Source: Terriglobales bacterium
Lineage (GTDB): Bacteria > Acidobacteriota > Terriglobia > Terriglobales > Acidobacteriaceae
Direction: 5' to 3'
DNA: 64,000 bases
Assembly (NCBI GenBank): GCA_035651655.1
Contig: DASRFG010000023.1
Span: 620,001 to 684,000, forward strand
Part shown: positions 1 to 64,000 of the stretch, piece after piece
How the letters are laid out: each line of letters begins with the position of its first letter
How positions within the stretch are numbered: position 1 is the stretch's first letter
Position numbers and translations under genes: made by a program
The notes under the pieces: model-generated
Told to the model about the DNA's origin: nothing
The model's database searches: none
What the model saw: only the letters and a program-made list of their open reading frames with translations

Positions 1-1185
1 AACACCCATTCCATCATGAACCACGATGTAAATTTCCTGGGTGCGGCCCGGACTTTCAACAAGGCTGCTGCGCAGGCCGCAATCCAAACAACAATAGCCC
101 AGTACCCCGGTTGTGCCGACATCGCGTGCACAATTTCCCAGGGCGCCACCATCCAGACCTTCGCCGCCAATGGCTTGGGCTCGCCTGCGAATGGGCTATT
201 GACAACAATAGTTCAGCCCAATAACACCTTCGCATTTGGCGGAGTGGATCCCAGCTTCGGCCAGATCATGCTCAGCGACACGATTGGCCGCTCGGTGTAC
301 AACGCGCTGCAGGTGCGCTTGAACCAGAATGTTGCCAATCCGTTTCCCGGCGTGCGCCAGCTTTCCTGGCAGGCCAATTACAGCCTCTCCCGCTTTAACT
401 CGACTGCACCTGATCAGGATGTTGTCTACGCCCAGAACGCGCGCGACAATCTGAACCCCTTGCACTTTTTCGGGCCGAACGCCCTCGACCGCACTCACAT
501 GCTTGCTTTTGGCGGCACTTTCGACGTCCGCGGCGGGCTTCGAGTCAGCATGTTGACGCGCATTTACAGCGCTCTCCCGAACAGCCTGAGCGTGCCCTTA
601 CAGTGCAATTGCCCAGCTGAAATCTTCCTGACCGACCTCACCGGCGACGGCACCGGCAGTGACCTTCTGCCCGGCACAAATCTTGGCGCCTTCGGCCGCG
701 GTGTGAAAGTCGGCAGCCTGAATTCTGTTATCAACAATTTCAATTCCAGCACTGCGGGCACGCTGACTCCTGCTGGCCAGGCCCTGGTATCAGCCGGTCT
801 GTTTACGTCCGCGCAGTTGAAACAGCTAGGCGCAGTGGTTCCCGCCATCACCAACGCTCCCGCCGGCCAGGTTGGAATTGACAACTTCATTGCCGACGAT
901 CTGCGCATCAGCTACCCCTTTCACTTGAATCGGCTCTGGAAGGGTGCGGGAGAGGAGTTCGTGCTCGAGCCTACGGTTGACATATTCAACGTTGTGAACA
1001 AGGCAAACTTCGATCCGCCGGCTGGTTTCATTACTTCGCCTATACGCGGCGTGCTGGATGGTTCCGTCGGCTCAGCTAACGGCACCACCTATGCGCAACG
1101 CGCCAACCGATACGGTTTGGGTACGGGCGTGTTCTCGCAGGGCATTCCTCGCGCCTTCGAGATTGGGATGCGAGTGTCGTTTTAG
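1..1185 (+). CDS. TonB-dependent receptor, Oar-like, C-terminal part (5' truncated by window edge)
   Basis: The reading frame is open back to base 1 (five codons precede the first ATG at 16), so this is the 3' end of a larger gene with 394 residues visible. The visible part looks like the outer-membrane beta-barrel region of the Oar-type receptors abundant in Acidobacteriota. It has alternating polar/aromatic strands, a phrase like 'SYSLSRFNSTAPDQD' with later barrel strands, a VDIFNVVNKANFD segment, and a C-terminus ending in an aromatic residue (GMRVSF), the usual recognition signal for outer-membrane assembly. The segment resembles the second half of the complete receptor at 57801-60977. 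These proteins are thought to take up polymers or other large ligands; the substrate cannot be read here. The plug and the regulatory-like N-terminal domain lie outside the window. Confidence 0.85.
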   Translation, partial: NTHSIMNHDVNFLGAARTFNKAAAQAAIQTTIAQYPGCADIACTISQGATIQTFAANGLGSPANGLLTTIVQPNNTFAFGGVDPSFGQIMLSDTIGRSVYNALQVRLNQNVANPFPGVRQLSWQANYSLSRFNSTAPDQDVVYAQNARDNLNPLHFFGPNALDRTHMLAFGGTFDVRGGLRVSMLTRIYSALPNSLSVPLQCNCPAEIFLTDLTGDGTGSDLLPGTNLGAFGRGVKVGSLNSVINNFNSSTAGTLTPAGQALVSAGLFTSAQLKQLGAVVPAITNAPAGQVGIDNFIADDLRISYPFHLNRLWKGAGEEFVLEPTVDIFNVVNKANFDPPAGFITSPIRGVLDGSVGSANGTTYAQRANRYGLGTGVFSQGIPRAFEIGMRVSF

Positions 1186-1569
1186 CCAGAACACTCGGAC
1201 AGACGGCACCTACTCCGTGTGGCTCGTGCGCCTCATCCTTGACGCGACCTATATAAGAATAGTGCTCAAGTTGCCGCTCGAGCCGTGACGTTGTTCTTTC
1301 AGCTTTACCTACCGCAAGGGGAAGCCATCAGCGTTTTTTGAGAAACGAAATCGGGATCTGAAATTTCCGCTTGACACTCTTAAACGGCGGGAGCACAATC
1401 CGCCCGGAATCGCCTCTCCGAAGAGCAGTTCCCTCACAGAGCAAGTGCTGCACCCTGAGGTGAAGTCTCCTGGTTCCCGGGAACGAACCCAAGCGGAAAA
1501 TCTGCGCGATGCAGACCGCGTTCCGCGCAAGAACGGACGCGTCTCTCATTGCTGCCTGGAGGGAATGTA
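1186..1569. other. Intergenic region and long leader of the kelch/M23 gene
   Basis: This 384-base gap holds no convincing gene; the short frames in it lack ribosome sites and recognisable content. It contains one promoter-like pair (1371-1399), followed by about 165 bases of GC-rich, pairing-prone sequence before the start codon at 1570. I see pieces such as GGTTCCCGGGAACG and GCGGAAAATCTGCGC that could form hairpins, but no riboswitch class could be assigned. Confidence 0.4.
1371..1399 (+). promoter_or_regulatory. Putative sigma-70 promoter for kelch/M23 gene
   Basis: A perfect -35 box TTGACA (1371-1376), a 17-base spacer and a CACAAT -10 box (1394-1399, four of six matches) form a plausible sigma-70 promoter. 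It would leave a leader of about 165 nucleotides before the ATG at 1570. Seen by eye only. Confidence 0.4.
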
Positions 1570-3834
1570 ATGAAAACGGGAAACCTCGTCGCGCGCACCA
1601 TTCTCCTGACAGCGCTACTCGCTGTTACAGCCGGGGCCGGCTTTGCACAGACAACTTGGCTTCCACCGATCACACCGGCTACCACTTCGCCGAACGGCTT
1701 CCCACATTATGGCGGAGACGGCTCTCAGAGCAGCGCTTATGATGCCGCCCACGACCGCTTGATCGTCTTCGGCGGAGTGAGCCCGTTTGACAACAGTGCG
1801 GTATCGCACGATACCTGGGTGCTCGTTAACGCAAGCGGGGCTGCAGGCATCCCAACCTGGAATAAGCTTCAAACAACTAATGATCCGCCCGGCCGCTTAA
1901 GGCACAGTGCGGTTTACGATCCCGTCACCAATCGGATGATCGTATTCGGAGGAACAACAAATGGCTTTGGCTATGGCCCATTTCTGAATGACGTTTGGAT
2001 TCTAACCAATGCAAACGGGCTTAACAGCAGCTCTCCAACTTGGGTCCAGCGTACACCCAGTGGAGGCCCGCCTGACGCACGATCACAGAATGGAGCAATC
2101 TACGATCAAGCTGCAAATGCAATGACGATTTTCTTCGGGTCAAACCCTGCGGGTACTCAAACCTGGTCCGACGTCTGGGTACTGCAAGATGCGAATGACA
2201 TTAACGATCCACCTGGGTCCTTGTGGCAAATGGTTTCTCAAAGCGGCAGCGTACCCTCGGGACGTGGCCATTTCGCCACAGGCTACGATCCTGCTTCCCA
2301 TGTTGTCACTATCTTCGGAGGTTGCTGTGGCTACAGCAATGCGAGCTTTGTTGGGAGCCTCGATCTTTTATCTACTCCTCCCAACGTAGCGTGGACCTTT
2401 CTAACTCCGGGCGGAACGATACCACCGGCAGGGGATGTATCCACTTTTGGCTATGATCCAGGAAGCAACCGGCTAGTTGTGCTCGACATCGTTCCTGGCG
2501 ATGGAACGAACGGAACGTGGCTCCTTTCAGATGCGAATGCGATCGGAGGCACCGACGCGTGGACGAACATAATCCCTGGGAGCACGCCGGGGATCCCGCC
2601 ACGGGGATTTCTGGTCGGCAGCGGTTACAATCCAAACAGCAAAATATTGATTGATGCTCTGAATGCCGTCCAGAACAGCAACCAAGTCCCGCAAGTATGG
2701 CTATTGAAGAACGCCGACGGGTCGACCCCGTTCCTGAGTTTTCCCTTACACGGAGTGACGCCCTCCACTGCCAGTATCAGCACGGTCATGGATCACCATG
2801 TCGCAAAGAATAGTCAGGGGAACCCACAATACTACGCGGCCGATAATTTAGTTGACGCGTATACAGGCGAGGAGGGTACATTTAATTGCACGCCCGCGGC
2901 AGCGCCATGTGTCGCCCTAAACGCGCAGGGTAATCCACGATCTCCGGCCGGTTACAAAAACACCCTAGATCAACCATTCGCGATAAATGGCTACTACACG
3001 GGCGGAGGGGGCTGTTACGACGAAAATCATAAGCCAGTCAATTGTAAGTCATGGCTGTTTTACGAAGGGCACCCGGGTTTCGACTATCCGACAAGCTTAG
3101 GAACCTCTGTTTTTGCACCAGCCCCGGGCGTGGCTTTTATTCCGGATTGTGATCCCATCACTCGGAAAACCGACTGCACAGGAGCCGCCACCAGTAGTGC
3201 CGTTGATGGCTTTAACATTCTCACCCTTGACCACGGAAACGGCTACTCCACGTGGTATCTCCACATGGGTGACCTGGAAAAGGTTAAGAATGAATCGGCA
3301 ACTATTCCGCAAGCGCCATTCCAGGTGGCCGTCGCCCATGCCGGGGAATTTCAAAGTAACCTGCGTGTGGTCTATGCAGCACGCCCAAACAAGAAACTGA
3401 AGAAGGTTAGGTCGAACCCGACTTCCGGCCAGTATACGGTTGATGCAACCGGTGTTTATACGTTTAGCTTGGCAGACTCGGGTCTAGGTGTGCTGATCTC
3501 ATACTACTATGCCGTCGATTTCAGGGTGATTACTTGTCCTGGCCAGGCTAGCATCACCTTGCATCGAGGTGATGGTCAGCGCGTTCCTGTTACGCCACAA
3601 TGTACGATCGGACAAGTTGGGAACAAGGCTATAAAACCTAACAACAAGCCGCTTATTCTCGGAGCCCATCTCCATTTCGAAGTGAGGAAAGGATTAATAA
3701 AGACGTCCAGGGGCGCATACCAATGTGCTCTTCCGCGTTGCGTTCCTATCGATCCTTATGGCTGGAAGAGTTCGACTCGAACAGATCCTTATCCATTCGG
3801 GCCTAATATCTTGCTTTGGAATGATCCCAACTAG
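1570..3834 (+). CDS. Secreted kelch-repeat protein with C-terminal M23 (LytM-like) peptidase domain
   Basis: The start at ATG 1570 is preferred over an upstream in-frame codon at 1549: a GGAGGG ribosome site (1558-1563) lies just before it, and translation then begins with a classic signal peptide (MKTGNLVARTILLTALLAV... with cleavage near AGAGFAQ). Residues about 35-400 contain repeated kelch-like blades (HDTWVLVNA, NDVWILTNA, DVWVLQDAND, with YDPxxNRxIVFGG motifs), predicting a beta-propeller. Residues about 500-740 carry an M23 zinc metallopeptidase core: HPGFDYPTSLGTSVFAPAPGV supplies the HxxxD motif, followed by LDHGNGYSTWYLHMGDL and the HLHFEV motif (HxH). M23 enzymes usually cut peptidoglycan cross-bridges. 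A long insertion of about 100 residues separates the two halves of the catalytic site. The protein is likely periplasmic or exported; the propeller may bind a partner or glycan (inference). The gene stands alone. Confidence 0.8.
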   Translation: MKTGNLVARTILLTALLAVTAGAGFAQTTWLPPITPATTSPNGFPHYGGDGSQSSAYDAAHDRLIVFGGVSPFDNSAVSHDTWVLVNASGAAGIPTWNKLQTTNDPPGRLRHSAVYDPVTNRMIVFGGTTNGFGYGPFLNDVWILTNANGLNSSSPTWVQRTPSGGPPDARSQNGAIYDQAANAMTIFFGSNPAGTQTWSDVWVLQDANDINDPPGSLWQMVSQSGSVPSGRGHFATGYDPASHVVTIFGGCCGYSNASFVGSLDLLSTPPNVAWTFLTPGGTIPPAGDVSTFGYDPGSNRLVVLDIVPGDGTNGTWLLSDANAIGGTDAWTNIIPGSTPGIPPRGFLVGSGYNPNSKILIDALNAVQNSNQVPQVWLLKNADGSTPFLSFPLHGVTPSTASISTVMDHHVAKNSQGNPQYYAADNLVDAYTGEEGTFNCTPAAAPCVALNAQGNPRSPAGYKNTLDQPFAINGYYTGGGGCYDENHKPVNCKSWLFYEGHPGFDYPTSLGTSVFAPAPGVAFIPDCDPITRKTDCTGAATSSAVDGFNILTLDHGNGYSTWYLHMGDLEKVKNESATIPQAPFQVAVAHAGEFQSNLRVVYAARPNKKLKKVRSNPTSGQYTVDATGVYTFSLADSGLGVLISYYYAVDFRVITCPGQASITLHRGDGQRVPVTPQCTIGQVGNKAIKPNNKPLILGAHLHFEVRKGLIKTSRGAYQCALPRCVPIDPYGWKSSTRTDPYPFGPNILLWNDPN

Positions 3835-3922
3835 CTCGATGACCGACCGGGGCACAGTGAGAGGGAGGCGTGAATCCATTAGTCTTGAAACCTTTACGAG
3901 GGGGCCTAAGGGATTTTAATCA

Positions 3923-3998
3923 TGGTGGCCAGGGACGGAATCGAACCGCCGACGCCAGCCTTTTCAGGGCTGCGCTCTACCAACTGAGCTACCTGGCC
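3923..3998 (-). tRNA. tRNA-Phe (GAA)
   Basis: On the minus strand a 76-base cloverleaf runs from 3998 to 3923. The acceptor stem GGCCAGG pairs with CCTGGCC, the D arm is AGCTCAGTTGGTAGAGC, the anticodon loop CTGAAAA gives anticodon GAA, the T arm contains GGTTCGATTCC, and the CCA end is encoded. The anticodon assigns phenylalanine. Confidence 0.97.
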
Positions 3999-4114
3999 AC
4001 AACTTGGAAACCGGCGGAACTGGCGGCGAGTAAGCCGTTCAGAGCGCGCCCTCACAGTGGCGGAAGAGGCGGCCTTTGCGACCGCATCGATTGGAAACTT
4101 GCAGAACCAGACTG

Positions 4115-4144
4115 ATTATAACAACGCGTTCCCCAAACCCTCAA
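4115..4144 (-). promoter_or_regulatory. Putative promoter upstream of tRNA-Phe
   Basis: Read on the minus strand there is TTGAGG (4144-4139), an 18-base spacer and a perfect TATAAT (4120-4115) within TTGTTATAAT. Transcription would start near 4108, about 110 bases ahead of tRNA-Phe. The remaining bases between 3999 and 4249 hold nothing else I recognise. Confidence 0.45.
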
Positions 4145-4249
4145 TCGGATGCTCACGGTTGGACGGGAAGGCAACGGCCGCAGGCAATGCAAGTCCGCCG
4201 ATCGTCGACTCACCCAGAAACCAGACCCTCACCCCTGCCCCACGACTTA

Positions 4250-5593
4250 CTAGCGGCAATTCATTTTTACTTCTCCGCCTGCTATCGTGGCCCAGCAATG
4301 ATTGGATCCAAACCAGTAGGCCAGCTCACGATAATCCGTGAAATCAAATATCGCGAGGTCGGCATCCTTGCTCGGCTCGATAGTTCCTTTTCGATCTTGA
4401 AGTCCCAGTGCGCACGCTCCATTGATGGTCGCGGAGCTGATTGCCTCGGCGGGCGACATTTTCAAATGAGTGCTCGCCAGGGACAGCACAAATGGCATGC
4501 TGGTGGTGGGTGAGGTTCCCGGGTTGTAGTCTGTGGCCAAAGCGACGGCTACTCCGTTATCAATCAACTTCCGCGCCGGCGGAAATCGGTCGAGACCAAG
4601 ATAGTAGTTAGCGCCCGGTACCAGAGTTGCAACGGTTTCTGATTGCGACAGCTCCTTGATGTCATTGTCGGCAACGAAATCCAGGTGATCCAGTGAGGCT
4701 GGCCGGTACCCAAGGAGAGGCGCGAGAGAGCACATGGTTAATTGGCAGACATGCGCGCGCACACCCAAACCGTTCCTGATGGCCGCTTTGAAAATCTGCT
4801 CCGCCTCCTCCACTGAAAATGCTCCGCGGTCGCGGAACACATCCACAAATTTCGCTAACTTCTCACGGGCGGCACGAGGCACCATTAGCTTACAGACATC
4901 CTGAACATACTTTTTTGAGTGGCCCTCGTATTCTCGCGGGACCACATGCGCACCTAAGAGAGTGGGGACCACGGTGCCCGGCCAACGATTGGCTGCGTCT
5001 CGAATCGCAAGTAGAGACTTCAGTTCTGCCTCGACGCTCAGCCCGTAGCCGGACTTTGCCTCGGCGGTCGTAGTGCCCTGCGCTCCCATTTCTTCAAATG
5101 CCGCGAGCACCTTGTGGGCAAGTTTCTGCCGCGTGGCATTCCGCACCCCTTCTACACTGGAGCGAATGCCGCCGCCTGCCTGAGAGATCGCCTCGTAGTC
5201 TGCTCCAGCAATGCGCTTTTCAAAATCCAGCAAGCGGGGGCCGGTAAAAACAGGATGAGTGTGCGAATCCACAAAACCCGGAATGACCACCTTCCCTGCG
5301 CAATCAATCTCCTCGACTCTGCGGCGATTTTTCTTCAGCCAAGGATCATAGAGTGCATCCTTTGTGTTTCCGACAGAGAGGATTTTTCCTGCGTCGCACA
5401 GAACGGCGGCATCTTCAATAATTCCAAGGTCGCGTAGTTCTTTCCCCCGGCGTGGGCCGGTGCTGCCTGAACGCAGCGTCAGCAATTGACGGATGTTGGT
5501 GAGCAGGACCGGCCCGAAATCGTTCCGGCGGCCACGAGCAGCGGGGCCCGCCGATCCTCGGCGCACACTATTTGTTCTGGAGACTTTGGGCAT
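4250..5593 (-). CDS. hutI: Imidazolonepropionase
   Basis: Catalyses the third step of histidine degradation, opening 4-imidazolone-5-propanoate to N-formimino-L-glutamate in the cytoplasm. The 447-residue protein shows the amidohydrolase-family zinc site (DSHTHPVFTGPR, HxH), the family stretch GGGIRSSVEGVRNA, a histidine in LLGAHVVPREY, HVCQLT, and the ATDYNPGTSPT motif typical of HutI. It is about 30-40 residues longer than most HutI because of an Arg/Gly-rich N-terminal extension; no internal ATG allows a shorter start. It lies 41 bases downstream of hutU in the same direction, so the two are probably cotranscribed. hutH and hutG are not in this window. Confidence 0.95.
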   Translation of the reverse strand: MPKVSRTNSVRRGSAGPAARGRRNDFGPVLLTNIRQLLTLRSGSTGPRRGKELRDLGIIEDAAVLCDAGKILSVGNTKDALYDPWLKKNRRRVEEIDCAGKVVIPGFVDSHTHPVFTGPRLLDFEKRIAGADYEAISQAGGGIRSSVEGVRNATRQKLAHKVLAAFEEMGAQGTTTAEAKSGYGLSVEAELKSLLAIRDAANRWPGTVVPTLLGAHVVPREYEGHSKKYVQDVCKLMVPRAAREKLAKFVDVFRDRGAFSVEEAEQIFKAAIRNGLGVRAHVCQLTMCSLAPLLGYRPASLDHLDFVADNDIKELSQSETVATLVPGANYYLGLDRFPPARKLIDNGVAVALATDYNPGTSPTTSMPFVLSLASTHLKMSPAEAISSATINGACALGLQDRKGTIEPSKDADLAIFDFTDYRELAYWFGSNHCWATIAGGEVKMNCR

Positions 5594-5634
5594 CCGGTGA
5601 TGACAGAGAATGCTTGCTAATGAAAAGTGACGGC

Positions 5635-7314
5635 TTACCGCTTCATGGGAATGTTAATTCCCTTTTTCTGTGCGAAGTCGCTGGCCTCATCGTATCCCGC
5701 ATCTACATGCCTCGCCACGCCGATGCCGGGATCGTTGGTAAGGACGCGCCCGATGCGCTTGGCCATTGCGTCGCTGCCGTCGGCGACCGTGACCTGGCCG
5801 GCATGTTGCGAATATCCGATGCCGACGCCGCCGCCGTTATGGATCGAGACCCAGGACGCGCCGCTTGCAGTGTTCAGCAGCGCATTCAGCAGCGGCCAGT
5901 CAGCCACCGCATCGCTGCCATCTTTCATGCTCTCCGTCTCGCGGTATGGCGATGCCACAGAACCGCTGTCCAGGTGATCGCGCCCCATCACGATGGGCGC
6001 CTTTATCTTTCCCTTTTTCACCAGCTCGTTAATCGCCAACCCGAACTGTGCGCGCTCCCCATAACCCAGCCAACAAATGCGCGCCGGCAGACCTTGGAAC
6101 TTGATTCGCTTGCGGGCAAGATCAATCCAACGCTTAAGAACACGATCATCAGGAAAAAGCTCGAGCACCAGCTCATCCGTGACCGCGATGTCTGACGGCT
6201 CACCCGAAAGCGCTACCCATCGGAACGGGCCGCGTCCCTCACAGAATAATGGTCGAATATAAGCGGGGACAAATCCCGGAAAATCATAAGCGTTTTTAAC
6301 TCCGTTCTGGAAAGCAAACGTACGAATGTTGTTGCCGTAATCGAATGTTACCGCGCCCATCTTCTGCAGGCGCAGCATGCCTTCGACGTGGCGCGCAATC
6401 GAATCCAGAGAACGCTGTTCATATGCTTTAGGATCGCGCTGGCGCAACTCCTCCGCCTGCTCCAAGGTGAGTCCCTGCGGGATATATCCATTCAGCGGAT
6501 CGTGCGCTGAAGTCTGGTCCGTAAGGATGTCCGGCACCACACCCCGTTCTGCGAGCTCCGGAATGACATCGGCGCAGTTACCGACCAGCCCCACTGAAAT
6601 ATTTTCTTTCTTGCGAACGGCATTCTTTATAATCCGCAGCGCCTCGTCCAGCGAGTTGACCATGAAGTCGCAATAGCCGGTCTTCAGGCGTTTCTTGATG
6701 CGCTCGGGGTCAACGTCAATTCCCAGGAAAGTCGCGCCGGTCATCGTAGCTGCCAGAGGCTGAGCGCCGCCCATGCCACCCATGCCGCCGCTCACGATCA
6801 GCTTGCCTGCCAGCTCGCCACGAAAATGCCTTTCTCCTGCGGCAGCAAAGGTCTCAAACGTGCCCTGGACAATGCCCTGTGAGCCGATATAAATCCACGA
6901 GCCCGCCGTCATCTGGCCATACATCATCAGGCCGGCGCGATCCAGTTCGTTGAATTTCTCCCAATTTGACCAGTGCCCCACCAGGTTGGAGTTGGCGATG
7001 AGCACGCGTGGAGCATATTCATGCGTCTTAAATATGCCCACCGGCTTACCAGATTGAACCAGCAGAGTCTCGTCGTTCTCCAATGACTTTAGGGAGTGAA
7101 GGATCGCTTGATAGCACTCCCAATTACGCGCTGCTTTGCCGCTACCGCCATAGACAATCAGGTCGCGAGACCGTTCCGCAACCTCTTCATCAAGATTGTT
7201 CATGAGCATGCGCATGGCCGCTTCCTGCTGCCAGCCCTTGCAGGAAATGCGGTTTCCGCGCGGCGCGCTAATTGGGGTATAGGTGGAGTGGTTGATTTCG
7301 GTTTCAACCGGCAT
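5635..7314 (-). CDS. hutU: Urocanate hydratase (urocanase)
   Basis: Converts urocanate to 4-imidazolone-5-propanoate using tightly bound NAD, the second step of histidine breakdown. The protein (559 residues from ATG 7314; a TTG at 7323 is a less likely start) has the usual urocanase length. It contains [16 protein letters not shown] (NAD-binding glycine-rich segment), the conserved [10 protein letters not shown] and [12 protein letters not shown] stretches, and the [16 protein letters not shown] signature near the C-terminus. It precedes hutI, the next enzyme, in the same direction, giving a two-gene hut unit. No clear promoter or ribosome site is visible upstream; the 61-base gap to the pseudopilin gene at 7376 is short. 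Confidence 0.97.
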
Positions 7315-7375
7315 AAGGATCAATGTTAGTGGGTTCTACCAAGTGGCGCAATTCGGGGTTCGGGCCTGCGAATCT

Positions 7376-7783
7376 TCACCACGAACTATAGGGTGTGCCT
7401 TCGGAGCTCACCTGATTTGATCCGCTATGCACATCAATGATGCCGGGCTGCTGCTGGTCCACGCTGAGCAGCGTGTCTTCTTGATCAGTTGTCCATGTTT
7501 CTGTGGACGCAGTGAAGGGGTCTTTAGGAATGGACTTCAAATAACCTGCTGAGATCAGGTCTTCCAAAGACTGCGGTGCCTTTTGTTTGTCCAAGGTGTA
7601 CTGTGAAATCAGGCTGCGCAGCTGGAACAGGTCGTCTTTCAGCACCGTCTCCCGCGCGCGCAGAATTGAGGTCTTGTAAATCGGCGTCGCAATCGAATAC
7701 AGAATCAGCAGGATGCTGATCACCATCATCAACTCGATGAGGGTGAAGCCGCCGCTGCGCGATTTGGGTTTCCCGCTCACCAT
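7376..7783 (-). CDS. Type IV pilin-like / GspG-like pseudopilin
   Basis: A 135-residue prepilin-like protein. A 12-residue basic leader (MVSGKPKSRSGG) precedes the processing motif FTLIELMMVISILLIL: cleavage after Gly, Phe as first mature residue, Glu at position +5, then a hydrophobic helix. The C-terminal part (LISQYTLDKQKAPQSLEDLISAGYLKSIPKDPF) matches the major-pseudopilin (GspG) pattern of type II secretion systems. Its start overlaps the stop of the preceding pseudopilin gene (7777-7783), so the genes are translationally coupled in an operon headed by the secretin. A prepilin peptidase would be needed; none is seen in this window. Confidence 0.85.
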   Translation of the reverse strand: MVSGKPKSRSGGFTLIELMMVISILLILYSIATPIYKTSILRARETVLKDDLFQLRSLISQYTLDKQKAPQSLEDLISAGYLKSIPKDPFTASTETWTTDQEDTLLSVDQQQPGIIDVHSGSNQVSSEGTPYSSW

Positions 7784-8301
7784 TCTGAATACTTTGTCCC
7801 GTCCAGTGCTGTTCCCGGCGATTTCGTGAAAACATCAAACACGTTCTGCCCGCCCCAGGAGTCAGAAGTAGGGTCGTCCTGCATCGAGCGCAAACCCCAC
7901 TCGTTTTTACCGGTCATCGGGTCCACGGGGATGCGCCGCAAGAAACGCACTTTCTTGCCTCCCACGTCCACCCCATTCACCAGGGTCTCCAAATCGGGCG
8001 GATAACCTTCACTTCCCACTTTGATTTGAAATGCCGCGCGGTCAGCCGCGTCCTTATAGCGGTCAATGGCATCGCGTAATTCCCAGAGATCTCGGCGCAG
8101 TTCGCGCTCCCGTTCGCGCTGGATTTTCACCCGGACTAACGGAACCGCCAGCCCGGTGAGGATCGCGAGGATTGACATGGTGACAATCAACTCGACGAGC
8201 GTGAAGCCCCTCGACCTGCGCAACCGCACGTTTTCCAATGGAGGATATTTAGAGTGCACTGGTAGACGGCTAACGCCCACCAGGCGAACTTCTTTAATCA
8301 T
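7777..8301 (-). CDS. Type IV pilin-like / GspG-H-like pseudopilin
   Basis: A second prepilin-like protein of 174 residues from ATG 8301 (a GTG at 8313 would add four). The processing site RG|FTLVELIVTMSILAIL shows Glu at +5 and a long hydrophobic helix. The leader of about 32 residues is unusually long for a prepilin, so the true start may be further in, although no better codon is evident. The C-terminal half contains a GspG-like DPMTGKNEWGLRSMQDDP segment, predicting the loop that carries calcium in major pseudopilins (family knowledge, not tested). It sits between the secretin and the other pseudopilin, overlapping the latter by 7 bases. It probably forms part of a short pseudopilus or pilus tip. 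Confidence 0.82.
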   Translation of the reverse strand: MIKEVRLVGVSRLPVHSKYPPLENVRLRRSRGFTLVELIVTMSILAILTGLAVPLVRVKIQRERERELRRDLWELRDAIDRYKDAADRAAFQIKVGSEGYPPDLETLVNGVDVGGKKVRFLRRIPVDPMTGKNEWGLRSMQDDPTSDSWGGQNVFDVFTKSPGTALDGTKYSEW

Positions 8302-8345
8302 GAACTTATACACAACATTTTACTCGGATCTGCGGTCCCAAGGCG

Positions 8346-10673
8346 CTACTGCACGTTGATCGCGGCCTTTGAGCCACTCGCCTGGATCGGCTGCATGGCG
8401 GCATCGCGTAAACCGTCCCGCGTGATGCTGAGGGTAGAGCTGCCTGCGGCCTTGGCCAGGAACGTAATCGTAAATACATCTCCGTCGCCCGAGACTCCTC
8501 CCGTATTGGGAGGACGCGTCGCGGTAACCTGAAGAATCCCGGTGGCAGGATCATCCCGGTGCACCAGCGCCACCGCCTGGCCATCGCGCGACAGAAGGCG
8601 TCCATTAGAGACGTTCAGTACTTGCAGGGAATTCGGGTTGTAGGCAATTTGCACCGGAACCGAATAGATGTTTTGCCCACCCTTCAAATTTACGTTCACT
8701 GCAAAGGTAGAACCTACCGCCGGAGTGACGTTCTCTGGGTCGAAGCTGAGAGCCACTGCCGAACCAGGCGTCACGAATGGTTCAGCGGCGGCAGCCTGTG
8801 GCTGGGCCGGTGCCCCCGGCTGAGTAACAGCTGGCGGTTGGGAAGGCGCGGGTGCTGCGGAAGATGGTGACGTGGATTGCACTGGCGCTGCCGGCTGATT
8901 TACGTTAGGAGCCGCTTCGCTGGCTCGCCGTAGATCAATTGAGTTCGCCGTGCCCACATCCAACACGCGCTGATTCATCTCATCCACTACCTGGCCACGG
9001 ACCACGTGCGGTATCAGCACAAAAACGATTTCGCTATCACGCCGATCCTGAGTAGTTTGCGAAAACAGGTATTTTAGAATTGGAACTTGCGCCAGCCACG
9101 GATAGCCGGTCAACGCTTTTGTGTCCTGGTGTTCCAGGATGCCACCCAGGATGTTGACTTCTCCCTCTTTGAGCCTGATCTCGTGCTCGATCTTGCGTTG
9201 TCCGATTACCGGCTGGTTGATGCCGCCGATGTTCGTCGTCGAGTCCACTTCCGAGATATCCATTCCAACTTTCAAAGTGACCGACCGGTCGCCATGGATA
9301 TGCGGCGTGATATCAACGTTCACGCCGACATCGAGATATTGAAACTGCGTATTCACCAGCGGGTTTATGCCTACACCGCCAATACCGGGCTGAAACGAAC
9401 CCGTCGCCACCGGCACGCGCTGGCCAATCTTCAAACTGGCTTTTTGCCCATCAATTGCCCGAATCTGTGGATTTTGAATAAGTTTCGAGTCGCTGTCTGA
9501 AAACAATGCCGTCGCCGTGGCTTGCCCGATGTTTACCTGAAAGTCGGTGGCAGTCAGGTTGCCTATGCGATTGAGGTTTATGCTCCCTGAAGAACTGGCG
9601 TTGCTGCCGCTGCCGGCCCCCGAACCACTACCGCTGCCGCTGGCAGGGTTCACATTGCTTTGCAGCGTGACCGTACCGGTGGTGGGAGGATTAATTCCGA
9701 GGGTGCGCATTTTTTGCCGCGTGACCTGCATCACCACGACATCCACCACTACTTCCGGCTTGGACTTATCAATGTCCCCTATTAGCTTTTCAGCCAGCGC
9801 CAGCTGGTCCGGTGTGCCCCGCACGACGATGGCGTTCTGTGAGGGCAACTGCTGGATGCGACTGACCTCCAGGATAGTGCGCATCGCGTTGACCACGTCC
9901 TGCAATTCCGTAGGGGCGGACAAATTGGACAAATAAAAAGTCTTGATGACGCTCTGCTCTAATTCTTTGCGCTTGGCTGGATTGTCTGCGGCAACAAAGA
10001 TGGTGTTCGGAGTCACCGGCCGCCAGAAGGTTTTAGATTGCAAGGCGATAATTTCCAGGGCCTGTTGCAGGGTAACTCCATTCAACTCGACCCTGATCCG
10101 GCGCGAGGTGTAGTCGGGATCGAAGAGCACATTGATCCCTGCCAGCTTGCCCACCGTCTCATAAATCGTCTTTGTGTCTTCCGTAAGCTTCAGGGTGATG
10201 GGAACATTGGAAATGGGGGCAAGTTCGACCGGGCCGCCTGCCTGATCCAACATCTTTCTCAGTGGGCCCGGTGCGGCAGCTTGCGGCTTGGGCGGTGCCT
10301 CTACCTGCTGCATTAATTGGCGGGTGCGTGCGGCCTCTTGCTGAGCGATGAAGCTGGACGTATCTATTGCCGCCGCAGCCTCGAACTCCGCCAGCGCTTC
10401 CTGTAACTTGCCGGCCTCGCGTAGTAGTTGTCCGCGATGTACTTTGGAGGCCGCTGCGAGGAAACGGGTGCGTTCGTAAGCCGCGCGATAGCGTACCTCT
10501 TTCGGCCTCAAATCGTAGGCGTGCTTATAGTTTTCGTAGGCAAGCTCATAGTTCTGCCGGGCTTCAGCGTCTTTGCCCTTGTTATAAAAGGACTTCGCCT
10601 GGTCCGCCAATGCCGGAACAGAGACGGCGATTAAGAGGCATAGTACTCCGAAGGTTTGGATCGACCTGGCCAT
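8346..10673 (-). CDS. Secretin (PilQ/GspD family) with N-terminal TPR region and C-terminal cohesin-like domain
   Basis: An outer-membrane secretin ring subunit, 775 residues from ATG 10673. That start gives a clear signal peptide (MARSIQTFGVLCLLIAVSVPALA); codons at 10760 and 10769 sit at or before the likely transcription start. Domain order: two TPR-like helix pairs (about 25-120), an STN/N0-like segment (NVPITLKLTEDTKTIYETVGKLAGINVLFDP, about 170-240), an N1-type domain (TFYLSNLSAPTELQDVVNAMR), then the secretin core (about 400-600) with the VPVATGSFQ segment and the EVNILGGILEHQ motif. After an Ala/Pro/Gln-rich linker, residues about 640-775 form a cohesin-type beta domain (VALSFDPENVTPAVGSTFAVNV... 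IYSVPVQIAYNPNSLQVLNV). The cohesin-like tail is the odd part; such domains bind dockerins elsewhere. Two pseudopilin genes follow. Confidence 0.93.
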   Translation of the reverse strand: MARSIQTFGVLCLLIAVSVPALADQAKSFYNKGKDAEARQNYELAYENYKHAYDLRPKEVRYRAAYERTRFLAAASKVHRGQLLREAGKLQEALAEFEAAAAIDTSSFIAQQEAARTRQLMQQVEAPPKPQAAAPGPLRKMLDQAGGPVELAPISNVPITLKLTEDTKTIYETVGKLAGINVLFDPDYTSRRIRVELNGVTLQQALEIIALQSKTFWRPVTPNTIFVAADNPAKRKELEQSVIKTFYLSNLSAPTELQDVVNAMRTILEVSRIQQLPSQNAIVVRGTPDQLALAEKLIGDIDKSKPEVVVDVVVMQVTRQKMRTLGINPPTTGTVTLQSNVNPASGSGSGSGAGSGSNASSSGSINLNRIGNLTATDFQVNIGQATATALFSDSDSKLIQNPQIRAIDGQKASLKIGQRVPVATGSFQPGIGGVGINPLVNTQFQYLDVGVNVDITPHIHGDRSVTLKVGMDISEVDSTTNIGGINQPVIGQRKIEHEIRLKEGEVNILGGILEHQDTKALTGYPWLAQVPILKYLFSQTTQDRRDSEIVFVLIPHVVRGQVVDEMNQRVLDVGTANSIDLRRASEAAPNVNQPAAPVQSTSPSSAAPAPSQPPAVTQPGAPAQPQAAAAEPFVTPGSAVALSFDPENVTPAVGSTFAVNVNLKGGQNIYSVPVQIAYNPNSLQVLNVSNGRLLSRDGQAVALVHRDDPATGILQVTATRPPNTGGVSGDGDVFTITFLAKAAGSSTLSITRDGLRDAAMQPIQASGSKAAINVQ

Positions 10674-10771
10674 TAGAGACTTGGCGTTGCCGAGCAGGAC
10701 TTCGCCCGCAGACTGAAACGCTGCTCCTTGTTTGATCGGCTGAGAAGGCGAAAATTGCATGAGGAGCAAAA

Positions 10772-10777
10772 ATTATA
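10772..10777 (-). promoter_or_regulatory. Putative -10 box of the secretin operon
   Basis: A perfect TATAAT on the minus strand (within GCTATAATTTTT) lies about 100 bases before the secretin start at 10673. No strong -35 box is seen. If used, transcription begins near 10765, so the more upstream candidate start codons are unlikely. Confidence 0.4.
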
Positions 10778-10852
10778 GCATCGGGAGCGGCCGAATCCGC
10801 TGGTTACTGTATGGTACATTTTAGTCTCTCAAGCGCTGCCTTATCCGGTTAA

Positions 10853-11389
10853 ATGCCTCGCCAGCCTGCACATACGGTTCGTCCTGGAAGTGAGAAACAC
10901 CCCCGGCGCGACCCCACTGCTGCCGGCCAACGCGACGCCTCAGTCAACCGTGCTGCCTCCCACAACTACTTTCTTACGGACAAGTTCGAGGCTGGCATCG
11001 TGCTCACCGGGACCGAGGTCAAATCGGTCCGCGCGGGGCACGCCAACCTCAAGGATTCTTACGGCCTAATTAAAGATGGCGAACTCTGGCTCTTGAATGC
11101 CCATATCGGGCCTTACGAGCACGGTAACATCTTTAACCACGAGCCTCTTCGGACTCGCAAGCTGCTGGTTCACGGCGATGAATTGCGGAAGCTTATCGGC
11201 AAGACCCAACAGCGCGGCCTGACGCTGATTCCGACCCGCATGTACTTCAAAAATGGGCGGGTCAAGGTTGAGCTGGCCCTGGCCAAGGGCAAGCAGCTGT
11301 GGGACAAAAGGGAAACCGAGCGTCGCCGCACCGCCGATCGCGAAGCTCGCGAGGCCGTCGCCCGTGGAAGGAAGCACAACGCCCGTTAA
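10853..11389 (+). CDS. smpB: SsrA-binding protein SmpB
   Basis: A tmRNA-binding protein needed for ribosome rescue by trans-translation. The family core is complete: HNYFLTDKFEAGIVLTGTEVKSVRAG, LKDSYGLIKDGELWLLNAHI, RKLLVHGDELRKLIGK, LTLIPTRMYFKNGRVKVELALAKGKQLWDKR. The basic tail (RETERRRTADREAREAVARGR) is the part that enters the decoding centre. At 178 residues it is longer than the usual 150-160 because of about 30 extra N-terminal residues; a later start is possible but no internal ATG offers one before the core. The tmRNA gene itself was not found in this window. pepA follows 57 bases downstream. Confidence 0.97.
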   Translation: MPRQPAHTVRPGSEKHPRRDPTAAGQRDASVNRAASHNYFLTDKFEAGIVLTGTEVKSVRAGHANLKDSYGLIKDGELWLLNAHIGPYEHGNIFNHEPLRTRKLLVHGDELRKLIGKTQQRGLTLIPTRMYFKNGRVKVELALAKGKQLWDKRETERRRTADREAREAVARGRKHNAR

Positions 11390-11446
11390 GCCCGCCGCCG
11401 TGGATGACAAACCGTCCCTCCATCTTTTACTGTAGAAGCACCAACT

Positions 11447-13102
11447 ATGAAGACCGACCTCTCGTTCGCCACTCCGAGTCAGATTGAAACTGAATGCCTC
11501 GTCGTCACCGTCCTTGATCGCGGACAAAAAGAGAAGAACGAAACCGCGCTCGATATCAGCGACGCCGCTGTGCGCTCTGCTGCAGCTGACCTTATCTCTA
11601 GCGGTGAAGTAACCGCCAAAATCTTTGAAACCGTGATGTTGCACCGCCCCGCTGGCTTAAAAGCAAAGCGTTTGCTGTTGATTGGCGGCGGCAAGGCTGA
11701 CAATTTCACCGGATACGAGCTTCGCAAACTCGCCGGCACAGCCGTACGCTTTCTTAAACCCAAAGGAATTCGAAGCTTCGCTTTCGTTGCACCCGAGAGT
11801 TGGTCGGGTCCAGCCAATCCCGCTTCACAGAGCACGTACGTTTTTGAGCGTGGCGACGCGCCGGATGCAGTCAAGTCCACCATTGAAGGCGCATTCGTCG
11901 GCAACTTCGATCCCGACACGTACAAGAGTGACCGCAAAGACCAGCGCATCGAAGCATTGACCGTGGTCGTCCGCGAGAAAAAGGATGAAGCCAAATTGCG
12001 GGCGGCCATGGAAGAAGCTCGCATCATCGGCGAATCGCAGAATTTCACCCGCGAACTAGTGAATGAACCCGGCAACCGCCTCACGCCGACTGTCCTCGCA
12101 CAACGCGCTCGCAAGATGGTGGAAGAGATCGCTCCGCGTTCCGACAATCTGCGCGTAGAAACCTACGGCGCCGACAAGATCAAAGAATTGAAGATGGGGG
12201 CATTCTGGAGCGTGGCCCAGGGATCGGACGAGCCGCCCGCCTTGATCGTGATTCGTTACGAGCCCAAAGATGCACCGGACAAACCGGTGCTTGGTCTGGT
12301 AGGCAAAGGCATCACCTTCGACAGCGGCGGCATTTCGATCAAGCCGAGCGATGGCATGGAGAAGATGAAGTACGACATGGCTGGCGGCGCGGCCATGATC
12401 GGCGCCATGCGAGCCATTGCGCTGCTCAAGCCCAAAGTGCGTGTTATCGGGATTGTTTGTGCCACCGAGAACATGCCCTCCGGGCACGCCCAAAAGCCGG
12501 GTGATGTGCAGATCGCGATGTCTGGCAAATCCATAGAGATCATCAACACGGACGCCGAGGGCCGCCTGGTCCTCGCCGACGGACTTCACTATGCTCGCCA
12601 GCTCGGCTGCACTCACCTGATTGACGCCGCCACGCTCACCGGCGCGGTAGTGGTGGCACTGGGCATGGTCAACGCCGGCATCTTCACCAACAACGAAGAG
12701 ATCTTCGAGCGCTTCAGTCGCGCTCTCCAGCGCTCGGGTGAAAAGATGTGGCGCATGCCCCTCGACGAAGAATACAAAGAGATGATCCGCTCCAATATCG
12801 CGGACATGATGAACACTGGAGGGCGTTACGGGGGAGCCGTCACCGCAGCCATGTTCCTGAAGGAATTTGCCGAAGAAACACCCTGGCTTCACCTCGACAT
12901 TGCGGGCACGGCCTGGATGGAAGAGAACAAGGCCTGGATCGCGAAAGGACCTTCGGGCATCGCAGTACGCTCGCTGGTCGAGTTCGTAAAGGACCTTGCC
13001 AAAGATGGTGCCGGCCAGGCTGGCTCCGCCGGCGGACAAGGCAGCCGAGGCATCGGAACCCAGGCGGCCCAGAAGAGATCGGACAGCGGCGCGGGATTAT
13101 AG
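11447..13102 (+). CDS. pepA: Leucyl aminopeptidase (M17 family)
   Basis: A cytoplasmic di-zinc or di-manganese exopeptidase that removes N-terminal residues from peptides. The 551-residue protein has an N-terminal macro-like domain (to about 200) and a C-terminal M17 catalytic domain. Motifs: FTRELVNEPGN, GKGITFDSGGISIKPSDGMEKMKYDMAGGAA (metal-binding Lys and Asp), ENMPSGHAQKPGD, and the family signature NTDAEGRLVLADGL. It ends with GGRYGGAVTAAMFLKEF and a short Gly/Ala/Ser-rich tail of about 30 residues that is not part of the fold. It is convergent with argS; no clear terminator separates them. Confidence 0.96.
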   Translation: MKTDLSFATPSQIETECLVVTVLDRGQKEKNETALDISDAAVRSAAADLISSGEVTAKIFETVMLHRPAGLKAKRLLLIGGGKADNFTGYELRKLAGTAVRFLKPKGIRSFAFVAPESWSGPANPASQSTYVFERGDAPDAVKSTIEGAFVGNFDPDTYKSDRKDQRIEALTVVVREKKDEAKLRAAMEEARIIGESQNFTRELVNEPGNRLTPTVLAQRARKMVEEIAPRSDNLRVETYGADKIKELKMGAFWSVAQGSDEPPALIVIRYEPKDAPDKPVLGLVGKGITFDSGGISIKPSDGMEKMKYDMAGGAAMIGAMRAIALLKPKVRVIGIVCATENMPSGHAQKPGDVQIAMSGKSIEIINTDAEGRLVLADGLHYARQLGCTHLIDAATLTGAVVVALGMVNAGIFTNNEEIFERFSRALQRSGEKMWRMPLDEEYKEMIRSNIADMMNTGGRYGGAVTAAMFLKEFAEETPWLHLDIAGTAWMEENKAWIAKGPSGIAVRSLVEFVKDLAKDGAGQAGSAGGQGSRGIGTQAAQKRSDSGAGL

Positions 13103-13125
13103 GCCGGAACCGATACACCGTCCCG

Positions 13126-15102
13126 CTACATGACCGGCGGCACGCCGATTCCCATGACCTCCAGTACGCGGATCAGTTCGCGCCGCACAACTGCCGCCGT
13201 GGCAAACAGGAATTTTCTGCGCTCTTGGTCGGGTTCGGCGATAATGCGGTGCCGGTGATAGAAATTATTGAACATCTGCGCCAGTTGAAAGGCGTGTTTG
13301 GCGGCGTAGGCCGGTTCTGTGGTGGCGATGCACTGGTCTACCACGAATGAGGTTTTCGAGGCTGCCAGCCACAACTCCCAGATTTCGTTTCCCGCTTCAC
13401 CTTCAAGAAATTTGCTGAAGTCAATGCCGCCGCTATCGAGGGTCTCGGGATCTACTTCTCCTTTGCGAAAAATATTGGTCGCCCGTACCACCGCGTATTG
13501 TGCATAAGGCCCGGTGTCGCCTTCGAAGCTGAGCGCGTCCTTAAAATCGAATGCAATCACCGAATTCTTGGTGAACTTAAGCATGAAATAGCGCAAAGCG
13601 CCGAGAGCAATCTGTTTTGCAATATTGGCACGTTCGCTCTCACTGAGCTCAGGATGCCGTGGGCCCACTTCGCGCTGCGCAGATGCGATTAGCGCATCAA
13701 TCAGGTCGTCGGCTTTGACCCCAAAGCCGCGCCGGCCAGAAACTTCGATGTAGGCCTTGCCCCATTCGTCCTCGGAAAGCTGATACCCCAATTCGGCGGC
13801 ACAACGCGGGGTGAGCGCCACCATCTCGTAAGAGAAATGGGTATAGTGGTCTGCCTGTTCCGCGTAACCCAGCGCGCGTAGCGCTTCGATGACGGTGTTC
13901 TGCGCTTCAGCTTGTCTCGCGTCAATCACGTTGTAGATGGCGCGTACACCGCCGAAATGAGGATGGTCAGGACTCCCGTATTTCGGGTCAGTTGAGATCC
14001 AGCATTCGTGACCATTGGGGTAGCGGAAGAAGCGCTGGTATCCAAAATCCTTGCCGAGGAGGCCAAACTTCCACAAGTGATAGGCGATATCTTTGCCAAC
14101 ATACCCGACGGTGCCATTGGAGCGGACGATCACCTTCTGATCTTCTTCCGCCACCTCGGCCTGGGCGCCCTCTGTGCCCGTAGCCGCTTGCGTGTTCACC
14201 CGCCGCATCACCCAACAACCTGCGTTTTTGCCTCGAGTTTCCAAATAGAGCACGCCTTTTTCTTTTAACTGTTGGAAGGCGGCATCCCAGAAATGCAAAT
14301 GGAGAATCTCGCTCTCTCGCGGCAGAAAGTCGTACTCGACCTCCAGCCGCTCCATAGTCTGCAGGTGAATGCGCAGAATTGCGGTCGAGATCAGGTCGGC
14401 AATTTGGGCGAGTTCTCCGCCCTTTTCGATTTCGTGCAACGTTCGGGAGCGTGCTTCGAGGTTCTTCTTGTCTTGCTCGTACCACTGCGAGACTCGCGCA
14501 TACAAGTCCCAGCAGTAGTAGTCAAAGCGGGGCCTTGGAGTTCGAATCAGAGCTTCTATTTCGGCTTTGCTCTTCTTTTCCAGCTCCACAAATCCCACGA
14601 CCACATCGGCCACCTGCACCCCAGTGTTATCAATGTAGTTCTGAACATCCACTTCACGCCTGGCCGAGCGCAGCAAGCGAACAAAGGTGTCTCCCAGGAT
14701 GGCGTTGCGCAGATGCCCGATATGCGCCGCCTTATTGGGGTTGATGCTGGTGTGCTCAACCAGAATTTTGCCGGCTTCGGGTTCGGTTTGCGGACGACGC
14801 CCCTCCGCCATCGCGCGGGCCAGTTCGTCACGCTTCACACGAGCGTTGATGTAGCCCGCGCCAGCAACTTCCAGCTTCTCGAAGCCATCGATTGGTCCTA
14901 TGTTGGCAACAATCTCTTCCGCGATTTTGCGCGGCGGACGGCGCAGCTTCTTGGCCAACTCGAAGGCTAAAGGAAGCGCGTACTCCCCCAGTTCGACTCG
15001 TGGCGGCTGCTCGACAACGATATTAGGGACGTCCAGATCGTACTGTCGGCGCAGAAAGGCACGCACTTGGTTTACCAGCCGAAGTTGCAGGGAGCGGTAC
15101 AC
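13126..15102 (-). CDS. argS: Arginyl-tRNA synthetase
   Basis: Charges tRNA-Arg with arginine. The 658-residue class I synthetase begins with a GTG at 15102 preceded by AAGGA. The ArgS-specific N-terminal domain (about 1-110) leads to VEHTSINPNKAAHIGHLRNAILGD, which holds the HIGH signature. The YVGKDIAYHLWKFGLLG stretch and the family's DFKDALSFEGDTGPYAQYA follow, and the C-terminal anticodon-binding domain ends in RRELIRVLEVMGIGVPPVM. There is no canonical KMSKS loop, as is common in ArgS. It is longer than the usual 550-590 because of insertions of about 60 residues between the catalytic halves. Confidence 0.97.
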   Translation of the reverse strand: MYRSLQLRLVNQVRAFLRRQYDLDVPNIVVEQPPRVELGEYALPLAFELAKKLRRPPRKIAEEIVANIGPIDGFEKLEVAGAGYINARVKRDELARAMAEGRRPQTEPEAGKILVEHTSINPNKAAHIGHLRNAILGDTFVRLLRSARREVDVQNYIDNTGVQVADVVVGFVELEKKSKAEIEALIRTPRPRFDYYCWDLYARVSQWYEQDKKNLEARSRTLHEIEKGGELAQIADLISTAILRIHLQTMERLEVEYDFLPRESEILHLHFWDAAFQQLKEKGVLYLETRGKNAGCWVMRRVNTQAATGTEGAQAEVAEEDQKVIVRSNGTVGYVGKDIAYHLWKFGLLGKDFGYQRFFRYPNGHECWISTDPKYGSPDHPHFGGVRAIYNVIDARQAEAQNTVIEALRALGYAEQADHYTHFSYEMVALTPRCAAELGYQLSEDEWGKAYIEVSGRRGFGVKADDLIDALIASAQREVGPRHPELSESERANIAKQIALGALRYFMLKFTKNSVIAFDFKDALSFEGDTGPYAQYAVVRATNIFRKGEVDPETLDSGGIDFSKFLEGEAGNEIWELWLAASKTSFVVDQCIATTEPAYAAKHAFQLAQMFNNFYHRHRIIAEPDQERRKFLFATAAVVRRELIRVLEVMGIGVPPVM

Positions 15103-15134
15103 GGAAATCCTTGTAAGCTGTTGAAGAAACAGTG

Positions 15135-15140
15135 ATTATA
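15135..15140 (-). promoter_or_regulatory. Putative -10 box of argS
   Basis: A minus-strand TATAAT inside TTTGTTATAATCACTG lies about 33 bases upstream of the argS GTG. The -35 side is weak. The same TTGTTATAAT context recurs ahead of tRNA-Phe and the Fe-S carrier gene at 53772. Confidence 0.45.
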
Positions 15141-15224
15141 ACAAAGGCCGTGTCCGGTCCCGGTTTGACGCGATTCATGCCCTTCCCTATCATGAAAGTT
15201 CTAGCGCCCGCTTTCGCGTCAACT

Positions 15225-16604
15225 ATGCGCATTGCCTACCTTGATTGCTTCTCTGGGATCAGCGGCGACATGTTTCTTGGCGCCCTACTCGACGCAGGAG
15301 TTCGTCCGGAGTTGCTAGAAGAGACGGTCGCAGAATTGAATATTGGCGCCCGCCTCGAGATTTCGCGGGTGCATCGCAGCGGGATCAGCGCAACCAAGGT
15401 GGATGTTTACTCCCATGGGGAGAAAGACCTGCCCCGCGAGGAGTACATCAAGCAGCGGGATCAACACGCTCACCAGCACAGTCCTGAACACACTCACGAT
15501 CATTCTCACGACCAAGGACACCAGGATCATGTCGGGCACGGTCATGAACATTCGCACGCGAGGCATCACCAACATGACGAGCACATCCATGGTCGAGGAT
15601 TAAACGAGATTCGAGAGATCATCCAGCGTTCCAGGATCAGCGAAACTGCCAAAGCTACTGCAATCGCCATCTTCGAGAATCTGGGCGCCGCTGAAGCTAA
15701 GATCCACAATGTTCCGATCGAGACTGTGCACTTCCATGAAGTAGGCGCAGTGGACGCGATGGTTGATATTGTGTGCGCCGCGGTGGGCGCAGAGTCGTTG
15801 AATGTTGATGAATGGGTATGCTCGCCCCTCAACGTTGGCAGCGGCACGGTGGTTTGTGCTCACGGCACACTGCCAATTCCTGCTCCCGCGACCATTGAAT
15901 TGCTGAAAGGCGCTCCAGTTTATTCATCCGGTCCCCAGGCAGAACTGGTGACGCCTACGGGCGCTGCGATTGCGAAGACTCTGGTACGGCGATTTGGCAC
16001 AGTTCCTGCCATGAAAATCGAAAAGACAGGCTATGGTGCGGGTACACGCGATTTTTCCGGCTATCCCAACGTGATGCGGATCACGATTGGAGAGGCGCAG
16101 CCCGGCGCTGGGGTTGAAGCTACCCAAGCTGGCGCCCATTTGATCGAGGAGACCATTACCGTGCTTGAGGCCAACCTCGACGACTTAAATCCGCAGGTCT
16201 TCGGCTACGTCATTGATCGTGCGCTTGCGGAGGGCGCTCTGGAGGCGTTCGGCACGCCCCTGCTGATGAAGAAAAACCGTCCCGGCATGCTGCTGACCCT
16301 CCTGGCACGCCCGCAGGACGCCGACCGACTGGCGCGCCTGATCTTTGACGAAACCACCACGCTTGGCGTCCGTCGCCGTGACGAACGGCGACAAGCGCTT
16401 AATCGCCGCTGGGTGGACGTGCAGACGCAGTGGGGCAAAGTGCGGATGAAGATCGGCAGTCTGAACGGCACGGTCACCAATTATTCGCCGGAATATGAGG
16501 ATTGCCGGCACATCGCCGCGCAACAACATCTTCCGTTAAAGAGCGTCATGCAAGAGGCGATCCGCATCTATTTGGGAACATCGCACAACGAGCAGCATGG
16601 ATAA
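15225..16604 (+). CDS. larC: LarC family nickel insertion protein (nickel pincer cofactor biosynthesis)
   Basis: LarC inserts nickel into the pyridinium-3,5-bisthiocarboxylic acid mononucleotide cofactor used by lactate racemase and relatives. ATG 15225 is chosen because the family begins right there with MRIAYLDCFSGISGDMFLGALLDAG; upstream in-frame codons only add unrelated residues. The protein is 459 residues. Residues 81-122 are extremely His-rich (18 His in 42 residues, alternating with Asp, Glu, Gly and Gln), a natural metal-binding run inside the N-terminal domain. Later motifs NVPIETVHFHEVGAVDAMVDIVCA and GAGTRDFSGYPNVMRI are typical. No larA, larB or larE is present nearby, so the client enzyme lies elsewhere. 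The end overlaps metG by 8 bases. Confidence 0.93.
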   Translation: MRIAYLDCFSGISGDMFLGALLDAGVRPELLEETVAELNIGARLEISRVHRSGISATKVDVYSHGEKDLPREEYIKQRDQHAHQHSPEHTHDHSHDQGHQDHVGHGHEHSHARHHQHDEHIHGRGLNEIREIIQRSRISETAKATAIAIFENLGAAEAKIHNVPIETVHFHEVGAVDAMVDIVCAAVGAESLNVDEWVCSPLNVGSGTVVCAHGTLPIPAPATIELLKGAPVYSSGPQAELVTPTGAAIAKTLVRRFGTVPAMKIEKTGYGAGTRDFSGYPNVMRITIGEAQPGAGVEATQAGAHLIEETITVLEANLDDLNPQVFGYVIDRALAEGALEAFGTPLLMKKNRPGMLLTLLARPQDADRLARLIFDETTTLGVRRRDERRQALNRRWVDVQTQWGKVRMKIGSLNGTVTNYSPEYEDCRHIAAQQHLPLKSVMQEAIRIYLGTSHNEQHG

Positions 16605-18687
16605 GAAGTTCTACATCACCACACCGATCTACTACGTCAATGCGCAGCCACACATTGGGCACGCGTACACCACCATCGTGTGCGATGCCTTAGCGCGCCG
16701 CCAGCGGATGCTTGGAGTGGACACGTTTTTTCTAACCGGGACCGACGAACACGGGGTGCATGTGGAACGCGCCGCGCAGGCGGCCGGTAAACCGGCGCAA
16801 AAGTGGGCCGATGAGATCTCTTCTTCTTTCCGCCAGCTTTGGGACAAGCTGGGCCTGACGTACGACAAATTTATCCGCACCACCGATCCCGAACACAAGC
16901 GGGGCGTGCAGGAAATGTTCCGCCGGCTTCGCGACAACGGTTACATCTACAAGGGAAAGTACACCGGCCAGTATTGCGTTTTTGACGAATTGTACGTAGA
17001 TGCTGCTGGCCCCGGCGCGCCCTGTCCCGAGTGTGGGCGTCCAACCGAGACGGTGAGCGAAGAAAACTATTTCTTTAAACTGTCGGCATTCCAGAACCGA
17101 CTGTTGCAGCTGTATCACGATCAACCGGGGTTTATCTGTCCGGAGACGCGCCGCAATGAAGTAATTTCATTTGTGCGCTCGGGACTGCGCGATCTTTCGG
17201 TCACTCGCAGCACTTTTCGTTGGGGCGTCCCCGTGCCCGACGATCCCGGCCACGTAATTTATGTCTGGCTGGATGCTCTCAGTAATTACTGCACAGCTAT
17301 AGGATTCGGTTCGCCGGACAAGGCCGACCAGCAGCGCTTTCAGCATTACTGGCCCGCCGACGTGCACATGATCGGCAAGGAGATTGTCCGCTTTCACTGC
17401 GTGTATTGGCCGGCATTTCTGATGGCGGCAGGATTGGAGCTCCCGAAATCTATCGTTGCCCACGGATGGCTGCTGTTCGAGGAGGACAAGATGTCCAAGT
17501 CGCGCGGCAATGTGGTGCGCGCGGAAACCATTATTGATGTGCTGGGAGCAGACGCGCTGCGCTACTTTCTATTGCGGGAGATCGTCTTCGGACAGGACGG
17601 TTCGTTCTCTTTCGACGCTTTGGTGCAGCGTTATAACTCCGACTTGGCAAACGATCTCGGGAACCTGGCCAGTCGCACACTGACCATGATCACGCGATAT
17701 TTTCGCGGTGAAGTTCCCTATCCCTCCGCGAGCGCAACCCGAGTTCCCGCAGATGACGCAATAGCGGATGTGGCCCGCAAAGCCATTGCCGAGTTCAGCT
17801 CTCATTTTGAACGCTATGAATTCTCTCGAGCGCTGGAGAGCGCGTGGACGCTGGTTGCTGCCGTCAACAAATATATCGTCGAGAACGAGCCTTGGACGCT
17901 CGGCGAGAAGCAGGACGACGCCAGCCTGTCGCGATTGGCCACGGTGCTTTATACCAGTGCGGAAGCGTTGCGCATCGTCACCGCCCTCGCACACCCGATG
18001 ATTCCTCAAGCGACGGCGCGCATTTGGGCCCAACTGGGGCTGGGAAATATCAGCAAGTTTGACCTTTCCAGCCTGAAGTGGGGACAGCTTCCGCTGGCGA
18101 CTAAAGTGGGCAAAGTAGAGGGAGTATTCCCGCGAGCGGACAAGAGCTCAGTGGAGAGAATGAAGAACATGGAAGAAGAACGCCGCCCTGCTGCAGCGAA
18201 AGAATCCGCGGAAACAGTCGCGAGCGGGCAATCGCAACCCGCAGCCGCAGTTGCCGGCAGGAATTCTCCGGCTGGAACCGGTGCGCAGGCAGGACAACCC
18301 GCAACCCAGGCTGTCGCTGGTCCTTCTGCAGCGGCCGCGCAGTCGGCTTCGCTGAATGGGAAGATCAGCATCGACGATTTTGCAAAGATTGAATTGCGTG
18401 TCGGACAAGTAAAGGTCGCGGAAAAGGTAAAAGGCGCCGACAAACTGCTGCGCCTGGAAGTGGACATCGGCAGCGAGGTGCGGCAGGTGGTGGCCGGCAT
18501 TGCCGAAGCCTATGCTCCGGAATCGCTCATCGGTCGCAAGGTTGTAATCGTCGCCAATCTTGCGCCTCGCAAACTGCGGGGGCTTGAATCCAACGGCATG
18601 ATCGTCGCCGCTTCATTCGGCGAAAAAGGCACCCCTGTGCTGGCGGGCTTCCTGGAAGATGTCCCCATCGGCGCGCGGCTTAAGTAA
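16597..18687 (+). CDS. metG: Methionyl-tRNA synthetase with C-terminal tRNA-binding domain
   Basis: Charges initiator and elongator tRNA-Met. The 696-residue class I enzyme shows PIYYVNAQPHIGHAYT (HIGH motif), FLTGTDEHG, IYVWLDALSNY, and the KMSKS loop in EEDKMSKSRGNVV. An alpha-helical anticodon-binding domain (about 360-520) is followed by a low-complexity Ala/Gln/Pro/Gly linker (about 530-590) and a C-terminal EMAP/Trbp111-type OB domain (IDDFAKIELRVGQV..., about 590-696) that dimerises the enzyme and helps bind tRNA. The start overlaps larC by 8 bases, so translation is probably coupled. tatD follows 34 bases downstream; a larC-metG-tatD-yajQ run is plausible. Confidence 0.97.
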   Translation: MDKKFYITTPIYYVNAQPHIGHAYTTIVCDALARRQRMLGVDTFFLTGTDEHGVHVERAAQAAGKPAQKWADEISSSFRQLWDKLGLTYDKFIRTTDPEHKRGVQEMFRRLRDNGYIYKGKYTGQYCVFDELYVDAAGPGAPCPECGRPTETVSEENYFFKLSAFQNRLLQLYHDQPGFICPETRRNEVISFVRSGLRDLSVTRSTFRWGVPVPDDPGHVIYVWLDALSNYCTAIGFGSPDKADQQRFQHYWPADVHMIGKEIVRFHCVYWPAFLMAAGLELPKSIVAHGWLLFEEDKMSKSRGNVVRAETIIDVLGADALRYFLLREIVFGQDGSFSFDALVQRYNSDLANDLGNLASRTLTMITRYFRGEVPYPSASATRVPADDAIADVARKAIAEFSSHFERYEFSRALESAWTLVAAVNKYIVENEPWTLGEKQDDASLSRLATVLYTSAEALRIVTALAHPMIPQATARIWAQLGLGNISKFDLSSLKWGQLPLATKVGKVEGVFPRADKSSVERMKNMEEERRPAAAKESAETVASGQSQPAAAVAGRNSPAGTGAQAGQPATQAVAGPSAAAAQSASLNGKISIDDFAKIELRVGQVKVAEKVKGADKLLRLEVDIGSEVRQVVAGIAEAYAPESLIGRKVVIVANLAPRKLRGLESNGMIVAASFGEKGTPVLAGFLEDVPIGARLK

Positions 18688-18721
18688 TTCCCATTCTTCT
18701 TTCGGAGATACTCCCTCGCTC

Positions 18722-19540
18722 ATGTTCGTTGACTCCCATGCCCACCTTGAAATGGAGCAGTTCAATGCCGATCGCCAATCGGTGCTCGAGCGTGCACGGG
18801 CCGCGGGAGTGGAAAACATCGTCGCCATCGGCAGCGGCACCGGGCCCGGCTCCCTCGCATGCGGAGTCGAGCTAGCCGAGAAGTACGATTGGGTATATGC
18901 CACCATCGGTATTCATCCTCACGAAGCCAAATTGGCGACCGATGCTGATTTTGCGGAGTTGGCAACTCTGGCCAAAAATCCGCGGGTGATTGCGTGGGGG
19001 GAAATCGGCCTGGACTACTTTTACGATCACTCGCCGCGCGATGTCCAGCAACAAGTATTCGTCCGCCAAATGGAATTGGCGGGCCAGGCGCGGCTGCCGA
19101 TCGTGATCCACTGCCGGCCTTCTGCGAACAGCAACGACGCGTGGCAGGATTGCCTGGCACTTCTGCGCCAGCACTGGGGCAAGACCGCGCTGGGCGGAGT
19201 TTTGCATTGCTTCACTGGGATCATCGAGCACGCCAGGGCCGCGCTTGATCTCGGCTTTGTCATTTCTTTTGCGGGGAATGTCACCTTTCCCAAAGCAGAG
19301 AATATTCGCGAAGCGGCTCGTGAAGTTCCGCTCGACCGCATGTTCATTGAGACTGATTCGCCTTTCCTCGCCCCCGTTCCTCATCGCGGGAAGCGAAACG
19401 AGCCCGCCTTTGTGGTGGATGTTGCCCGCAAGATTGCAGAGCTCCGAGGGCTTTCGCCTGAGCAGATAGGGGAGCAGACCAGCCGCAATTTCTTCGACTT
19501 TTTCAAGCTGCAGAACTCTAATTCAAGTAAGTCGGTTTGA
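18722..19540 (+). CDS. tatD: TatD family hydrolase
   Basis: A metal-dependent hydrolase of the TatD family, several of which are 3'-5' exonucleases acting in DNA repair or turnover. ATG 18722 is preferred (272 residues) because the family begins with MFVDSHAHLE; an upstream codon at 18659 lies inside metG. Motifs in order: DSHAHLE (HxH), IGIHPHEAK, WGEIGLDYFYDHS (metal Glu), LPIVIHCRP, GVLHCFTG, and ETDSPFLAPVPHRGKRNEP. All expected metal ligands are present. A GGAG about 15 bases upstream could serve as the ribosome site. Confidence 0.95.
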   Translation: MFVDSHAHLEMEQFNADRQSVLERARAAGVENIVAIGSGTGPGSLACGVELAEKYDWVYATIGIHPHEAKLATDADFAELATLAKNPRVIAWGEIGLDYFYDHSPRDVQQQVFVRQMELAGQARLPIVIHCRPSANSNDAWQDCLALLRQHWGKTALGGVLHCFTGIIEHARAALDLGFVISFAGNVTFPKAENIREAAREVPLDRMFIETDSPFLAPVPHRGKRNEPAFVVDVARKIAELRGLSPEQIGEQTSRNFFDFFKLQNSNSSKSV

Positions 19541-19591
19541 ACGCCCGCGTGCCGTATACTCATAGGTTGCGCGGCCGCACCCAATAAGCGT

Positions 19592-20089
19592 ATGCCTGAG
19601 AATTCATTCGATATCGTTAGCAAAATTGACCTGCAGGAGGTCTCGAATGCCATCCAGCAGGCGTTAAAAGAGATTCATACCCGCTTCGACCTCAAGGACT
19701 CGAAATCTAATATCGCACTCGAAGGCAAGGACGCCATCATCCTGACCTCCCAGGACGAGTACAAACTCAAGGCAGTGAATGACGTGTTTCAGCAACGCCT
19801 CGTCAAGCGGGGTGTACCTTTGAAGGGTCTGGTCTACGGCGCAATTGAGCCTGCCGCCGCGTCAACGGTGCGCCAACGCATTTCCTTGCAACAAGGTATT
19901 CCCATCGAGAAAGCTCGCGAGATTGTGAAAGTGATCAAGAATTCCAAGCACAAGGTGCAGGCCGCGATCCAAGCCGACCTGGTGCGGGTCAGTAGTAAAG
20001 ACCGCGATACGCTACAGTCGGTGATTGCATTGTTGCGCGGCAATGATTTCGGCATTGACATGCAGTTTGTGAATTACCGTACCAACTGA
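19592..20089 (+). CDS. yajQ: YajQ family nucleotide-binding protein
   Basis: A small two-domain protein of 165 residues whose family (UPF0234) binds nucleotides or nucleic acids; members in Xanthomonas bind cyclic di-GMP and act with a transcription factor. The start MPENSFDIVSKIDLQEVSNAIQQA, the central segment DLKDSKSNIALEGKDAIILTSQDEYKLKAV, and the ending LLRGNDFGIDMQFVNYR are all family-typical. It lies between tatD and a polyprenyl synthase gene, all on the plus strand with short gaps (51 and 14 bases). Confidence 0.95.
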   Translation: MPENSFDIVSKIDLQEVSNAIQQALKEIHTRFDLKDSKSNIALEGKDAIILTSQDEYKLKAVNDVFQQRLVKRGVPLKGLVYGAIEPAAASTVRQRISLQQGIPIEKAREIVKVIKNSKHKVQAAIQADLVRVSSKDRDTLQSVIALLRGNDFGIDMQFVNYRTN

Positions 20090-20103
20090 CAGCCCAACTG
20101 AAC

Positions 20104-21093
20104 GTGGTCACAACGGTCCCCATCACGCCGCAGTCGGTATTCGATCTGGTGCGGGACGATCTTGTCGCCATTGAGCGAGAATTTGGGCGCGACACGGTTT
20201 CCAGTGTCGGGGCCATCACCGAGATTGGTGAGCATCTTCGAGCTGGAGGCGGCAAGCGGCTGCGGCCGGCACTGCTCATTCTTTCAGCAAAACTCTGCGG
20301 TTATAACGGGCGGGGCGCTATCCGGCTGGGCACCGTGGTCGAGATCATTCATACCGCCACCCTGGTGCACGACGACATCATTGATGAGGCGCAAACCCGC
20401 CGCGGACGGCCGGCCGCCAACACCCAGTGGGGAAATTCCAGGTGCGTGCTGGCCGGCGATTGGCTATACATGCAGGCGTTCAAGATCGCCGTGGAAGAAC
20501 GCAATTTCCGCATTCTCGACACTCTGATTGAGCTCACCCAACAAATGGTCGAAGGCGAGCTCATGCAGATGGAAAAGCTCGGACGTTGCATCAGTCTGGA
20601 TGAGCATTTTGACCTCATCTACCGCAAAACAGCGTGTTTGTTTTCCGTCTGCATGCGATTAGGCGGAATTCTGGGCGGCGTGACCGCGGAGCAGGAGCAA
20701 CGACTCGCGGATTATGGCCGCAACCTGGGAATGGCATTCCAAATCGTGGACGATGTGCTCGATCTGACGGCGTCAGAAGACGTGCTGGGCAAGCCTGTGG
20801 CCAGCGATCTGCGCGAGGGCAAGGTCACCATGCCGGTCATTCACGCGCTCGAGCGCTGTACGCCTGCCGAACGGGAGAAAATCGAGCAAGTGCTCGCTGA
20901 GCGAGCTTTCCAGAGTGTCAGCCATGGCGACATCCTCCAGATCTTGAGCCTGTACGGCTCGCTCGAAGCCGCCAGCGCCCGTGCCCAGCACTATGCCGAA
21001 GCGGCGCGCACTGCGATTTGCACATTCCCCGATTCGGAAATTAAGCGCGCCTTATTGTGGGCGCCGGAGTTCGTGGTCGCCCGAGAGAAGTAG
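20104..21093 (+). CDS. Polyprenyl diphosphate synthase (trans-type, long chain)
   Basis: Extends allylic diphosphates with isopentenyl diphosphate to build a long prenyl chain, probably for menaquinone. The 329-residue protein starts with GTG at 20104. It holds the first Asp-rich motif (LVHDDIIDEAQTRRGRPAAN, DDxxD), GGGKRLRPALLIL with Lys and Arg that bind the diphosphate, and the second motif (FQIVDDVLDLTAS). The residues just ahead of the first Asp motif set chain length but cannot be decided by eye; octaprenyl-type (IspB) is the best guess from the overall similarity. Confidence 0.93.
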   Translation: MVTTVPITPQSVFDLVRDDLVAIEREFGRDTVSSVGAITEIGEHLRAGGGKRLRPALLILSAKLCGYNGRGAIRLGTVVEIIHTATLVHDDIIDEAQTRRGRPAANTQWGNSRCVLAGDWLYMQAFKIAVEERNFRILDTLIELTQQMVEGELMQMEKLGRCISLDEHFDLIYRKTACLFSVCMRLGGILGGVTAEQEQRLADYGRNLGMAFQIVDDVLDLTASEDVLGKPVASDLREGKVTMPVIHALERCTPAEREKIEQVLAERAFQSVSHGDILQILSLYGSLEAASARAQHYAEAARTAICTFPDSEIKRALLWAPEFVVAREK

Positions 21094-21100
21094 AAATCTA

Positions 21101-21195
21101 AACGCAGAGTTCGCAAAGAATCTAGCGCGCAGGAGCTGCCGAAAATCTCAAATTCTTTACGGCTAACAATCGGGAGTCTCTGCGTACCCTGCGTT
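21101..21195. repeat. Imperfect inverted repeat of the 'aacgcagag' intergenic type
   Basis: The arms AACGCAGAGTTCGCAAAGA (21101-21119) and TCTCTGCGTACCCTGCGTT (21177-21195) are inverted copies with about 15 of 19 positions matching, about 57 bases apart. They lie between the polyprenyl synthase and CYTH genes. This resembles the dispersed 'cgcagag' intergenic repeats seen in many environmental bacteria (recalled from general experience). Confidence 0.5.
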
Positions 21196-21203
21196 AAAAG
21201 CCT

Positions 21204-21782
21204 TTGACCTCACTACCCCAAAGCGAAGTCGAAATAAAATTTGTGGTTCCCGATATTCCCACCCTCGAGGGAAAGCTGCGCTCTGCCGGTTTTCACGTCG
21301 AAACCCCGCGCACTCACGAATTGAACACGCTCTACGATTTTCCCGACCAACAGTTACGCAGAAGAGGTGAGCTGTTACGGTTGCGCCAGTACGGTCCCAC
21401 GTGGACGCTGACCCATAAAGCCCCCGGACAACGCGGAATTCACAAGAGCCGAATCGAAACAGAAACTAGGGTTGCCGATGGCGAGAACCTGCATGCCATT
21501 CTGCTCGCGCTCGGTTTAAAACCGGGTTTCCGTTATGAGAAGTTTCGGGCGGAATGGAGCGACGGTCGTGGCCATGTGGTTATAGACCAGACTCCCATTG
21601 GCAACTTAGCGGAGATCGAAGGCGAGCCCGACTGGATTGAAAGAACAGCGAAGGAGCTGGGGGTCTCCCGTGAACAATACATTACCCAGAACTATGCTGA
21701 CCTCTTTCGCGACTGGAAAAAACGGACCCGCAGCCCCGCCGAAGAGATGACATTCGCTGCCACCGGCACTCCTGCCAGCTAG
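21204..21782 (+). CDS. CYTH domain protein (class IV adenylate cyclase / thiamine-triphosphatase fold)
   Basis: A 192-residue protein with the CYTH triphosphate-tunnel fold. The signature ExExK is present at the N-terminus (EVEIKF). LYDFPDQQLRRRGELLRLRQYG, WTLTHKAP, the basic HKSRIETETR strand, and the acidic pair in IGNLAEIEGEPDWIER match CyaB-like members. These enzymes act on triphosphate substrates: adenylate cyclase type IV, inorganic triphosphatase or thiamine triphosphatase. Which one cannot be told here. Translation likely starts at TTG 21204; no ATG occurs earlier in frame. It is convergent with secA, with only 24 bases between them. Confidence 0.85.
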   Translation: MTSLPQSEVEIKFVVPDIPTLEGKLRSAGFHVETPRTHELNTLYDFPDQQLRRRGELLRLRQYGPTWTLTHKAPGQRGIHKSRIETETRVADGENLHAILLALGLKPGFRYEKFRAEWSDGRGHVVIDQTPIGNLAEIEGEPDWIERTAKELGVSREQYITQNYADLFRDWKKRTRSPAEEMTFAATGTPAS

Positions 21783-21806
21783 ACTATTGATTTCAAAATT
21801 GAGTTC

Positions 21807-24800
<2,994 letters not shown>

Positions 24801-24963
24801 AGGTATGTTCCTGAACGGGCGCGGCGCGAACCAAGCGCCTATCTACACAATTATTGAGCCTAACACAGTTAGATGCGGGTACTCCCGCTAAGGTACCGGG
24901 TTCAAAGGGGTAGAGTTAATGGCAAAAAATGCCGGATTCGGAAGTAAAGAAAGCCCCCGAAGC

Positions 24964-24994
24964 AAAAAAAGAGCAGGGCACGGGGCCCTGCTCT
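24964..24994 (-). terminator. Rho-independent terminator of the DUF892 gene
   Basis: A perfect 10-bp stem (AGAGCAGGGC with GCCCTGCTCT, loop of five bases) lies just past the stop at 25007. On the minus strand it is followed by a run of seven T (the A-run at 24964-24970). This is the best formed terminator in the first half of the window. Confidence 0.9.
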
Positions 24995-25006
24995 GAAAGA
25001 CGGTGC

Positions 25007-25564
25007 TTACGCTGCACGCCGGCTGCGGCGCCGCGAGCTTGTTTTCCGAGCTTCGCGTCCGCTGTCTTCTTCCTCTTCTCCCATCCCCATCTGCTCTGGC
25101 TTAAGCTTCTTGCTGAAGGCTTCCATCTTTCGTTCGGTTTGCTGCTCCTCTTTTAAGTTTTGCTTGAGCAGTTGAACGGCTTTGCGGTGCCCCATTTCCT
25201 GCGCCAGTTGGATCAGCCCCTCGTATGAAGTGATCTCGTAACGCTCCACCTTGAGCGCAGCCTCGGTATTGAAAATGTCCAGAATGTCAGGCGAAGGGTT
25301 TTCCTCCTGGAAATTGTCATGTTCCTGAATCAACCCACGAATACCGGCGCACTCCTCCGTTTCTGCCTGCTCTTCTAGAGACTCGAATACCTGCTCCAGG
25401 CGCTCCGCCTGTTTTTGCGTCTGTTCGCGATGACTTTCAAATGCCTTGCGCAACTCCGGACGGCTGGATTCCTCCGCCTGTTTTCCCAAAGCCTCAACTA
25501 ACTGACGCTCCGCGTCCAACGTATCTTTCAACCCATGAAGAAATAGCTCATGCGCAGTCTGCAT
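25007..25564 (-). CDS. DUF892 / YciF-like ferritin-like protein
   Basis: A 185-residue, largely helical protein of the YciE/YciF (DUF892) family, ferritin-like four-helix proteins linked to stress. The start MQTAHELFLHGLKDTLDAERQLVEALGKQAEES and the ALKVERYEITSYEGLIQLAQEMGH segment are characteristic. Candidate metal ligands are the Glu and His residues in HRE, EHDN and AERQL. The C-terminal 35 residues are charged (EEEEDSGREAR...RRRSRR), unlike the core. A strong ribosome site (AGGAGGAAC, 25567-25574) precedes the start and a terminator follows, so this is a single-gene unit. Confidence 0.88.
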   Translation of the reverse strand: MQTAHELFLHGLKDTLDAERQLVEALGKQAEESSRPELRKAFESHREQTQKQAERLEQVFESLEEQAETEECAGIRGLIQEHDNFQEENPSPDILDIFNTEAALKVERYEITSYEGLIQLAQEMGHRKAVQLLKQNLKEEQQTERKMEAFSKKLKPEQMGMGEEEEDSGREARKTSSRRRSRRAA

Positions 25565-25641
25565 AGTTCCTCCTGAAAAAGATCAATTCCGAATTGCCAT
25601 TGAGATGCGAAAAAACTATGCAGGGAGAGCCAGGACTGGTC

Positions 25642-25671
25642 TTGGGCCTTGCTTGGCTTTCGGGTTATAGT
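25642..25671 (+). promoter_or_regulatory. Putative promoter of the acyl-ACP/acyltransferase fusion gene
   Basis: TTGGGC (25642-25647), an 18-base spacer and TATAGT (25666-25671) lie immediately ahead of the ATG at 25683. The transcript would have a leader of only a few bases, so near-leaderless translation is possible. Confidence 0.45.
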
Positions 25672-25682
25672 CCTCGGCAGAG

Positions 25683-28457
25683 ATGCCCACTTTTTACAGC
25701 CGTTTCCGGGAATGCGCTGAGACGTACCCGCGCCTGGTTGCGGTCGAGATGCAGCAGGGGGAGGCGGTTGAGAGCTTCACCTACGCCGAGCTGCGCCGTA
25801 TGGCGGAATCGGTTGGCCAATGGCTGGTGAACAGCGGCTACCCTGCCGGCGCGCGCTGCTCCATCCTGGCCGCCAACAGCCCGCGTTGGGTGGCTGCCTA
25901 CCTCGGTGTGCTGGCGGCCGGCTGCTCTGCCGTGCCCTTGGACACGGCTTTCCACTCCGACCAGGTTTCCAAGCTGCTCGAGGACAGTGGCAGCTCTCTT
26001 CTTATTATTGATTCCAAACACCTGCCGGTGGCGCGACAGGCGATCGGAGAACCGGGCCTTCCCTTGCTGCTGCTTGATGGCGACCCGAGCGAGGTTAGCG
26101 GATCGCTTGGCGCAGCCCGAGCACAGACCGCCGATCTCGTAAGCCTGGATGAAATCCTGACCACTCAATCGGAAGAGTTTGAGCCGGTGTCTGCGCCGCA
26201 AGATGCTATTGCCGCCATCCTCTATACCTCGGGCACAACCTCAGATCCTAAAGGCGTCATGCTCACGCACGACAATCTGCTGGGCGAGATCGAATCAGTT
26301 TTCAGGTTTCTCCCGGTCGGCCCCGACGACGCCATTCTCGGTGTCTTACCTTTGTTCCACGCTCTGGCGCAGATGGCAAACCTGCTGCTTCCATTAGTTC
26401 GTGGCGCTCGCATCGTCTATCTGGAAACTCTGAATACTGCGGAGCTGCTGCGAGCTCTTCGCGAACGTGAAATCACGCTCTTCTGTTGCGTGCCACAATT
26501 CTTTTATCTGATCCATGAGCGCATTCTGAAGGAAATTTCCCGCCGTGGCCCCCTTGCTCGCGGCAGTTTTCGCGCATTGCTGTCCGTCTCGCGCGCCGCT
26601 CGCAGCCTGGGATGGAACGCCGGGAAACTTTTCTTTCGGCCGGTTCACCAGATGTTGGGAAGGAAGATGCGCTACCTCATCACAGGCGGCTCCCGCTTTG
26701 ACGCTGGTATTGGCCGCGATTTCTACGCCCTCGGGTTCGACATTCTGCAGGCCTATGGATTGACGGAGACCACAGGTGGCGCCACCTGTACCCGTCCGGG
26801 CAGCAATGTGATCGGTTCCGTAGGGACGCCCCTGCCTGGGACGGAAGTCAAACTGCTCAATCCCCGAACGCCAGAGGACGGCTCAACCCCAGAGGTTGGC
26901 GAGATCGCGATTCGGGGCCGCATCGTCATGAAAGGCTACTACCAGCGTCCCGAGGCCACGGCTGAGGTACTTCAGGATGGCTGGCTTCGTACCGGCGACC
27001 TGGGTTATTTCGATCATGACGGCAACCTGTTCATCACCGGCCGCCAAAAAGAAATTATTGTCCTCAGCTCCGGTAAGAATATTTATCCCGAGGAGATCGA
27101 ACAGCACTATCTGAAGTCTCCTTGGATCGAAGAAGTCTGTGTGCTGGGTCTGCAGAGCCGTCCCGGGGAACCCGTATCAGAGCGCCTGCATGCCGTGATC
27201 GTGCCGAATTTTCAACGGCTTCGGGAGCAGAAGATCGGCAACATCAAGGAGATCTTGCGCTTCCATATCGAAGGACTCTCAGCCCAACTGCCTGCCACCA
27301 AGCGCATTCTGAGCTATGACATCTGGCAAACTGACTTGCCGCGCACCACCACCCGCAAGCTGAAGAGATTTGAAATCGAGAAGTTAGTCAGAGCGGGTGC
27401 GGAACAGGCGGATCCTGGCGAAACTTCTGCCGCCCGGCCGCTCAGCCCAGAAGATCGCGACTGGCTGGAGCGTCCCGGAGTGCAGCGCGCATTGCAGATC
27501 GTTCGCGGCGCAACTTCCGCGGCACGAGAGATCCGCCCAACTGACAACCTGGATCTCGACATCGGTCTCGACTCCATGCAACGCGTCGAGCTGCTGATGA
27601 GCCTGCAGGAAGAGTTCGGCTCCGATCTGCCCGAGTCCGTAATGGCCGAGGTCTATACGGTGCGAGAGCTGGTAGACGCGGTGCTTGCCAAGACCAGCTC
27701 ACAGCAAGGCATCGCTCCCAGAGGACGAATTTCGTGGGAAGCGGTGTTCAGTGACGCTGAAGCTCCGAATGAAGAGGTGATAGCGGCAACCAGCCGACGT
27801 CCTCTGCTCGACAGCTTCGCCTTTGTGATGTCGCGACTCCTGCAGCTACTCTGCCGCGACCTTTTTCAATTGCGGGTCACTGGCATGGAAAAGCTGCCGG
27901 AACACGGTCCGTTTATTGTTTGCCCCAACCACCAGAGTTTTCTTGATCCAGTGGTGCTCATCACGCTCGCATCCTGGTCCGTATTTCGCGACGGCTTCTC
28001 CGTAGGGACCAGCGAGATTTTTGGCTCCGGCGTCGGCCGAAAGATTGCCCGGCTGCTGAAGATCATCGTGGTTGATCCCGACGCCAACCTGGTGCCCGCG
28101 CTGCGCGCCTGCGCCTACGGCCTACGCCGGGGTAAAGTTCTTATGCTTTTTCCCGAGGGCGAGCGCAGCATTGATGGCCTCCCCAGGACCTTCAAGAAAG
28201 GCGCAGCGATTCTGGCCACCCATCTGCACGTGCCGATCTATCCAGTCGCTTTGGACGGCTTTTACGATGCTTGGCCGCGGGGAAAGAGATTTCAAGGATT
28301 TAAGCCGTTGCGAGTGGCGTTTGGCGATCCCATCCTGCCCCCGGGGACGAGCGAGAATCCAGAGGAAGCGCACGAACGGATTACGGCGGAGTTGAAGGCG
28401 CGTGTGGTAGAGATGTGGAAAGAGTTACGGCGCGAACTCAAACCAGAACCATCGTAA
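25683..28457 (+). CDS. AMP-forming acyl-activating enzyme fused to ACP-like and PlsC acyltransferase domains
   Basis: A 924-residue three-part protein. Residues about 1-560 are an acyl-CoA/acyl-ACP synthetase-type adenylating domain: ILYTSGTTSDPKG at about 181-193, QAYGLTETTGG, and TGDLGYFDHDGNLFITGRQKEII. Around 585-670 an ACP-like domain carries LDIGLDSMQRVELL with a serine that could take phosphopantetheine. Residues about 720-915 are a 1-acylglycerol-phosphate acyltransferase domain: NHQSFLDP near 748 (HxxxxD) and FPEGERSIDG near 822. It may activate a fatty acid, hold it on the internal carrier, then esterify it to a lysophospholipid (inference; E. coli Aas has a related acyltransferase plus synthetase). 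No signal peptide is seen. Confidence 0.9.
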   Translation: MPTFYSRFRECAETYPRLVAVEMQQGEAVESFTYAELRRMAESVGQWLVNSGYPAGARCSILAANSPRWVAAYLGVLAAGCSAVPLDTAFHSDQVSKLLEDSGSSLLIIDSKHLPVARQAIGEPGLPLLLLDGDPSEVSGSLGAARAQTADLVSLDEILTTQSEEFEPVSAPQDAIAAILYTSGTTSDPKGVMLTHDNLLGEIESVFRFLPVGPDDAILGVLPLFHALAQMANLLLPLVRGARIVYLETLNTAELLRALREREITLFCCVPQFFYLIHERILKEISRRGPLARGSFRALLSVSRAARSLGWNAGKLFFRPVHQMLGRKMRYLITGGSRFDAGIGRDFYALGFDILQAYGLTETTGGATCTRPGSNVIGSVGTPLPGTEVKLLNPRTPEDGSTPEVGEIAIRGRIVMKGYYQRPEATAEVLQDGWLRTGDLGYFDHDGNLFITGRQKEIIVLSSGKNIYPEEIEQHYLKSPWIEEVCVLGLQSRPGEPVSERLHAVIVPNFQRLREQKIGNIKEILRFHIEGLSAQLPATKRILSYDIWQTDLPRTTTRKLKRFEIEKLVRAGAEQADPGETSAARPLSPEDRDWLERPGVQRALQIVRGATSAAREIRPTDNLDLDIGLDSMQRVELLMSLQEEFGSDLPESVMAEVYTVRELVDAVLAKTSSQQGIAPRGRISWEAVFSDAEAPNEEVIAATSRRPLLDSFAFVMSRLLQLLCRDLFQLRVTGMEKLPEHGPFIVCPNHQSFLDPVVLITLASWSVFRDGFSVGTSEIFGSGVGRKIARLLKIIVVDPDANLVPALRACAYGLRRGKVLMLFPEGERSIDGLPRTFKKGAAILATHLHVPIYPVALDGFYDAWPRGKRFQGFKPLRVAFGDPILPPGTSENPEEAHERITAELKARVVEMWKELRRELKPEPS

Positions 28458-28476
28458 CTATGTATGCCTTACGTGG

Positions 28477-28535
28477 GCACAGGCGCCTCGCCTGTGCATG
28501 GCGGAGCTCGCCCGGACAGCCGAGGGCGGCTGTCC
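28477..28535. repeat. Two tandem perfect hairpins downstream of the fusion gene
   Basis: GCACAGGCG / CGCCTGTGC (28477-28485 and 28489-28497, 9 bp, 3-base loop) is followed by GGACAGCCG / CGGCTGTCC (28514-28522 and 28527-28535, 9 bp, 4-base loop). They lie between the end of the fusion gene and the convergent xerC. There is no T-run, so they look like an intergenic repeat unit rather than a classical terminator, but they may still stop transcription. Confidence 0.7.
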
Positions 28536-28541
28536 CCTCGG

Positions 28542-29444
28542 CTATTTCGCCCGCGGATGAGTGCGCTCGTAAACCTGCATCACATGCTTTATTGAGAGCT
28601 GCGTGTAGCGCTGCGTGGTTGAGAGCCGCTCATGCCCCAGCAGTTCCTGAATGGCACGCAGGTCAGCCCCTTCTTCCAGCATATGGGTGCCGAAGGCATG
28701 ACGCAGCGTGTGCGGGTGGACATCAGGCGATAGTCCCTTGGCTACGGCTATTTTCTTTACGATCCGCCCCACACTGCGCGTTGTCAGGCGGCCTCCGCGG
28801 CGGTTTACCAGCAGCGCGGGAGTGCTCCTGCCTGCAGCGGAAATCATCTTGTGGCGTGCTGGCAAATAGCTGTCCAGAGCGGATTTCGCCGATTCTCCGA
28901 AAGGCACAATGCGCTCTTTCTTGCCTTTGCCGCGTACCAGGATTGCCTCGTCGGCTCGGCGAATATCTTCCAGGTTGATGCCGACCAGCTCAGAATTGCG
29001 AATGCCGCAGCCGTAGAGCAGCTCGAGCATCAGTAAGTCGCGCTCAGGAAAAGCCGCTGCTGTTTCCGGCATCTCGCCGTCGAGCACGGCGTTCATCTCT
29101 GAAATCGTGGGGACCCGCGGCAGTTTCTTCGGCAATCGCGGCGTGGCCACCAACGTGGCAGGGTTCTGCTCCACAACGCCCTCGCGCGCCAGCCACCGAT
29201 ACAGGGATCTCACAGCAGCCAGCGCGCGCGCCACTGAGGTCTTGCTCAATCCACGGTCATACAAGTAAGAGAGAAATCCGCGAATGCGGACGTGATCTAT
29301 GTCGTTGAGCCGAGCTTCTCCCAGGTAACCCGAAAAGGCGCGCAGGTCTTTGCGATATGCCGTGATGGTATGGAGAGAGGCGTTGCGCGCCTCCAGATGT
29401 CGCAGAAACTCCTTGACCACGGTGTTGATGTTCGTCTTCAGCAT
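28542..29444 (-). CDS. Tyrosine recombinase (XerC/XerD type)
   Basis: A 300-residue site-specific recombinase of the chromosome-dimer resolution type. The N-terminal SAM-like domain ([26 protein letters not shown]) precedes the catalytic domain. All key residues are present: first Arg in [13 protein letters not shown], Lys in [24 protein letters not shown] (HxxR), His in [15 protein letters not shown] with the active Tyr. It lies directly after a second tyrosine recombinase gene (24-base gap), so the pair may be the XerC/XerD heterotetramer partners. Which is C and which is D cannot be decided from motifs. Confidence 0.93.
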
Positions 29445-29468
29445 TGCGTCATTGAATCAACAGTTCAG

Positions 29469-30428
29469 TCAGCCCATCTTCTTCTTCGCCCGCGGATGGT
29501 GCTGGCGATACACATTCTTTAGCCTGTCGAGCGCCACATGGGTGTAAACCTGCGTGGTGCTGATGTCGGCGTGCCCGAGAAGTGTTTGCACGGTGCGCAG
29601 GTCGGCGCCGTTCTCCACCATGTGGGTGGCGCAACTATGGCGAAGCATGTGCGGGCTGGCGTGGCGACCGGTCGAAGTGGAAGCCACGCCAACCATCTGC
29701 CAGACCCGCTGCCGGCTCAACGCTCGACCACCGCGGCCGACGAATACTAAAGGCGAGTTCCCTTCCGCCAGCAGGGTCTTTCGGCCTCGCGCAAGATAAT
29801 CCGTGATCGCAAGTCGCGCGCCGCGGCCCAGCGGCACGATGCGTTCTTTGTCTCCCTTGCCGCGCACCAGCACACAGCCGGAATCGAGTTTCACATCGTC
29901 GAGCTTTACCCCGATGATCTCAGAGACGCGCAGCGCTCCCGCGTAGAGAACCTCCAGCATGGCCCGATCCCGCAGGCCCAGAGCCTCGTCCTGCTTTCCC
30001 ACCGGGGCTTTGGACGGGCGGCGCAGCAGCGCTTCCATTTCTTGCCGGGCAAGCGCTTTGGGAAGCACCTTCCACTGTCGAGGCGATTCCAGGTTCAACG
30101 TGGGATCATGCGTCACATGGCGGTCCAGCAGTAGATAGCGATACAACTGCCGCAGAGCGGAGAGTTTGCGGCCGACCGAGCGACCGTCAACGCCATAAGA
30201 AAGTAATTCCTGGATAAACTCGCTGACCTCTTTGCGGCGAGCGGCGGCCAGCGTACGCTTGCGCTTGCCCAAAAACTCGCAGAACTGGCGGACGTCTGCG
30301 GCGTACGCGGCGATGCTTAGCGGCGCCAGGCCTTTTTCTACCTTCAGAAAGGCAAGAAACGATTGGACCACGCGTTCGTTCGGCGCGCCGGAAGACACGA
30401 CCGTAGTATGCGCGTTATCGGACGCCAT
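29469..30428 (-). CDS. Tyrosine recombinase (XerC/XerD type)
   Basis: The second Xer-like recombinase, 319 residues, with an N-terminal SAM-like domain (VVQSFLAFLKVEKGLAPLSIAAYAADV) and intact catalytic motifs: LYAGALRVSEIIG (Arg), GKGDKERIVPLG (Lys), HMLRHSCATHMVENGADLRTVQ (HxxR), LLGHADISTTQVYTHV (His, Tyr). It is distinct in sequence from the neighbour at 28542 rather than a recent duplicate. Both lie downstream of the DUF72 gene on the minus strand with short gaps (29 and 24 bases), suggesting one transcript. Confidence 0.93.
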   Translation of the reverse strand: MASDNAHTTVVSSGAPNERVVQSFLAFLKVEKGLAPLSIAAYAADVRQFCEFLGKRKRTLAAARRKEVSEFIQELLSYGVDGRSVGRKLSALRQLYRYLLLDRHVTHDPTLNLESPRQWKVLPKALARQEMEALLRRPSKAPVGKQDEALGLRDRAMLEVLYAGALRVSEIIGVKLDDVKLDSGCVLVRGKGDKERIVPLGRGARLAITDYLARGRKTLLAEGNSPLVFVGRGGRALSRQRVWQMVGVASTSTGRHASPHMLRHSCATHMVENGADLRTVQTLLGHADISTTQVYTHVALDRLKNVYRQHHPRAKKKMG

Positions 30429-30457
30429 GGGAATTACGACTAGGCTTCCGCTCAGGT

Positions 30458-31207
30458 TTATGAAACTGCCGACTTGCGCGCGGGTTCGACTGCTACAGCG
30501 CCGGCATTCTCCAGCAATTCAGCGGCGTACAGCGCGCCTTCCGGAGTGTCCTCGTGCTTGAAAAATGTGAATACTTCGCGACCGGTTAATAATTGTTGCC
30601 CCATCTTCTCCGCGATCTCCTTGCGCTCCGCTTCGGAGTATTCGGGTTTGCGCAAACGGTAATAGCAGAAATCGGCAGTGCAGACATCCGGGCAGGTCAA
30701 ATCTTCGCTCTCCGCCACACATAGCGCCGCATTGTGTTTCCTCAGGACCTCGTACACGGAATCAGAAAACCACGAAAGGTGGCGGAACTCGAAAGCGCAG
30801 CGCAGGGCGGGTGGCAGGGTGCCCAGGAAATTCCCCAATGTCACCGGGTCAGCCTTGAAGTTGGGCGGCAGCTGGAACAGCGCTGGGCCGAGCTTGCCGG
30901 CGCGCAGCAGCGGCTCCAGCGAGCCCACAAATCTGCGCACCATCTCGTCCGTATCTTTCAAGCGCTTGATGTGTGTAATCACCTGATGGGCCTTAACGCA
31001 AAAGCAGAACTCCTCGGGCGTTTCGTCAATCCAGTTCAGCAGGCTTTTCTCGCTCGGGAGATGGCGGAAGGTGTAGTTCACCTCCACCGCGTTCAACCGA
31101 CTAGCGTAATAGTTCAGGAATTTTTTCTGGGCCAGTTTGGGCGGATAAAAGGCCGGCTTCCAGTTTGGGTATGCCCAGCCCGAAGTCCCTGCATGCAGTT
31201 TGACCAT
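30458..31207 (-). CDS. DUF72 family protein (YecE-like)
   Basis: A 249-residue TIM-barrel-like protein of the DUF72 family, function unknown. The typical features are GTSGWAYPNWK..FYP near the N-terminus, LNAVEVNYTFRHLPSEKSLLNW, FCVKAHQVITH, FELPPNF-like LFQLPPNFKADP, FEFRHLSWFSDSVYEVLRKHNAALCVAES, and a C-terminal FTFFKHEDTPEGALYAAELLE. Genes of this family often occur next to DNA ligase/LigD genes, as here (31233). It sits between the LigD-like gene (25-base gap) and the recombinases, probably in one operon. Confidence 0.93.
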   Translation of the reverse strand: MVKLHAGTSGWAYPNWKPAFYPPKLAQKKFLNYYASRLNAVEVNYTFRHLPSEKSLLNWIDETPEEFCFCVKAHQVITHIKRLKDTDEMVRRFVGSLEPLLRAGKLGPALFQLPPNFKADPVTLGNFLGTLPPALRCAFEFRHLSWFSDSVYEVLRKHNAALCVAESEDLTCPDVCTADFCYYRLRKPEYSEAERKEIAEKMGQQLLTGREVFTFFKHEDTPEGALYAAELLENAGAVAVEPARKSAVS

Positions 31208-31232
31208 GATAATTTTCCCCGGAGCTGCTCCT

Positions 31233-32339
31233 CTAGGCTCGTTTCCGGGGAGATGCTTTTCTGGAAGTTGCTCCCGCCCGGGTGGTGCTCTTGGGCGGCG
31301 CCACTCGCCTGGTTTTTGGACGACCAGCTCCGGCGGCTAGCGATTTGACCGCACTCAGTTTCTCAGCCGCGGGGCCCTCAATAGCTCCCAAATCCGGCAA
31401 CTTTTGCTTCAGCTCCAGCACGGGCACAAAGAGATCTCCTGATTTCTCCATTCGTTCGATTACTTGCGCAGCCTCGAACACGAGCATACTGGCATTCTTC
31501 CTGGCGAGAGCCTGCTCGACCTCCTCCCAGGTTACGGGGGTGGACCCTGTCGGCCGTTCTTTTGCCCGTAGAGAATAGACGCAAACCGTCGTCTTGTGGT
31601 CGTCGTTCTGGCTCCAGTCCACGAAGACCTTCCCCACGCGCAGCACCTTCTTCATGTCAGAGACTACCTTGTCCGGGTGCTCCCGTTCGAGCAGCCGCGC
31701 CAAAGCATGCGCGAAACCCTTGGTCTGATCGTAGGTCACCGGGGTGTTCAGCGGGACATAAACCTGGAGGCCCTTCGAGCCGGATGTCTTGGCAAAGCTT
31801 TGCAGGCCGAAGTGCCCCAGCACCTGCCTCACCCGCAGCCCTACTTCGCAGCATTGCACGATGTTCGCCGGTTCGCCGGGATCAAGGTCAAAAACCATCA
31901 TGGTCGGCCGCATGATGTCTTTCGCCAATGACAGTGATGTGTGCAGCTCGAGGTCGGCAAGATTCGCGGCCCACACCAGCGTGGGCAGGTCTTCGACCAG
32001 GCAGTAGTCCATCCAGCGGTTATTGCCCTCGCTCCAGACCTTGGCTGTCTTTACCCATTCAGGCCGGTGGCTTGGACAGTTCTTCTCATAGAAGTGCTGT
32101 CCGGTAACCCCGTTCGGGTATCGCTTCATGGTGAGGGGTCGGCCGCGCAGGTGGGGTAGGAGCACCGGGGCGATGCGAACGTAATAATCAATGACCTGGC
32201 CTTTGGTGAAACCGACCGCCGGATACATCACCTTGTCCAGGTTGGAGAGCTCAAGGTGCTTGCCTTGAATTTCGACATTCGTGGTTGTTCTAGCCACTGA
32301 TTCTTTCCCATTGACCACCGCTATCGCGGCGGCAGACAT
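31233..32339 (-). CDS. Stand-alone LigD polymerase (PolDom/AEP primase) domain protein
   Basis: A 368-residue protein matching the archaeo-eukaryotic primase-type polymerase domain of bacterial LigD, the non-homologous end-joining enzyme. Residues about 25-280 hold LSNLDKVMYPAVGFTKGQVIDYY, LTMKRYPNGVTGQHFYEKNCPSH, WAANLADLELHTSLS, the catalytic DLDPG (D151, D153), TSGSKGLQVYVP (185-196) and the third acidic residue in DWSQND (D241). The ligase and nuclease domains of full-length LigD are absent, and no Ku gene is in the window. The C-terminal 60 residues are basic and Ala/Pro-rich (PKSTTRAGATSRKASPRKRA), likely for DNA binding. It is likely a gap-filling polymerase acting with a ligase encoded elsewhere (inference). 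Confidence 0.92.
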   Translation of the reverse strand: MSAAAIAVVNGKESVARTTTNVEIQGKHLELSNLDKVMYPAVGFTKGQVIDYYVRIAPVLLPHLRGRPLTMKRYPNGVTGQHFYEKNCPSHRPEWVKTAKVWSEGNNRWMDYCLVEDLPTLVWAANLADLELHTSLSLAKDIMRPTMMVFDLDPGEPANIVQCCEVGLRVRQVLGHFGLQSFAKTSGSKGLQVYVPLNTPVTYDQTKGFAHALARLLEREHPDKVVSDMKKVLRVGKVFVDWSQNDDHKTTVCVYSLRAKERPTGSTPVTWEEVEQALARKNASMLVFEAAQVIERMEKSGDLFVPVLELKQKLPDLGAIEGPAAEKLSAVKSLAAGAGRPKTRRVAPPKSTTRAGATSRKASPRKRA

Positions 32340-32416
32340 CTAGGTCCTCACATCTTGGATGCTGCAAGACCAGCCACAAGCCCAGCCGGGCAAAAGCCTG
32401 CTTCTTCTCACTTTTT

Positions 32417-33325
32417 GTGCAACGCCACAACTGCTTGCTGCGGCGCAACATCCAAGCCTCTGTGCCTGAACGCGAAGCTAAAGCGCTGCCCATCAGTTCC
32501 TCTGTCCCGCCCGTCTTTCCGCCGGAACAGGAACAGCTTTTTCGCGAGGTCTTGGGAGTATTGAATAACGCCCAGGTGCCCTACGTCGTTTCGGGCGCTT
32601 TCGCTCTGCAGCAGCATACCGGAATCGGGCGCGACACGAAGGATTTGGATGTTTTCTTGCCCCCGGAAAATGTCCGTGGCGCCCTTGAAGCTCTGATTAA
32701 CGATGGCTTCAGTTGCGATGTTGCCGACCCGGTTTGGCTGGCAAAAGCACATCGCGGTGACTTCTACGTTGACCTGATCTGTGGCATGAGCAATGGAGTC
32801 ATAACCGTGGATCCCTCCTGGATCCAGCGCGGATCGCCCGCCGAGCTGTTCGGCGTGCCAACGCAAGTGCTTGCACCGGAAGAGTTGATCGCCTCCAAGC
32901 TGTTTGTCACCCGGCGGGAGCGATTCGACGGCGCCGACATCGCGCACGTTATCTTTGGCACTCGGGGTCTGCTGGACTGGCAACGTTTACTGGAACTTGC
33001 CGGAGCACACTGGGGAGTGCTGTTCTGGCAACTGGTGCTCTTCCAATACGTTTACCCGGCGCACGCCACCTTTGTGCCAGGTCATGTGTGGCACGACCTG
33101 CTAGGCCGATTCCAGGAAGAATTGCAGCACCCAGACCCCAAAGCGGAGTTTCGCGGCAGCTTAATTGACGAGAAGATGTTCGCCATTGATGTGAATGAGT
33201 GGGGCATGGCGAACCTGGTGGATGAGGCGCGGGATCGTAGAGAGCCTAAGCTCTCTCTGCCGGAAACCTGCCCGGTTGCCCATCTGGACGTTCCGCCGGC
33301 GGACCCGGAGCGCAAAGCCTCGTAA
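32417..33325 (+). CDS. Nucleotidyltransferase family protein
   Basis: A 302-residue protein (GTG start at 32417) with a nucleotidyltransferase-fold core: VPYVVSGAFALQQHTGIGRDTKDLDVFL holds the SG (59-60) and paired Asp (77 and 79), with a third acidic site near DFYVDLICG. The rest (VLAPEELIASKLFVTRRERFDGADIAHVI) resembles families of uncharacterised nucleotidyltransferases, some of which form toxin-antitoxin pairs (AbiEii-like). No neighbouring antitoxin candidate is visible: the adjacent plus-strand gene is a metallophosphoesterase 5 bases downstream, likely cotranscribed. The substrate is unknown. Confidence 0.75.
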   Translation: MQRHNCLLRRNIQASVPEREAKALPISSSVPPVFPPEQEQLFREVLGVLNNAQVPYVVSGAFALQQHTGIGRDTKDLDVFLPPENVRGALEALINDGFSCDVADPVWLAKAHRGDFYVDLICGMSNGVITVDPSWIQRGSPAELFGVPTQVLAPEELIASKLFVTRRERFDGADIAHVIFGTRGLLDWQRLLELAGAHWGVLFWQLVLFQYVYPAHATFVPGHVWHDLLGRFQEELQHPDPKAEFRGSLIDEKMFAIDVNEWGMANLVDEARDRREPKLSLPETCPVAHLDVPPADPERKAS

Positions 33326-33330
33326 GCACG

Positions 33331-34038
33331 ATGAGAATCGCTGCCACAGCCGATTTACATTTCAGCCCACAAAGCTACGATCGCATCCGCGATCAAATGA
33401 GCCGCATACGCGACCAGGCGGACCTGCTTATTGTTGCCGGTGACTTGACGAATTACGGCACCGTACAGGAAATGGAATCGTTGCTGAACGCATTAGTACG
33501 GGTGCGCGTACCCGTGGTCGCCGTGCTCGGCAATCACGATTACGAGAGCGGTCACGAAGTTGAACTGATGCGGATGATGACTGCGGAAGGAATCAAAGTT
33601 TTGGACGGCACTGCTTACGAACGCGATGGTGTCGGATTCGCCGGCACCAAAGGATTTGCCGGTGGGTTCGGTCGAGGTGTCCTTACCGCATTCGGCGAGG
33701 CGCCCATAAAAGCTTTTGTTCAAGCAGGAATTGATGAGGCGTTGAAGCTGGAGCGCGCCATGGCGCAATTGCGCACGGAAAAGCGCGTGGTGGTATTGCA
33801 CTACGCGCCTATTGGCGCCACCGTTCAAGGCGAGGTACCGGAGATTTATCCTTATTTGGGGACATCTCGTCTCGGAGAAGTGGTTGATCGTCACGGCGCA
33901 AACGCGGTTGTTCATGGCCACGCCCACCACGGCCACCCCGAAGGCCGAACCACGGCTGGTATACCCGTTTACAACGTGGGATTGCCGCTGCTCATGTCAC
34001 GCGATTCGGCAACGCCCTACCGTATTATTGACCTCTAG
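33331..34038 (+). CDS. Metallophosphoesterase (calcineurin-like)
   Basis: A 235-residue calcineurin-like phosphoesterase. Metal-binding motifs occur in order: TADLHFSP (DxH), VAGDLTNYG, VLGNHDYESG (GNHD), HYAPIG, and VHGHAHHGHPEG (GHxH). These are the residues that bind two metal ions. The specific substrate is not evident. The start is 5 bases past the nucleotidyltransferase stop, so the two are probably made together. Confidence 0.9.
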   Translation: MRIAATADLHFSPQSYDRIRDQMSRIRDQADLLIVAGDLTNYGTVQEMESLLNALVRVRVPVVAVLGNHDYESGHEVELMRMMTAEGIKVLDGTAYERDGVGFAGTKGFAGGFGRGVLTAFGEAPIKAFVQAGIDEALKLERAMAQLRTEKRVVVLHYAPIGATVQGEVPEIYPYLGTSRLGEVVDRHGANAVVHGHAHHGHPEGRTTAGIPVYNVGLPLLMSRDSATPYRIIDL

Positions 34039-34109
34039 GGTTTGACAATCCAAGGTCTCACCTCTTAACTTCGATGTTTCCCTTCCGGCAGCAACTCTTT
34101 GGAGGTCGG

Positions 34110-35633
34110 ATGACATTCCGGATTGCCAGACTCATCGTCGTGCTTGTTATCTTCACCCAATTCGGTTGGTCACAAGATATTGCTTCCTTTGAAAAGCGCA
34201 TCACCGTGAAGCAACTTCCGAACGGCCTCACGCTGCTGGTCATGGAGCGGCCGGAAGCTCCGGTCTTCGCGTTTAACACCATTGTGGATTCGGGTTCAGT
34301 GCAGGACCCCAATGGCGAGACCGGTATCGCCCACATGTTCGAGCACATGGCCTTCAAGGGCACCGACAAGATTGGCACCACCAACTACGCAGCGGAAAAA
34401 GTTGCCCTCGAAAAAGTGGAAAAGGCCTATGCCGCTTATCGCCAAGAGAAATACAAGATGGTGGGCCGAGATCCGCAGAAAGTTGCGGCGCTGGAAAAAG
34501 CCTGGAGGGACGCAATCGCCGAAGCCGACAAGTACGTTATCAAGAACCAGTTTGGCCAGCTTGTCGAGGCGAACGGCGGCGAAGATTTAAATGCTTCCAC
34601 CAGTTGGGACGAGACGGAATATCACTATTCCATGCCAGCGAACCGGGTCGAGGTCTGGGCCTATCTGGAATCTGAGCGTTTCCTGCATCCCGTGATGCGC
34701 GAGTTCTATAAGGAGCGCGACGTTGTCATGGAAGAGCGCCGCATGCGTACCGATAGCCAACCCATCGGGCGGTTGATAGAGAAATTCCTGACCACCGCAT
34801 TCGAAACATTCTCCTACCATCGGCCGACGGTTGGTTGGATGTCAGACCTGCAGTATTTCTCCGCCAGCGACGCCAAACAGTTTTTTGACACCTACTACGT
34901 GCCGGCAAACATGGTGGTGGCGGTGGTCGGAGAGGTGAAAGCTGCGGAGGTAATGCCCATCATGGAGAAATATTTTGGCAGGCTGCCCGCGCGCCCCAAA
35001 CCGGAACCAATCCACACCGAGGAGCCGCCGCAGAATTCGCAACGCGAAGCCGTGCTGCACGAAATAGCTCAACCTTTTTACCTTGAAGGCTATCACCGCC
35101 CGGATTATCGCGACCCGGACGACGCAGTTTACGATGTGATGACTGACCTAATGTCGGATGGCCGTACCTCTCGGCTCTTTCGCACACTGGTTCGAGACAA
35201 GAAAATCGCCGCAGATGCGGCCGGCTTCAGCGGATTTCCCGGAACTAAGTACCCTCATCTGTTTGCCTTTTACGCGGTCCCTATACCCGGCCACAGCACC
35301 GAAGAGTTGCGGCAGGCAATCCACGCAGAAATCGAGCGCCTTAAGACCACCGACGTAACCGACGAAGAAATGAAAATGGTCAAGACTCGGCTGCGGGCCA
35401 ATCTTATTCGTGGCTTGGACGACAACGCTGGATTGGCGTCCCAGCTGGCAACCCATCAGGTCCGGTTCGGCGACTGGCGTGAACTGTTTCGCGAAATAGA
35501 CCGTGTGGAGAAGGTCAGCAAGGCTGATGTTCGCCGCGTTGCCAACAAAACTTTCACCCCAGAAAACCGGACGGTAGGCGTTATTGAGAACCGTCCTTCG
35601 CCAGCGCCAGCAAAGGCCGGGGGTGCCCAATGA
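34110..35633 (+). CDS. M16 family zinc metalloprotease (active subunit)
   Basis: A secreted zinc protease of the insulinase/M16 family. ATG 34110 is preferred: GGAGG lies 9 bases upstream and the protein then starts with a signal peptide (MTFRIARLIVVLVIFTQFGWSQDI). Residues near 65-75 hold the inverse zinc motif HMFEH (HxxEH, GIAHMFEHMAFKGT), followed by the distal Glu in the typical NGGEDLNASTSWDETEYHYSMP and an LESERF segment. The C-terminal half repeats the M16 fold without the zinc site (about 260-507). It overlaps the next gene by 4 bases; that gene encodes a partner lacking the HxxEH motif, so the two likely form a heterodimer in the periplasm or envelope. Confidence 0.93.
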   Translation: MTFRIARLIVVLVIFTQFGWSQDIASFEKRITVKQLPNGLTLLVMERPEAPVFAFNTIVDSGSVQDPNGETGIAHMFEHMAFKGTDKIGTTNYAAEKVALEKVEKAYAAYRQEKYKMVGRDPQKVAALEKAWRDAIAEADKYVIKNQFGQLVEANGGEDLNASTSWDETEYHYSMPANRVEVWAYLESERFLHPVMREFYKERDVVMEERRMRTDSQPIGRLIEKFLTTAFETFSYHRPTVGWMSDLQYFSASDAKQFFDTYYVPANMVVAVVGEVKAAEVMPIMEKYFGRLPARPKPEPIHTEEPPQNSQREAVLHEIAQPFYLEGYHRPDYRDPDDAVYDVMTDLMSDGRTSRLFRTLVRDKKIAADAAGFSGFPGTKYPHLFAFYAVPIPGHSTEELRQAIHAEIERLKTTDVTDEEMKMVKTRLRANLIRGLDDNAGLASQLATHQVRFGDWRELFREIDRVEKVSKADVRRVANKTFTPENRTVGVIENRPSPAPAKAGGAQ

Positions 35634-37096
35634 CGTTTTGCTCAAAAATATTGGCCGCGCTCTTGCTGCTTGCGACAGCCATGTTTGCCCAGGTTCCCGA
35701 TCTGGAAAACATCAAGATTCCGCCACTGCCAGATTTTCATCCGGTACAGCCCAAGCGCATTCAGCTCTCCAATGGCATGGTGATCTTCTTACAAGAGGAC
35801 CACGAGCTACCTCTCATCGACGGTGTTGCCAGAATCCGCGGTGGATCACGTGCTGAACCGGCCCAGAAAACCGGTCTGGTGAGCATCTACGGCGAAGTCT
35901 GGCGTACCGGTGGCACAACCAAGCGAACCGGGGACCAGCTAGATGACTTATTGGAGGCCCACGCAGCCAAAGTTGAAACCAGCGGTGGCGCGGACTCAAC
36001 TTCCATTTCCTTGTCTTGCCTGAAGCAGGATTTCGTCGATGTTTTTACCGCCTTCGTCGAAGTGATGCGGCAGCCCGCATTTCGCGAAGACAAAATAGAG
36101 CTGGCTAAGTTTCAGGAGAATACCGCTATTTCGCGCCGCAACGACGACATCAACCAGATTGCCGGGCGGGAGGCAGCTAAGCTAGCCTACGGCCCCCAGA
36201 ACCCCTACGCCCGCACCGCCGAGTACACAACTGTGGCTGCAATTACCCGCGATGATCTGGTTCGCTGGCACCAGACTTACGTACATCCCAACAACATCAT
36301 CCTGGGGTTGGTTGGGGATTTCGACACCGCCCAGATGGAAGCACGTCTGCGCCAGACATTTGACCCGTGGCCTGCTGGTCCGCCGGCAAAGGAGCCAGTC
36401 CTGGAATTCCATAAGGCAAAGCCTGGCTACTACCTGGTGGCAAAAGAAGACGTCAACCAGAGCCTGATCCGCATGATTGACTTGGGGACAACGCGTCGGA
36501 ATCCCGACTACCACGCTATCGACGTATTCAACGAGGCCTTCGCGAGCGGATTTTCTTCACGGCTGTTTAAGGAACTCCGTACCCGCCAGGGCCTTGCCTA
36601 TTCCGTCGGCGGTGGTGTGGGGGCTGCGTACGATCATCCCGGCATAACCGATTTCGGAATTGGCACCAAGAGCCAGACAACCATTGCGTCGATCCAGGCC
36701 ATGTACCGCGAAATTGACGACCTGCAACCTCATCCCGTTACCACTGAAGAACTCAAGCGCGCTAAAGATTACATCCTCAATTCGTTCGTTTTTAATTACG
36801 ACTCGCCTTCGAAAGTGTTGCGCGAGCGCATGGCCTACGAGTTCTATCATTACCCTCCCGATTTTCTGGAGCGCTTTCGCGTTGGGATTGAGAAAGTAAA
36901 AAGTGAAGACGTGATGCGTGTGCCCCAGAAGTACATTCACAAAGATCAGTTCTCGGTATTGGTAGTGGGAAACACGCAGGAGTTCGACCGGCCGCTCTCT
37001 TCACTCGGCCCAGTCACCAACATAGACATAACCATACCCGGCTCGCCAGAAGCATCCGGGCCTGCGAAGCCGGGAGCGGCGGCCCCACCGCAGTGA
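35630..37096 (+). CDS. M16 family protein lacking the catalytic motif (non-catalytic partner)
   Basis: A 488-residue M16-fold protein starting with an ATGA overlap to the protease gene and a signal peptide (MTFCSKILAALLLLATAMFAQ). The expected HxxEH region reads GLVSIYGEVWRTGGT, with no zinc ligands, so it should not be catalytic by itself. The C-terminal M16 half is well kept (LVAKEDVNQSLIRMIDLGTTRRNPDYHAIDVFNEAFASGFSSRLFKELRTRQGLAYSVGGG). The Arg and Tyr of RTRQGLAYSV-like motifs, which contribute to substrate binding, remain. Active/inactive M16 pairs are known in bacteria. The tail is Pro/Ala/Gly-rich. Confidence 0.9.
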   Translation: MTFCSKILAALLLLATAMFAQVPDLENIKIPPLPDFHPVQPKRIQLSNGMVIFLQEDHELPLIDGVARIRGGSRAEPAQKTGLVSIYGEVWRTGGTTKRTGDQLDDLLEAHAAKVETSGGADSTSISLSCLKQDFVDVFTAFVEVMRQPAFREDKIELAKFQENTAISRRNDDINQIAGREAAKLAYGPQNPYARTAEYTTVAAITRDDLVRWHQTYVHPNNIILGLVGDFDTAQMEARLRQTFDPWPAGPPAKEPVLEFHKAKPGYYLVAKEDVNQSLIRMIDLGTTRRNPDYHAIDVFNEAFASGFSSRLFKELRTRQGLAYSVGGGVGAAYDHPGITDFGIGTKSQTTIASIQAMYREIDDLQPHPVTTEELKRAKDYILNSFVFNYDSPSKVLRERMAYEFYHYPPDFLERFRVGIEKVKSEDVMRVPQKYIHKDQFSVLVVGNTQEFDRPLSSLGPVTNIDITIPGSPEASGPAKPGAAAPPQ

Positions 37097-37187
37097 CCAA
37101 CTCGGCTCTTTGACTTCCCCGCCCACGCAGCGTTATGCTTTATAGGCGAATAAAAAGCGAATATCTCTACGAGATGCGCTCTGCTTT

Positions 37188-38195
37188 GTGACCAACCCTC
37201 TCCCCTTACTCGGCTCTGAAGAACCCAGACCGCTCGTGGGCATCGCCCGCCTGGCGGCTGAGGGTGAGTTCATCCAGCCCGGGCACGACGTCGAATTCTT
37301 CACCCTCGCAGCCCGCACTCTGCTCAATCGCTGCAATGTGCCGCGGATGCCGTTCACGTGGACCATAAATCCGTACCGCGGCTGTGAATTCGCATGCAAG
37401 TATTGTTACGCGCGCTATACCCACGAGTTCATGGAGTTGCGCGATGGCCTCGACTTCGAACGCAAGATCTACGTTAAGCAGCACGCAAGCTGGATGCTGC
37501 GGCGCGATCTAAAGAAAGTAAAAGCGGGAGAGCAAATAGCCATCGGCACCGCCACCGATCCCTACCAGCCGGCTGAGCGCCGCTACGGCGTAACTCGCGG
37601 CATCATGGAGGAGTTGTCCCGGCATCGCGGACTCGAGCTGGGGATCGTGACCAAATCCAACATGGTATTGCGCGATACTGATGTGCTGCGTGAAATCGCG
37701 AAGCACAATCAGCTGTTTGTCAATGTCACCATCACCACCTTGAAGACCGCCCTGGCCCGGATTTTGGAGCCGCGCGCGCCGCGTCCCGATCTGCGACTCG
37801 ACGCTGTGCGGCAGCTCAACCAGGCGGGTGTACATGCCGGTGTGATTTGCGCGCCCGTGGTGCCGGGGATCACCGATTCCCCTCGCGACCTTGAAGACCT
37901 GGTGCGAGCCACCGCCGAGGTCGGGGGAAAGCATATTTACGCCAATCCCTTGTTCCTTAAGCCGTGTTCGGCAAGCGTCTTCCTGCCCTTTCTGCAGAAA
38001 GAATTTCCGGAACTGGTGGAGAGCTACCGGCTACGCTATGCCGATCGTGCATTTCTGCCTTCGAGTTACGGCAAACGCATTTCGCAGCTGATGTCCGTAC
38101 TGCGGAAGAAGTACGGCATCGGATCGGAGTATGGCCGCGGTGGACACCCCACCCACTCTCCTCGCCTGGAGCAAGAACAGATGTCGCTGTTTTAG
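37188..38195 (+). CDS. Radical SAM protein (Rv2578c/PA0069-like family)
   Basis: A 335-residue radical S-adenosylmethionine protein beginning with GTG at 37188 (start not certain). The three-Cys iron-sulfur motif CEFACKYC (C-x3-C-x2-C) sits in WTINPYRGCEFACKYCYARYTHEF. It is followed by the typical GTATDPYQPAERRYGVTRGIMEEL, VTKSNMVLRDTDVL, VNVTITTLKTALARILEPRAPRPDLRLDAVRQLNQAGVHAGVICAPVVPGITD. This family is close to SPL-like and 'Rv2578c-type' proteins whose reaction is unknown. It is convergent with the Rieske oxygenase gene with a 13-base gap. Confidence 0.92.
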   Translation: MTNPLPLLGSEEPRPLVGIARLAAEGEFIQPGHDVEFFTLAARTLLNRCNVPRMPFTWTINPYRGCEFACKYCYARYTHEFMELRDGLDFERKIYVKQHASWMLRRDLKKVKAGEQIAIGTATDPYQPAERRYGVTRGIMEELSRHRGLELGIVTKSNMVLRDTDVLREIAKHNQLFVNVTITTLKTALARILEPRAPRPDLRLDAVRQLNQAGVHAGVICAPVVPGITDSPRDLEDLVRATAEVGGKHIYANPLFLKPCSASVFLPFLQKEFPELVESYRLRYADRAFLPSSYGKRISQLMSVLRKKYGIGSEYGRGGHPTHSPRLEQEQMSLF

Positions 38196-38208
38196 GACGC
38201 TGAGATAG

Positions 38209-39294
38209 TCAGCTCTTTGCCATCCACTCGGCATACATGCGGTGAAAGGCGTGCACGCATTTTTCCTGCTTCACGCTGTAGCGGCCGCGCTGGTAGCTGC
38301 GTGAATGCAGGTTCCTCTGCACAACTTCGCAAATGGCGCCATCTTCTTGCTGCGTCTGGTCGCCTAGCTTGATGCCCTCGGCAACTTCGGGACTCTCAAG
38401 CTTGTCCGGCGGGACATACCACTCGAAAATTACCAGCGTGCGTTCCGCTTCCAGGGGTCGAACCATATTGAGCTGCAGGTTCCCAGGATAGAAGTTCAGC
38501 ATCCAGTTGGGAAAAATCCAGAAGTATGCCGCCACTTCGCTTCCCGCACTCGCGCGATAACTTCGCACACCATTCCCGTCGGTGCGGATTGGAGTCGAGT
38601 GTTTGCAGTAATGGCTATATGCCTCGACGACGTACTGGTTGTAATCCACCTCGCGGTTCAGGCTGGGGTGGACGCTGGGCACATGATAACCTTCGAGGTA
38701 ATTATCAATGTACGTCTTCCAGTTGCATTCCACGACGTACTCCCGTCGCTCACGTAATTTCAACCCGGGCTGCTGGTAGCGTGCCACCTGCTGCGGAAAA
38801 TCACCGAAGCTCCGCGACAGGGGTCCAGCTTTGTCGTCGAGGTTCACGAACACCAATCCTGCCCATTCCTCGGTCCGCACTGGGCGAAGCCCAAATTCTT
38901 GTGGACGGAAATCAGCGACTCCTTCAAACTCCGGCGTGCTGATCAAACCACCATCGAGGCCATAGGTCCATCCGTGATACCCGCAGCGGAAAACTTTGCG
39001 TGAACCACAACCTTCCGCAGGCGGGCCGGCCCGGTGACGGCAAACGTTGTAGAAGCCGCGCAGCTTACGGGCCTCGTCACGCGCGAGCAGCAACGGCTCA
39101 TCCGCAATTTTGGCAGTGAAATAATCGCCCGGCTTCGCCAGTTGATCATGCCCGCCTACAAGCTGCCAGGTGCGCGCGAAGATCCTCTCCTTTTCTTCAA
39201 GAAGAGTCCCGCTATCGAAATAAAATTCTGCGGGCAAGGACCAAGCATGGGCGAGATCAGACTCGATCTTCAGAATCGATGAGGCCTGCTTCAT
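38209..39294 (-). CDS. Rieske [2Fe-2S] non-heme iron oxygenase, alpha-type subunit
   Basis: A 361-residue ring-hydroxylating-type oxygenase large subunit. The Rieske site reads CRHRAGPPAEGCGSRKVFRCGYHGWTYG (C-x-H ... C-x2-H). The catalytic domain includes CNWKTYIDNYLEGYHVPSVHPSLNRE, with the two His and the bridging Asp of the mononuclear iron centre, and the PNWMLNFYPGNLQLNMVRPL strand. It resembles Rieske oxygenases of the choline/carnitine/glycine-betaine and phenylpropionate groups; the substrate cannot be assigned. No beta subunit, ferredoxin or reductase is adjacent, so electrons must come from elsewhere. Confidence 0.92.
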   Translation of the reverse strand: MKQASSILKIESDLAHAWSLPAEFYFDSGTLLEEKERIFARTWQLVGGHDQLAKPGDYFTAKIADEPLLLARDEARKLRGFYNVCRHRAGPPAEGCGSRKVFRCGYHGWTYGLDGGLISTPEFEGVADFRPQEFGLRPVRTEEWAGLVFVNLDDKAGPLSRSFGDFPQQVARYQQPGLKLRERREYVVECNWKTYIDNYLEGYHVPSVHPSLNREVDYNQYVVEAYSHYCKHSTPIRTDGNGVRSYRASAGSEVAAYFWIFPNWMLNFYPGNLQLNMVRPLEAERTLVIFEWYVPPDKLESPEVAEGIKLGDQTQQEDGAICEVVQRNLHSRSYQRGRYSVKQEKCVHAFHRMYAEWMAKS

Positions 39295-39398
39295 GGCCGC
39301 TTATTGTATGCCACGGCTCGCGCTATTGACCTAGAACTGGCTTTCCACTAGCGTGCGGAGATTCACGGCACGCTCACCAGCGCTGCCCTGCCGAACCG

Positions 39399-40763
39399 AT
39401 GCCCGCATCTCCAATATCACCGAGCCAGATCTCAGGCGCACGCTCGATTTCTTCACGGCCTGCCAGCCATCAGCAGCTGAAGCGCATTGCCCTGGTCCCG
39501 TTTGTGGCCCTCCTCTATGGCTACTGCTCCGGTGGACCTTTCGATTTTGAAGCCATGGTTTCAAGGGCAGGCCCGGGCATGGCGCTCATTTTTATTCTCA
39601 CTGTTCCATTTCTGTTCAGCGTGCCTATCTCCCTGGCTACTGCCGAAATGGCCACCGCTATGCCTGTGGAAGGGGGCTTTTACCGGTGGACGCGAGCTGC
39701 CTTTGGCAGCTTTTGGGGCTTTCATTGCGGATGGTGGAACTGGACCGGCACATTTCTCATGAGCGCCTCCTATGGCGTGGCTCTGGCGGACTACATCGGT
39801 CAGTTCCACCCGCTAAATAGCCGCTTGGAACACTGGCTGATCGCATTTTCATTTCTCGCGCTGGTCGCATTTCTGAACATCCGCGGAATTCGACTTGTGG
39901 GCAATCTCACCCTTGCCCTGCTCCTGGGAGCGCTCATCCCGGTGACAATTTTCGTCGTTAAGGGTTTGGCGCAGGCACGCTTCAATCCGTTTTATCCCAT
40001 CATGCCCTCGAACCGTTCCTGGCACGATGTGTTTGGAGTTGGATTGGCACTGGGATTGTGGATTTACTCCGGTTACGAACAACTCTCAACCGTCAGCGAA
40101 GAAATCGACCAACCGGAGCGCAATTTCCCGCGCGCGCTTGCCATTGTCGTCCCCCTGGCCATGATCACTTTCTTTTTGCCACTCGCCGCCGGACTTGCTG
40201 CCTTAGGAAATTGGGAGCAGTGGCAGACCGGATATCTGGTTCGCGCAGCCCGGCTGATCGGCGGGCCGACACTGGAATCAGCCATGTTGGCGGCCGCAGC
40301 AGCCTGCACTTTCGTGCTCCTCGATAGCACAGTCCTCTCTGCCAGCCGGCTGCCCTTCACCATGGCTGAAGACGGTTACTTTCATCCTGCATTGGCAAAA
40401 CTGCATGCACGTTTCGGAACTCCCGCCCGCGCCATCGCGCTCTCCACCGTAATTTGCGCTGTGCTCGCGGTTTTCAGCCTGACGCAACTAATCGCGATTT
40501 ATGCTTGGCTGCGGAGTGCAACCTCGGTGCTGACCCTCCTCTCGGTATGGCGGTTGCGGCGTATAGCTCCCGACCTGCCGCGAAGATTTCTGATTCCTGG
40601 CGGCGCGGCCGGGCTGGCAGCCGTTGTGTTGGTGCCCATCGCGCTCTTTGCCTGGGCACTCATCAACAGCGATCCGCAATCGCGCATTTGGGGCCCGGCA
40701 TGTCTTGCCCTGGGCCCGGTCGCATACTTTGCATTTGCCCGGCGCAGTCGCCCCAGCCGCTGA
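39399..40763 (+). CDS. APC-type amino acid/polyamine permease
   Basis: A 454-residue integral membrane transporter with about 12 hydrophobic segments: ALVPFVALLYGYCSGGPFDFEAMV is the first, and the RLVGNLTLALLLGALIPVTIFVV segment lies in the middle. The pattern GFHCGWWNWTGTFLMSASYGVALADY, the SGYEQLSTVSEEIDQPERNFPRALA motif and the final helix resemble the APC superfamily (amino acid-polyamine-organocation). The substrate is not assigned. The metallophosphoesterase start is 25 bases beyond the stop. The first 25 residues (PASPISPSQISGARSISSRPASHQQLKR) are polar and may include a start further in. Confidence 0.9.
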   Translation: MPASPISPSQISGARSISSRPASHQQLKRIALVPFVALLYGYCSGGPFDFEAMVSRAGPGMALIFILTVPFLFSVPISLATAEMATAMPVEGGFYRWTRAAFGSFWGFHCGWWNWTGTFLMSASYGVALADYIGQFHPLNSRLEHWLIAFSFLALVAFLNIRGIRLVGNLTLALLLGALIPVTIFVVKGLAQARFNPFYPIMPSNRSWHDVFGVGLALGLWIYSGYEQLSTVSEEIDQPERNFPRALAIVVPLAMITFFLPLAAGLAALGNWEQWQTGYLVRAARLIGGPTLESAMLAAAAACTFVLLDSTVLSASRLPFTMAEDGYFHPALAKLHARFGTPARAIALSTVICAVLAVFSLTQLIAIYAWLRSATSVLTLLSVWRLRRIAPDLPRRFLIPGGAAGLAAVVLVPIALFAWALINSDPQSRIWGPACLALGPVAYFAFARRSRPSR

Positions 40764-40788
40764 CGCGAACTTACCACCGCAAGTCCCG

Positions 40789-41685
40789 ATGGTAGACTTG
40801 CCTTTGACCCCGCCTCGCCTGACTCGCCGACAATTGCTCTTCGGGGCCGCGGCAGCAACTGCCGCCGGTGGCCTCGCCCTCGCCACCGATGCGGTCACTC
40901 TCGGTGCTCACCACCTGGTGGTCGAGCGGGTGGAAGTTCGCCTCCCGCGTCTCCCGGAACGCCTGGACGGCTTCTCGATTGTTCAGTTGAGCGACTTTCA
41001 CTATGGAGGGTTCAACGAACCGATCATCAGATCCGCAGTATCCCGTACCAACGAATTAGCGCCAGATGTTGTAGTGCTTACCGGGGACTTCGTCAGCCAC
41101 CCCTATATCGGTGGAAAAGCTCGCCAGGCAGGGCGCAATGCAGAACCCTGCGCCGTTCTTCTATCGGGCTTGCGGGCTCGGCTAGGCGCGTTTGCAGTTT
41201 TGGGCAATCATGACGCCACCACCGACCCGGATTTCATCAGCGAGGCTCTAAGCGGACACGGGATTCACGTCCTCCGTAATTCCTCCGTAGCGCTAGAGCG
41301 GGACGGTGCCCGCTTGTGGCTAGCCGGCCTGGATGACGTGCTTGAAAGAGATCACGATCCTGACCGCGCACTCTCCAAGATTGCTCGCGGAGAGACGACC
41401 CTGCTGCTGGTACACGAACCTGACTACGCCGATGAAGTGGCGCGTCAGCACTTTCGTACCCCCGTGGACTTCCAGATGTCGGGCCACTCCCACGGGGGCC
41501 AGATTCGATTCCCTCTGGTTGGTCCCCTGTACTTGCCCCCGCTGGCTGAAAAATACGTTGAAGGCTTGCGCCAGATTGGGCCCATGAAGCTTTACACCAA
41601 TCGGGGTGTCGGAACCATCGGACTTCCCGCGCGTCTCAACTGCCCGCCAGAAATTACCTTGTTCACGCTTCGCCGTGCAGTATAG
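40789..41685 (+). CDS. Tat-exported metallophosphoesterase (YkuE-like)
   Basis: A 298-residue calcineurin-like phosphoesterase. ATG 40789 is preferred because it gives a twin-arginine-like signal (RLTRRQLLFGAAAATAAGGLALA), although codons upstream in the same frame overlap the permease. Motifs: LSDFHYGG, LTGDFVSHP, LGNHDATTD, LVHEPDYADEV, and MSGHSHGGQIRFPLVGPLYLPP. The last matches the YkuE type, a family that includes UDP-2,3-diacylglucosamine hydrolase-like proteins. It is probably a periplasmic phosphodiesterase of unknown substrate. It is convergent with the uracil-DNA glycosylase gene (17-base gap). Confidence 0.88.
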   Translation: MVDLPLTPPRLTRRQLLFGAAAATAAGGLALATDAVTLGAHHLVVERVEVRLPRLPERLDGFSIVQLSDFHYGGFNEPIIRSAVSRTNELAPDVVVLTGDFVSHPYIGGKARQAGRNAEPCAVLLSGLRARLGAFAVLGNHDATTDPDFISEALSGHGIHVLRNSSVALERDGARLWLAGLDDVLERDHDPDRALSKIARGETTLLLVHEPDYADEVARQHFRTPVDFQMSGHSHGGQIRFPLVGPLYLPPLAEKYVEGLRQIGPMKLYTNRGVGTIGLPARLNCPPEITLFTLRRAV

Positions 41686-41702
41686 GAGAGAAGCGATCCT
41701 CT

Positions 41703-42356
41703 TCAAGCGGCTTTGTGCTCAGGCAACAAGGCTGCGACTTTCTTCAGGTCTGCAATGAACCGCTCTGTCTCGCGATGGCGACTTTCATCATCAGGCGCGC
41801 GAAGAATGGAAGAAGGATGGACCGTCGCGGTGATAAACGGGGCCAGCGGCGAGGACAACATCTCGCCTCGATGTTGTGTTACCCGGAAAGTCCGTCCCAG
41901 TAACGCCTGGGCTGCAGTAGCACCGAGACAGACGATCACAGTGGGACGGACAACCGCAATCTCCGCATCGAGCCACGGGCGGCAGGCGGCGATTTCCAGT
42001 TGATTGGGTTTCTTGTGAATGCGCCGCTTTCCCCGCGGCTCCCACTTGAAGTGCTTGACGGCGTTGGTTACGTAGGTAGCGCGGCGATCAATCCCGGCTT
42101 GCTCCAGTGCTTTGTCCAACAGCAAACCAGCCGGACCGACGAACGGGCGACCAGCCAGATCTTCGCGATCACCAGGTTGCTCTCCCACAAACATCACCCG
42201 GGCACGCGCACTCCCCTCCCCGAAGACGGTTTGCGTTCCCAGTCGCCATAAGTCGCAAGCGCGACAATGCCGCGCGGCTGCACGCAAGTTCTCCAGCGTC
42301 GGTCTCTGCGGAATCAGGGGCGCTGCCGTAAGCTGATTCTTCGTCGTTCTGGCCAT
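41703..42356 (-). CDS. Uracil-DNA glycosylase of the UdgX type
   Basis: A 217-residue family 4-like uracil-DNA glycosylase with a 4Fe-4S cluster site (C31, C34, C125, C143). Motif A is GEQPGD (58-63) rather than the GEAPG of ordinary family 4 enzymes, and the sequence carries the R-loop KRRIH (110-114). Both features define UdgX. In mycobacterial UdgX the histidine of KRRIH (H109) covalently captures uracil-containing DNA; the equivalent here is H114. Motif B is HPSSILR (180-186). Expected role: excising or trapping uracil in DNA. It is a single gene on the minus strand, flanked by plus-strand genes. Confidence 0.92.
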   Translation of the reverse strand: MARTTKNQLTAAPLIPQRPTLENLRAAARHCRACDLWRLGTQTVFGEGSARARVMFVGEQPGDREDLAGRPFVGPAGLLLDKALEQAGIDRRATYVTNAVKHFKWEPRGKRRIHKKPNQLEIAACRPWLDAEIAVVRPTVIVCLGATAAQALLGRTFRVTQHRGEMLSSPLAPFITATVHPSSILRAPDDESRHRETERFIADLKKVAALLPEHKAA

Positions 42357-42573
42357 TCCTTTCTCTTCAGATGCACTCCGGATTTACCGCGGTGCTTCCG
42401 CCGGCTCCATACTCTTCCGTATTGACAATTCTTGTCGAACTAATTTCCCGAACTGGGAGAAGCGCTCATCATCCAGCCATGAACTCTTCTCCCCCTGCCG
42501 CTCTCACGTCTTGTAGCGCCACAAAACGAAAGACTTACATTCCAACCCTGAACCCTGCTGGTTAATTCTCGTA

Positions 42574-42588
42574 TGGCACTAAAACTGC
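42574..42588 (+). promoter_or_regulatory. Putative sigma-54 promoter for the pilin-like gene
   Basis: TGGCACTAAAACTGC fits the sigma-54 pattern: GG at 42575-42576 and GC at 42587-42588, separated by exactly ten bases, with TGGCAC as a full -24 element and CTGC as the -12. Transcription would start about 42600, past the first in-frame ATG (42593), which supports the GTG start at 42617. Other intergenic bases (42357-42573) show only a lone TTGACA at 42422. Confidence 0.6.
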
Positions 42589-42616
42589 CACTATGGGCGG
42601 TAGGGGTATTCAAAAG

Positions 42617-43162
42617 GTGTCCGAACCGACGCTGTCGCGGTGCAGAAGAGCGTCAAGCGCGGGTGAACACCATGGATTTTCGCTACCCGAGCTGCTCATC
42701 GTGGTAGCCCTGATTTTAGTTCTTACCGCCATCGTGGTACCTAGTTTCTTTCGGTCGCGAATGGCGGCCAATGAGGCATCTGCAGTGGGTTCCATTCGAA
42801 GCATCAACACGGCGGAAGCAACTTACCAGACAGCATACCCCAGTACCGGTTATCCGGCTACGCTGAGCAGTCTTGGAGGCGCGGCGCCTTGTTCGGCTTC
42901 GGCGGCCACTGCTTGCCTCCTTGATAACGCCTTGGCCTCCGGTACAAGAACGGGCTACACATTTGTGGCGGTAGGGGCGAATCCCATTGGAACCGCGAAC
43001 ACCACCTACTCAGTTGGAGCTGCGCCACTTGCCTGTGACAAAACCGGGGTGCGGCGCTTCTGCTCGTTGCAGGACCAGGTGATCCGAGTGGATAACAATG
43101 CGGGCCAAAGCACCACTCCACCGGATGCACCCAGTTGCTCGGCATTAGCTGCATTGCCCTGA
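42617..43162 (+). CDS. Type IV pilin-like protein (PilA/PulG type)
   Basis: A prepilin-like protein of 181 residues from the GTG at 42617, which has AGGGG 10 bases upstream; an ATG at 42593 lacks a ribosome site and lies upstream of the predicted sigma-54 start point. The processing site HHG|FSLPELLIVVALILVLTAIVVPSFF has Phe at +1, Glu at +5 and a hydrophobic helix of about 20 residues. The rest shows IRSINTAEATYQTAYPSTGYPATLSSLGG, typical of pilin and fimbrial subunits of Acidobacteriota and myxobacteria, and three or four Cys that could form disulfides. It is probably a structural subunit of the type IV machinery encoded at 46856-53653. A terminator follows. Confidence 0.87.
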   Translation: MSEPTLSRCRRASSAGEHHGFSLPELLIVVALILVLTAIVVPSFFRSRMAANEASAVGSIRSINTAEATYQTAYPSTGYPATLSSLGGAAPCSASAATACLLDNALASGTRTGYTFVAVGANPIGTANTTYSVGAAPLACDKTGVRRFCSLQDQVIRVDNNAGQSTTPPDAPSCSALAALP

Positions 43163-43174
43163 TTCAGATCAAGG

Positions 43175-43207
43175 TCGGCTAAGTACCTGGGGGAGGGTAC
43201 GAGCCGA
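43175..43207 (+). repeat. Hairpin downstream of the pilin-like gene
   Basis: TCGGCT plus GTACC (43175-43187) pairs with GGTAC plus AGCCGA (43196-43207), giving an 11-bp stem with small bulges and an eight-base loop. It directly precedes the terminator at 43208 and may belong to the same transcript end. Confidence 0.5.
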
Positions 43208-43241
43208 GGGGAGCGACGGAGAGATCTGGCGCTCCCCTTTT
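43208..43241 (+). terminator. Rho-independent terminator of the pilin-like gene
   Basis: GGGGAGCG (43208-43215) pairs with CGCTCCCC (43230-43237), loop of fourteen bases, then TTTTAATTT. It lies 46 bases after the pilin stop. Confidence 0.75.
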
Positions 43242-43293
43242 AATTTCGCCGCAATCTGGTGCGATGACTTCAGTGCACGTACATCCGTGATTA

Positions 43294-43321
43294 TTGGCTG
43301 CCCGTTGGCGTTGAATATAAT
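43294..43321 (+). promoter_or_regulatory. Putative promoter of the ABC transporter operon
   Basis: TTGGCT (43294-43299), a 16-base spacer and a perfect TATAAT (43316-43321) precede the ABC ATPase start at 43349. It would drive the ATPase, permease and TPR protein genes that overlap one another. Confidence 0.5.
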
Positions 43322-43348
43322 TGAGAAAACGTATTTGACTCAGCTTCT

Positions 43349-44278
43349 ATGGCAGCGATCGAAATTATTGGCTTAGAGAAAACCTACAGCGTAGGATTTT
43401 GGCGTAAACAGCTGAAGTACGGATTGTACCCGCTGACTCTGACCGTCGAAAAAGGCGAGTGCTTCGGATACTTGGGCCCGAATGGCGCCGGGAAGACTAC
43501 CACCCTCAAGCTACTGATGGGCTTGATTTACCCTACAGGCGGCTCTGCCCAGATCCTGGGCATGGACCTCAACGATCCGCGGGTAAAAGCTCAGATCGGA
43601 TTCTTGCCTGAGCAGCCGTATTTCTACGACTACCTCACGGCGCGCGAACTGCTTGAGTATTGTGCCCACCTTTCAGGCGTTCCCGCCCGCCAGCACAAGC
43701 GCCGGGTGGGGGCGGTGTTGGAACGCGTTGGGATAGCGGACTCCGCCAATGTCCAATTGCGAAAATTTTCCAAAGGCATGCTGCAGCGCGTGGGATTGGC
43801 CCAGGCGATCCTGCACGATCCCAAGATCGTCTTTTTCGATGAACCGATGTCCGGCTTGGATCCGATGGGTCGGCGCGAAGTGCGGAACCTGATGGAAGGC
43901 CTGAAGCACGAAGGCAAAACTATATTTTTCTCTACCCATATACTCTCGGACGCTGAGGCCCTCTGCGATCGAGTGGCGGTCCTCAATAAGGGCAAACTGC
44001 GCGGGGTGGGAGTGATTGCCGACCTGACCTCAACCGTCCGCGGCAAAGTGGAAGTGCTCTGGCAAGGCGCCAAGGTGCCGGCGAACATCGAAAAAATCGC
44101 TCTCGAGTCACACATCACCGGAGAGATGGTGCGGGCAGTCATTCCCGAAGAAAAACTGGACTCGACCATTGATGCGCTACGACGGTCCGAGCTGCGCCTG
44201 GTTTCGGTGACCCCGGTTCGCGCTACGCTGGAAGATTATTTCATTGAGAAGGTGGAGAACCAAGAGGTGATGGCATGA
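43349..44278 (+). CDS. ABC transporter ATP-binding protein
   Basis: A 309-residue nucleotide-binding subunit of an exporter. Walker A is GPNGAGKTTTLK, the Q-loop follows in GFLPEQPYFYDYLTARELLEY, the signature is FSKGMLQRVGLAQAILHDPK, Walker B is IVFFDEPMSGLDP, and the H-loop lies in FFSTHILSDAEALCD. It is longer than the 230-residue minimum, with a C-terminal extension (about 230-309) as in the CcmA/NatA-like group. It overlaps the permease gene by 4 bases, so the products form a complex. The substrate is unknown; LolA and pilus genes downstream hint at an envelope role only. Confidence 0.95.
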   Translation: MAAIEIIGLEKTYSVGFWRKQLKYGLYPLTLTVEKGECFGYLGPNGAGKTTTLKLLMGLIYPTGGSAQILGMDLNDPRVKAQIGFLPEQPYFYDYLTARELLEYCAHLSGVPARQHKRRVGAVLERVGIADSANVQLRKFSKGMLQRVGLAQAILHDPKIVFFDEPMSGLDPMGRREVRNLMEGLKHEGKTIFFSTHILSDAEALCDRVAVLNKGKLRGVGVIADLTSTVRGKVEVLWQGAKVPANIEKIALESHITGEMVRAVIPEEKLDSTIDALRRSELRLVSVTPVRATLEDYFIEKVENQEVMA

Positions 44279-45051
44279 GCAGCCGTATCGTGCACATCGC
44301 GTCCAATACTTTTCGCGAGGCGGTCCGCGATCGCGTGCTCTACAACCTGATTGCGTTCGCGGTTCTCATCACGGGTACTTCGGTCCTGGTAGGACAGATC
44401 TCCATAGACATCGAAAAGCTCGTGGTTATGAACCTTGGCCTCACCGCGGTTTCACTCTTTGGCTTGGTCATCGCCATCTTCATCGGAATCGGACTGGTCT
44501 CAAAGGAAATTGACAAGCGCACTTTGTACACCATCCTGGCCCGGCCAGTGCGCCGATGGGAATTCATTCTCGGCAAATTCTGGGGCCTGGTGGGAACGTT
44601 AGTAGTGAACACGTTCTTCATGGCGATCGCAATTTTCGCGGCCTTGCTCTATGTTGCGCATCATTTTGAAAAAACTGACGCGTATCTGCTGGTCGCCTTG
44701 TACTTCATCGTTCTGGAGTTCGTCGTAATAACTGCTCTAGCGCTGCTATTCTCGTCGTTTTCGTCGCCCTTGCTCTCAGCCATTTTTGCTTTTGCTCTCT
44801 ACGTCATCGGAACTTTCGCCGAAGACCTGCGTGGATTTGCCGCGGTGAGTCATGGCCTCACTCGCTGGGTAGCAACCGCTGCCGCCTATGTTGTTCCCAA
44901 CTTTGCCTCCCTCAATGTGATTTCAAGCGTCGCCCATGCCCAGCCGGTCGCGGGCTCACTGGTGCTCTACAACTCGTTGTACGCCATGCTTTACGCGGCT
45001 GCGGCGCTCTGCGGCGCCATGTTGATCTTCGAATATCGTGATTTGAAATGA
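44275..45051 (+). CDS. ABC-2 type transporter permease
   Basis: A 258-residue membrane protein with about six hydrophobic segments (VLYNLIAFAVLITGTSVLVG, LTAVSLFGLVIAIFIGIGLV, FWGLVGTLVVNTFFMAIAIF, LVALYFIVLEFVVITALALLF, SPLLSAIFAFALYVIGTFA and AMLYAAAALCGAMLIF). The KEIDKRTLYTILARPVRRWEFILGK segment between the second and third is the coupling region typical of ABC-2 (Nat-like) permeases. It overlaps both neighbours by 4 bases and would pair with the ATPase encoded before it. Confidence 0.92.
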   Translation: MSSRIVHIASNTFREAVRDRVLYNLIAFAVLITGTSVLVGQISIDIEKLVVMNLGLTAVSLFGLVIAIFIGIGLVSKEIDKRTLYTILARPVRRWEFILGKFWGLVGTLVVNTFFMAIAIFAALLYVAHHFEKTDAYLLVALYFIVLEFVVITALALLFSSFSSPLLSAIFAFALYVIGTFAEDLRGFAAVSHGLTRWVATAAAYVVPNFASLNVISSVAHAQPVAGSLVLYNSLYAMLYAAAALCGAMLIFEYRDLK

Positions 45052-45971
45052 GAGTCGGCCGGCGTATTCCCATCATTCTTGGTACAGCCATTGCACTATG
45101 CCTGGCGCTGGCGGTGTTGACCGTTCGGCAGTTGGACCAGCTTCGGCCTAGCGCCACTTTAGAAGAAGTCCTTTACGTCCCCTCGCCCAAGATTTTAAAG
45201 CGCATGACCCTTGGCTATGGGGGCCTGCTGGCGGACATCTATTGGACCCGCGCCGTGCAATATTTCGGCCGTCATCATTTCTTGCGCGCTCGTGAATACA
45301 ATCTGCTCGCGCCTTTGCTTGAAATCACCACCGCTCTCGATCCTCACTTAATGGTGGCTTACGAATTCGGAGGCATGTTCCTCGCACAGCGCCCGCCGGA
45401 GGGCGCCGGCATGCCCGACAAAGCAGTTCAACTGCTTGAGCAAGGCATCACCCAAAACCCGGGAGAATGGAAGCTCTATTACGACTTGGGATTCATCAAT
45501 GCCACTGAGCGCAAGGACTATGCGGCGGCGGCTAAAGCTTTCGAGCGCGGTTCTGTCGTTCCCGGCGCTCATCCCTGGCTGAAAGTGCTCGCCGCCCATA
45601 TGGCCGAGCATGGTGGCGATCTGCAGACCGCCCGCTTTATGTGGACGAAGACCTACGAGACCACCCAGGATAAGAGCATTCGTGCCAATGCCGCCGCTCA
45701 CTTGCGCGCGCTGCAAGTGGACCAGGAAGTTCTTCAACTTGAGGCTATGGCTCGGAAATATCGAGATCTTACCGGCTTTTATCCCGAAAGTTTGGCCCAA
45801 CTGGTACGTACCGGCTGGCTGCCCGGAATACCCCTCGATCCTATAGGTCACCCTTACCGCTTGGCTCCGGGAGGCCGCGTGGAAGTGGCGGTTCCCGACG
45901 ATCTTCCCTTCATCACTGAAGGCCTGCCGCCGGGTATGAGCGCACCCGCGCCGAAGAAGCTATCTGAGTAA
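45048..45971 (+). CDS. TPR-like membrane-anchored protein of unknown function
   Basis: A 307-residue protein with one N-terminal membrane segment (IPIILGTAIALCLALAVLTV) and helical repeats after about residue 80 (ALDPHLMVAYEFGGMFLAQRPPEGAGMPDKAVQLLEQGI, LYYDLGFINATERKDYAAAAKAFERGS) that read like TPRs. Its first half carries VPSPKILKRMTLGYGGLLADIYWTRAVQYFG. A C-terminal segment (LTGFYPESLAQLVRTGWLPGIPLDPIGHPYRL) looks like the pseudopilin-type domain end. It is tied by a 4-base overlap to the ABC permease. I do not recognise a named function; it probably acts with the exporter. Confidence 0.75.
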   Translation: MRVGRRIPIILGTAIALCLALAVLTVRQLDQLRPSATLEEVLYVPSPKILKRMTLGYGGLLADIYWTRAVQYFGRHHFLRAREYNLLAPLLEITTALDPHLMVAYEFGGMFLAQRPPEGAGMPDKAVQLLEQGITQNPGEWKLYYDLGFINATERKDYAAAAKAFERGSVVPGAHPWLKVLAAHMAEHGGDLQTARFMWTKTYETTQDKSIRANAAAHLRALQVDQEVLQLEAMARKYRDLTGFYPESLAQLVRTGWLPGIPLDPIGHPYRLAPGGRVEVAVPDDLPFITEGLPPGMSAPAPKKLSE

Positions 45972-46031
45972 CCTGCCCGAGGGCAGGAGTGCTCCGCGCC
46001 ACGCGACCTGCTAGCCGCGCCGGCATACACG

Positions 46032-46051
46032 GGCGGACACTCTTGTCCGCC
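46032..46051. repeat. Intergenic hairpin, GGCGGACA type
   Basis: GGCGGACA (46032-46039), loop CTCT, TGTCCGCC (46044-46051) is a perfect 8-bp stem between the TPR protein and lolA. Another hairpin, CCTGCCC/GGGCAGG at 45972-45987, sits just before it. The core GGGCGGACA-TCT-TGTCC recurs at 53691-53706, so this is a repeated element. Confidence 0.6.
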
Positions 46052-46074
46052 GCCGTTCAGATTACTATTAAAGA

Positions 46075-46764
46075 ATGAGCTTCCCTTGGGCATTGATCAT
46101 TCTGCTCATCGCCCCTGCTTTCAACCCAGTAGCAGCGAAGCAACAACCATCCTCTTCGGTGTTGCCCCCGATCCACGAGATTGCCAAGGCAGTAGACCAG
46201 CACTACAACCAGCTTCGAACCTTAGTCGCAGAGTTTACTGAGATTTATCAGGGCAACGGCATGTCCCGGGAAGAATCCGGCACATTGTGGCTGAAGAAGC
46301 CCGGCAAGATGCGTTGGGAGTACCGCCAGCCCAGGCAGAAACTGTTCATTTCTGACGCAAAAACTGCCTGGTTTTACGTTCCTGGAGAGAGACAGGCCCG
46401 TAAGCTGCCAGTGAAGAAACTGGAAGACTTGCGATCGCCTATCGGTTACCTGCTAGGCAAAACAAAGCTGGAAAGGGAGTTCGCTGGGCTTTCGCTGGCG
46501 CCGGATGTCTCCCCGATTCACTCGGAAGATTTGGTGCTTCGCGGCGTTCCCAAGTTTATGGAGGGCGTAAGCCAGGTGCTGCTGGAAGTTACTCCCGACC
46601 GGAAAATCAACCGGATCGTGGTGGACCTGGAAGATGGTTCGACTACGGAGTATCGCTTGGGCGAGCAAAAGGAAAACATTGTCGTCGGAGATCAGCAGTT
46701 TCGTTTTTCGCTTCCACCGGATGTAGAAGTCATTCAGGGCGACCTGGGAGAAAATGCAGATTAG
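46075..46764 (+). CDS. lolA: Outer-membrane lipoprotein carrier protein LolA
   Basis: A 229-residue periplasmic chaperone that ferries lipoproteins from the Lol ABC exporter to the outer membrane. A signal peptide (MSFPWALIILLIAPAFNPVAA) leads to the LolA fold: IAKAVDQHYNQLRTLVAEFTEIYQGNGMSREESGTLWLKKPGKMRWEYRQPRQKLFISDAKTAWFYVPGE. Many LolA proteins have this WLKKPGxMRWEY pattern. The start has no strong ribosome site. It follows an ABC transporter unit; LolCDE-like genes are not present, so the neighbour exporter is not the classical Lol system. Confidence 0.93.
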   Translation: MSFPWALIILLIAPAFNPVAAKQQPSSSVLPPIHEIAKAVDQHYNQLRTLVAEFTEIYQGNGMSREESGTLWLKKPGKMRWEYRQPRQKLFISDAKTAWFYVPGERQARKLPVKKLEDLRSPIGYLLGKTKLEREFAGLSLAPDVSPIHSEDLVLRGVPKFMEGVSQVLLEVTPDRKINRIVVDLEDGSTTEYRLGEQKENIVVGDQQFRFSLPPDVEVIQGDLGENAD

Positions 46765-46855
46765 GCAGCACTTTTCAGCCCCGGCAGCCCGGCTTTAGGT
46801 GTCAAAGTGAAAGTAGTTGCAATGCTAGACTAGCTTCACAGGGACAATACAAGGA

Positions 46856-48067
46856 ATGTCGGAATTCCTTATCAAAATGGCCGATGAACGCGGCCATTTG
46901 CTGCAGCAAGTCGAGACCGGGTACTCCGAGTCCGAGGTCCGTGACCGCTACGCCCAACAGGGCTACCTGGTGTACTGGGTCAAGCCCCGCGGAATCCTGG
47001 CGGGCGGAGACGTGTCGTTGTTTCAACGACGCAAGATCAAGCTCGAACAGTTCGTCATTTTTAACCAGCAATTTGTGACCTTGATCAAGGCTGGATTGCC
47101 CATCTTGAACTCTCTGGATCTGCTGATACGACGGCAGCGAAACGGCTACTTTAAAACGCTCCTGGAGAACGTGCGCGATCGTGTGAAGAGCGGTGAATTA
47201 CTCTCCAATTCCTTCGCTGCTCAGGCAGTTTTTCCGAAGCTCTATACCACCACGTTGCTGGCAGGTGAAAAGAGCGGAAATTTGGAAGAAGTTCTGAACC
47301 GCTACATTGCTTTTCAGCGGCTGACCATTTCGTTTCGCAAGAAGTTGAAAGCATCACTCGTCTACCCGACATTGCTTGTGGTCATGGTAGTGAGCATGCT
47401 GAGCTTCCTGGTCACATATGTGGTGCCTCGCTTCGGTGAGCTCTACCAGAGCGTAGATGCTCAACTGCCGGCCATGACCATGTTCATGGTGGCTTTGGGA
47501 ACGGGCGCAAGAAAATATTTGTTTCTCTTTATAGGATCGGCCATTGTGCTGGCCGTCCTGCTTTGGCGGTGGAAAAACTCCGAGCGCGGTGCGGACCAGA
47601 TTGACAGGTTTCTGCTGCATGTCCCCATTGCAGGAGCAGTCTTATTGAAATATCAGGTCGCGAACTTCGCGCGTATTCTGGCCACTTTGCTCACCGGTGG
47701 CTTGCCACTCGTTCCAGCCCTTGAAACTGCCGGCGAGTCGGTTGGCAGCAAGCATATCGCCAATGGCATTGTAGAGGCGGCCCGGCGGGTCCGCGAAGGT
47801 CTTCCGCTGGCGCGCAGCCTGGAAGAACGGAAGATATTTCCCGATCTGGCCGTCGAAATGATCGAGGTGGGCGAATCCACTGGAGCATTGCCTGCCATGC
47901 TTGCCTCAGTAGCCGAGTTCTACGAAGAAGATGTGCAGGCGGGGTTGACGGCAGCGATGTCGCTTATTGAGCCGGTCATCTTGATCTTTATGGGAACAAT
48001 CGTCGCTTTTGTATTGATTTCATTGTATTTGCCCATTTTCACACTGGGAGCAGGGGGTTTTCACTGA
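46856..48067 (+). CDS. Type IV pilus / type II secretion platform protein (PilC/GspF family)
   Basis: A 403-residue inner-membrane platform protein with two T2SSF domains. The first contains QFVTLIKAGLPILNSLDLLIRRQRNGYFKTLLENVRDRVKSGELLSNSF, and the second LATLLTGGLPLVPALETAGESVGSKHIANGIVEAARRVREGLPLARSLEERKIFPDLAVEMIEVGESTGAL. Three hydrophobic segments (about 170-190, 220-240 and 370-395) give the usual topology. It is followed 71 bases later by the ATPase gene; the order platform-then-ATPase is unusual but works with PilB to drive pilus assembly or secretion. Confidence 0.93.
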   Translation: MSEFLIKMADERGHLLQQVETGYSESEVRDRYAQQGYLVYWVKPRGILAGGDVSLFQRRKIKLEQFVIFNQQFVTLIKAGLPILNSLDLLIRRQRNGYFKTLLENVRDRVKSGELLSNSFAAQAVFPKLYTTTLLAGEKSGNLEEVLNRYIAFQRLTISFRKKLKASLVYPTLLVVMVVSMLSFLVTYVVPRFGELYQSVDAQLPAMTMFMVALGTGARKYLFLFIGSAIVLAVLLWRWKNSERGADQIDRFLLHVPIAGAVLLKYQVANFARILATLLTGGLPLVPALETAGESVGSKHIANGIVEAARRVREGLPLARSLEERKIFPDLAVEMIEVGESTGALPAMLASVAEFYEEDVQAGLTAAMSLIEPVILIFMGTIVAFVLISLYLPIFTLGAGGFH

Positions 48068-48138
48068 AGCACGGGGGTACCGAAGTGTCCCATCGCTTTC
48101 GAGGGCTGCGAGGTACACTTTGAAGGTGGAGTCTTAAC

Positions 48139-49797
48139 ATGGCAGAAAAACCACTATTCACAAATGGAGGTAACGGCGGGCGCCTTGCCACCGACATCCA
48201 AGGCAGCGAGGAGACTCGGGCGCGCGATGTGGCGCGTCGTTATCGTTGTGAGTACGTGGACTTGCGCGATTTCCAGTTGCACCATGATCTCTTTAAGAAA
48301 ATCCCTGTCGACCTGATGTTCCGCTACAACTTCATCCCCTTGGACGAAACTGCCGAGGGGCGGTTGGCTATTGCCATCGCCGATCCCAGCCAGCTGATGA
48401 TGATTGATGAGATCAGCTTGCTGTTGGACAAACGAATCATTACCAAGGTAGCCACGCTCTCCCAGATCAATGACATTCTGAAAAAGACGGAGCAGTCTCA
48501 GCGTGTCCTGGAAGAGGCCAGTGAAGGCTTTGCGCTCGACGTTATTCGCGAGGACGAGAGCGGCGACGAAACTATATCCATTGAGCGGCTAACTGCCGAG
48601 GGCGACATTAGCCCCATCATCCGGCTGGTGGACACCACTATCTTCACGGCGTTGCAACGGCGTGCCAGCGATATCCACGTCGAAACCCGCGATGACTCGG
48701 TAGTGATCAAGTACCGCATTGATGGTGTACTGCAACAAGCCATGAACCCCATCGCCAGAGAACACCACACCACTATCATCTCGCGGATCAAGGTCATGAG
48801 CGAGTTGGACATCGCCGAGCGTCGCGTGCCCCAGGACGGCCGTTTTCGCGTGAAATACAACGGACGGCAGATTGACTTCCGGGTTTCCATCATGCCTTCC
48901 ATACACGGTGAAGATGCCGTGTTGCGCGTGCTGGACAAAGAGTCCATGAGCGAGAAGTTCAAGACCCTGGTGCTCGACGTGGTGGGCTTTAGTGAGGACG
49001 ACCTGAAGAAGTTTCGCCGTTACATCAAAGAACCGTACGGCATGGTGCTGGTCACCGGACCGACCGGCAGCGGCAAGACAACCACCCTCTATGCGGCCGT
49101 GAACGAAATCAAGACCGACGAAGACAAGATCATCACCATTGAAGATCCGGTGGAATATCAAATCCGCGGCATCACTCAGATTCCGGTAAACGAGAAGAAA
49201 GGCCTGACCTTCGCCCGCGGGCTGCGCTCGATTTTGCGCCACGACCCGGACAAGATCATGGTGGGCGAAATCCGCGACACAGAAACTGCGCAGATCGCCA
49301 TCCAATCAGCGCTTACCGGCCACCTCGTGTTTACCACGGTACACGCCAACAATGTTGTGGACGTAATCGGCCGATTTTTGAACATGGGTGTAGAGGCCTA
49401 CAACTTCGTTTCGGCGCTGAATTGCATTTTGGCGCAGCGGCTAGTGCGTCTGATCTGCGACAGTTGTCGAAAAGAAGTCCGCTACTCAGACGATGAACTG
49501 GAAGGCAGTGGCCTGAACCCGCAAGAGTGGCGGGGCGTGATTTTCTACGAAGGCGAGGGCTGCATCGAGTGCTCCGGCACCGGCTTCCGCGGCCGCACTG
49601 CCATCCACGAACTGCTGGACCTGAGTGACCGTATCCGTGAAATGATTTTGGCCAAGAAGCCTTCCTCAGAAATCCGCCGAGCAGCCCGTGAGGAGGGCAT
49701 GCGCTTCTTACGTGAATCGGCCCTCGACAAAGTACGGTCCGGCCTCAGCACGCTGAAGGAGATCAATAAAGTCACGTTTATCGAGACCACACGCTGA
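48139..49797 (+). CDS. Type IV pilus / type II secretion assembly ATPase (PilB/GspE)
   Basis: A 552-residue hexameric ATPase. The N-terminal domain (about 20-150, MshEN/T2SSE_N type) precedes the core with Walker A GPTGSGKTTTLYA, the Asp box ITIEDPVEY, Walker B IMVGEIRDTETAQIAIQSALTGHLVFTTVH and a zinc module of four Cys (CDSCRKEV...CIECSGTGFRGRT), all typical of PilB/GspE. It provides energy for assembly of the pseudopilus or pilus. A GGTGGAG ribosome site precedes the ATG at 48139. No PilT-like retraction ATPase is seen in this window. Confidence 0.95.
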   Translation: MAEKPLFTNGGNGGRLATDIQGSEETRARDVARRYRCEYVDLRDFQLHHDLFKKIPVDLMFRYNFIPLDETAEGRLAIAIADPSQLMMIDEISLLLDKRIITKVATLSQINDILKKTEQSQRVLEEASEGFALDVIREDESGDETISIERLTAEGDISPIIRLVDTTIFTALQRRASDIHVETRDDSVVIKYRIDGVLQQAMNPIAREHHTTIISRIKVMSELDIAERRVPQDGRFRVKYNGRQIDFRVSIMPSIHGEDAVLRVLDKESMSEKFKTLVLDVVGFSEDDLKKFRRYIKEPYGMVLVTGPTGSGKTTTLYAAVNEIKTDEDKIITIEDPVEYQIRGITQIPVNEKKGLTFARGLRSILRHDPDKIMVGEIRDTETAQIAIQSALTGHLVFTTVHANNVVDVIGRFLNMGVEAYNFVSALNCILAQRLVRLICDSCRKEVRYSDDELEGSGLNPQEWRGVIFYEGEGCIECSGTGFRGRTAIHELLDLSDRIREMILAKKPSSEIRRAAREEGMRFLRESALDKVRSGLSTLKEINKVTFIETTR

Positions 49798-49913
49798 AGC
49801 CATCCGGCGCGATGAAGCACTTACACCAGACAGCTCGAAGGTTTCGGCTACTCAGGTGCTTCCCAGGCACACACAAAACGTAATGGTGAAACCCTCAGGA
49901 CGGAGACACGGGC

Positions 49914-50804
49914 ATGGGCAGTAGTTCGAGAGGAAATCGGCCACGCATGGCATGCGAGATTTCGGTGGATCGCATCGTCGCCGGCCGCGCCGCCGAACGC
50001 GGTGACACTCTCGATGTGTACACTTCACGCGAACTACCCGAAGGCAGTCTCGCTCCGGACCTGACGGAGGCCAACGTGCTTCGCCGTGAGGTCCTGCGAG
50101 ACAGCATCGCGGACGCGCTTCAATCCATTGGCGAGCGGTCGCGAGATGTAATCGCTGTCCTGCCAGATTCTTCCGCTCGGGTGGTGCTGCTGGACTTTGA
50201 AACTTTGCCGGCCAAGCCCCAGGAGGCAGAAGCCGTTGTCCGTTTTCGGCTCAAGAAGTCTCTTCCTTTCGATGTGGAGCATGCCAAAGTTTCTTACCAG
50301 GCACACGTGAGCGGCAAAGGCGTGAGAGTAATTGCCGCCGTCGCGCTCACCAGCGTGATCCAGGAATATGAATCTGCTTTTCGCGAGGCCGGCTACAACC
50401 CCGGGGTCATGCTGCCCTCCATGCTTGCCGCCCTTGGCGCTGTGGACGCAGACAAGCCGACCATGGTAGTGAAAGTTGACGCCTTTACCACCAGCATCGC
50501 CCTCATGGACGGCTCACAATTGCTGCTCTTTCGTACCCTGGAAAATAGCCGTGGGCTGAATCTCACTGGTGAACAGCTGGCGGAAGAGGTTTATCCCTCG
50601 GTAGTATTTTTCCAGGATACTTATCACATGAATATTGAGCGCATCCTGGTGGCGGGATTACCTGATTCCGAGTCTTTCAACGTGCTGCAAAACCAAACTG
50701 GAATTGCAGTGGAAGAATTGGTAAGCGCGCGGCGGGTCGCCAATGTAAACGGGAACCTTCCACGCTGGCGTCTGGCCGGCGTCCTGGGGGCACTAGCATC
50801 GTAG
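49914..50804 (+). CDS. PilM-like inner-membrane-associated actin-fold protein
   Basis: A 296-residue cytoplasmic protein of the PilM/GspL-cytoplasmic type. It shows the ALQSIGERSRDVIAVLPDSSARVVLLDFETLPAKPQEAEAVVRFRLKKSLPFDVEHAKVSYQ segment expected of PilM-like proteins, and later KVDAFTTSIALMDGSQLLLFRTL, the actin-like phosphate region, although more diverged than canonical PilM. It lies immediately upstream of a PilN-like gene (TAG then ATG with no gap), so they are coupled. Recognition comes from position plus pattern; the family is less clear than for the neighbours. Confidence 0.75.
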   Translation: MGSSSRGNRPRMACEISVDRIVAGRAAERGDTLDVYTSRELPEGSLAPDLTEANVLRREVLRDSIADALQSIGERSRDVIAVLPDSSARVVLLDFETLPAKPQEAEAVVRFRLKKSLPFDVEHAKVSYQAHVSGKGVRVIAAVALTSVIQEYESAFREAGYNPGVMLPSMLAALGAVDADKPTMVVKVDAFTTSIALMDGSQLLLFRTLENSRGLNLTGEQLAEEVYPSVVFFQDTYHMNIERILVAGLPDSESFNVLQNQTGIAVEELVSARRVANVNGNLPRWRLAGVLGALAS

Positions 50805-51452
50805 ATGCGAATTGACATAAATCTTTCGAGTCAGCCCTACGAAGACGCGCGACGGTTCTTCCGTCAATGGGTATTGATTCTTACGGCGGCTTCGTTGCTC
50901 ACCGCAGCGTTGGTGTTTGGGGCCCTGGTGCGACTGAAGGAATGGCGCGTCGAACAGCGCCGTATTCACGACCTGCAGGCGCAGATTGCCCAGGGCAACG
51001 GCGAAATTGCGCGCGCCGAAGCCTTCCTCAACCAAGGTGAGAACCGTGACACACGTGACAAGTCCCAGCTTTTAAACGAGTTGATTGCACGCAAGGCTTT
51101 CTCCTGGACGCAGGTATTTTCTGACTTGGAACGGCTTATGCCGCCCCGTCTACACGTGCTTTCCATTCATCCGGAACTTACCGCGCAAAATGAGCTGGAG
51201 CTCAGACTGGTGGTTGCTGGCGAATCGAGGGAAAGGGCTTTGGCGCTTCTGCGGAAAATGGAACAATCCCCACGTTTTCGCCAGCCCCAGATTCTGCAGG
51301 AGAGCAGTGGTGAGGGGCACACCCCGGGCGACAATGTGGAGTTCGCCATCAGTGCGCTTTACGTCCCCCAGGTGCGAACGTTATTGCATTCCTCCCCGGA
51401 GGCATCGGCAATGAACGGCAAGCCAAGGGAGGATTGGGGAGGCGGCCTGTGA
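50805..51452 (+). CDS. PilN-like inner-membrane protein
   Basis: A 215-residue membrane protein beginning MRIDINLSSQPYEDARRFFRQWVLILTAA, as PilN proteins do: a short cytoplasmic IN-L-type segment that docks into PilM, one membrane helix (about 22-43), a coiled coil (LKEWRVEQRRIHDLQAQIAQGNGEIARAEAF) and a small periplasmic domain (PPRLHVLSIHPELTAQNELELRLVVAGESRERALALLRKMEQSPRFRQPQI). It is coupled to PilM and overlaps the PilO gene by 4 bases. Confidence 0.85.
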   Translation: MRIDINLSSQPYEDARRFFRQWVLILTAASLLTAALVFGALVRLKEWRVEQRRIHDLQAQIAQGNGEIARAEAFLNQGENRDTRDKSQLLNELIARKAFSWTQVFSDLERLMPPRLHVLSIHPELTAQNELELRLVVAGESRERALALLRKMEQSPRFRQPQILQESSGEGHTPGDNVEFAISALYVPQVRTLLHSSPEASAMNGKPREDWGGGL

Positions 51453-51982
51453 TCGGTAACGTCCGCCAAACTCGGCAACGATTGATCATTGTGCTCGGAG
51501 TTTTGCTCTTCGTGGACCTGGCTGCGGGAGTCGTATTACTTTCTCCGGTTGGCCGCTCGCGGCAAGAGGAGATCCAGTCGCTGCAACTCCAGCTCCGGGC
51601 CAAGATGCAGCAGGTTCAGCCACTGCGTGGCCTGGACAAAAAAGTGGTAGTCGCCAAAGAGGAGATTGCGGACTTCTATCGCGACCGTCTGCCAGGCCAG
51701 TACTCGGATATTTCAGATCGGGTGGGCAAGATGGCGGCACAGAGTAACATCAAAATTGTGCAGGCGAAATACAGCCCACAGGACGTAGAAGCGAGCGGAC
51801 TGCGTCCCGTGCTCATTGAAGCTGGACTGTCCGGTGACTACGTTCACATAGTGAAGTTCATCAATTCACTGGAACGTGACAAGACCTTATTCATCGTGAA
51901 CAGCGTGGCCTTGGGCGATGCCCAGGGAGGCACGGTGAAGCTGCAACTGAAAATGGAAACTTATCTCAAGAGTGGAGCCTAG
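51449..51982 (+). CDS. PilO-like inner-membrane protein
   Basis: A 177-residue protein from GTG 51449, which overlaps the pilN stop by four bases (GTGA) and has GGAGGCGG upstream; a TTG at 51434 is a worse start. One membrane helix (LIIVLGVLLFVDLAAGVVLLS, about 10-30) is followed by a coiled coil (QEEIQSLQLQLRAKMQQVQPL) and a periplasmic ferredoxin-like domain (VQAKYSPQDVEASGLRPVLIEAGLSGDYVHIVKFINSLERDKTLFIVNSVAL), as in PilO. With PilN it forms the alignment complex linking ATPase, platform and secretin. Confidence 0.85.
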   Translation: MIGNVRQTRQRLIIVLGVLLFVDLAAGVVLLSPVGRSRQEEIQSLQLQLRAKMQQVQPLRGLDKKVVVAKEEIADFYRDRLPGQYSDISDRVGKMAAQSNIKIVQAKYSPQDVEASGLRPVLIEAGLSGDYVHIVKFINSLERDKTLFIVNSVALGDAQGGTVKLQLKMETYLKSGA

Positions 51983-52606
51983 TTGAGAGTCGGAGCCGAG
52001 AATCGCAGTAAAGTGATTGCAGCCGGGGGACTAATGCTGCTGGCTGTAGTGCTGTTCGCTCGCATGATATTGGTGGATTCCGGCCCCAGCGCGTCAGCTC
52101 CGTTGCCATCCGTTGACGGCACTGCGAACCCGCGCGGAACGAAGACCACTCCTCGGCGGCTCTCTTCCACGTCCAAGACAATGGCAAATGCCAAGAGACA
52201 GGCTCCTGCCATGAGCCTGGATCCACGGCTGCGCTTGGATCTGCTGAGAAGCAGCGAAGAAGTCACCTATGCGGGTACGGGCCGCAATATCTTTCTCGCG
52301 CAGGAAGAGGCGCCCATTCCCAAGCCGGTGGAATCAGGAAAGGTTTCGGCCCCGCAGCCGCCGCCTGGACCGCCGCCGCCCCCTCCCATTGATTTGAAAT
52401 TTTTTGGATTTGCCAGCCGTTCGGGTGAACGCAGGAGAGTTTTTCTTTCTGAGGGAGAAGACGTATTTATCGCCGGTGAGGGAGACATCGTTAACCGGCG
52501 CTACAAGTTGGCTCGGATCAGCCCCAGCTCGGTGGAGGTTGAAGATGTCCTCAATCCCAACCGGCATCAGAGTATCCCGTTGACTCAAAATCCACAGGGA
52601 CGCTAG
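51983..52606 (+). CDS. PilP/GspC-like inner-membrane protein
   Basis: A 207-residue protein whose TTG start at 51983 directly follows the PilO stop. It has one N-terminal membrane segment (IAAGGLMLLAVVLFARMIL), a Pro/Ser linker, and a C-terminal domain LKFFGFASRSGERRRVFLSEGEDVFIAGEGDIVNRRYKLARISPSSVEVEDVLN that resembles the homology-region (HR) beta domain of GspC and PilP. This domain contacts the secretin N-terminal domain. Unlike PilP it does not begin as a lipoprotein, so GspC-like topology is more likely. Confidence 0.78.
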   Translation: MRVGAENRSKVIAAGGLMLLAVVLFARMILVDSGPSASAPLPSVDGTANPRGTKTTPRRLSSTSKTMANAKRQAPAMSLDPRLRLDLLRSSEEVTYAGTGRNIFLAQEEAPIPKPVESGKVSAPQPPPGPPPPPPIDLKFFGFASRSGERRRVFLSEGEDVFIAGEGDIVNRRYKLARISPSSVEVEDVLNPNRHQSIPLTQNPQGR

Positions 52607-52624
52607 TACACGGTTTTCAATTGC

Positions 52625-53653
52625 ATGCTGGTCAGCAGACAATTTCGCCGGCAACCGAGGGCGGGGAGCAAACACGCCGAAGACGGCTATTTGCTGATGG
52701 TACTGCTGCTCTTCATCACCCTTCTGGTGATAGCCAGCGCCGCGGTGGCCCCGCAGCTGGCGATGCAAATTCGCCGAGACCGCGAAGAGGAGATGATCCA
52801 CCGCGCGGTGCAGTATGCGCGGGCCATCAAGCGCTTCTACAGAAAAAATAACCGGTACCCCACCCGCATCGAGGAACTGGAAAACACTAATAATTTTCGT
52901 TTTCTGCGCAAGCGCTACAAAGACCCCATCACCGGCAAGGAGTTTCGCCTGCTCCGTTTCGGCGACGTCAAAATGTTTCCTCAAGGAGTTGCCGGACTGG
53001 CGCCAGCCGGAGTTAATGCGCAGGCCCTGGGCGGAGTGGCGGGAGTGGCACAGGCACAAGTGGGAGCGCCCGCGGGTTTTCCCGGGAATGCCGGAGGAAT
53101 GAATTCTGGTTTCGGAAGTCCCATTGCTCCTGCGAATCCAGGCCTCGGCACACCGCCCGAGCAAGCCGTAGCACCGCAACCGGAAGCCGAGCAGGACCCT
53201 CGCGCCGCTGGCGGCGCCAGTGCCAACTCAGATGAACCGCAGGAGATGAAGGGGCCCATCTCCGGTCAGCCGCCAAATGCTGCCGGACCTCAAAATGCGA
53301 TAGACGGACAGAATCCGGCAAATCAGGTTTTTGGCGGAGGCCCTGTGGTCGGAGTAGCCAGTACCAGCCATAAGGTAAGTGTTCGGGAGTTTAACAAGAA
53401 GCGCCACTACAATGAATGGCAGTTCATTTACGACCCGAGCTCAGACCGCGGGGGCCTGCTTAATGGCCCGGTCCAACCCGGCGGGACTGGTGTGGGAATT
53501 GCCGGCGCAAATCAGAATCTGCAGAACCAGGGCATGCAGAATCCCGCTGGACAAAACCCCAATGCGAATCCGGGAATGCAAAACCCTGGAGGGATGACCG
53601 GAAATCCTCAGATGCCCGGCCCAGGTCAACCCCAGATGCCACCTGAGCAGTAA
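52625..53653 (+). CDS. Atypical pseudopilin-like protein with Asn/Gln/Pro/Gly-rich tail
   Basis: A 342-residue protein with one N-terminal hydrophobic segment (LLMVLLLFITLLVIASAAVAP, about 23-43), then IRRDREEEMIHRAVQYARAIKRFYRKNNRYPTRIEELENTNNFRFLRKRYKDPITGKEFRLL, the globular GspG-like region where the DPITGKEF phrase matches type II pseudopilins. The Glu at +5 and the usual G|F processing motif are missing, so it may be anchored but unprocessed. Beyond residue 130 the sequence is low-complexity (rich in Gly, Ala, Pro, Gln, Asn and Met). It is the last gene of the pilMNOP-type operon. Confidence 0.72.
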   Translation: MLVSRQFRRQPRAGSKHAEDGYLLMVLLLFITLLVIASAAVAPQLAMQIRRDREEEMIHRAVQYARAIKRFYRKNNRYPTRIEELENTNNFRFLRKRYKDPITGKEFRLLRFGDVKMFPQGVAGLAPAGVNAQALGGVAGVAQAQVGAPAGFPGNAGGMNSGFGSPIAPANPGLGTPPEQAVAPQPEAEQDPRAAGGASANSDEPQEMKGPISGQPPNAAGPQNAIDGQNPANQVFGGGPVVGVASTSHKVSVREFNKKRHYNEWQFIYDPSSDRGGLLNGPVQPGGTGVGIAGANQNLQNQGMQNPAGQNPNANPGMQNPGGMTGNPQMPGPGQPQMPPEQ

Positions 53654-53692
53654 GCGTTTAAAGAGTATCAGCGGCACACGACTTGGTAGGGC

Positions 53693-53706
53693 GGACAGTC
53701 TTGTCC
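53693..53706. repeat. Second copy of the GGGCGGACA intergenic hairpin
   Basis: GGACA (53693-53697), loop GTCT, TGTCC (53702-53706), in the context GGGCGGACAGTCTTGTCC. This repeats the element at 46031-46051, with only a few changes. Confidence 0.5.
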
Positions 53707-53725
53707 CCCACTTTTCACCCAGCAA

Positions 53726-53749
53726 AAAGCCCCACGCGTGTGGGGCTTT
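53726..53749. terminator. Bidirectional rho-independent terminator
   Basis: AAAGCCCCAC (53726-53735) and GTGGGGCTTT (53740-53749) form a perfect 10-bp stem with loop GCGT. It lies between the convergent pseudopilin-like gene (stop 53653) and the Fe-S carrier gene (stop 53772). The T-run is better on the minus strand (five T), so it best serves the Fe-S gene. Confidence 0.9.
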
Positions 53750-53771
53750 CTCAAATTCAGATTTACGATTT

Positions 53772-54137
53772 CTACACGTTGAAAGAAGATCCGCAGCCGC
53801 AGGTGCTCTTCACGTTGGGATTTTCGAATTTGAAGCCTGCACCCTCAAGCGTTTCGAGGTAATCAACCGAGCAGCCATTCAGGTACATAAGCGAGGTCGC
53901 ATCCACGAAGACCTTCAGATCGTCAAAGTTGTAAACCTTGTCCATCATTCCCGGACTGTTCTCGAACGACATTGAGTAGGAGAAACCGGAGCATCCCCCT
54001 CCCACCACTCCCACGCGCAAACCCGCAGGTACGGGGTTCTGCTGGGCCATGATCTCTTTAACTTTCTTGATGGCATTAGGGGTCAGGCTCAGCGGCGCTG
54101 CCTTTGGGGTAACGTTCGGGATCGTTGTGGTCGCCAT
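53772..54137 (-). CDS. A-type iron-sulfur cluster carrier (ErpA/IscA family)
   Basis: A 121-residue scaffold/carrier that passes Fe-S clusters to apo-enzymes. Three conserved Cys are present: C49 in GGGCSGFSYSMSFE and C113, C115 in CGCGSSF at the C-terminus; another Cys, C89, is family-variable. The VGVVGGGCSGFSYSM and VDYLETLEGAGFKFENPNVKSTCGCG segments are typical. A good ribosome site (AAGGAGA, 54143-54149) and a -10 box (54168-54173) lie upstream. The hairpin terminator at 53726 follows. Confidence 0.95.
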   Translation of the reverse strand: MATTTIPNVTPKAAPLSLTPNAIKKVKEIMAQQNPVPAGLRVGVVGGGCSGFSYSMSFENSPGMMDKVYNFDDLKVFVDATSLMYLNGCSVDYLETLEGAGFKFENPNVKSTCGCGSSFNV

Positions 54138-54167
54138 TTATATCTCCTTGAAACGGTTAGCTTACAA

Positions 54168-54173
54168 ATTATA
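54168..54173 (-). promoter_or_regulatory. Putative -10 box of the Fe-S carrier gene
   Basis: A minus-strand TATAAT in the context TTGTTATAATTTG, about 31 bases upstream of the ATG. The -35 side is weak. It lies in the 322-base gap 54138-54459, which also holds the promoter of the small membrane protein gene; nothing else is seen there. Confidence 0.45.
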
Positions 54174-54358
54174 ACAAATCGGCCTGAGCGGCATATTGAC
54201 TTCGTATGCAACGCTGCAGCCGCTTGTGGCTCAACTACTTAGATGATCCAGTGAGCAAAAAGTAGCGGGCATTGGCCCCGCATTGCTTTTCGCCCCAAGA
54301 CCGGGATTAAGTAGATTATTGCCGTTCACAATTGGGCAACACAAACCGAAAACAGGGC

Positions 54359-54364
54359 TATAAT
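54359..54364 (+). promoter_or_regulatory. Putative -10 box of the small membrane protein gene
   Basis: A perfect TATAAT (GGGCTATAATGCGG) about 95 bases upstream of the start at 54460. A clear -35 box at the right spacing is not visible. Confidence 0.4.
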
Positions 54365-54459
54365 GCGGTCGCCCCCTATCTTGGTCCCGGGCGGCCTGTC
54401 CGGGGACGCGCCGGGTCGAACCTAGGCGGAGCAGCTCTGAATTTTAGTGAGGTGGCACT

Positions 54460-54729
54460 ATGTCTCCTCTGCTTTGGCTGCTGACGGTGTGGGGTATCCT
54501 CACAGCCATCTTGATTGTGCTCCTGATCTATCGCAGCACCCTCACCATGCGTGAAGAGGAACAGCTCTTTCTGGATGAAGCAGAATCCCATATGCAGCAA
54601 GAGCAAATGGAACTCATCAGCCGGGTGAACAAGGTCAATCCTCTGGTTCGAGCATTTGGCGCGGCTTCGGGATTGTTGATCCTGGTAATCGCGGCGATGT
54701 GGATATATCAGGGCTTGACCATGCAGTAA
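54460..54729 (+). CDS. Small two-helix membrane protein, conserved type, unknown function
   Basis: An 89-residue protein with two membrane segments (LLWLLTVWGILTAILIVLLIY and ASGLLILVIAAMWIYQGL) and a charged loop MREEEQLFLDEAESHMQQEQMELISRV between them. The GAGGTGG just before the ATG is a plausible ribosome site and a promoter-like TATAAT lies upstream. I do not recognise it; no functional motif is visible. A good terminator follows at 54788. Confidence 0.75.
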   Translation: MSPLLWLLTVWGILTAILIVLLIYRSTLTMREEEQLFLDEAESHMQQEQMELISRVNKVNPLVRAFGAASGLLILVIAAMWIYQGLTMQ

Positions 54730-54787
54730 TGCAGGTCGGCCGCCGTTAGCCACGTTCCCAATGCGTAAGAAAAGAGTGTGCTTTAAA

Positions 54788-54816
54788 AATGCCTCCTGCG
54801 GGAGGCATTCTCTTTT
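54788..54816 (+). terminator. Rho-independent terminator
   Basis: AATGCCTCC (54788-54796) pairs with GGAGGCATT (54801-54809), loop TGCG, followed by CTCTTTT. It ends the transcript of the small membrane protein gene. Confidence 0.85.
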
Positions 54817-54935
54817 GCGATTTGAGGCGTTTCGCACCAAGGTCGCTGGCCGGACGGACACTGGCCTCCCGCCGCTGTTCCTGCGTTTTTCCGCCCCTGC
54901 AAAGATGCGCGTAGACTCGAACCAAGAGAAAGATC

Positions 54936-55277
54936 ATGCTCGTATCTGACGACGATCGAACGCTCGACTACTCGACTCAGCGCCGTTTTCCAAGGTATCC
55001 AGTGGATCGCCCACTCTATGCCGTGCTGAATTGGCCCGATACTCCCACCATGACTGTCTCCGGACGATGCCATGTGATTGGCGAAGGCGGCGTCGGCGCC
55101 GTCATGTCCCAGCAGTTCCGCCTGGGTGAGGTCGTCTATCTTCAACTTAAGGACGGGCTACGCGTGTATGCCGCGGTCCGCAGCCAAAGAGGATTCGCCC
55201 ACGGCTTCGAATTCGTGCTGTTGCGCGACGCGCAGCGCCATTCCATCCGGCAACTATGCGGCTCTGCTTCTTCTTAG
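54936..55277 (+). CDS. PilZ-domain-like protein
   Basis: A 113-residue protein with the PilZ domain outline: RRFPRYPVDRPL (the RxxxR segment at 16-20) followed by a beta-strand and the VIGEGGVGAV segment at 47-56, then LRLKDG/FEFVLL strands. In typical cyclic di-GMP binders the second motif is D/NxSxxG; here it reads V-x-G-x-x-G, so the ligand site is degenerate. PilZ proteins sense cyclic di-GMP or act in pilus control. The ligand state is not certain. It is a single gene upstream of the sigma factor block. Confidence 0.75.
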   Translation: MLVSDDDRTLDYSTQRRFPRYPVDRPLYAVLNWPDTPTMTVSGRCHVIGEGGVGAVMSQQFRLGEVVYLQLKDGLRVYAAVRSQRGFAHGFEFVLLRDAQRHSIRQLCGSASS

Positions 55278-55413
55278 CCCAGGCCTCCCCTCTAGAAATA
55301 TTCGTTTCCCGCGGGTTGCGTCCAAAGGACAATAATCTGGAGAAATCGGTTAGCCCGAGTCGATAATTCACCTACCTATCAAAGACTGCACCACTACCAG
55401 AAAGCAGCCAGGA

Positions 55414-55442
55414 TTGGGCGTCGTCGCGTTTGCGGCTATAAT
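55414..55442 (+). promoter_or_regulatory. Putative promoter of the sigma/anti-sigma operon
   Basis: TTGGGC (55414-55419), a 17-base spacer and TATAAT (55437-55442) lie in the 373-base gap 55278-55650. Nothing else recognisable is in that gap; a 75-residue frame (55414-55641) shows no support. Confidence 0.5.
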
Positions 55443-55650
55443 GCTCGGCCAGCCGCGGGACAGGCGAATGAACGAACTTCACAAAGTGATCGGCGGGTTT
55501 CCAAAGCGAGTGGAGTGCTGTGCCGGAGTTTTTCTGAATCCACGACTCATTCAGGCATCTGGGGTCGTGAGCGTTCGATCGGTCGTATCGATAAGCACGG
55601 AGAAACATCACGCTCAAGCGAACATTAAAAACGTGGTCTAAAAGCCGATA

Positions 55651-56403
55651 ATGGCCAAGTTCGGAAATACTGACCCAAACTGTAACGCGGGTGCTGCCAA
55701 AAAGGGCAAGGCGGAAATGCTCTCTATTGACAGCCGGGATCGAAATTCGTCCTCAGCGAGCCCACCAAAACTGTCGTACACCGAACTGAGTGATCTCCCG
55801 GATGAGCCCCTGGTTGCTTCGATGCTGTCAGGACAAGATGAGGCCCTGGGAGTCATTTACGACCGTTACTTCCGCCTGGTCTTCGCGGTGTGCTGGAAGA
55901 TCGTGCGCAACAAAGAAGAAGCAGAAGATATCATGCAAAACGTTTTCCTTGAATTTTATAAGTCTGCAGCCAAGTACGATCGCACTCGAGGCCCCGTCAA
56001 GGTCTGGCTGTTGCAAATTGCTTACCACCGCAGCCTGACGAAACGACAGCACCTTCACGCCAAAATGTTCGCGGAAAGCACCCTGGAAAATGTTATCGCG
56101 GATGAGAGCCGTTTACAGAACAGCGGAACGCGAGCCGCCCATTGCCTAACGAATGATGAGTCCAGTCATTTGGTTGATCAAGCGTTGAAGAGTCTCGATG
56201 ACGCCCAGCGCGAAACAATCTGTTTGGCATTTTTTGAAGGCTTGTCATTAAAGGAAATAGCAAGAATAACCAATCAATCTTTTGGCAACGTAAGGCACCA
56301 CTACTATAGAGGGCTTAAGAAGCTCAGGTCACTGATCGTGCCAAAAAACACCAGTCAATCACAGAAACTCGTTTTGGAGGGTACCCTCGATGCTAAACCA
56401 TGA
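55651..56403 (+). CDS. ECF-type RNA polymerase sigma factor
   Basis: A 250-residue extracytoplasmic-function sigma factor. Region 2 reads ALGVIYDRYFRLVFAVCWKIVRNKEEAEDIMQNVFLEFYKSAAKYDRTRGPVKVWLLQIAYHRSLTKRQ (about 65-135), and region 4 LDDAQRETICLAFFEGLSLKEIARITNQSFGNVRHHYYRGLKKLRSLI (about 185-235), a helix-turn-helix that binds the -35 element. ATG 55651 has no clear ribosome site; ATG 55717 (with AAGGCGG upstream) is an alternative that still keeps both domains. The anti-sigma gene overlaps its end by 14 bases, giving a coupled pair. Confidence 0.93.
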   Translation: MAKFGNTDPNCNAGAAKKGKAEMLSIDSRDRNSSSASPPKLSYTELSDLPDEPLVASMLSGQDEALGVIYDRYFRLVFAVCWKIVRNKEEAEDIMQNVFLEFYKSAAKYDRTRGPVKVWLLQIAYHRSLTKRQHLHAKMFAESTLENVIADESRLQNSGTRAAHCLTNDESSHLVDQALKSLDDAQRETICLAFFEGLSLKEIARITNQSFGNVRHHYYRGLKKLRSLIVPKNTSQSQKLVLEGTLDAKP

Positions 56404-57646
56404 ATACTTCGAGGAACTGTGCGCCTTGTGGACGCTTGGACAAATCTCGGAGGATGAAGCGAATGCCTTGTCCCGCCACCTGGCAAATTGCTCCGATTGC
56501 CGCGACTCTGAGGTGAAATTCAGGATGACGCTGACAGAGTTGGTTCGAGCTGATAAAAGCCAGGAACTTGAATTCTTTGGAAACGATTTTGGAGCCAGTG
56601 AATTGCGCACGAGATTCGTGGATCGAGCCCGCAAGGAAGGAATTGTTATTGGCGATCCGCCTAAAACCACTTCTCCTGAAGCCAGGTCTCCTGCAGGTTT
56701 CTGGCGAGTTGATGCATGGCGGGCATTCGTCCGAGTGAGTTTAGCTCTGTCGGGAGCAGCAGCTTTGATACTTGCCGCATATCTTTTCGGTGTCAGGGCG
56801 CGTCCATCAAGACAAGACGCGCCTCTCGCAAGCCGGGCAGGCAGTGAGCAAGTATCAGCAGTTCGTGCGGGGCCGCCACCATCATGGCAACGCGAAGAAC
56901 AGCTGCGGAACGAGCTCCTGGCCCTTCAACGCCAAAAAGAAAATTCGGACCGGGCCCTTTTGGCGCTGCGAAGAAGCCTCAACAGCAAAACCGAAGAAGC
57001 TAAGGACCTGGAGCTGAAATTACATCAGGCGGCCGCTTCTCTCGCCACGTTGGAAGCGATACAGAGAACAGATTCCGAATTGCTGGCCGACGCTCAAAGA
57101 GAGCTGGAAGGATTACGGACGCAGAGGCAGCAAGCCCTCTCTTTTGAATCCGCGCAACAAGGCAGGATCACTGAACTCTCTGACCGCGCCAGACAGCTGG
57201 AGGAAAAGTTAGACCGTGAACGTGAACTCCTGGCATCTGACCGGTTGATTCGCGAACTCATGAGCGCCCGAAATCTGCACATTATCGATGTACACGATTT
57301 AGATAAGAGCGGCAAGAATAAGAAGGCCTTTGGACGAGTGTTCTACACGGAAGGGGAGTCTCTTATCTTTTATGCTTACGACCTGGGCGATCCGCACCCG
57401 CAGAATGCAAAATCTTTCCAGGTTTGGGGGCAACAGGATCAGGCCGACGACTCGGCGCGAAGCCTCGGCATTTTGTACCTCGATGACCATTCCCAGCGAC
57501 GTTGGGTGCTTAAAGTGGATGATCCAGGATTACTGCGAGAGATTGACTCTGTTTTTGTCACCGTAGAACCATATGGAGGAAAGAAGCAACCCTCCGGCAA
57601 GAAATTGCTATACGCGTTTTTGAACAATCAACCGAATCATCCATAG
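56390..57646 (+). CDS. Zinc-finger anti-sigma factor with coiled coil and RskA-like C-terminal domain
   Basis: A 418-residue membrane-bound anti-sigma factor. The N-terminus holds the zinc-binding motif H30-x3-C34-x2-C37 (HLANCSDC). One membrane helix (about 113-134) follows, then about 130 residues of Glu/Gln/Lys/Arg-rich coiled coil (165-290), and a C-terminal domain with QVWG...VFVTVEPYGGKKQPSGKKLL, matching the anti-sigma-K (RskA) extracytoplasmic domain. The coiled coil is unusually long for this family. Its start overlaps the sigma gene, and a GGAGGG site is close by. It probably holds the sigma factor at the membrane until a signal triggers release. The terminator at 57695 closes the transcript. 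Confidence 0.9.
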   Translation: MLNHEYFEELCALWTLGQISEDEANALSRHLANCSDCRDSEVKFRMTLTELVRADKSQELEFFGNDFGASELRTRFVDRARKEGIVIGDPPKTTSPEARSPAGFWRVDAWRAFVRVSLALSGAAALILAAYLFGVRARPSRQDAPLASRAGSEQVSAVRAGPPPSWQREEQLRNELLALQRQKENSDRALLALRRSLNSKTEEAKDLELKLHQAAASLATLEAIQRTDSELLADAQRELEGLRTQRQQALSFESAQQGRITELSDRARQLEEKLDRERELLASDRLIRELMSARNLHIIDVHDLDKSGKNKKAFGRVFYTEGESLIFYAYDLGDPHPQNAKSFQVWGQQDQADDSARSLGILYLDDHSQRRWVLKVDDPGLLREIDSVFVTVEPYGGKKQPSGKKLLYAFLNNQPNHP

Positions 57647-57663
57647 GTTGAGAGAAATATTAA

Positions 57664-57692
57664 AATTTGTTCAGCTTCACGCTGAACAAATT
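57664..57692. repeat. Perfect 12-bp inverted repeat upstream of the terminator
   Basis: AATTTGTTCAGC (57664-57675), loop TTCAC, GCTGAACAAATT (57681-57692). It lies 18 bases past the anti-sigma stop and directly before the terminator hairpin. It could be an added transcript-end structure or a binding site for a protein. Confidence 0.6.
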
Positions 57693-57694
57693 AG

Positions 57695-57726
57695 GGGGTG
57701 GCGAGCAGCCGCCCCATTTTTCTTTT
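57695..57726 (+). terminator. Strong rho-independent terminator of the sigma/anti-sigma operon
   Basis: GGGGTGGC (57695-57702) pairs with GCCGCCCC (57708-57715; one G-U pair), loop GAGCA, then ATTTTTCTTTTT. It separates the sigma operon from the receptor gene at 57801. Confidence 0.92.
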
Positions 57727-57800
57727 TGTCCGCATTTCCTTTGGTACAAATTTCCCCATACGAAGGAATACTGTGAATAACGGGCTCAGAGGTCCCTCGA

Positions 57801-60800
57801 ATGCAGCGGTGGCGTACATTCCATTCGCTTGTCTGTCTTCTCTTGCTGATTGTGCTCCCGCGTCCCGTCATGGGGCAAAGCGAAAGGGCCGTGATAACGG
57901 GGCGTGTCACAGATCCGTCAGGCGCAGTCATAGCCGGCGCGGAGGTTATCGCCACGGAGATCGGAACCAATCGCTCTGTATCAACCATAACCACCAAAAA
58001 GGGCCGATATGTATTAGCGGACCTCCAGCCGGGGCGCTATCGAATCGTGGTGGTGAAGGACGGCTTCCGTCAGACGGTAGGCACAAGAATTTCATTGCGT
58101 GTGCAGGACAACATCGCGCAAAACTTTGAATTGCAGGTCGGCTCCGTAGCAGAATCGGTTACCGTTGTAGCCACGCAAGAGAATTTCCAGCAGTCCCCTG
58201 CTGTCGGAACGGTAATCGATCGCGGCCTGGTTGAAAATATTCCGCTCAACGGCCGAACGTTCCAGGCATTGATTGCTCTCGTCCCAGGTGTGGTGACAGC
58301 GAAAGCAGACAGTAATAATCCGGGGCAGTTCAGCGTAAACGGGCAGAGAACGAACGCCAATACCATTTCCATCGATGGAGTCAGCGCGAATGTGGCCGCC
58401 GATACTTCGATCGGGCTAGGTCAAGCCGCGGGAGGCTCATTGCCATCCCTCACGGCACTGGGCACGACAAGCAACCTGGTCTCGGTTGACGCTCTCTCGG
58501 AATTTAAGGTTCAAACATCGGCTTTCAGCCCGGAATTTGGTCATACCCCGGGCGGTCAAATTTCAATTGTCACGCGCTCTGGCACCAATGCGTATCACGG
58601 GACGGCGTTTGAATATTTTCGGAATGAAGCTCTCGATGCAAACGACTGGTTCAGCAACCATCTCGGTCTCCATAAGGCGCCTTTGCGGCAACACGATTTT
58701 GGAGGCGTTTTCGGCGGGCACATCGTAAAGGATCGGACCTTCTTTTTCGCTTCCTATGAACAATTGACCCTGCGGCTCCCGCAAACCAAGACCTCAAAGG
58801 TCCCTTCCCTGGCCTCGCGGGCCGCCGCGAGTCCTGAACTGAAGCCTTGGCTGGATGCCTATCCGCTCCCGAACGGACCCGATACGATCAATGGCGAAAG
58901 TGTTTTTGCCGCGAACTACGCCGATCCGTCGGTAGTTCACGCCGGAAGTATCCGAGTGGATCAAACAATCCCCGAGCATGGTTCTTTCTTCGTGCGCTAC
59001 AACTCCGCGCCATCCAGCAGTTCCCGGCGCCGCTCTGCAATGAGTGATGTTGTGGACTCCATAGTGGATACGCAAACCCTCACCGGCGGCTATACCTGGA
59101 CGCTGAACGCAACCCTCGGAATCGATGTGCGCATGAACTACAGCCGAGTTCGGGGAGCGAATACGTTCGCCGTAGACAATTTTCATGGCGCCAAGCCACC
59201 GGCAGACTCGGTCATTTTTCCGCCGTTCACTTCGAGAGCCCATGCCTTGGTGGAGTTCATCCCGTTTGGCGCCAACGACCTGGCATCTGGAACCCTCGCC
59301 AGCAACCTGCAAAGGCAGATCAATTTGGTCGCCAATGTGAACGTAATCAAGCGCGAGCACCAACTAAAGTTCGGCGTGGATTATCGGAGGCTTTTCCCTG
59401 TTTCTGGTCCCGCCAGTTACCTGCAGCAGGCAGTTTTTTACAACGGCACTGCGGGTGCCCTCACGGGAATCGCCGATTCCGTGGAAGTGGACGCTTTCGC
59501 GGCCAACCTTTCCCCGCGATATTTGAGTTTGGGTCTGTATGCGGTGGACGTTTGGATGCCCTCTCCTCGATTTACCCTGACATACGGTTTACGTTGGGAG
59601 CTCGAACCGCCCCCCACCGAGGCAAGCGGCAAAAATCCCATCACACTGCAGGGCGTGGATAGCCCAGCGACGATCCGCGTCGCGCCGCCCAACACCCCGC
59701 TCTACCAAACGACCTATGACAACTTTGCGCCAAGAATCGGAGCGGCCTATCACCTTTCCGAAAGAAAAGGAACGGAGTCCATCCTCAGAGGAGGCTTTGG
59801 TCTATTTTACGATCTCGGTAACTCCTCTACTGCGGGCGGTTTAACGAATCTGCCGTATTCCGCTTCCAAGTTCTTCGACAATGTTCATTTTCCGCTCAGT
59901 CTAACCGACGCAGCGCCACCTTCACTCGTGAATTCTGGCCCGCCGTTTGGATTCGTCCAGGCTTCGGACCCACACTTGAAATTACCCAGGTCATACCAGT
60001 GGAACGTCGCTCTGGAGCAGGCCATCGGAGCAAGTCAAGGTATCACGGCCACCTACGTAGGCACGGTGGGACGAAGACTTCTTCGCCGGGAGTTAATCAT
60101 TGCACCGAACCCGGATTTCGGTTTCGTCGCTATCACGCGGAATGCCGCCACTTCCGACTACCATGCTTTGCAGCTTCAGTTCGAACGCCGGCTCGTAAAT
60201 GGTCTGCAGATACTGTCGTCCTATACCTGGGCTCATTCGATTGATCTGGCTTCGGAGGATTCGTCAAATCTGGCTGGGGTAGGCGCTCTCAATCCGAACA
60301 TTGATCGAGGTTCTTCCTCGTTTGATGTTCGGCACGCATTTAATGCTGCCGCCACTTATGACATTCCGGCTCCGCATGTCAGCTCGGCGATCCACCACAT
60401 ACTGAAAGGCTGGTCCGTAGCCCCAACATTTACTGCCAGGTCCGCGACACCGGTCAATATCGTTACTGGTGACCCCACCGGTGCCGGAATTATCGGAGTT
60501 CAGATTTTCGGATTGCAACGCCCGGATGTGGTCCCGAATGTTCCCTTTTATGTCCACGATCCGCAAGCTCCAGGCGGAAGAAGAATAAACAGCAACGCGT
60601 TTGCATTGCCTCCCGATACCAGGCAGGGAACCCTTGGCCGCAATGCGCTTCGTGGCTTGGCGATGTATCAGCTTGATCTTGGGTTCGCCCGGCGATTTGA
60701 GCTCACGGAAAAGCTGGCGCTGCAGTTCCGGGGTGAGCTTTTTAACATCTTCAACCATCCAAATTTCGCCGACGTCGGATTTGATACGGTGAATTCCAGC

Positions 60801-60977
60801 ATTTTGTATAACGGTCTTTCCCCAAGTGGTGGACCCCTTCCAAATCCCTTCTTTGGTGTTCCATCTCAAATGCTCGGCCGAAGCTTGGGGAGCGGGGGCC
60901 AGGAAGGAGGTTTGAATCCGCTGTACCAGGTTGGAGGGCCGCGCTCCATCCAACTCGCTTTGAAATTGCAATTTTAG
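57801..60977 (+). CDS. TonB-dependent receptor, Oar-like, complete
   Basis: A 1058-residue outer-membrane receptor. A signal peptide (MQRWRTFHSLVCLLLLIVLPRPVMGQ) leads to a carboxypeptidase regulatory-like domain (VITGRVTDPSGAVIAGAEVIATEIGTNRSVSTITTKKGRYVLADLQPGRYRIVV, about 30-110), then the plug (VIDRGLVENIPLNGRTFQALIALVPGV, SVNGQRTNANTISIDGVS) and a long barrel that ends in an aromatic residue (QLALKLQF). This matches the Oar family of myxobacteria and Acidobacteriota. It likely imports or secretes large substrates with TonB energy. It follows the sigma/anti-sigma operon, so it may be a target of that regulator (inference; it has its own gap after a terminator). A PepSY-like gene follows 48 bases on. 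Confidence 0.95.
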   Translation: MQRWRTFHSLVCLLLLIVLPRPVMGQSERAVITGRVTDPSGAVIAGAEVIATEIGTNRSVSTITTKKGRYVLADLQPGRYRIVVVKDGFRQTVGTRISLRVQDNIAQNFELQVGSVAESVTVVATQENFQQSPAVGTVIDRGLVENIPLNGRTFQALIALVPGVVTAKADSNNPGQFSVNGQRTNANTISIDGVSANVAADTSIGLGQAAGGSLPSLTALGTTSNLVSVDALSEFKVQTSAFSPEFGHTPGGQISIVTRSGTNAYHGTAFEYFRNEALDANDWFSNHLGLHKAPLRQHDFGGVFGGHIVKDRTFFFASYEQLTLRLPQTKTSKVPSLASRAAASPELKPWLDAYPLPNGPDTINGESVFAANYADPSVVHAGSIRVDQTIPEHGSFFVRYNSAPSSSSRRRSAMSDVVDSIVDTQTLTGGYTWTLNATLGIDVRMNYSRVRGANTFAVDNFHGAKPPADSVIFPPFTSRAHALVEFIPFGANDLASGTLASNLQRQINLVANVNVIKREHQLKFGVDYRRLFPVSGPASYLQQAVFYNGTAGALTGIADSVEVDAFAANLSPRYLSLGLYAVDVWMPSPRFTLTYGLRWELEPPPTEASGKNPITLQGVDSPATIRVAPPNTPLYQTTYDNFAPRIGAAYHLSERKGTESILRGGFGLFYDLGNSSTAGGLTNLPYSASKFFDNVHFPLSLTDAAPPSLVNSGPPFGFVQASDPHLKLPRSYQWNVALEQAIGASQGITATYVGTVGRRLLRRELIIAPNPDFGFVAITRNAATSDYHALQLQFERRLVNGLQILSSYTWAHSIDLASEDSSNLAGVGALNPNIDRGSSSFDVRHAFNAAATYDIPAPHVSSAIHHILKGWSVAPTFTARSATPVNIVTGDPTGAGIIGVQIFGLQRPDVVPNVPFYVHDPQAPGGRRINSNAFALPPDTRQGTLGRNALRGLAMYQLDLGFARRFELTEKLALQFRGELFNIFNHPNFADVGFDTVNSSILYNGLSPSGGPLPNPFFGVPSQMLGRSLGSGGQEGGLNPLYQVGGPRSIQLALKLQF

Positions 60978-61025
60978 AAGGCGCACTAAATACCACCTTA
61001 CGAATAATGGAGAGGGAAAAAGGAC

Positions 61026-61526
61026 ATGTCTCGAACAAGAATGTTGGCCGTAGCCGTATCGTTGGTTTGCCTCGTTAGCTTCGGTTTGCTCACCAGAGTT
61101 GTGGCACAGGAAGCAGAGCATGCAGTTAAATTTGAAGAGCTACCTAAGGCTGTGCAACAAACAGCGACCGCACAGTTAAAGGGAGCGACGGTACGCGGAT
61201 ATACCGCGGAAACAAATAAGATCGGCCACGTACACTATGAGATGGAAACGGTCACGGCGGCGGGCTTGACTCGCGATCTTCTCATCGAGTCAACGGGCGG
61301 GGTCCTCAGCATCGAAGAAGAAGTCAAAATGGACTCGAATGAGGTTCCGGCAACGGTTCGGGAAACACTGCAGAAATACGTGAAAGGCATCAACGGCTCG
61401 GTTGCCAAACTTGAACGAGTCACGAAAGCCGACGGGACGGTCCTAGGGTACGACGCAGATATTCAGTCGGAAGTGACACTGAATCCGGACGGCGCCATTA
61501 AGAAAGCTGCACCTCCAGCCAACTAA
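61026..61526 (+). CDS. Secreted PepSY-like protein
   Basis: A 166-residue exported protein. A signal peptide (MSRTRMLAVAVSLVCLVSFGLLTRVVAQ) precedes two PepSY-like repeats: AVKFEELPKAVQQTATAQLKGATVRGYTAETNKIGHVHYEMETVTAAGLTRDLLIESTGGVLSIEEEV and NEVPATVRETLQKYVKGINGSVAKLERVTKADGTVLGYDADIQSEVTLNPDG. PepSY domains are often inhibitors or partners of peptidases or cofactors in the envelope. It lies 48 bases downstream of the Oar-like receptor, same strand, with AGAGGGAAAAAGGAC before the ATG. Confidence 0.85.
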   Translation: MSRTRMLAVAVSLVCLVSFGLLTRVVAQEAEHAVKFEELPKAVQQTATAQLKGATVRGYTAETNKIGHVHYEMETVTAAGLTRDLLIESTGGVLSIEEEVKMDSNEVPATVRETLQKYVKGINGSVAKLERVTKADGTVLGYDADIQSEVTLNPDGAIKKAAPPAN

Positions 61527-61585
61527 TATCAGCATACAGGAAAAGGTGACGGCCTAACCGGTCAGCTTTTCTGGCAGCTTTTGGT

Positions 61586-61621
61586 GCTTGTGAATTCGCG
61601 GCCAGGCGCGAATTCACAAGC
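61586..61621. repeat. Perfect 15-bp inverted repeat
   Basis: GCTTGTGAATTCGCG (61586-61600), loop GCCAGG, CGCGAATTCACAAGC (61607-61621). The two arms match perfectly, the longest perfect inverted repeat I see in this window. There is no T-run after it. It lies 59 bases after the PepSY-like gene and just before the orphan beta-domain ORF, whose frame is open through the repeat. Confidence 0.75.
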
Positions 61622-61627
61622 GGTTTC

Positions 61628-61999
61628 GTGTGGGATCCTCTCCTCTTAACTGGAACGCTGTCCACCAAAGCCATTGCCCCCGGAATTAATGTAGTAGCTT
61701 TCTCTGCCAATCCAACGTTTGACGCTTCTCTCGGCAATTCTCAAAAGATTGTATTGATGGGAACCGTGGCGAGTTCGAATTTGACCAATCCGGTAGCAGG
61801 TGAGCAGCTTAACTTTGTTGTTTGCCAGGACGGAGCTGGCGGCCACACGTTCACTTTCCCCAGCAACTTTCGTTCGCCGTCTGGGCCTGCGCCGAAGCTA
61901 CTTGGAACGGCGGCAAACACCTGCACTCTCGGAGCGTTCCTGGTAGATTCCGACGGCGCAACAGTTTTCCAATTGTCCGCGTTTCAAATTGCAGAATAG
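61628..61999 (+). CDS. Orphan beta-rich domain ORF, probable fragment of a larger exoprotein
   Basis: A 123-residue open frame starting at GTG 61628; the frame is open back to 61550 but has no start codon there. The sequence KAIAPGINVVAFSANPTFDASLGNSQKIVLMGTVASSNLTNPVAGEQLNFVVCQDGAGGHTFTFPSNF reads like the C-terminal beta domain that ends many surface proteins in Acidobacteriota. Lacking a signal peptide and the expected N-terminal part, it is either a remnant or a standalone copy. It sits beside the perfect inverted repeat at 61586-61621, which may mark the junction of the rearrangement. I do not claim a function. Confidence 0.5.
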   Translation: MWDPLLLTGTLSTKAIAPGINVVAFSANPTFDASLGNSQKIVLMGTVASSNLTNPVAGEQLNFVVCQDGAGGHTFTFPSNFRSPSGPAPKLLGTAANTCTLGAFLVDSDGATVFQLSAFQIAE

Positions 62000-62183
62000 C
62001 CGAATATTACTCGAAGAAGAACTGTGGGTGGCCGAACCAAGTTGAAAGCAAACCGTTGAGAAGTGTCGCCGCGAGTCCATTTTTCGGCAGGCTAGCTTTT
62101 AGCTGTTGACTTACTGCCGCATTTGCAGATATGTCCCTACAGTAGTCCCTACGCCAGCCAAACCGGAAAACAAGGAGCCTATA

Positions 62184-62189
62184 TATAAT
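62184..62189 (+). promoter_or_regulatory. Putative -10 box of tRNA-Leu
   Basis: A perfect TATAAT (in CTATATATAATTG) ends 13 bases before the tRNA 5' end. The matching -35 side (AACCGG region) is weak. The sequence between 62000 and 62183 holds no gene that I support. Confidence 0.5.
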
Positions 62190-62202
62190 TGATCTCCCAC
62201 GT

Positions 62203-62287
62203 GCGAAAGTGGCGGAACTGGCAGACGCACCAGACTTAGGATCTGGCGGGGAAACCCATGGGGGTTCGACTCCCCCCTTTCGCACCA
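62203..62287 (+). tRNA. tRNA-Leu (UAG)
   Basis: An 85-base cloverleaf: the acceptor GCGAAAG pairs with CTTTCGC, the D arm is GGCGGAACTGGCAGACGC, and the anticodon arm is CCAGACTTAGGATCTGG with loop CTTAGGA (anticodon TAG). A class II variable arm (CGGGGAAACCCATG region), a GGGGGTTCGACTCCCCC T arm and an encoded CCA complete it. The long variable arm and anticodon identify leucine. Confidence 0.96.
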
Positions 62288-62470
62288 CCCTTTTCGCATC
62301 AATAAGTTCCGACAGATTTCGACTGCTGATCCTTTTTTCCAGTGGGCCCTCCAGTTCGTGCAGCCGAGCAGCGGCAGCGGCAAAACTGGGCCTGCTGGTC
62401 CCTCACCTTCCGGCCAAAGAGACACCAGGTTACGTTGTACGCCAGGGTCAGCGCCACAAACGATGCTGCA

Positions 62471-64000
62471 TCACGGCTCCTGGCGAACTTCGCGCTTATT
62501 GAAGTGTTCAGCCACGACGGCGGGCGTTTCCGGCAGGCGGCCTTCTTTAATAGCAAGGGCGAGACGGATGAACTGAGCATTGGTCCAAGCCAGCGGAGTG
62601 GCCGAGCCTGTACCCTCGCCGAACCTCAAATGCTCCGGATCGGGAGTGTCTGGCCGATCCCAAATTTGCTCTGACAACATACGTCCTTTGTTCGCCATGT
62701 GAAGCATGGCATCCAGGTAAGGATGCGCATCCTGTCCTGAGGCAAGGGCGTATTCGCCTCGTTCGCCAACAAAGAGTGGCCAGAGACGCCCGATACCGGT
62801 GCCATCCCAACCTCTGCCATCGGGCTTCTCCCCATACCCATCATGGTTGTAACGGTACCAATCCGGCCCATTGGGAGTGTTGATACGAATGACCTTATCA
62901 ATTACGGGCAGCGAGGCCTGGACTGCACTGTCGTGGGGCGGCCGAATACCAAGACGCACCAGCTCCAGAAAACCAGCATCCACGATCTCGCGCTCGTCCC
63001 AAGTTCCGCCGCCGTTGTGGACGTCCAACTTTTCACCTGAGTTTGGATTCCCGTGCTGGGAGATACGAATAAAGTAGCGCGGCGCGTAAGGGCCGCTAGT
63101 GGTCACCGTCCAGGAATCCAGCTGATTGGCCCAATTGTCTGCTGTGCTCAACCATTGTTTGGCCGAAGCGTCATCGGAGTTGTGGCGGGCAATCTCAGCT
63201 GCACAAATCAGGCCCGCTATTTCCGCCGCGATAGTGGATGGCGAGTAGCCCGGTACTTCCTCCCAACGCTCCTCGGGGGTTGCGGGCCCGTGAGCGACGA
63301 TGAAATTGGCCGCAGGCTTTACGTGCTGGAGGTAGGTTTGGCCGTCGGTCCGGCCAAACTGGTAGGCGAGGATGATGGGGTAGGATACCTCATCCATTTG
63401 CAGGGAGGGCCAGTAGGGACGTCCATCGAGCCAGGAGTTTTGCGGAAATGAACCATCCGGCTTTTGCTGTCCGGTAAACAGATAGTTTAGGGCGCGGTCT
63501 GCCGACTCCTTGTCTCCCATCGCGTAAAAGGCGGTAGCAACTTCGTATAAGTCGCGGGCCCACACCAGGTGATACCCGCCCACGGACGGCTCGTTAGCGT
63601 CAACCCCATTGCCCCATGGAATGCTCAGCGAAGCGGCCCCGGCGCCGCGATAAGTCTTGTCTTCATGCGCCTTCAGCACCATGGCTGACATCTGGTATTG
63701 ATCGTGGTAGGGCGGATCAACTGATTTAAGAGTCGCCAAATATTCGTGCCAGCCCGCACTGTATTGCTGTAGAAGTTGCGGGAACGGCCGCTGCAGCGAT
63801 TCTCGTGCATGCTTAATGGCCAATTGGCCTTCGGCCCCGAATCCAAGCGCGAGCGTGAACGCGGAAGTGGCCGCCTCCGCTGGTAGTTCCGCTATCTGAA
63901 CAACGTTGCCATCCGCGGCGCGCACGTAAGTGTGCTCGAGTCCGAACTGCCGTTTCAGTTCAGTCCAGCCGTCACTTGTGCCGAGGTACCCGCTGCTGGT
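62471..64000 (-). CDS. GH15 glucoamylase-type protein (5' end cut by window)
   Basis: The frame is open on the minus strand from 64000 to the stop at 62471, giving 509 residues with the N-terminal part missing. It matches the glucoamylase family GH15, which releases glucose from the ends of alpha-glucans: [157 protein letters not shown]. Two acidic catalytic residues are expected near the Trp-rich segments ([11 protein letters not shown] is one candidate region). It lies 183 bases past tRNA-Leu, opposite in direction. Confidence 0.9.

Follow-up and report, generated by a model that had tools for sequence, protein, structure and literature searches.

What does a secretin hold with a cohesin at its C-terminus? 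Secretins are known for their N-domains, their core and, often, an S-domain. The secretin gene near the start of the 64,000-nucleotide stretch of Terriglobales DNA analysed here (hereafter the window) encodes a protein that goes on beyond its core into a further domain. The gene and its parts are as follows.

8346..10673, minus strand: the whole TPR-N0-N1-secretin-linker-cohesin gene, 775 codons, ATG at 10673 and stop at 8346
10299..10598, minus strand: TPR-like helical domain, about residues 26-125, from the model helices (~25-125) and TPR matches
9771..10199, minus strand: N0 and N1, residues 159-301, from PF03958 and the model (N0 159-229, N1 242-301)
8997..9755, minus strand: secretin core, about residues 307-559, from PF00263 and the model strands
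8763..8969, minus strand: disordered Ala/Pro/Gln-rich linker, residues 569-637, pLDDT <50 (about 33)
8346..8753, minus strand: predicted cohesin-fold tail, residues 641-775 plus the stop, from PF00963, the model and a Z of 17.6 to 1aoh

The open frame lies on the minus strand, whereas the initial annotation had named no strand. The protein starts with a Sec-type signal peptide directly after the ATG, and an in-frame TTG upstream would lengthen it to 807 aa. When the 775-aa protein was searched with Pfam, Secretin (PF00263) matched residues 389-559 with 1.6e-38 and Secretin_N (PF03958) matched residues 244-305 with 2.1e-7. With this core and these N-domains the protein is a member of the secretin superfamily. 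The TPR matches each stayed under their own cut-off (best TPR_2, 22.9 vs 27). In alignment A1, which consists of the window protein and 23 relatives picked from cohesin-bearing matches, TPR_2 was found at E<=0.001 in 22 of the 24 members, while Secretin, Secretin_N and Cohesin were matched in all 24, the cohesin count being fixed by construction. The full-length AlphaFold model (68 sequences) had a mean pLDDT of 75 and a pTM of 0.36; a pTM as low as this is in keeping with flexibly joined domains, and it means that the model does not give their mutual arrangement. The order TPR, secretin, linker and cohesin, which the initial annotation had read from the sequence, is borne out by Pfam, by the A1 members and by the AlphaFold model.

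The tail matched Pfam Cohesin (PF00963) at residues 647-769 with 4.2e-13 and 50.1 bits, over the cut-off of 24.1. Modelled alone, it gave a pLDDT of 92.6 and a pTM of 0.84, and in the full-length model its pLDDT was about 95. The top Foldseek match of the tail model was 2xdh, a non-cellulosomal cohesin of Archaeoglobus fulgidus (5.4e-10). VIA-align placed the model on the CipA cohesin 1aoh with a Z of 17.6 (2.2 A over 135 residues, 21% identity) and on 2xdh with a Z of 17.1. The titles of the 50 matches listed by Foldseek and of the 50 listed by VIA-align name cohesins, cohesin-dockerin complexes or scaffoldins, except for 3kcp (interacting cellulosome components) and, in VIA-align, 2o4e, a module for protein-protein interaction from a clostridial glycoside hydrolase. 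Searching solved structures with a sequence profile of the tail gave weak matches, the best being 2xdh at 0.051, so the comparison of folds was required. Since the structural matches far exceed the level of a generic sandwich, the cohesin call is right, and an ordinary Ig-like repeat is ruled out by the Foldseek and VIA-align matches. The tail is predicted to adopt the nine-strand jelly-roll fold of cohesins, so the fold proposed at the outset, cohesin and not generic Ig, was upheld both by Pfam and by structure prediction.

Among 68 closer relatives, strand 3 of the tail (S671, P673, Q675) and the loops at about 690-701 and 720-731 were rich in near-invariant positions, with zero entropy at R720, P721, G729 and G731. 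The binding plateau of cohesins is described in the excerpted text of PMC8063739 as the face 8-3-6-5. A crude test based on strand alternation showed no higher conservation of the dockerin face of the tail (entropy 1.03) than of its opposite (1.15; p=0.97). With a mean pairwise identity of 0.28, the tail is more divergent than the core (0.38), and the tail and core distances correlate (Spearman 0.42; as high in 1 of 2000 permutations).

The model shows a helix of four residues after the core and then disorder over residues 569-637, with a short conserved stretch around G574-T575. S-domains bind pilotins (excerpts of PMC3542185 and PMC6532946), and without a pilotin they can be natively disordered (PMC3542185, same excerpt); an unfolded stretch in the model therefore does not show that an S-domain is absent. 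Of solved secretins, as the excerpt of PMC6532946 describes them, only a beta-lip and an amphipathic helical loop are inserted into the outer membrane, with everything else on its periplasmic side. By analogy, the cohesin tail of the window protein should start on the periplasmic side. The initial annotation had suggested an extracytoplasmic binding site; its display outside the cell is unlikely.

Further genes of a secretion machine were found at two loci of the window.

7777..8313, minus strand: pseudopilin 1, GspG-like with N_methyl (PF07963 9.7e-9); a homologue follows in 66 of 72 loci
7376..7783, minus strand: pseudopilin 2, GspG-like with N_methyl (PF07963 1.1e-6); a homologue lies downstream in 68 of 72 loci
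46856..48067, plus strand: inner-membrane platform protein GspF/PilC (PF00482 2.1e-54), best matching the GspF of relatives' cohesin-secretin loci
48139..49797, plus strand: assembly ATPase GspE/PilB with MshEN domain (PF00437 2.6e-132)
49914..50804, plus strand: PilM-like, weak (TIGR01175 8e-7 below cut-off, PF11104 0.0048), with a BLAST match to operon PilM
50805..51452, plus strand: PilN-like (PF05137 9.3e-6, over cut-off)
51434..51982, plus strand: PilO/GspM-like, weak (T2SSM_b 0.0023, GspM 1.9e-5 below cut-off), with a BLAST match to operon PilO
51983..52606, plus strand: protein in PilP position, no Pfam match, BLAST 2.5e-10 to the gene immediately preceding the L050 secretin
52625..53653, plus strand: long pseudopilin-like protein, no Pfam match, BLAST 3.8e-13 to a third pilin of the L050 operon

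The synteny counts refer to the 72 of 80 named loci with >1.5 kb downstream, the 80 being the best 80 of 512. The secretin locus (7.4-10.7 kb, minus strand) and the platform locus (46.9-53.7 kb, plus strand) lie 36 kb apart, and the assignments of PilM and PilO at 46.9-53.7 kb, which draw on position and BLAST, are weak. The ATPase of the window shares 66% identity with its counterpart in the one-piece operon L049, and 40% with the other full-length PilB/GspE ATPase of the genome (L076). No platform gene was detected with tblastn (1e-8) in the flanks, up to 9 kb, of any of the best 80 of 512 named loci. Deeper families have the order GspF-GspE-PilM-PilN-PilO-x-secretin, seen in 8 of the 40 loci fetched as L036-L075 (L049, L050, L051, L056, L057, L058, L062 and L074), and in some of these (L049, L050, L062) two or three pseudopilins come after the secretin. 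One-piece operons in deeper relatives and a like gene set in the window suggest that the machine is split in the window's lineage, and the two loci would then encode one machine. An orphan secretin was dropped as an explanation, because platform genes occur in the same window. Judged by the key components of type IV filaments listed in the excerpted text of PMC6668835, the ATPase, inner-membrane platform, pseudopilins and secretin are all present, spread over two loci, and the genome has three matches over cut-off to prepilin peptidase (PF01478). In L049, a gene with Ig/PKD domains follows the pilins; its cluster occurs in 4 of the 40 loci.

We then looked at the N-termini. By eye, a lipobox was present in 15 of the 24 A1 members and in 28 of the 30 N-termini of L180-L209, that is, in 43 of the 47 sequences from classes other than the window's and in 0 of the 7 from its own. 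A regular expression found it in 13 of 24 A1 members (the window's own match discounted) and in 25 of the 30. The window protein was judged to be without a lipobox: the GVLC that the pattern flagged was set aside on inspection by eye, since it sits within the hydrophobic stretch. A lipobox before the TPR head, with HxcQ and PilF as precedents, suggests that the head may act as a built-in pilotin. HxcQ is reportedly a liposecretin that pilots itself through an N-terminal lipid anchor. The lipobox of most relatives outside the window's class makes the same lipoprotein route to the outer membrane possible; however, these relatives carry a TPR domain after the lipid, and a lipobox is missing from the window protein itself. 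PilF has a TPR fold and is said to be an outer-membrane lipoprotein required for PilQ multimerisation; the logic of a TPR lipoprotein is alike, but here the TPR is fused to the secretin. Assembly of the Tad secretin, in turn, is described as requiring TadD (PMC6668835, in excerpt).

To what extent is this architecture spread? At E<=1e-20, the profile built from the 24 A1 members had a match in 339 of the 347 genomes sampled from the phylum, although the weaker of these matches (about 1e-40) may be other secretins; at E<=1e-90 the secretin family was present in 288 of 347. The best 80 of 512 named relatives are all Acidobacteriota by title (labelled Acidobacteriales, Acidobacteriaceae, Terriglobia, Terriglobales, Sulfotelmatobacter or plain Acidobacteria/Acidobacteriota). 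In 36 hand-picked genomes without a PF00963 match, a family member at E<=1e-90 was found in all 36. Loci were fetched for 30 of these genomes, and a tail profile built from A1 detected the tail in 23 of the 30 at E<=1e-6 (small search space) and marginally in L191 (0.019). Six of the 30 (L200, L201, L203, L205, L206 and L207) had no match to the tail profile in any of the six frames, and their secretin frames end at a stop within the locus. A midpoint-rooted tree of 62 secretin cores, some of whose forks are weak, places the window protein with members of its own class and scatters the tail-less rows among tailed ones: L201; L203 with L205 and L207; L206; L200; and L212 of Janthinobacterium. 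This nesting in several places reads as repeated loss of the tail. The six tail-less loci and the tail-less Janthinobacterium protein also indicate that the tail is not needed for the pore. The cohesin-tailed secretin is an old arrangement in this group.

A tblastn search of plasmids with the window protein matched 752 records, with query coverage below 80% throughout; the best were Burkholderiales secretins, covering the region from TPR to core. Pfam Cohesin was over cut-off in Eleftheria terrae WP_301260250.1 (2.3e-9), already annotated as 'cohesin domain-containing protein', in Burkholderia ambifaria WP_229083879.1 (6.3e-8), as well as in a frame of Paraburkholderia largidicola (9.2e-7) whose tail breaks off into another frame. 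The Janthinobacterium lividum secretin had no Pfam Cohesin match. The B. ambifaria tail as query matched 7 plasmid records, its own included. The plasmid systems of E. terrae and B. ambifaria share the TPR-STN-secretin-cohesin protein with the window, but they are one-piece operons and their secretins are 26-28% identical to the window's. The operons of Eleftheria and B. ambifaria encode GspG, GspF, GspE, three or four small proteins, the secretin and three pseudopilins, and that of Janthinobacterium has GspF first and GspG last, with a gene for an M4 metallopeptidase directly upstream. An architecture limited to Acidobacteriota is thus ruled out by the Burkholderiales plasmid copies. Within the range covered, the Acidobacteriota sample and the plasmid collection, the TPR-secretin-cohesin architecture is present in at least two phyla, and it is older or more mobile than one phylum. 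Of the 'subclass of Acidobacteriota' put forward initially, a recognisable subclass across the sampled phylum stands, whereas its limitation to that phylum does not.

It had also been proposed that the tail is linked to dockerin-bearing enzymes. We searched for the Dockerin_1 (PF00404) family in the genome that contains the window (4.07 Mb, 99.8% complete) and in the sampled genomes. In the former, the single cohesin at E<=1 was the secretin tail itself, and Dockerin_1 had 0 matches at E<=1. In the window's family, PF00963 was matched in 38 of 38 sampled genomes, our own included, and by eye lay inside the secretin match in 36 of them and in the same frame in one more, G210 (L041), whereas a dockerin was found in 1 of 38; the cohesin is therefore kept without a dockerin in this family. 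The tail resembles cellulosomal and stand-alone cohesins (CipA 1aoh/1ohz; Archaeoglobus 2xdh) in fold, but it sits on a secretin in a genome with no Dockerin_1 match. In the phylum sample, 197 of 347 genomes had a cohesin match at E<=0.001, some of these cohesins being off secretins, e.g. arrays in very long frames, and 129 had a dockerin. No association between dockerin and the secretin family (A1-profile match at E<=1e-90) was observed (103 of 288 bearing genomes vs 26 of 59 others; Fisher p=0.24). Classical pairing, in which the tail would hold dockerin-bearing exoproteins at the pore, can draw on the true cohesin fold, with dockerin-binding cohesins such as CipA among the closest structures, and on the dockerins of those 129 genomes, but it is disfavoured at all three levels, own genome, same family and 347 genomes, and we consider it very improbable. 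As Dockerin_1 had no match in the genome, the tail probably grips a different protein, at the inner face of the pore.

On balance, we think it somewhat more probable than not that the locus encodes part of a split type II-like/type IV-filament machine, with the TPR domain as built-in pilotin and a ring of cohesins docking a non-dockerin partner. The secretin would be the outer-membrane pore of this machine, which is laid out over two loci in the window's lineage. The TPR domain, which in most relatives from other classes than the window's would be lipidated at its lipobox, would pilot the pore to the outer membrane. A flexible tether of ~70 residues would leave the core on the periplasm side and carry the cohesin-fold domain, and these domains would ring the pore as docking modules for a machine or envelope component, or for cargo awaiting the pseudopilus. 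The fold, the conserved synteny, the ATPase identities, the lipoboxes of relatives, the cohesin kept without Dockerin_1 and the correlated tail and core distances speak for this reading; the dockerin face without extra conservation, the tail-less copies, the missing lipobox of the window protein, the weak PilM/N/O assignments and a possible disordered S-domain speak against it. A more specific form is a periplasmic collar that sorts cargo, in which one cohesin per subunit recognises a tag, unrelated to dockerin, of folded exoproteins or of the tip of the pseudopilus and passes these to the self-piloting pore; we regard it as unlikely. AMIN domains are thought to anchor PilQ in the envelope, and neither AMIN nor LysM is among the 11 Pfam families listed for the window protein, which leaves room for a tail that stabilises the pore by binding to peptidoglycan, to lipid or to a lipoprotein of the outer membrane. 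The Ig/PKD gene after the pilins in L049 would fit such an anchor, yet its cluster is confined to 4 of 40 loci and characterised cohesins bind proteins; we regard the anchor, which partly overlaps with docking as proposed above, as unlikely but worth taking seriously. That the tail is more divergent than the core and was repeatedly lost would also suit a structural spacer, or a self-association module without an outside partner, but the near-invariant positions in strand 3 and the two loops suggest more than a spacer, which makes this reading rather unlikely. Cohesins often sit on cell-surface scaffolds and the linker is long, so the tail might be threaded through the membrane as an adhesin or enzyme dock; with the bulk of solved secretins in the periplasm (PMC6532946, in excerpt), such surface display is very improbable.

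Docking by the cohesin ring would bear on how a type II-like machine recruits its partner or cargo, which is an open question in type II secretion: the tail could serve as bait, with the natural tail-less copies as controls. The family occurs in 288 of 347 sampled genomes of one phylum and in Burkholderiales, with the TPR head and the cohesin tail in most sampled members, and offers an example of a cohesin fold retained without dockerin. In addition, it offers a candidate identity for operon genes currently labelled 'hypothetical protein' or 'cohesin domain-containing protein'. If the cargo-sorting collar were true, cohesin recognition would be an ancient part of protein secretion and not of cellulosomes. 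Among the open-licence papers listed for secretins with cohesins and for non-cellulosomal cohesins, judged by titles and the openings of abstracts, we found no description of a cohesin-bearing secretin, and acidobacterial type IV filaments drew no paper.

Finally, we compared the system with known secretin machines. The best NCBIfam match of the window protein was GspD (TIGR02517, 148.4 bits), under the equivalog cut-off of 351; PilQ (TIGR02515) reached 117 bits vs a cut-off of 284 and MshL (TIGR02519) 109 bits vs 250. GspD of type II systems thus shares the best match and the N0/N1-secretin order, but the window protein differs in its TPR N-terminus, its cohesin C-terminus and the lack of a folded S-domain in the model. 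With PilQ of type IVa pili the likeness lies in the PilM/N/O-type platform proteins of the operon; however, the score is under the cut-off, and a separate locus of the genome (L037) has PilM/N/O-like genes with a 900-aa secretin. The Pul (Oxp) type II system of Geobacter and Pelobacter, said to be called atypical in a cited title, may resemble the window's machine more closely. The likeness is that of a type II system with several pseudopilins. This system secretes the multicopper oxidase OmpB (PMC3543383, in excerpt), and the excerpted part of PMC7894505 contains nothing on the Oxp secretin. The genome that contains the window also has further loci resembling PilB/PilT/PilC and Tad, besides the PilM/N/O locus with the 900-aa secretin (L037), all labelled from gene size and order. 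On C25 it carries, in addition, a TPR-secretin that has no cohesin.

Two genes precede the GspF gene of the platform (46856-48067) in the window:

46075-46764, + strand, LolA-type lipoprotein carrier (PF03548, 2.6e-18)
42593-43162, + strand, PilA-like prepilin, encoded separately (N_methyl, 4.5e-5)

The LolA-type gene lies directly upstream of the GspF gene, and this suggestive adjacency fits a family of lipoprotein secretins. The PilA-like prepilin gene is located approximately 3.7 kb upstream of the same GspF gene.

Two further genes were noted in the one-piece operon of a relative, L049:

L049:14098-14847, member of cluster 10 (proteins of 230-311 aa); the L049 copy matches Secretin_N weakly
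L049:4117-5061, protein with Invasin_D3, Big_1-like and PKD domains and a lipoprotein-like N-terminus

The cluster-10 protein is encoded immediately upstream of GspF and was seen in four loci. The gene of the Invasin_D3/Big_1-like/PKD protein is found downstream of the pseudopilins, and its product is a possible partner of the cohesin.

A candidate for secreted cargo was found on the Janthinobacterium lividum plasmid (L212), directly upstream of the operon whose system might secrete it:

L212:854-3421, M4 metallopeptidase

The genome under study also encodes a second TPR-secretin, on contig C25 (locus L036):

L036:8218-10038, TPR-secretin of 606 aa, lacking the cohesin tail

No machine gene was labelled in the 18 kb surrounding it.

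Among the sampled genomes of the phylum, four of family f17 (G016, G030, G043 and G068) and two of family f35 (G056 and G079) each had 12 to at least 18 dockerin matches and zero to two cohesin matches; these lineages are rich in dockerins but show no evident scaffold. Elsewhere in the phylum, some genomes (G157, G105, G299 and G291) harbour arrays of cohesins in frames of approximately 1,200-3,600 aa, and cohesins and a dockerin share a single frame in G323 (C3:152977-153993) and G331 (C9:84313-85329).
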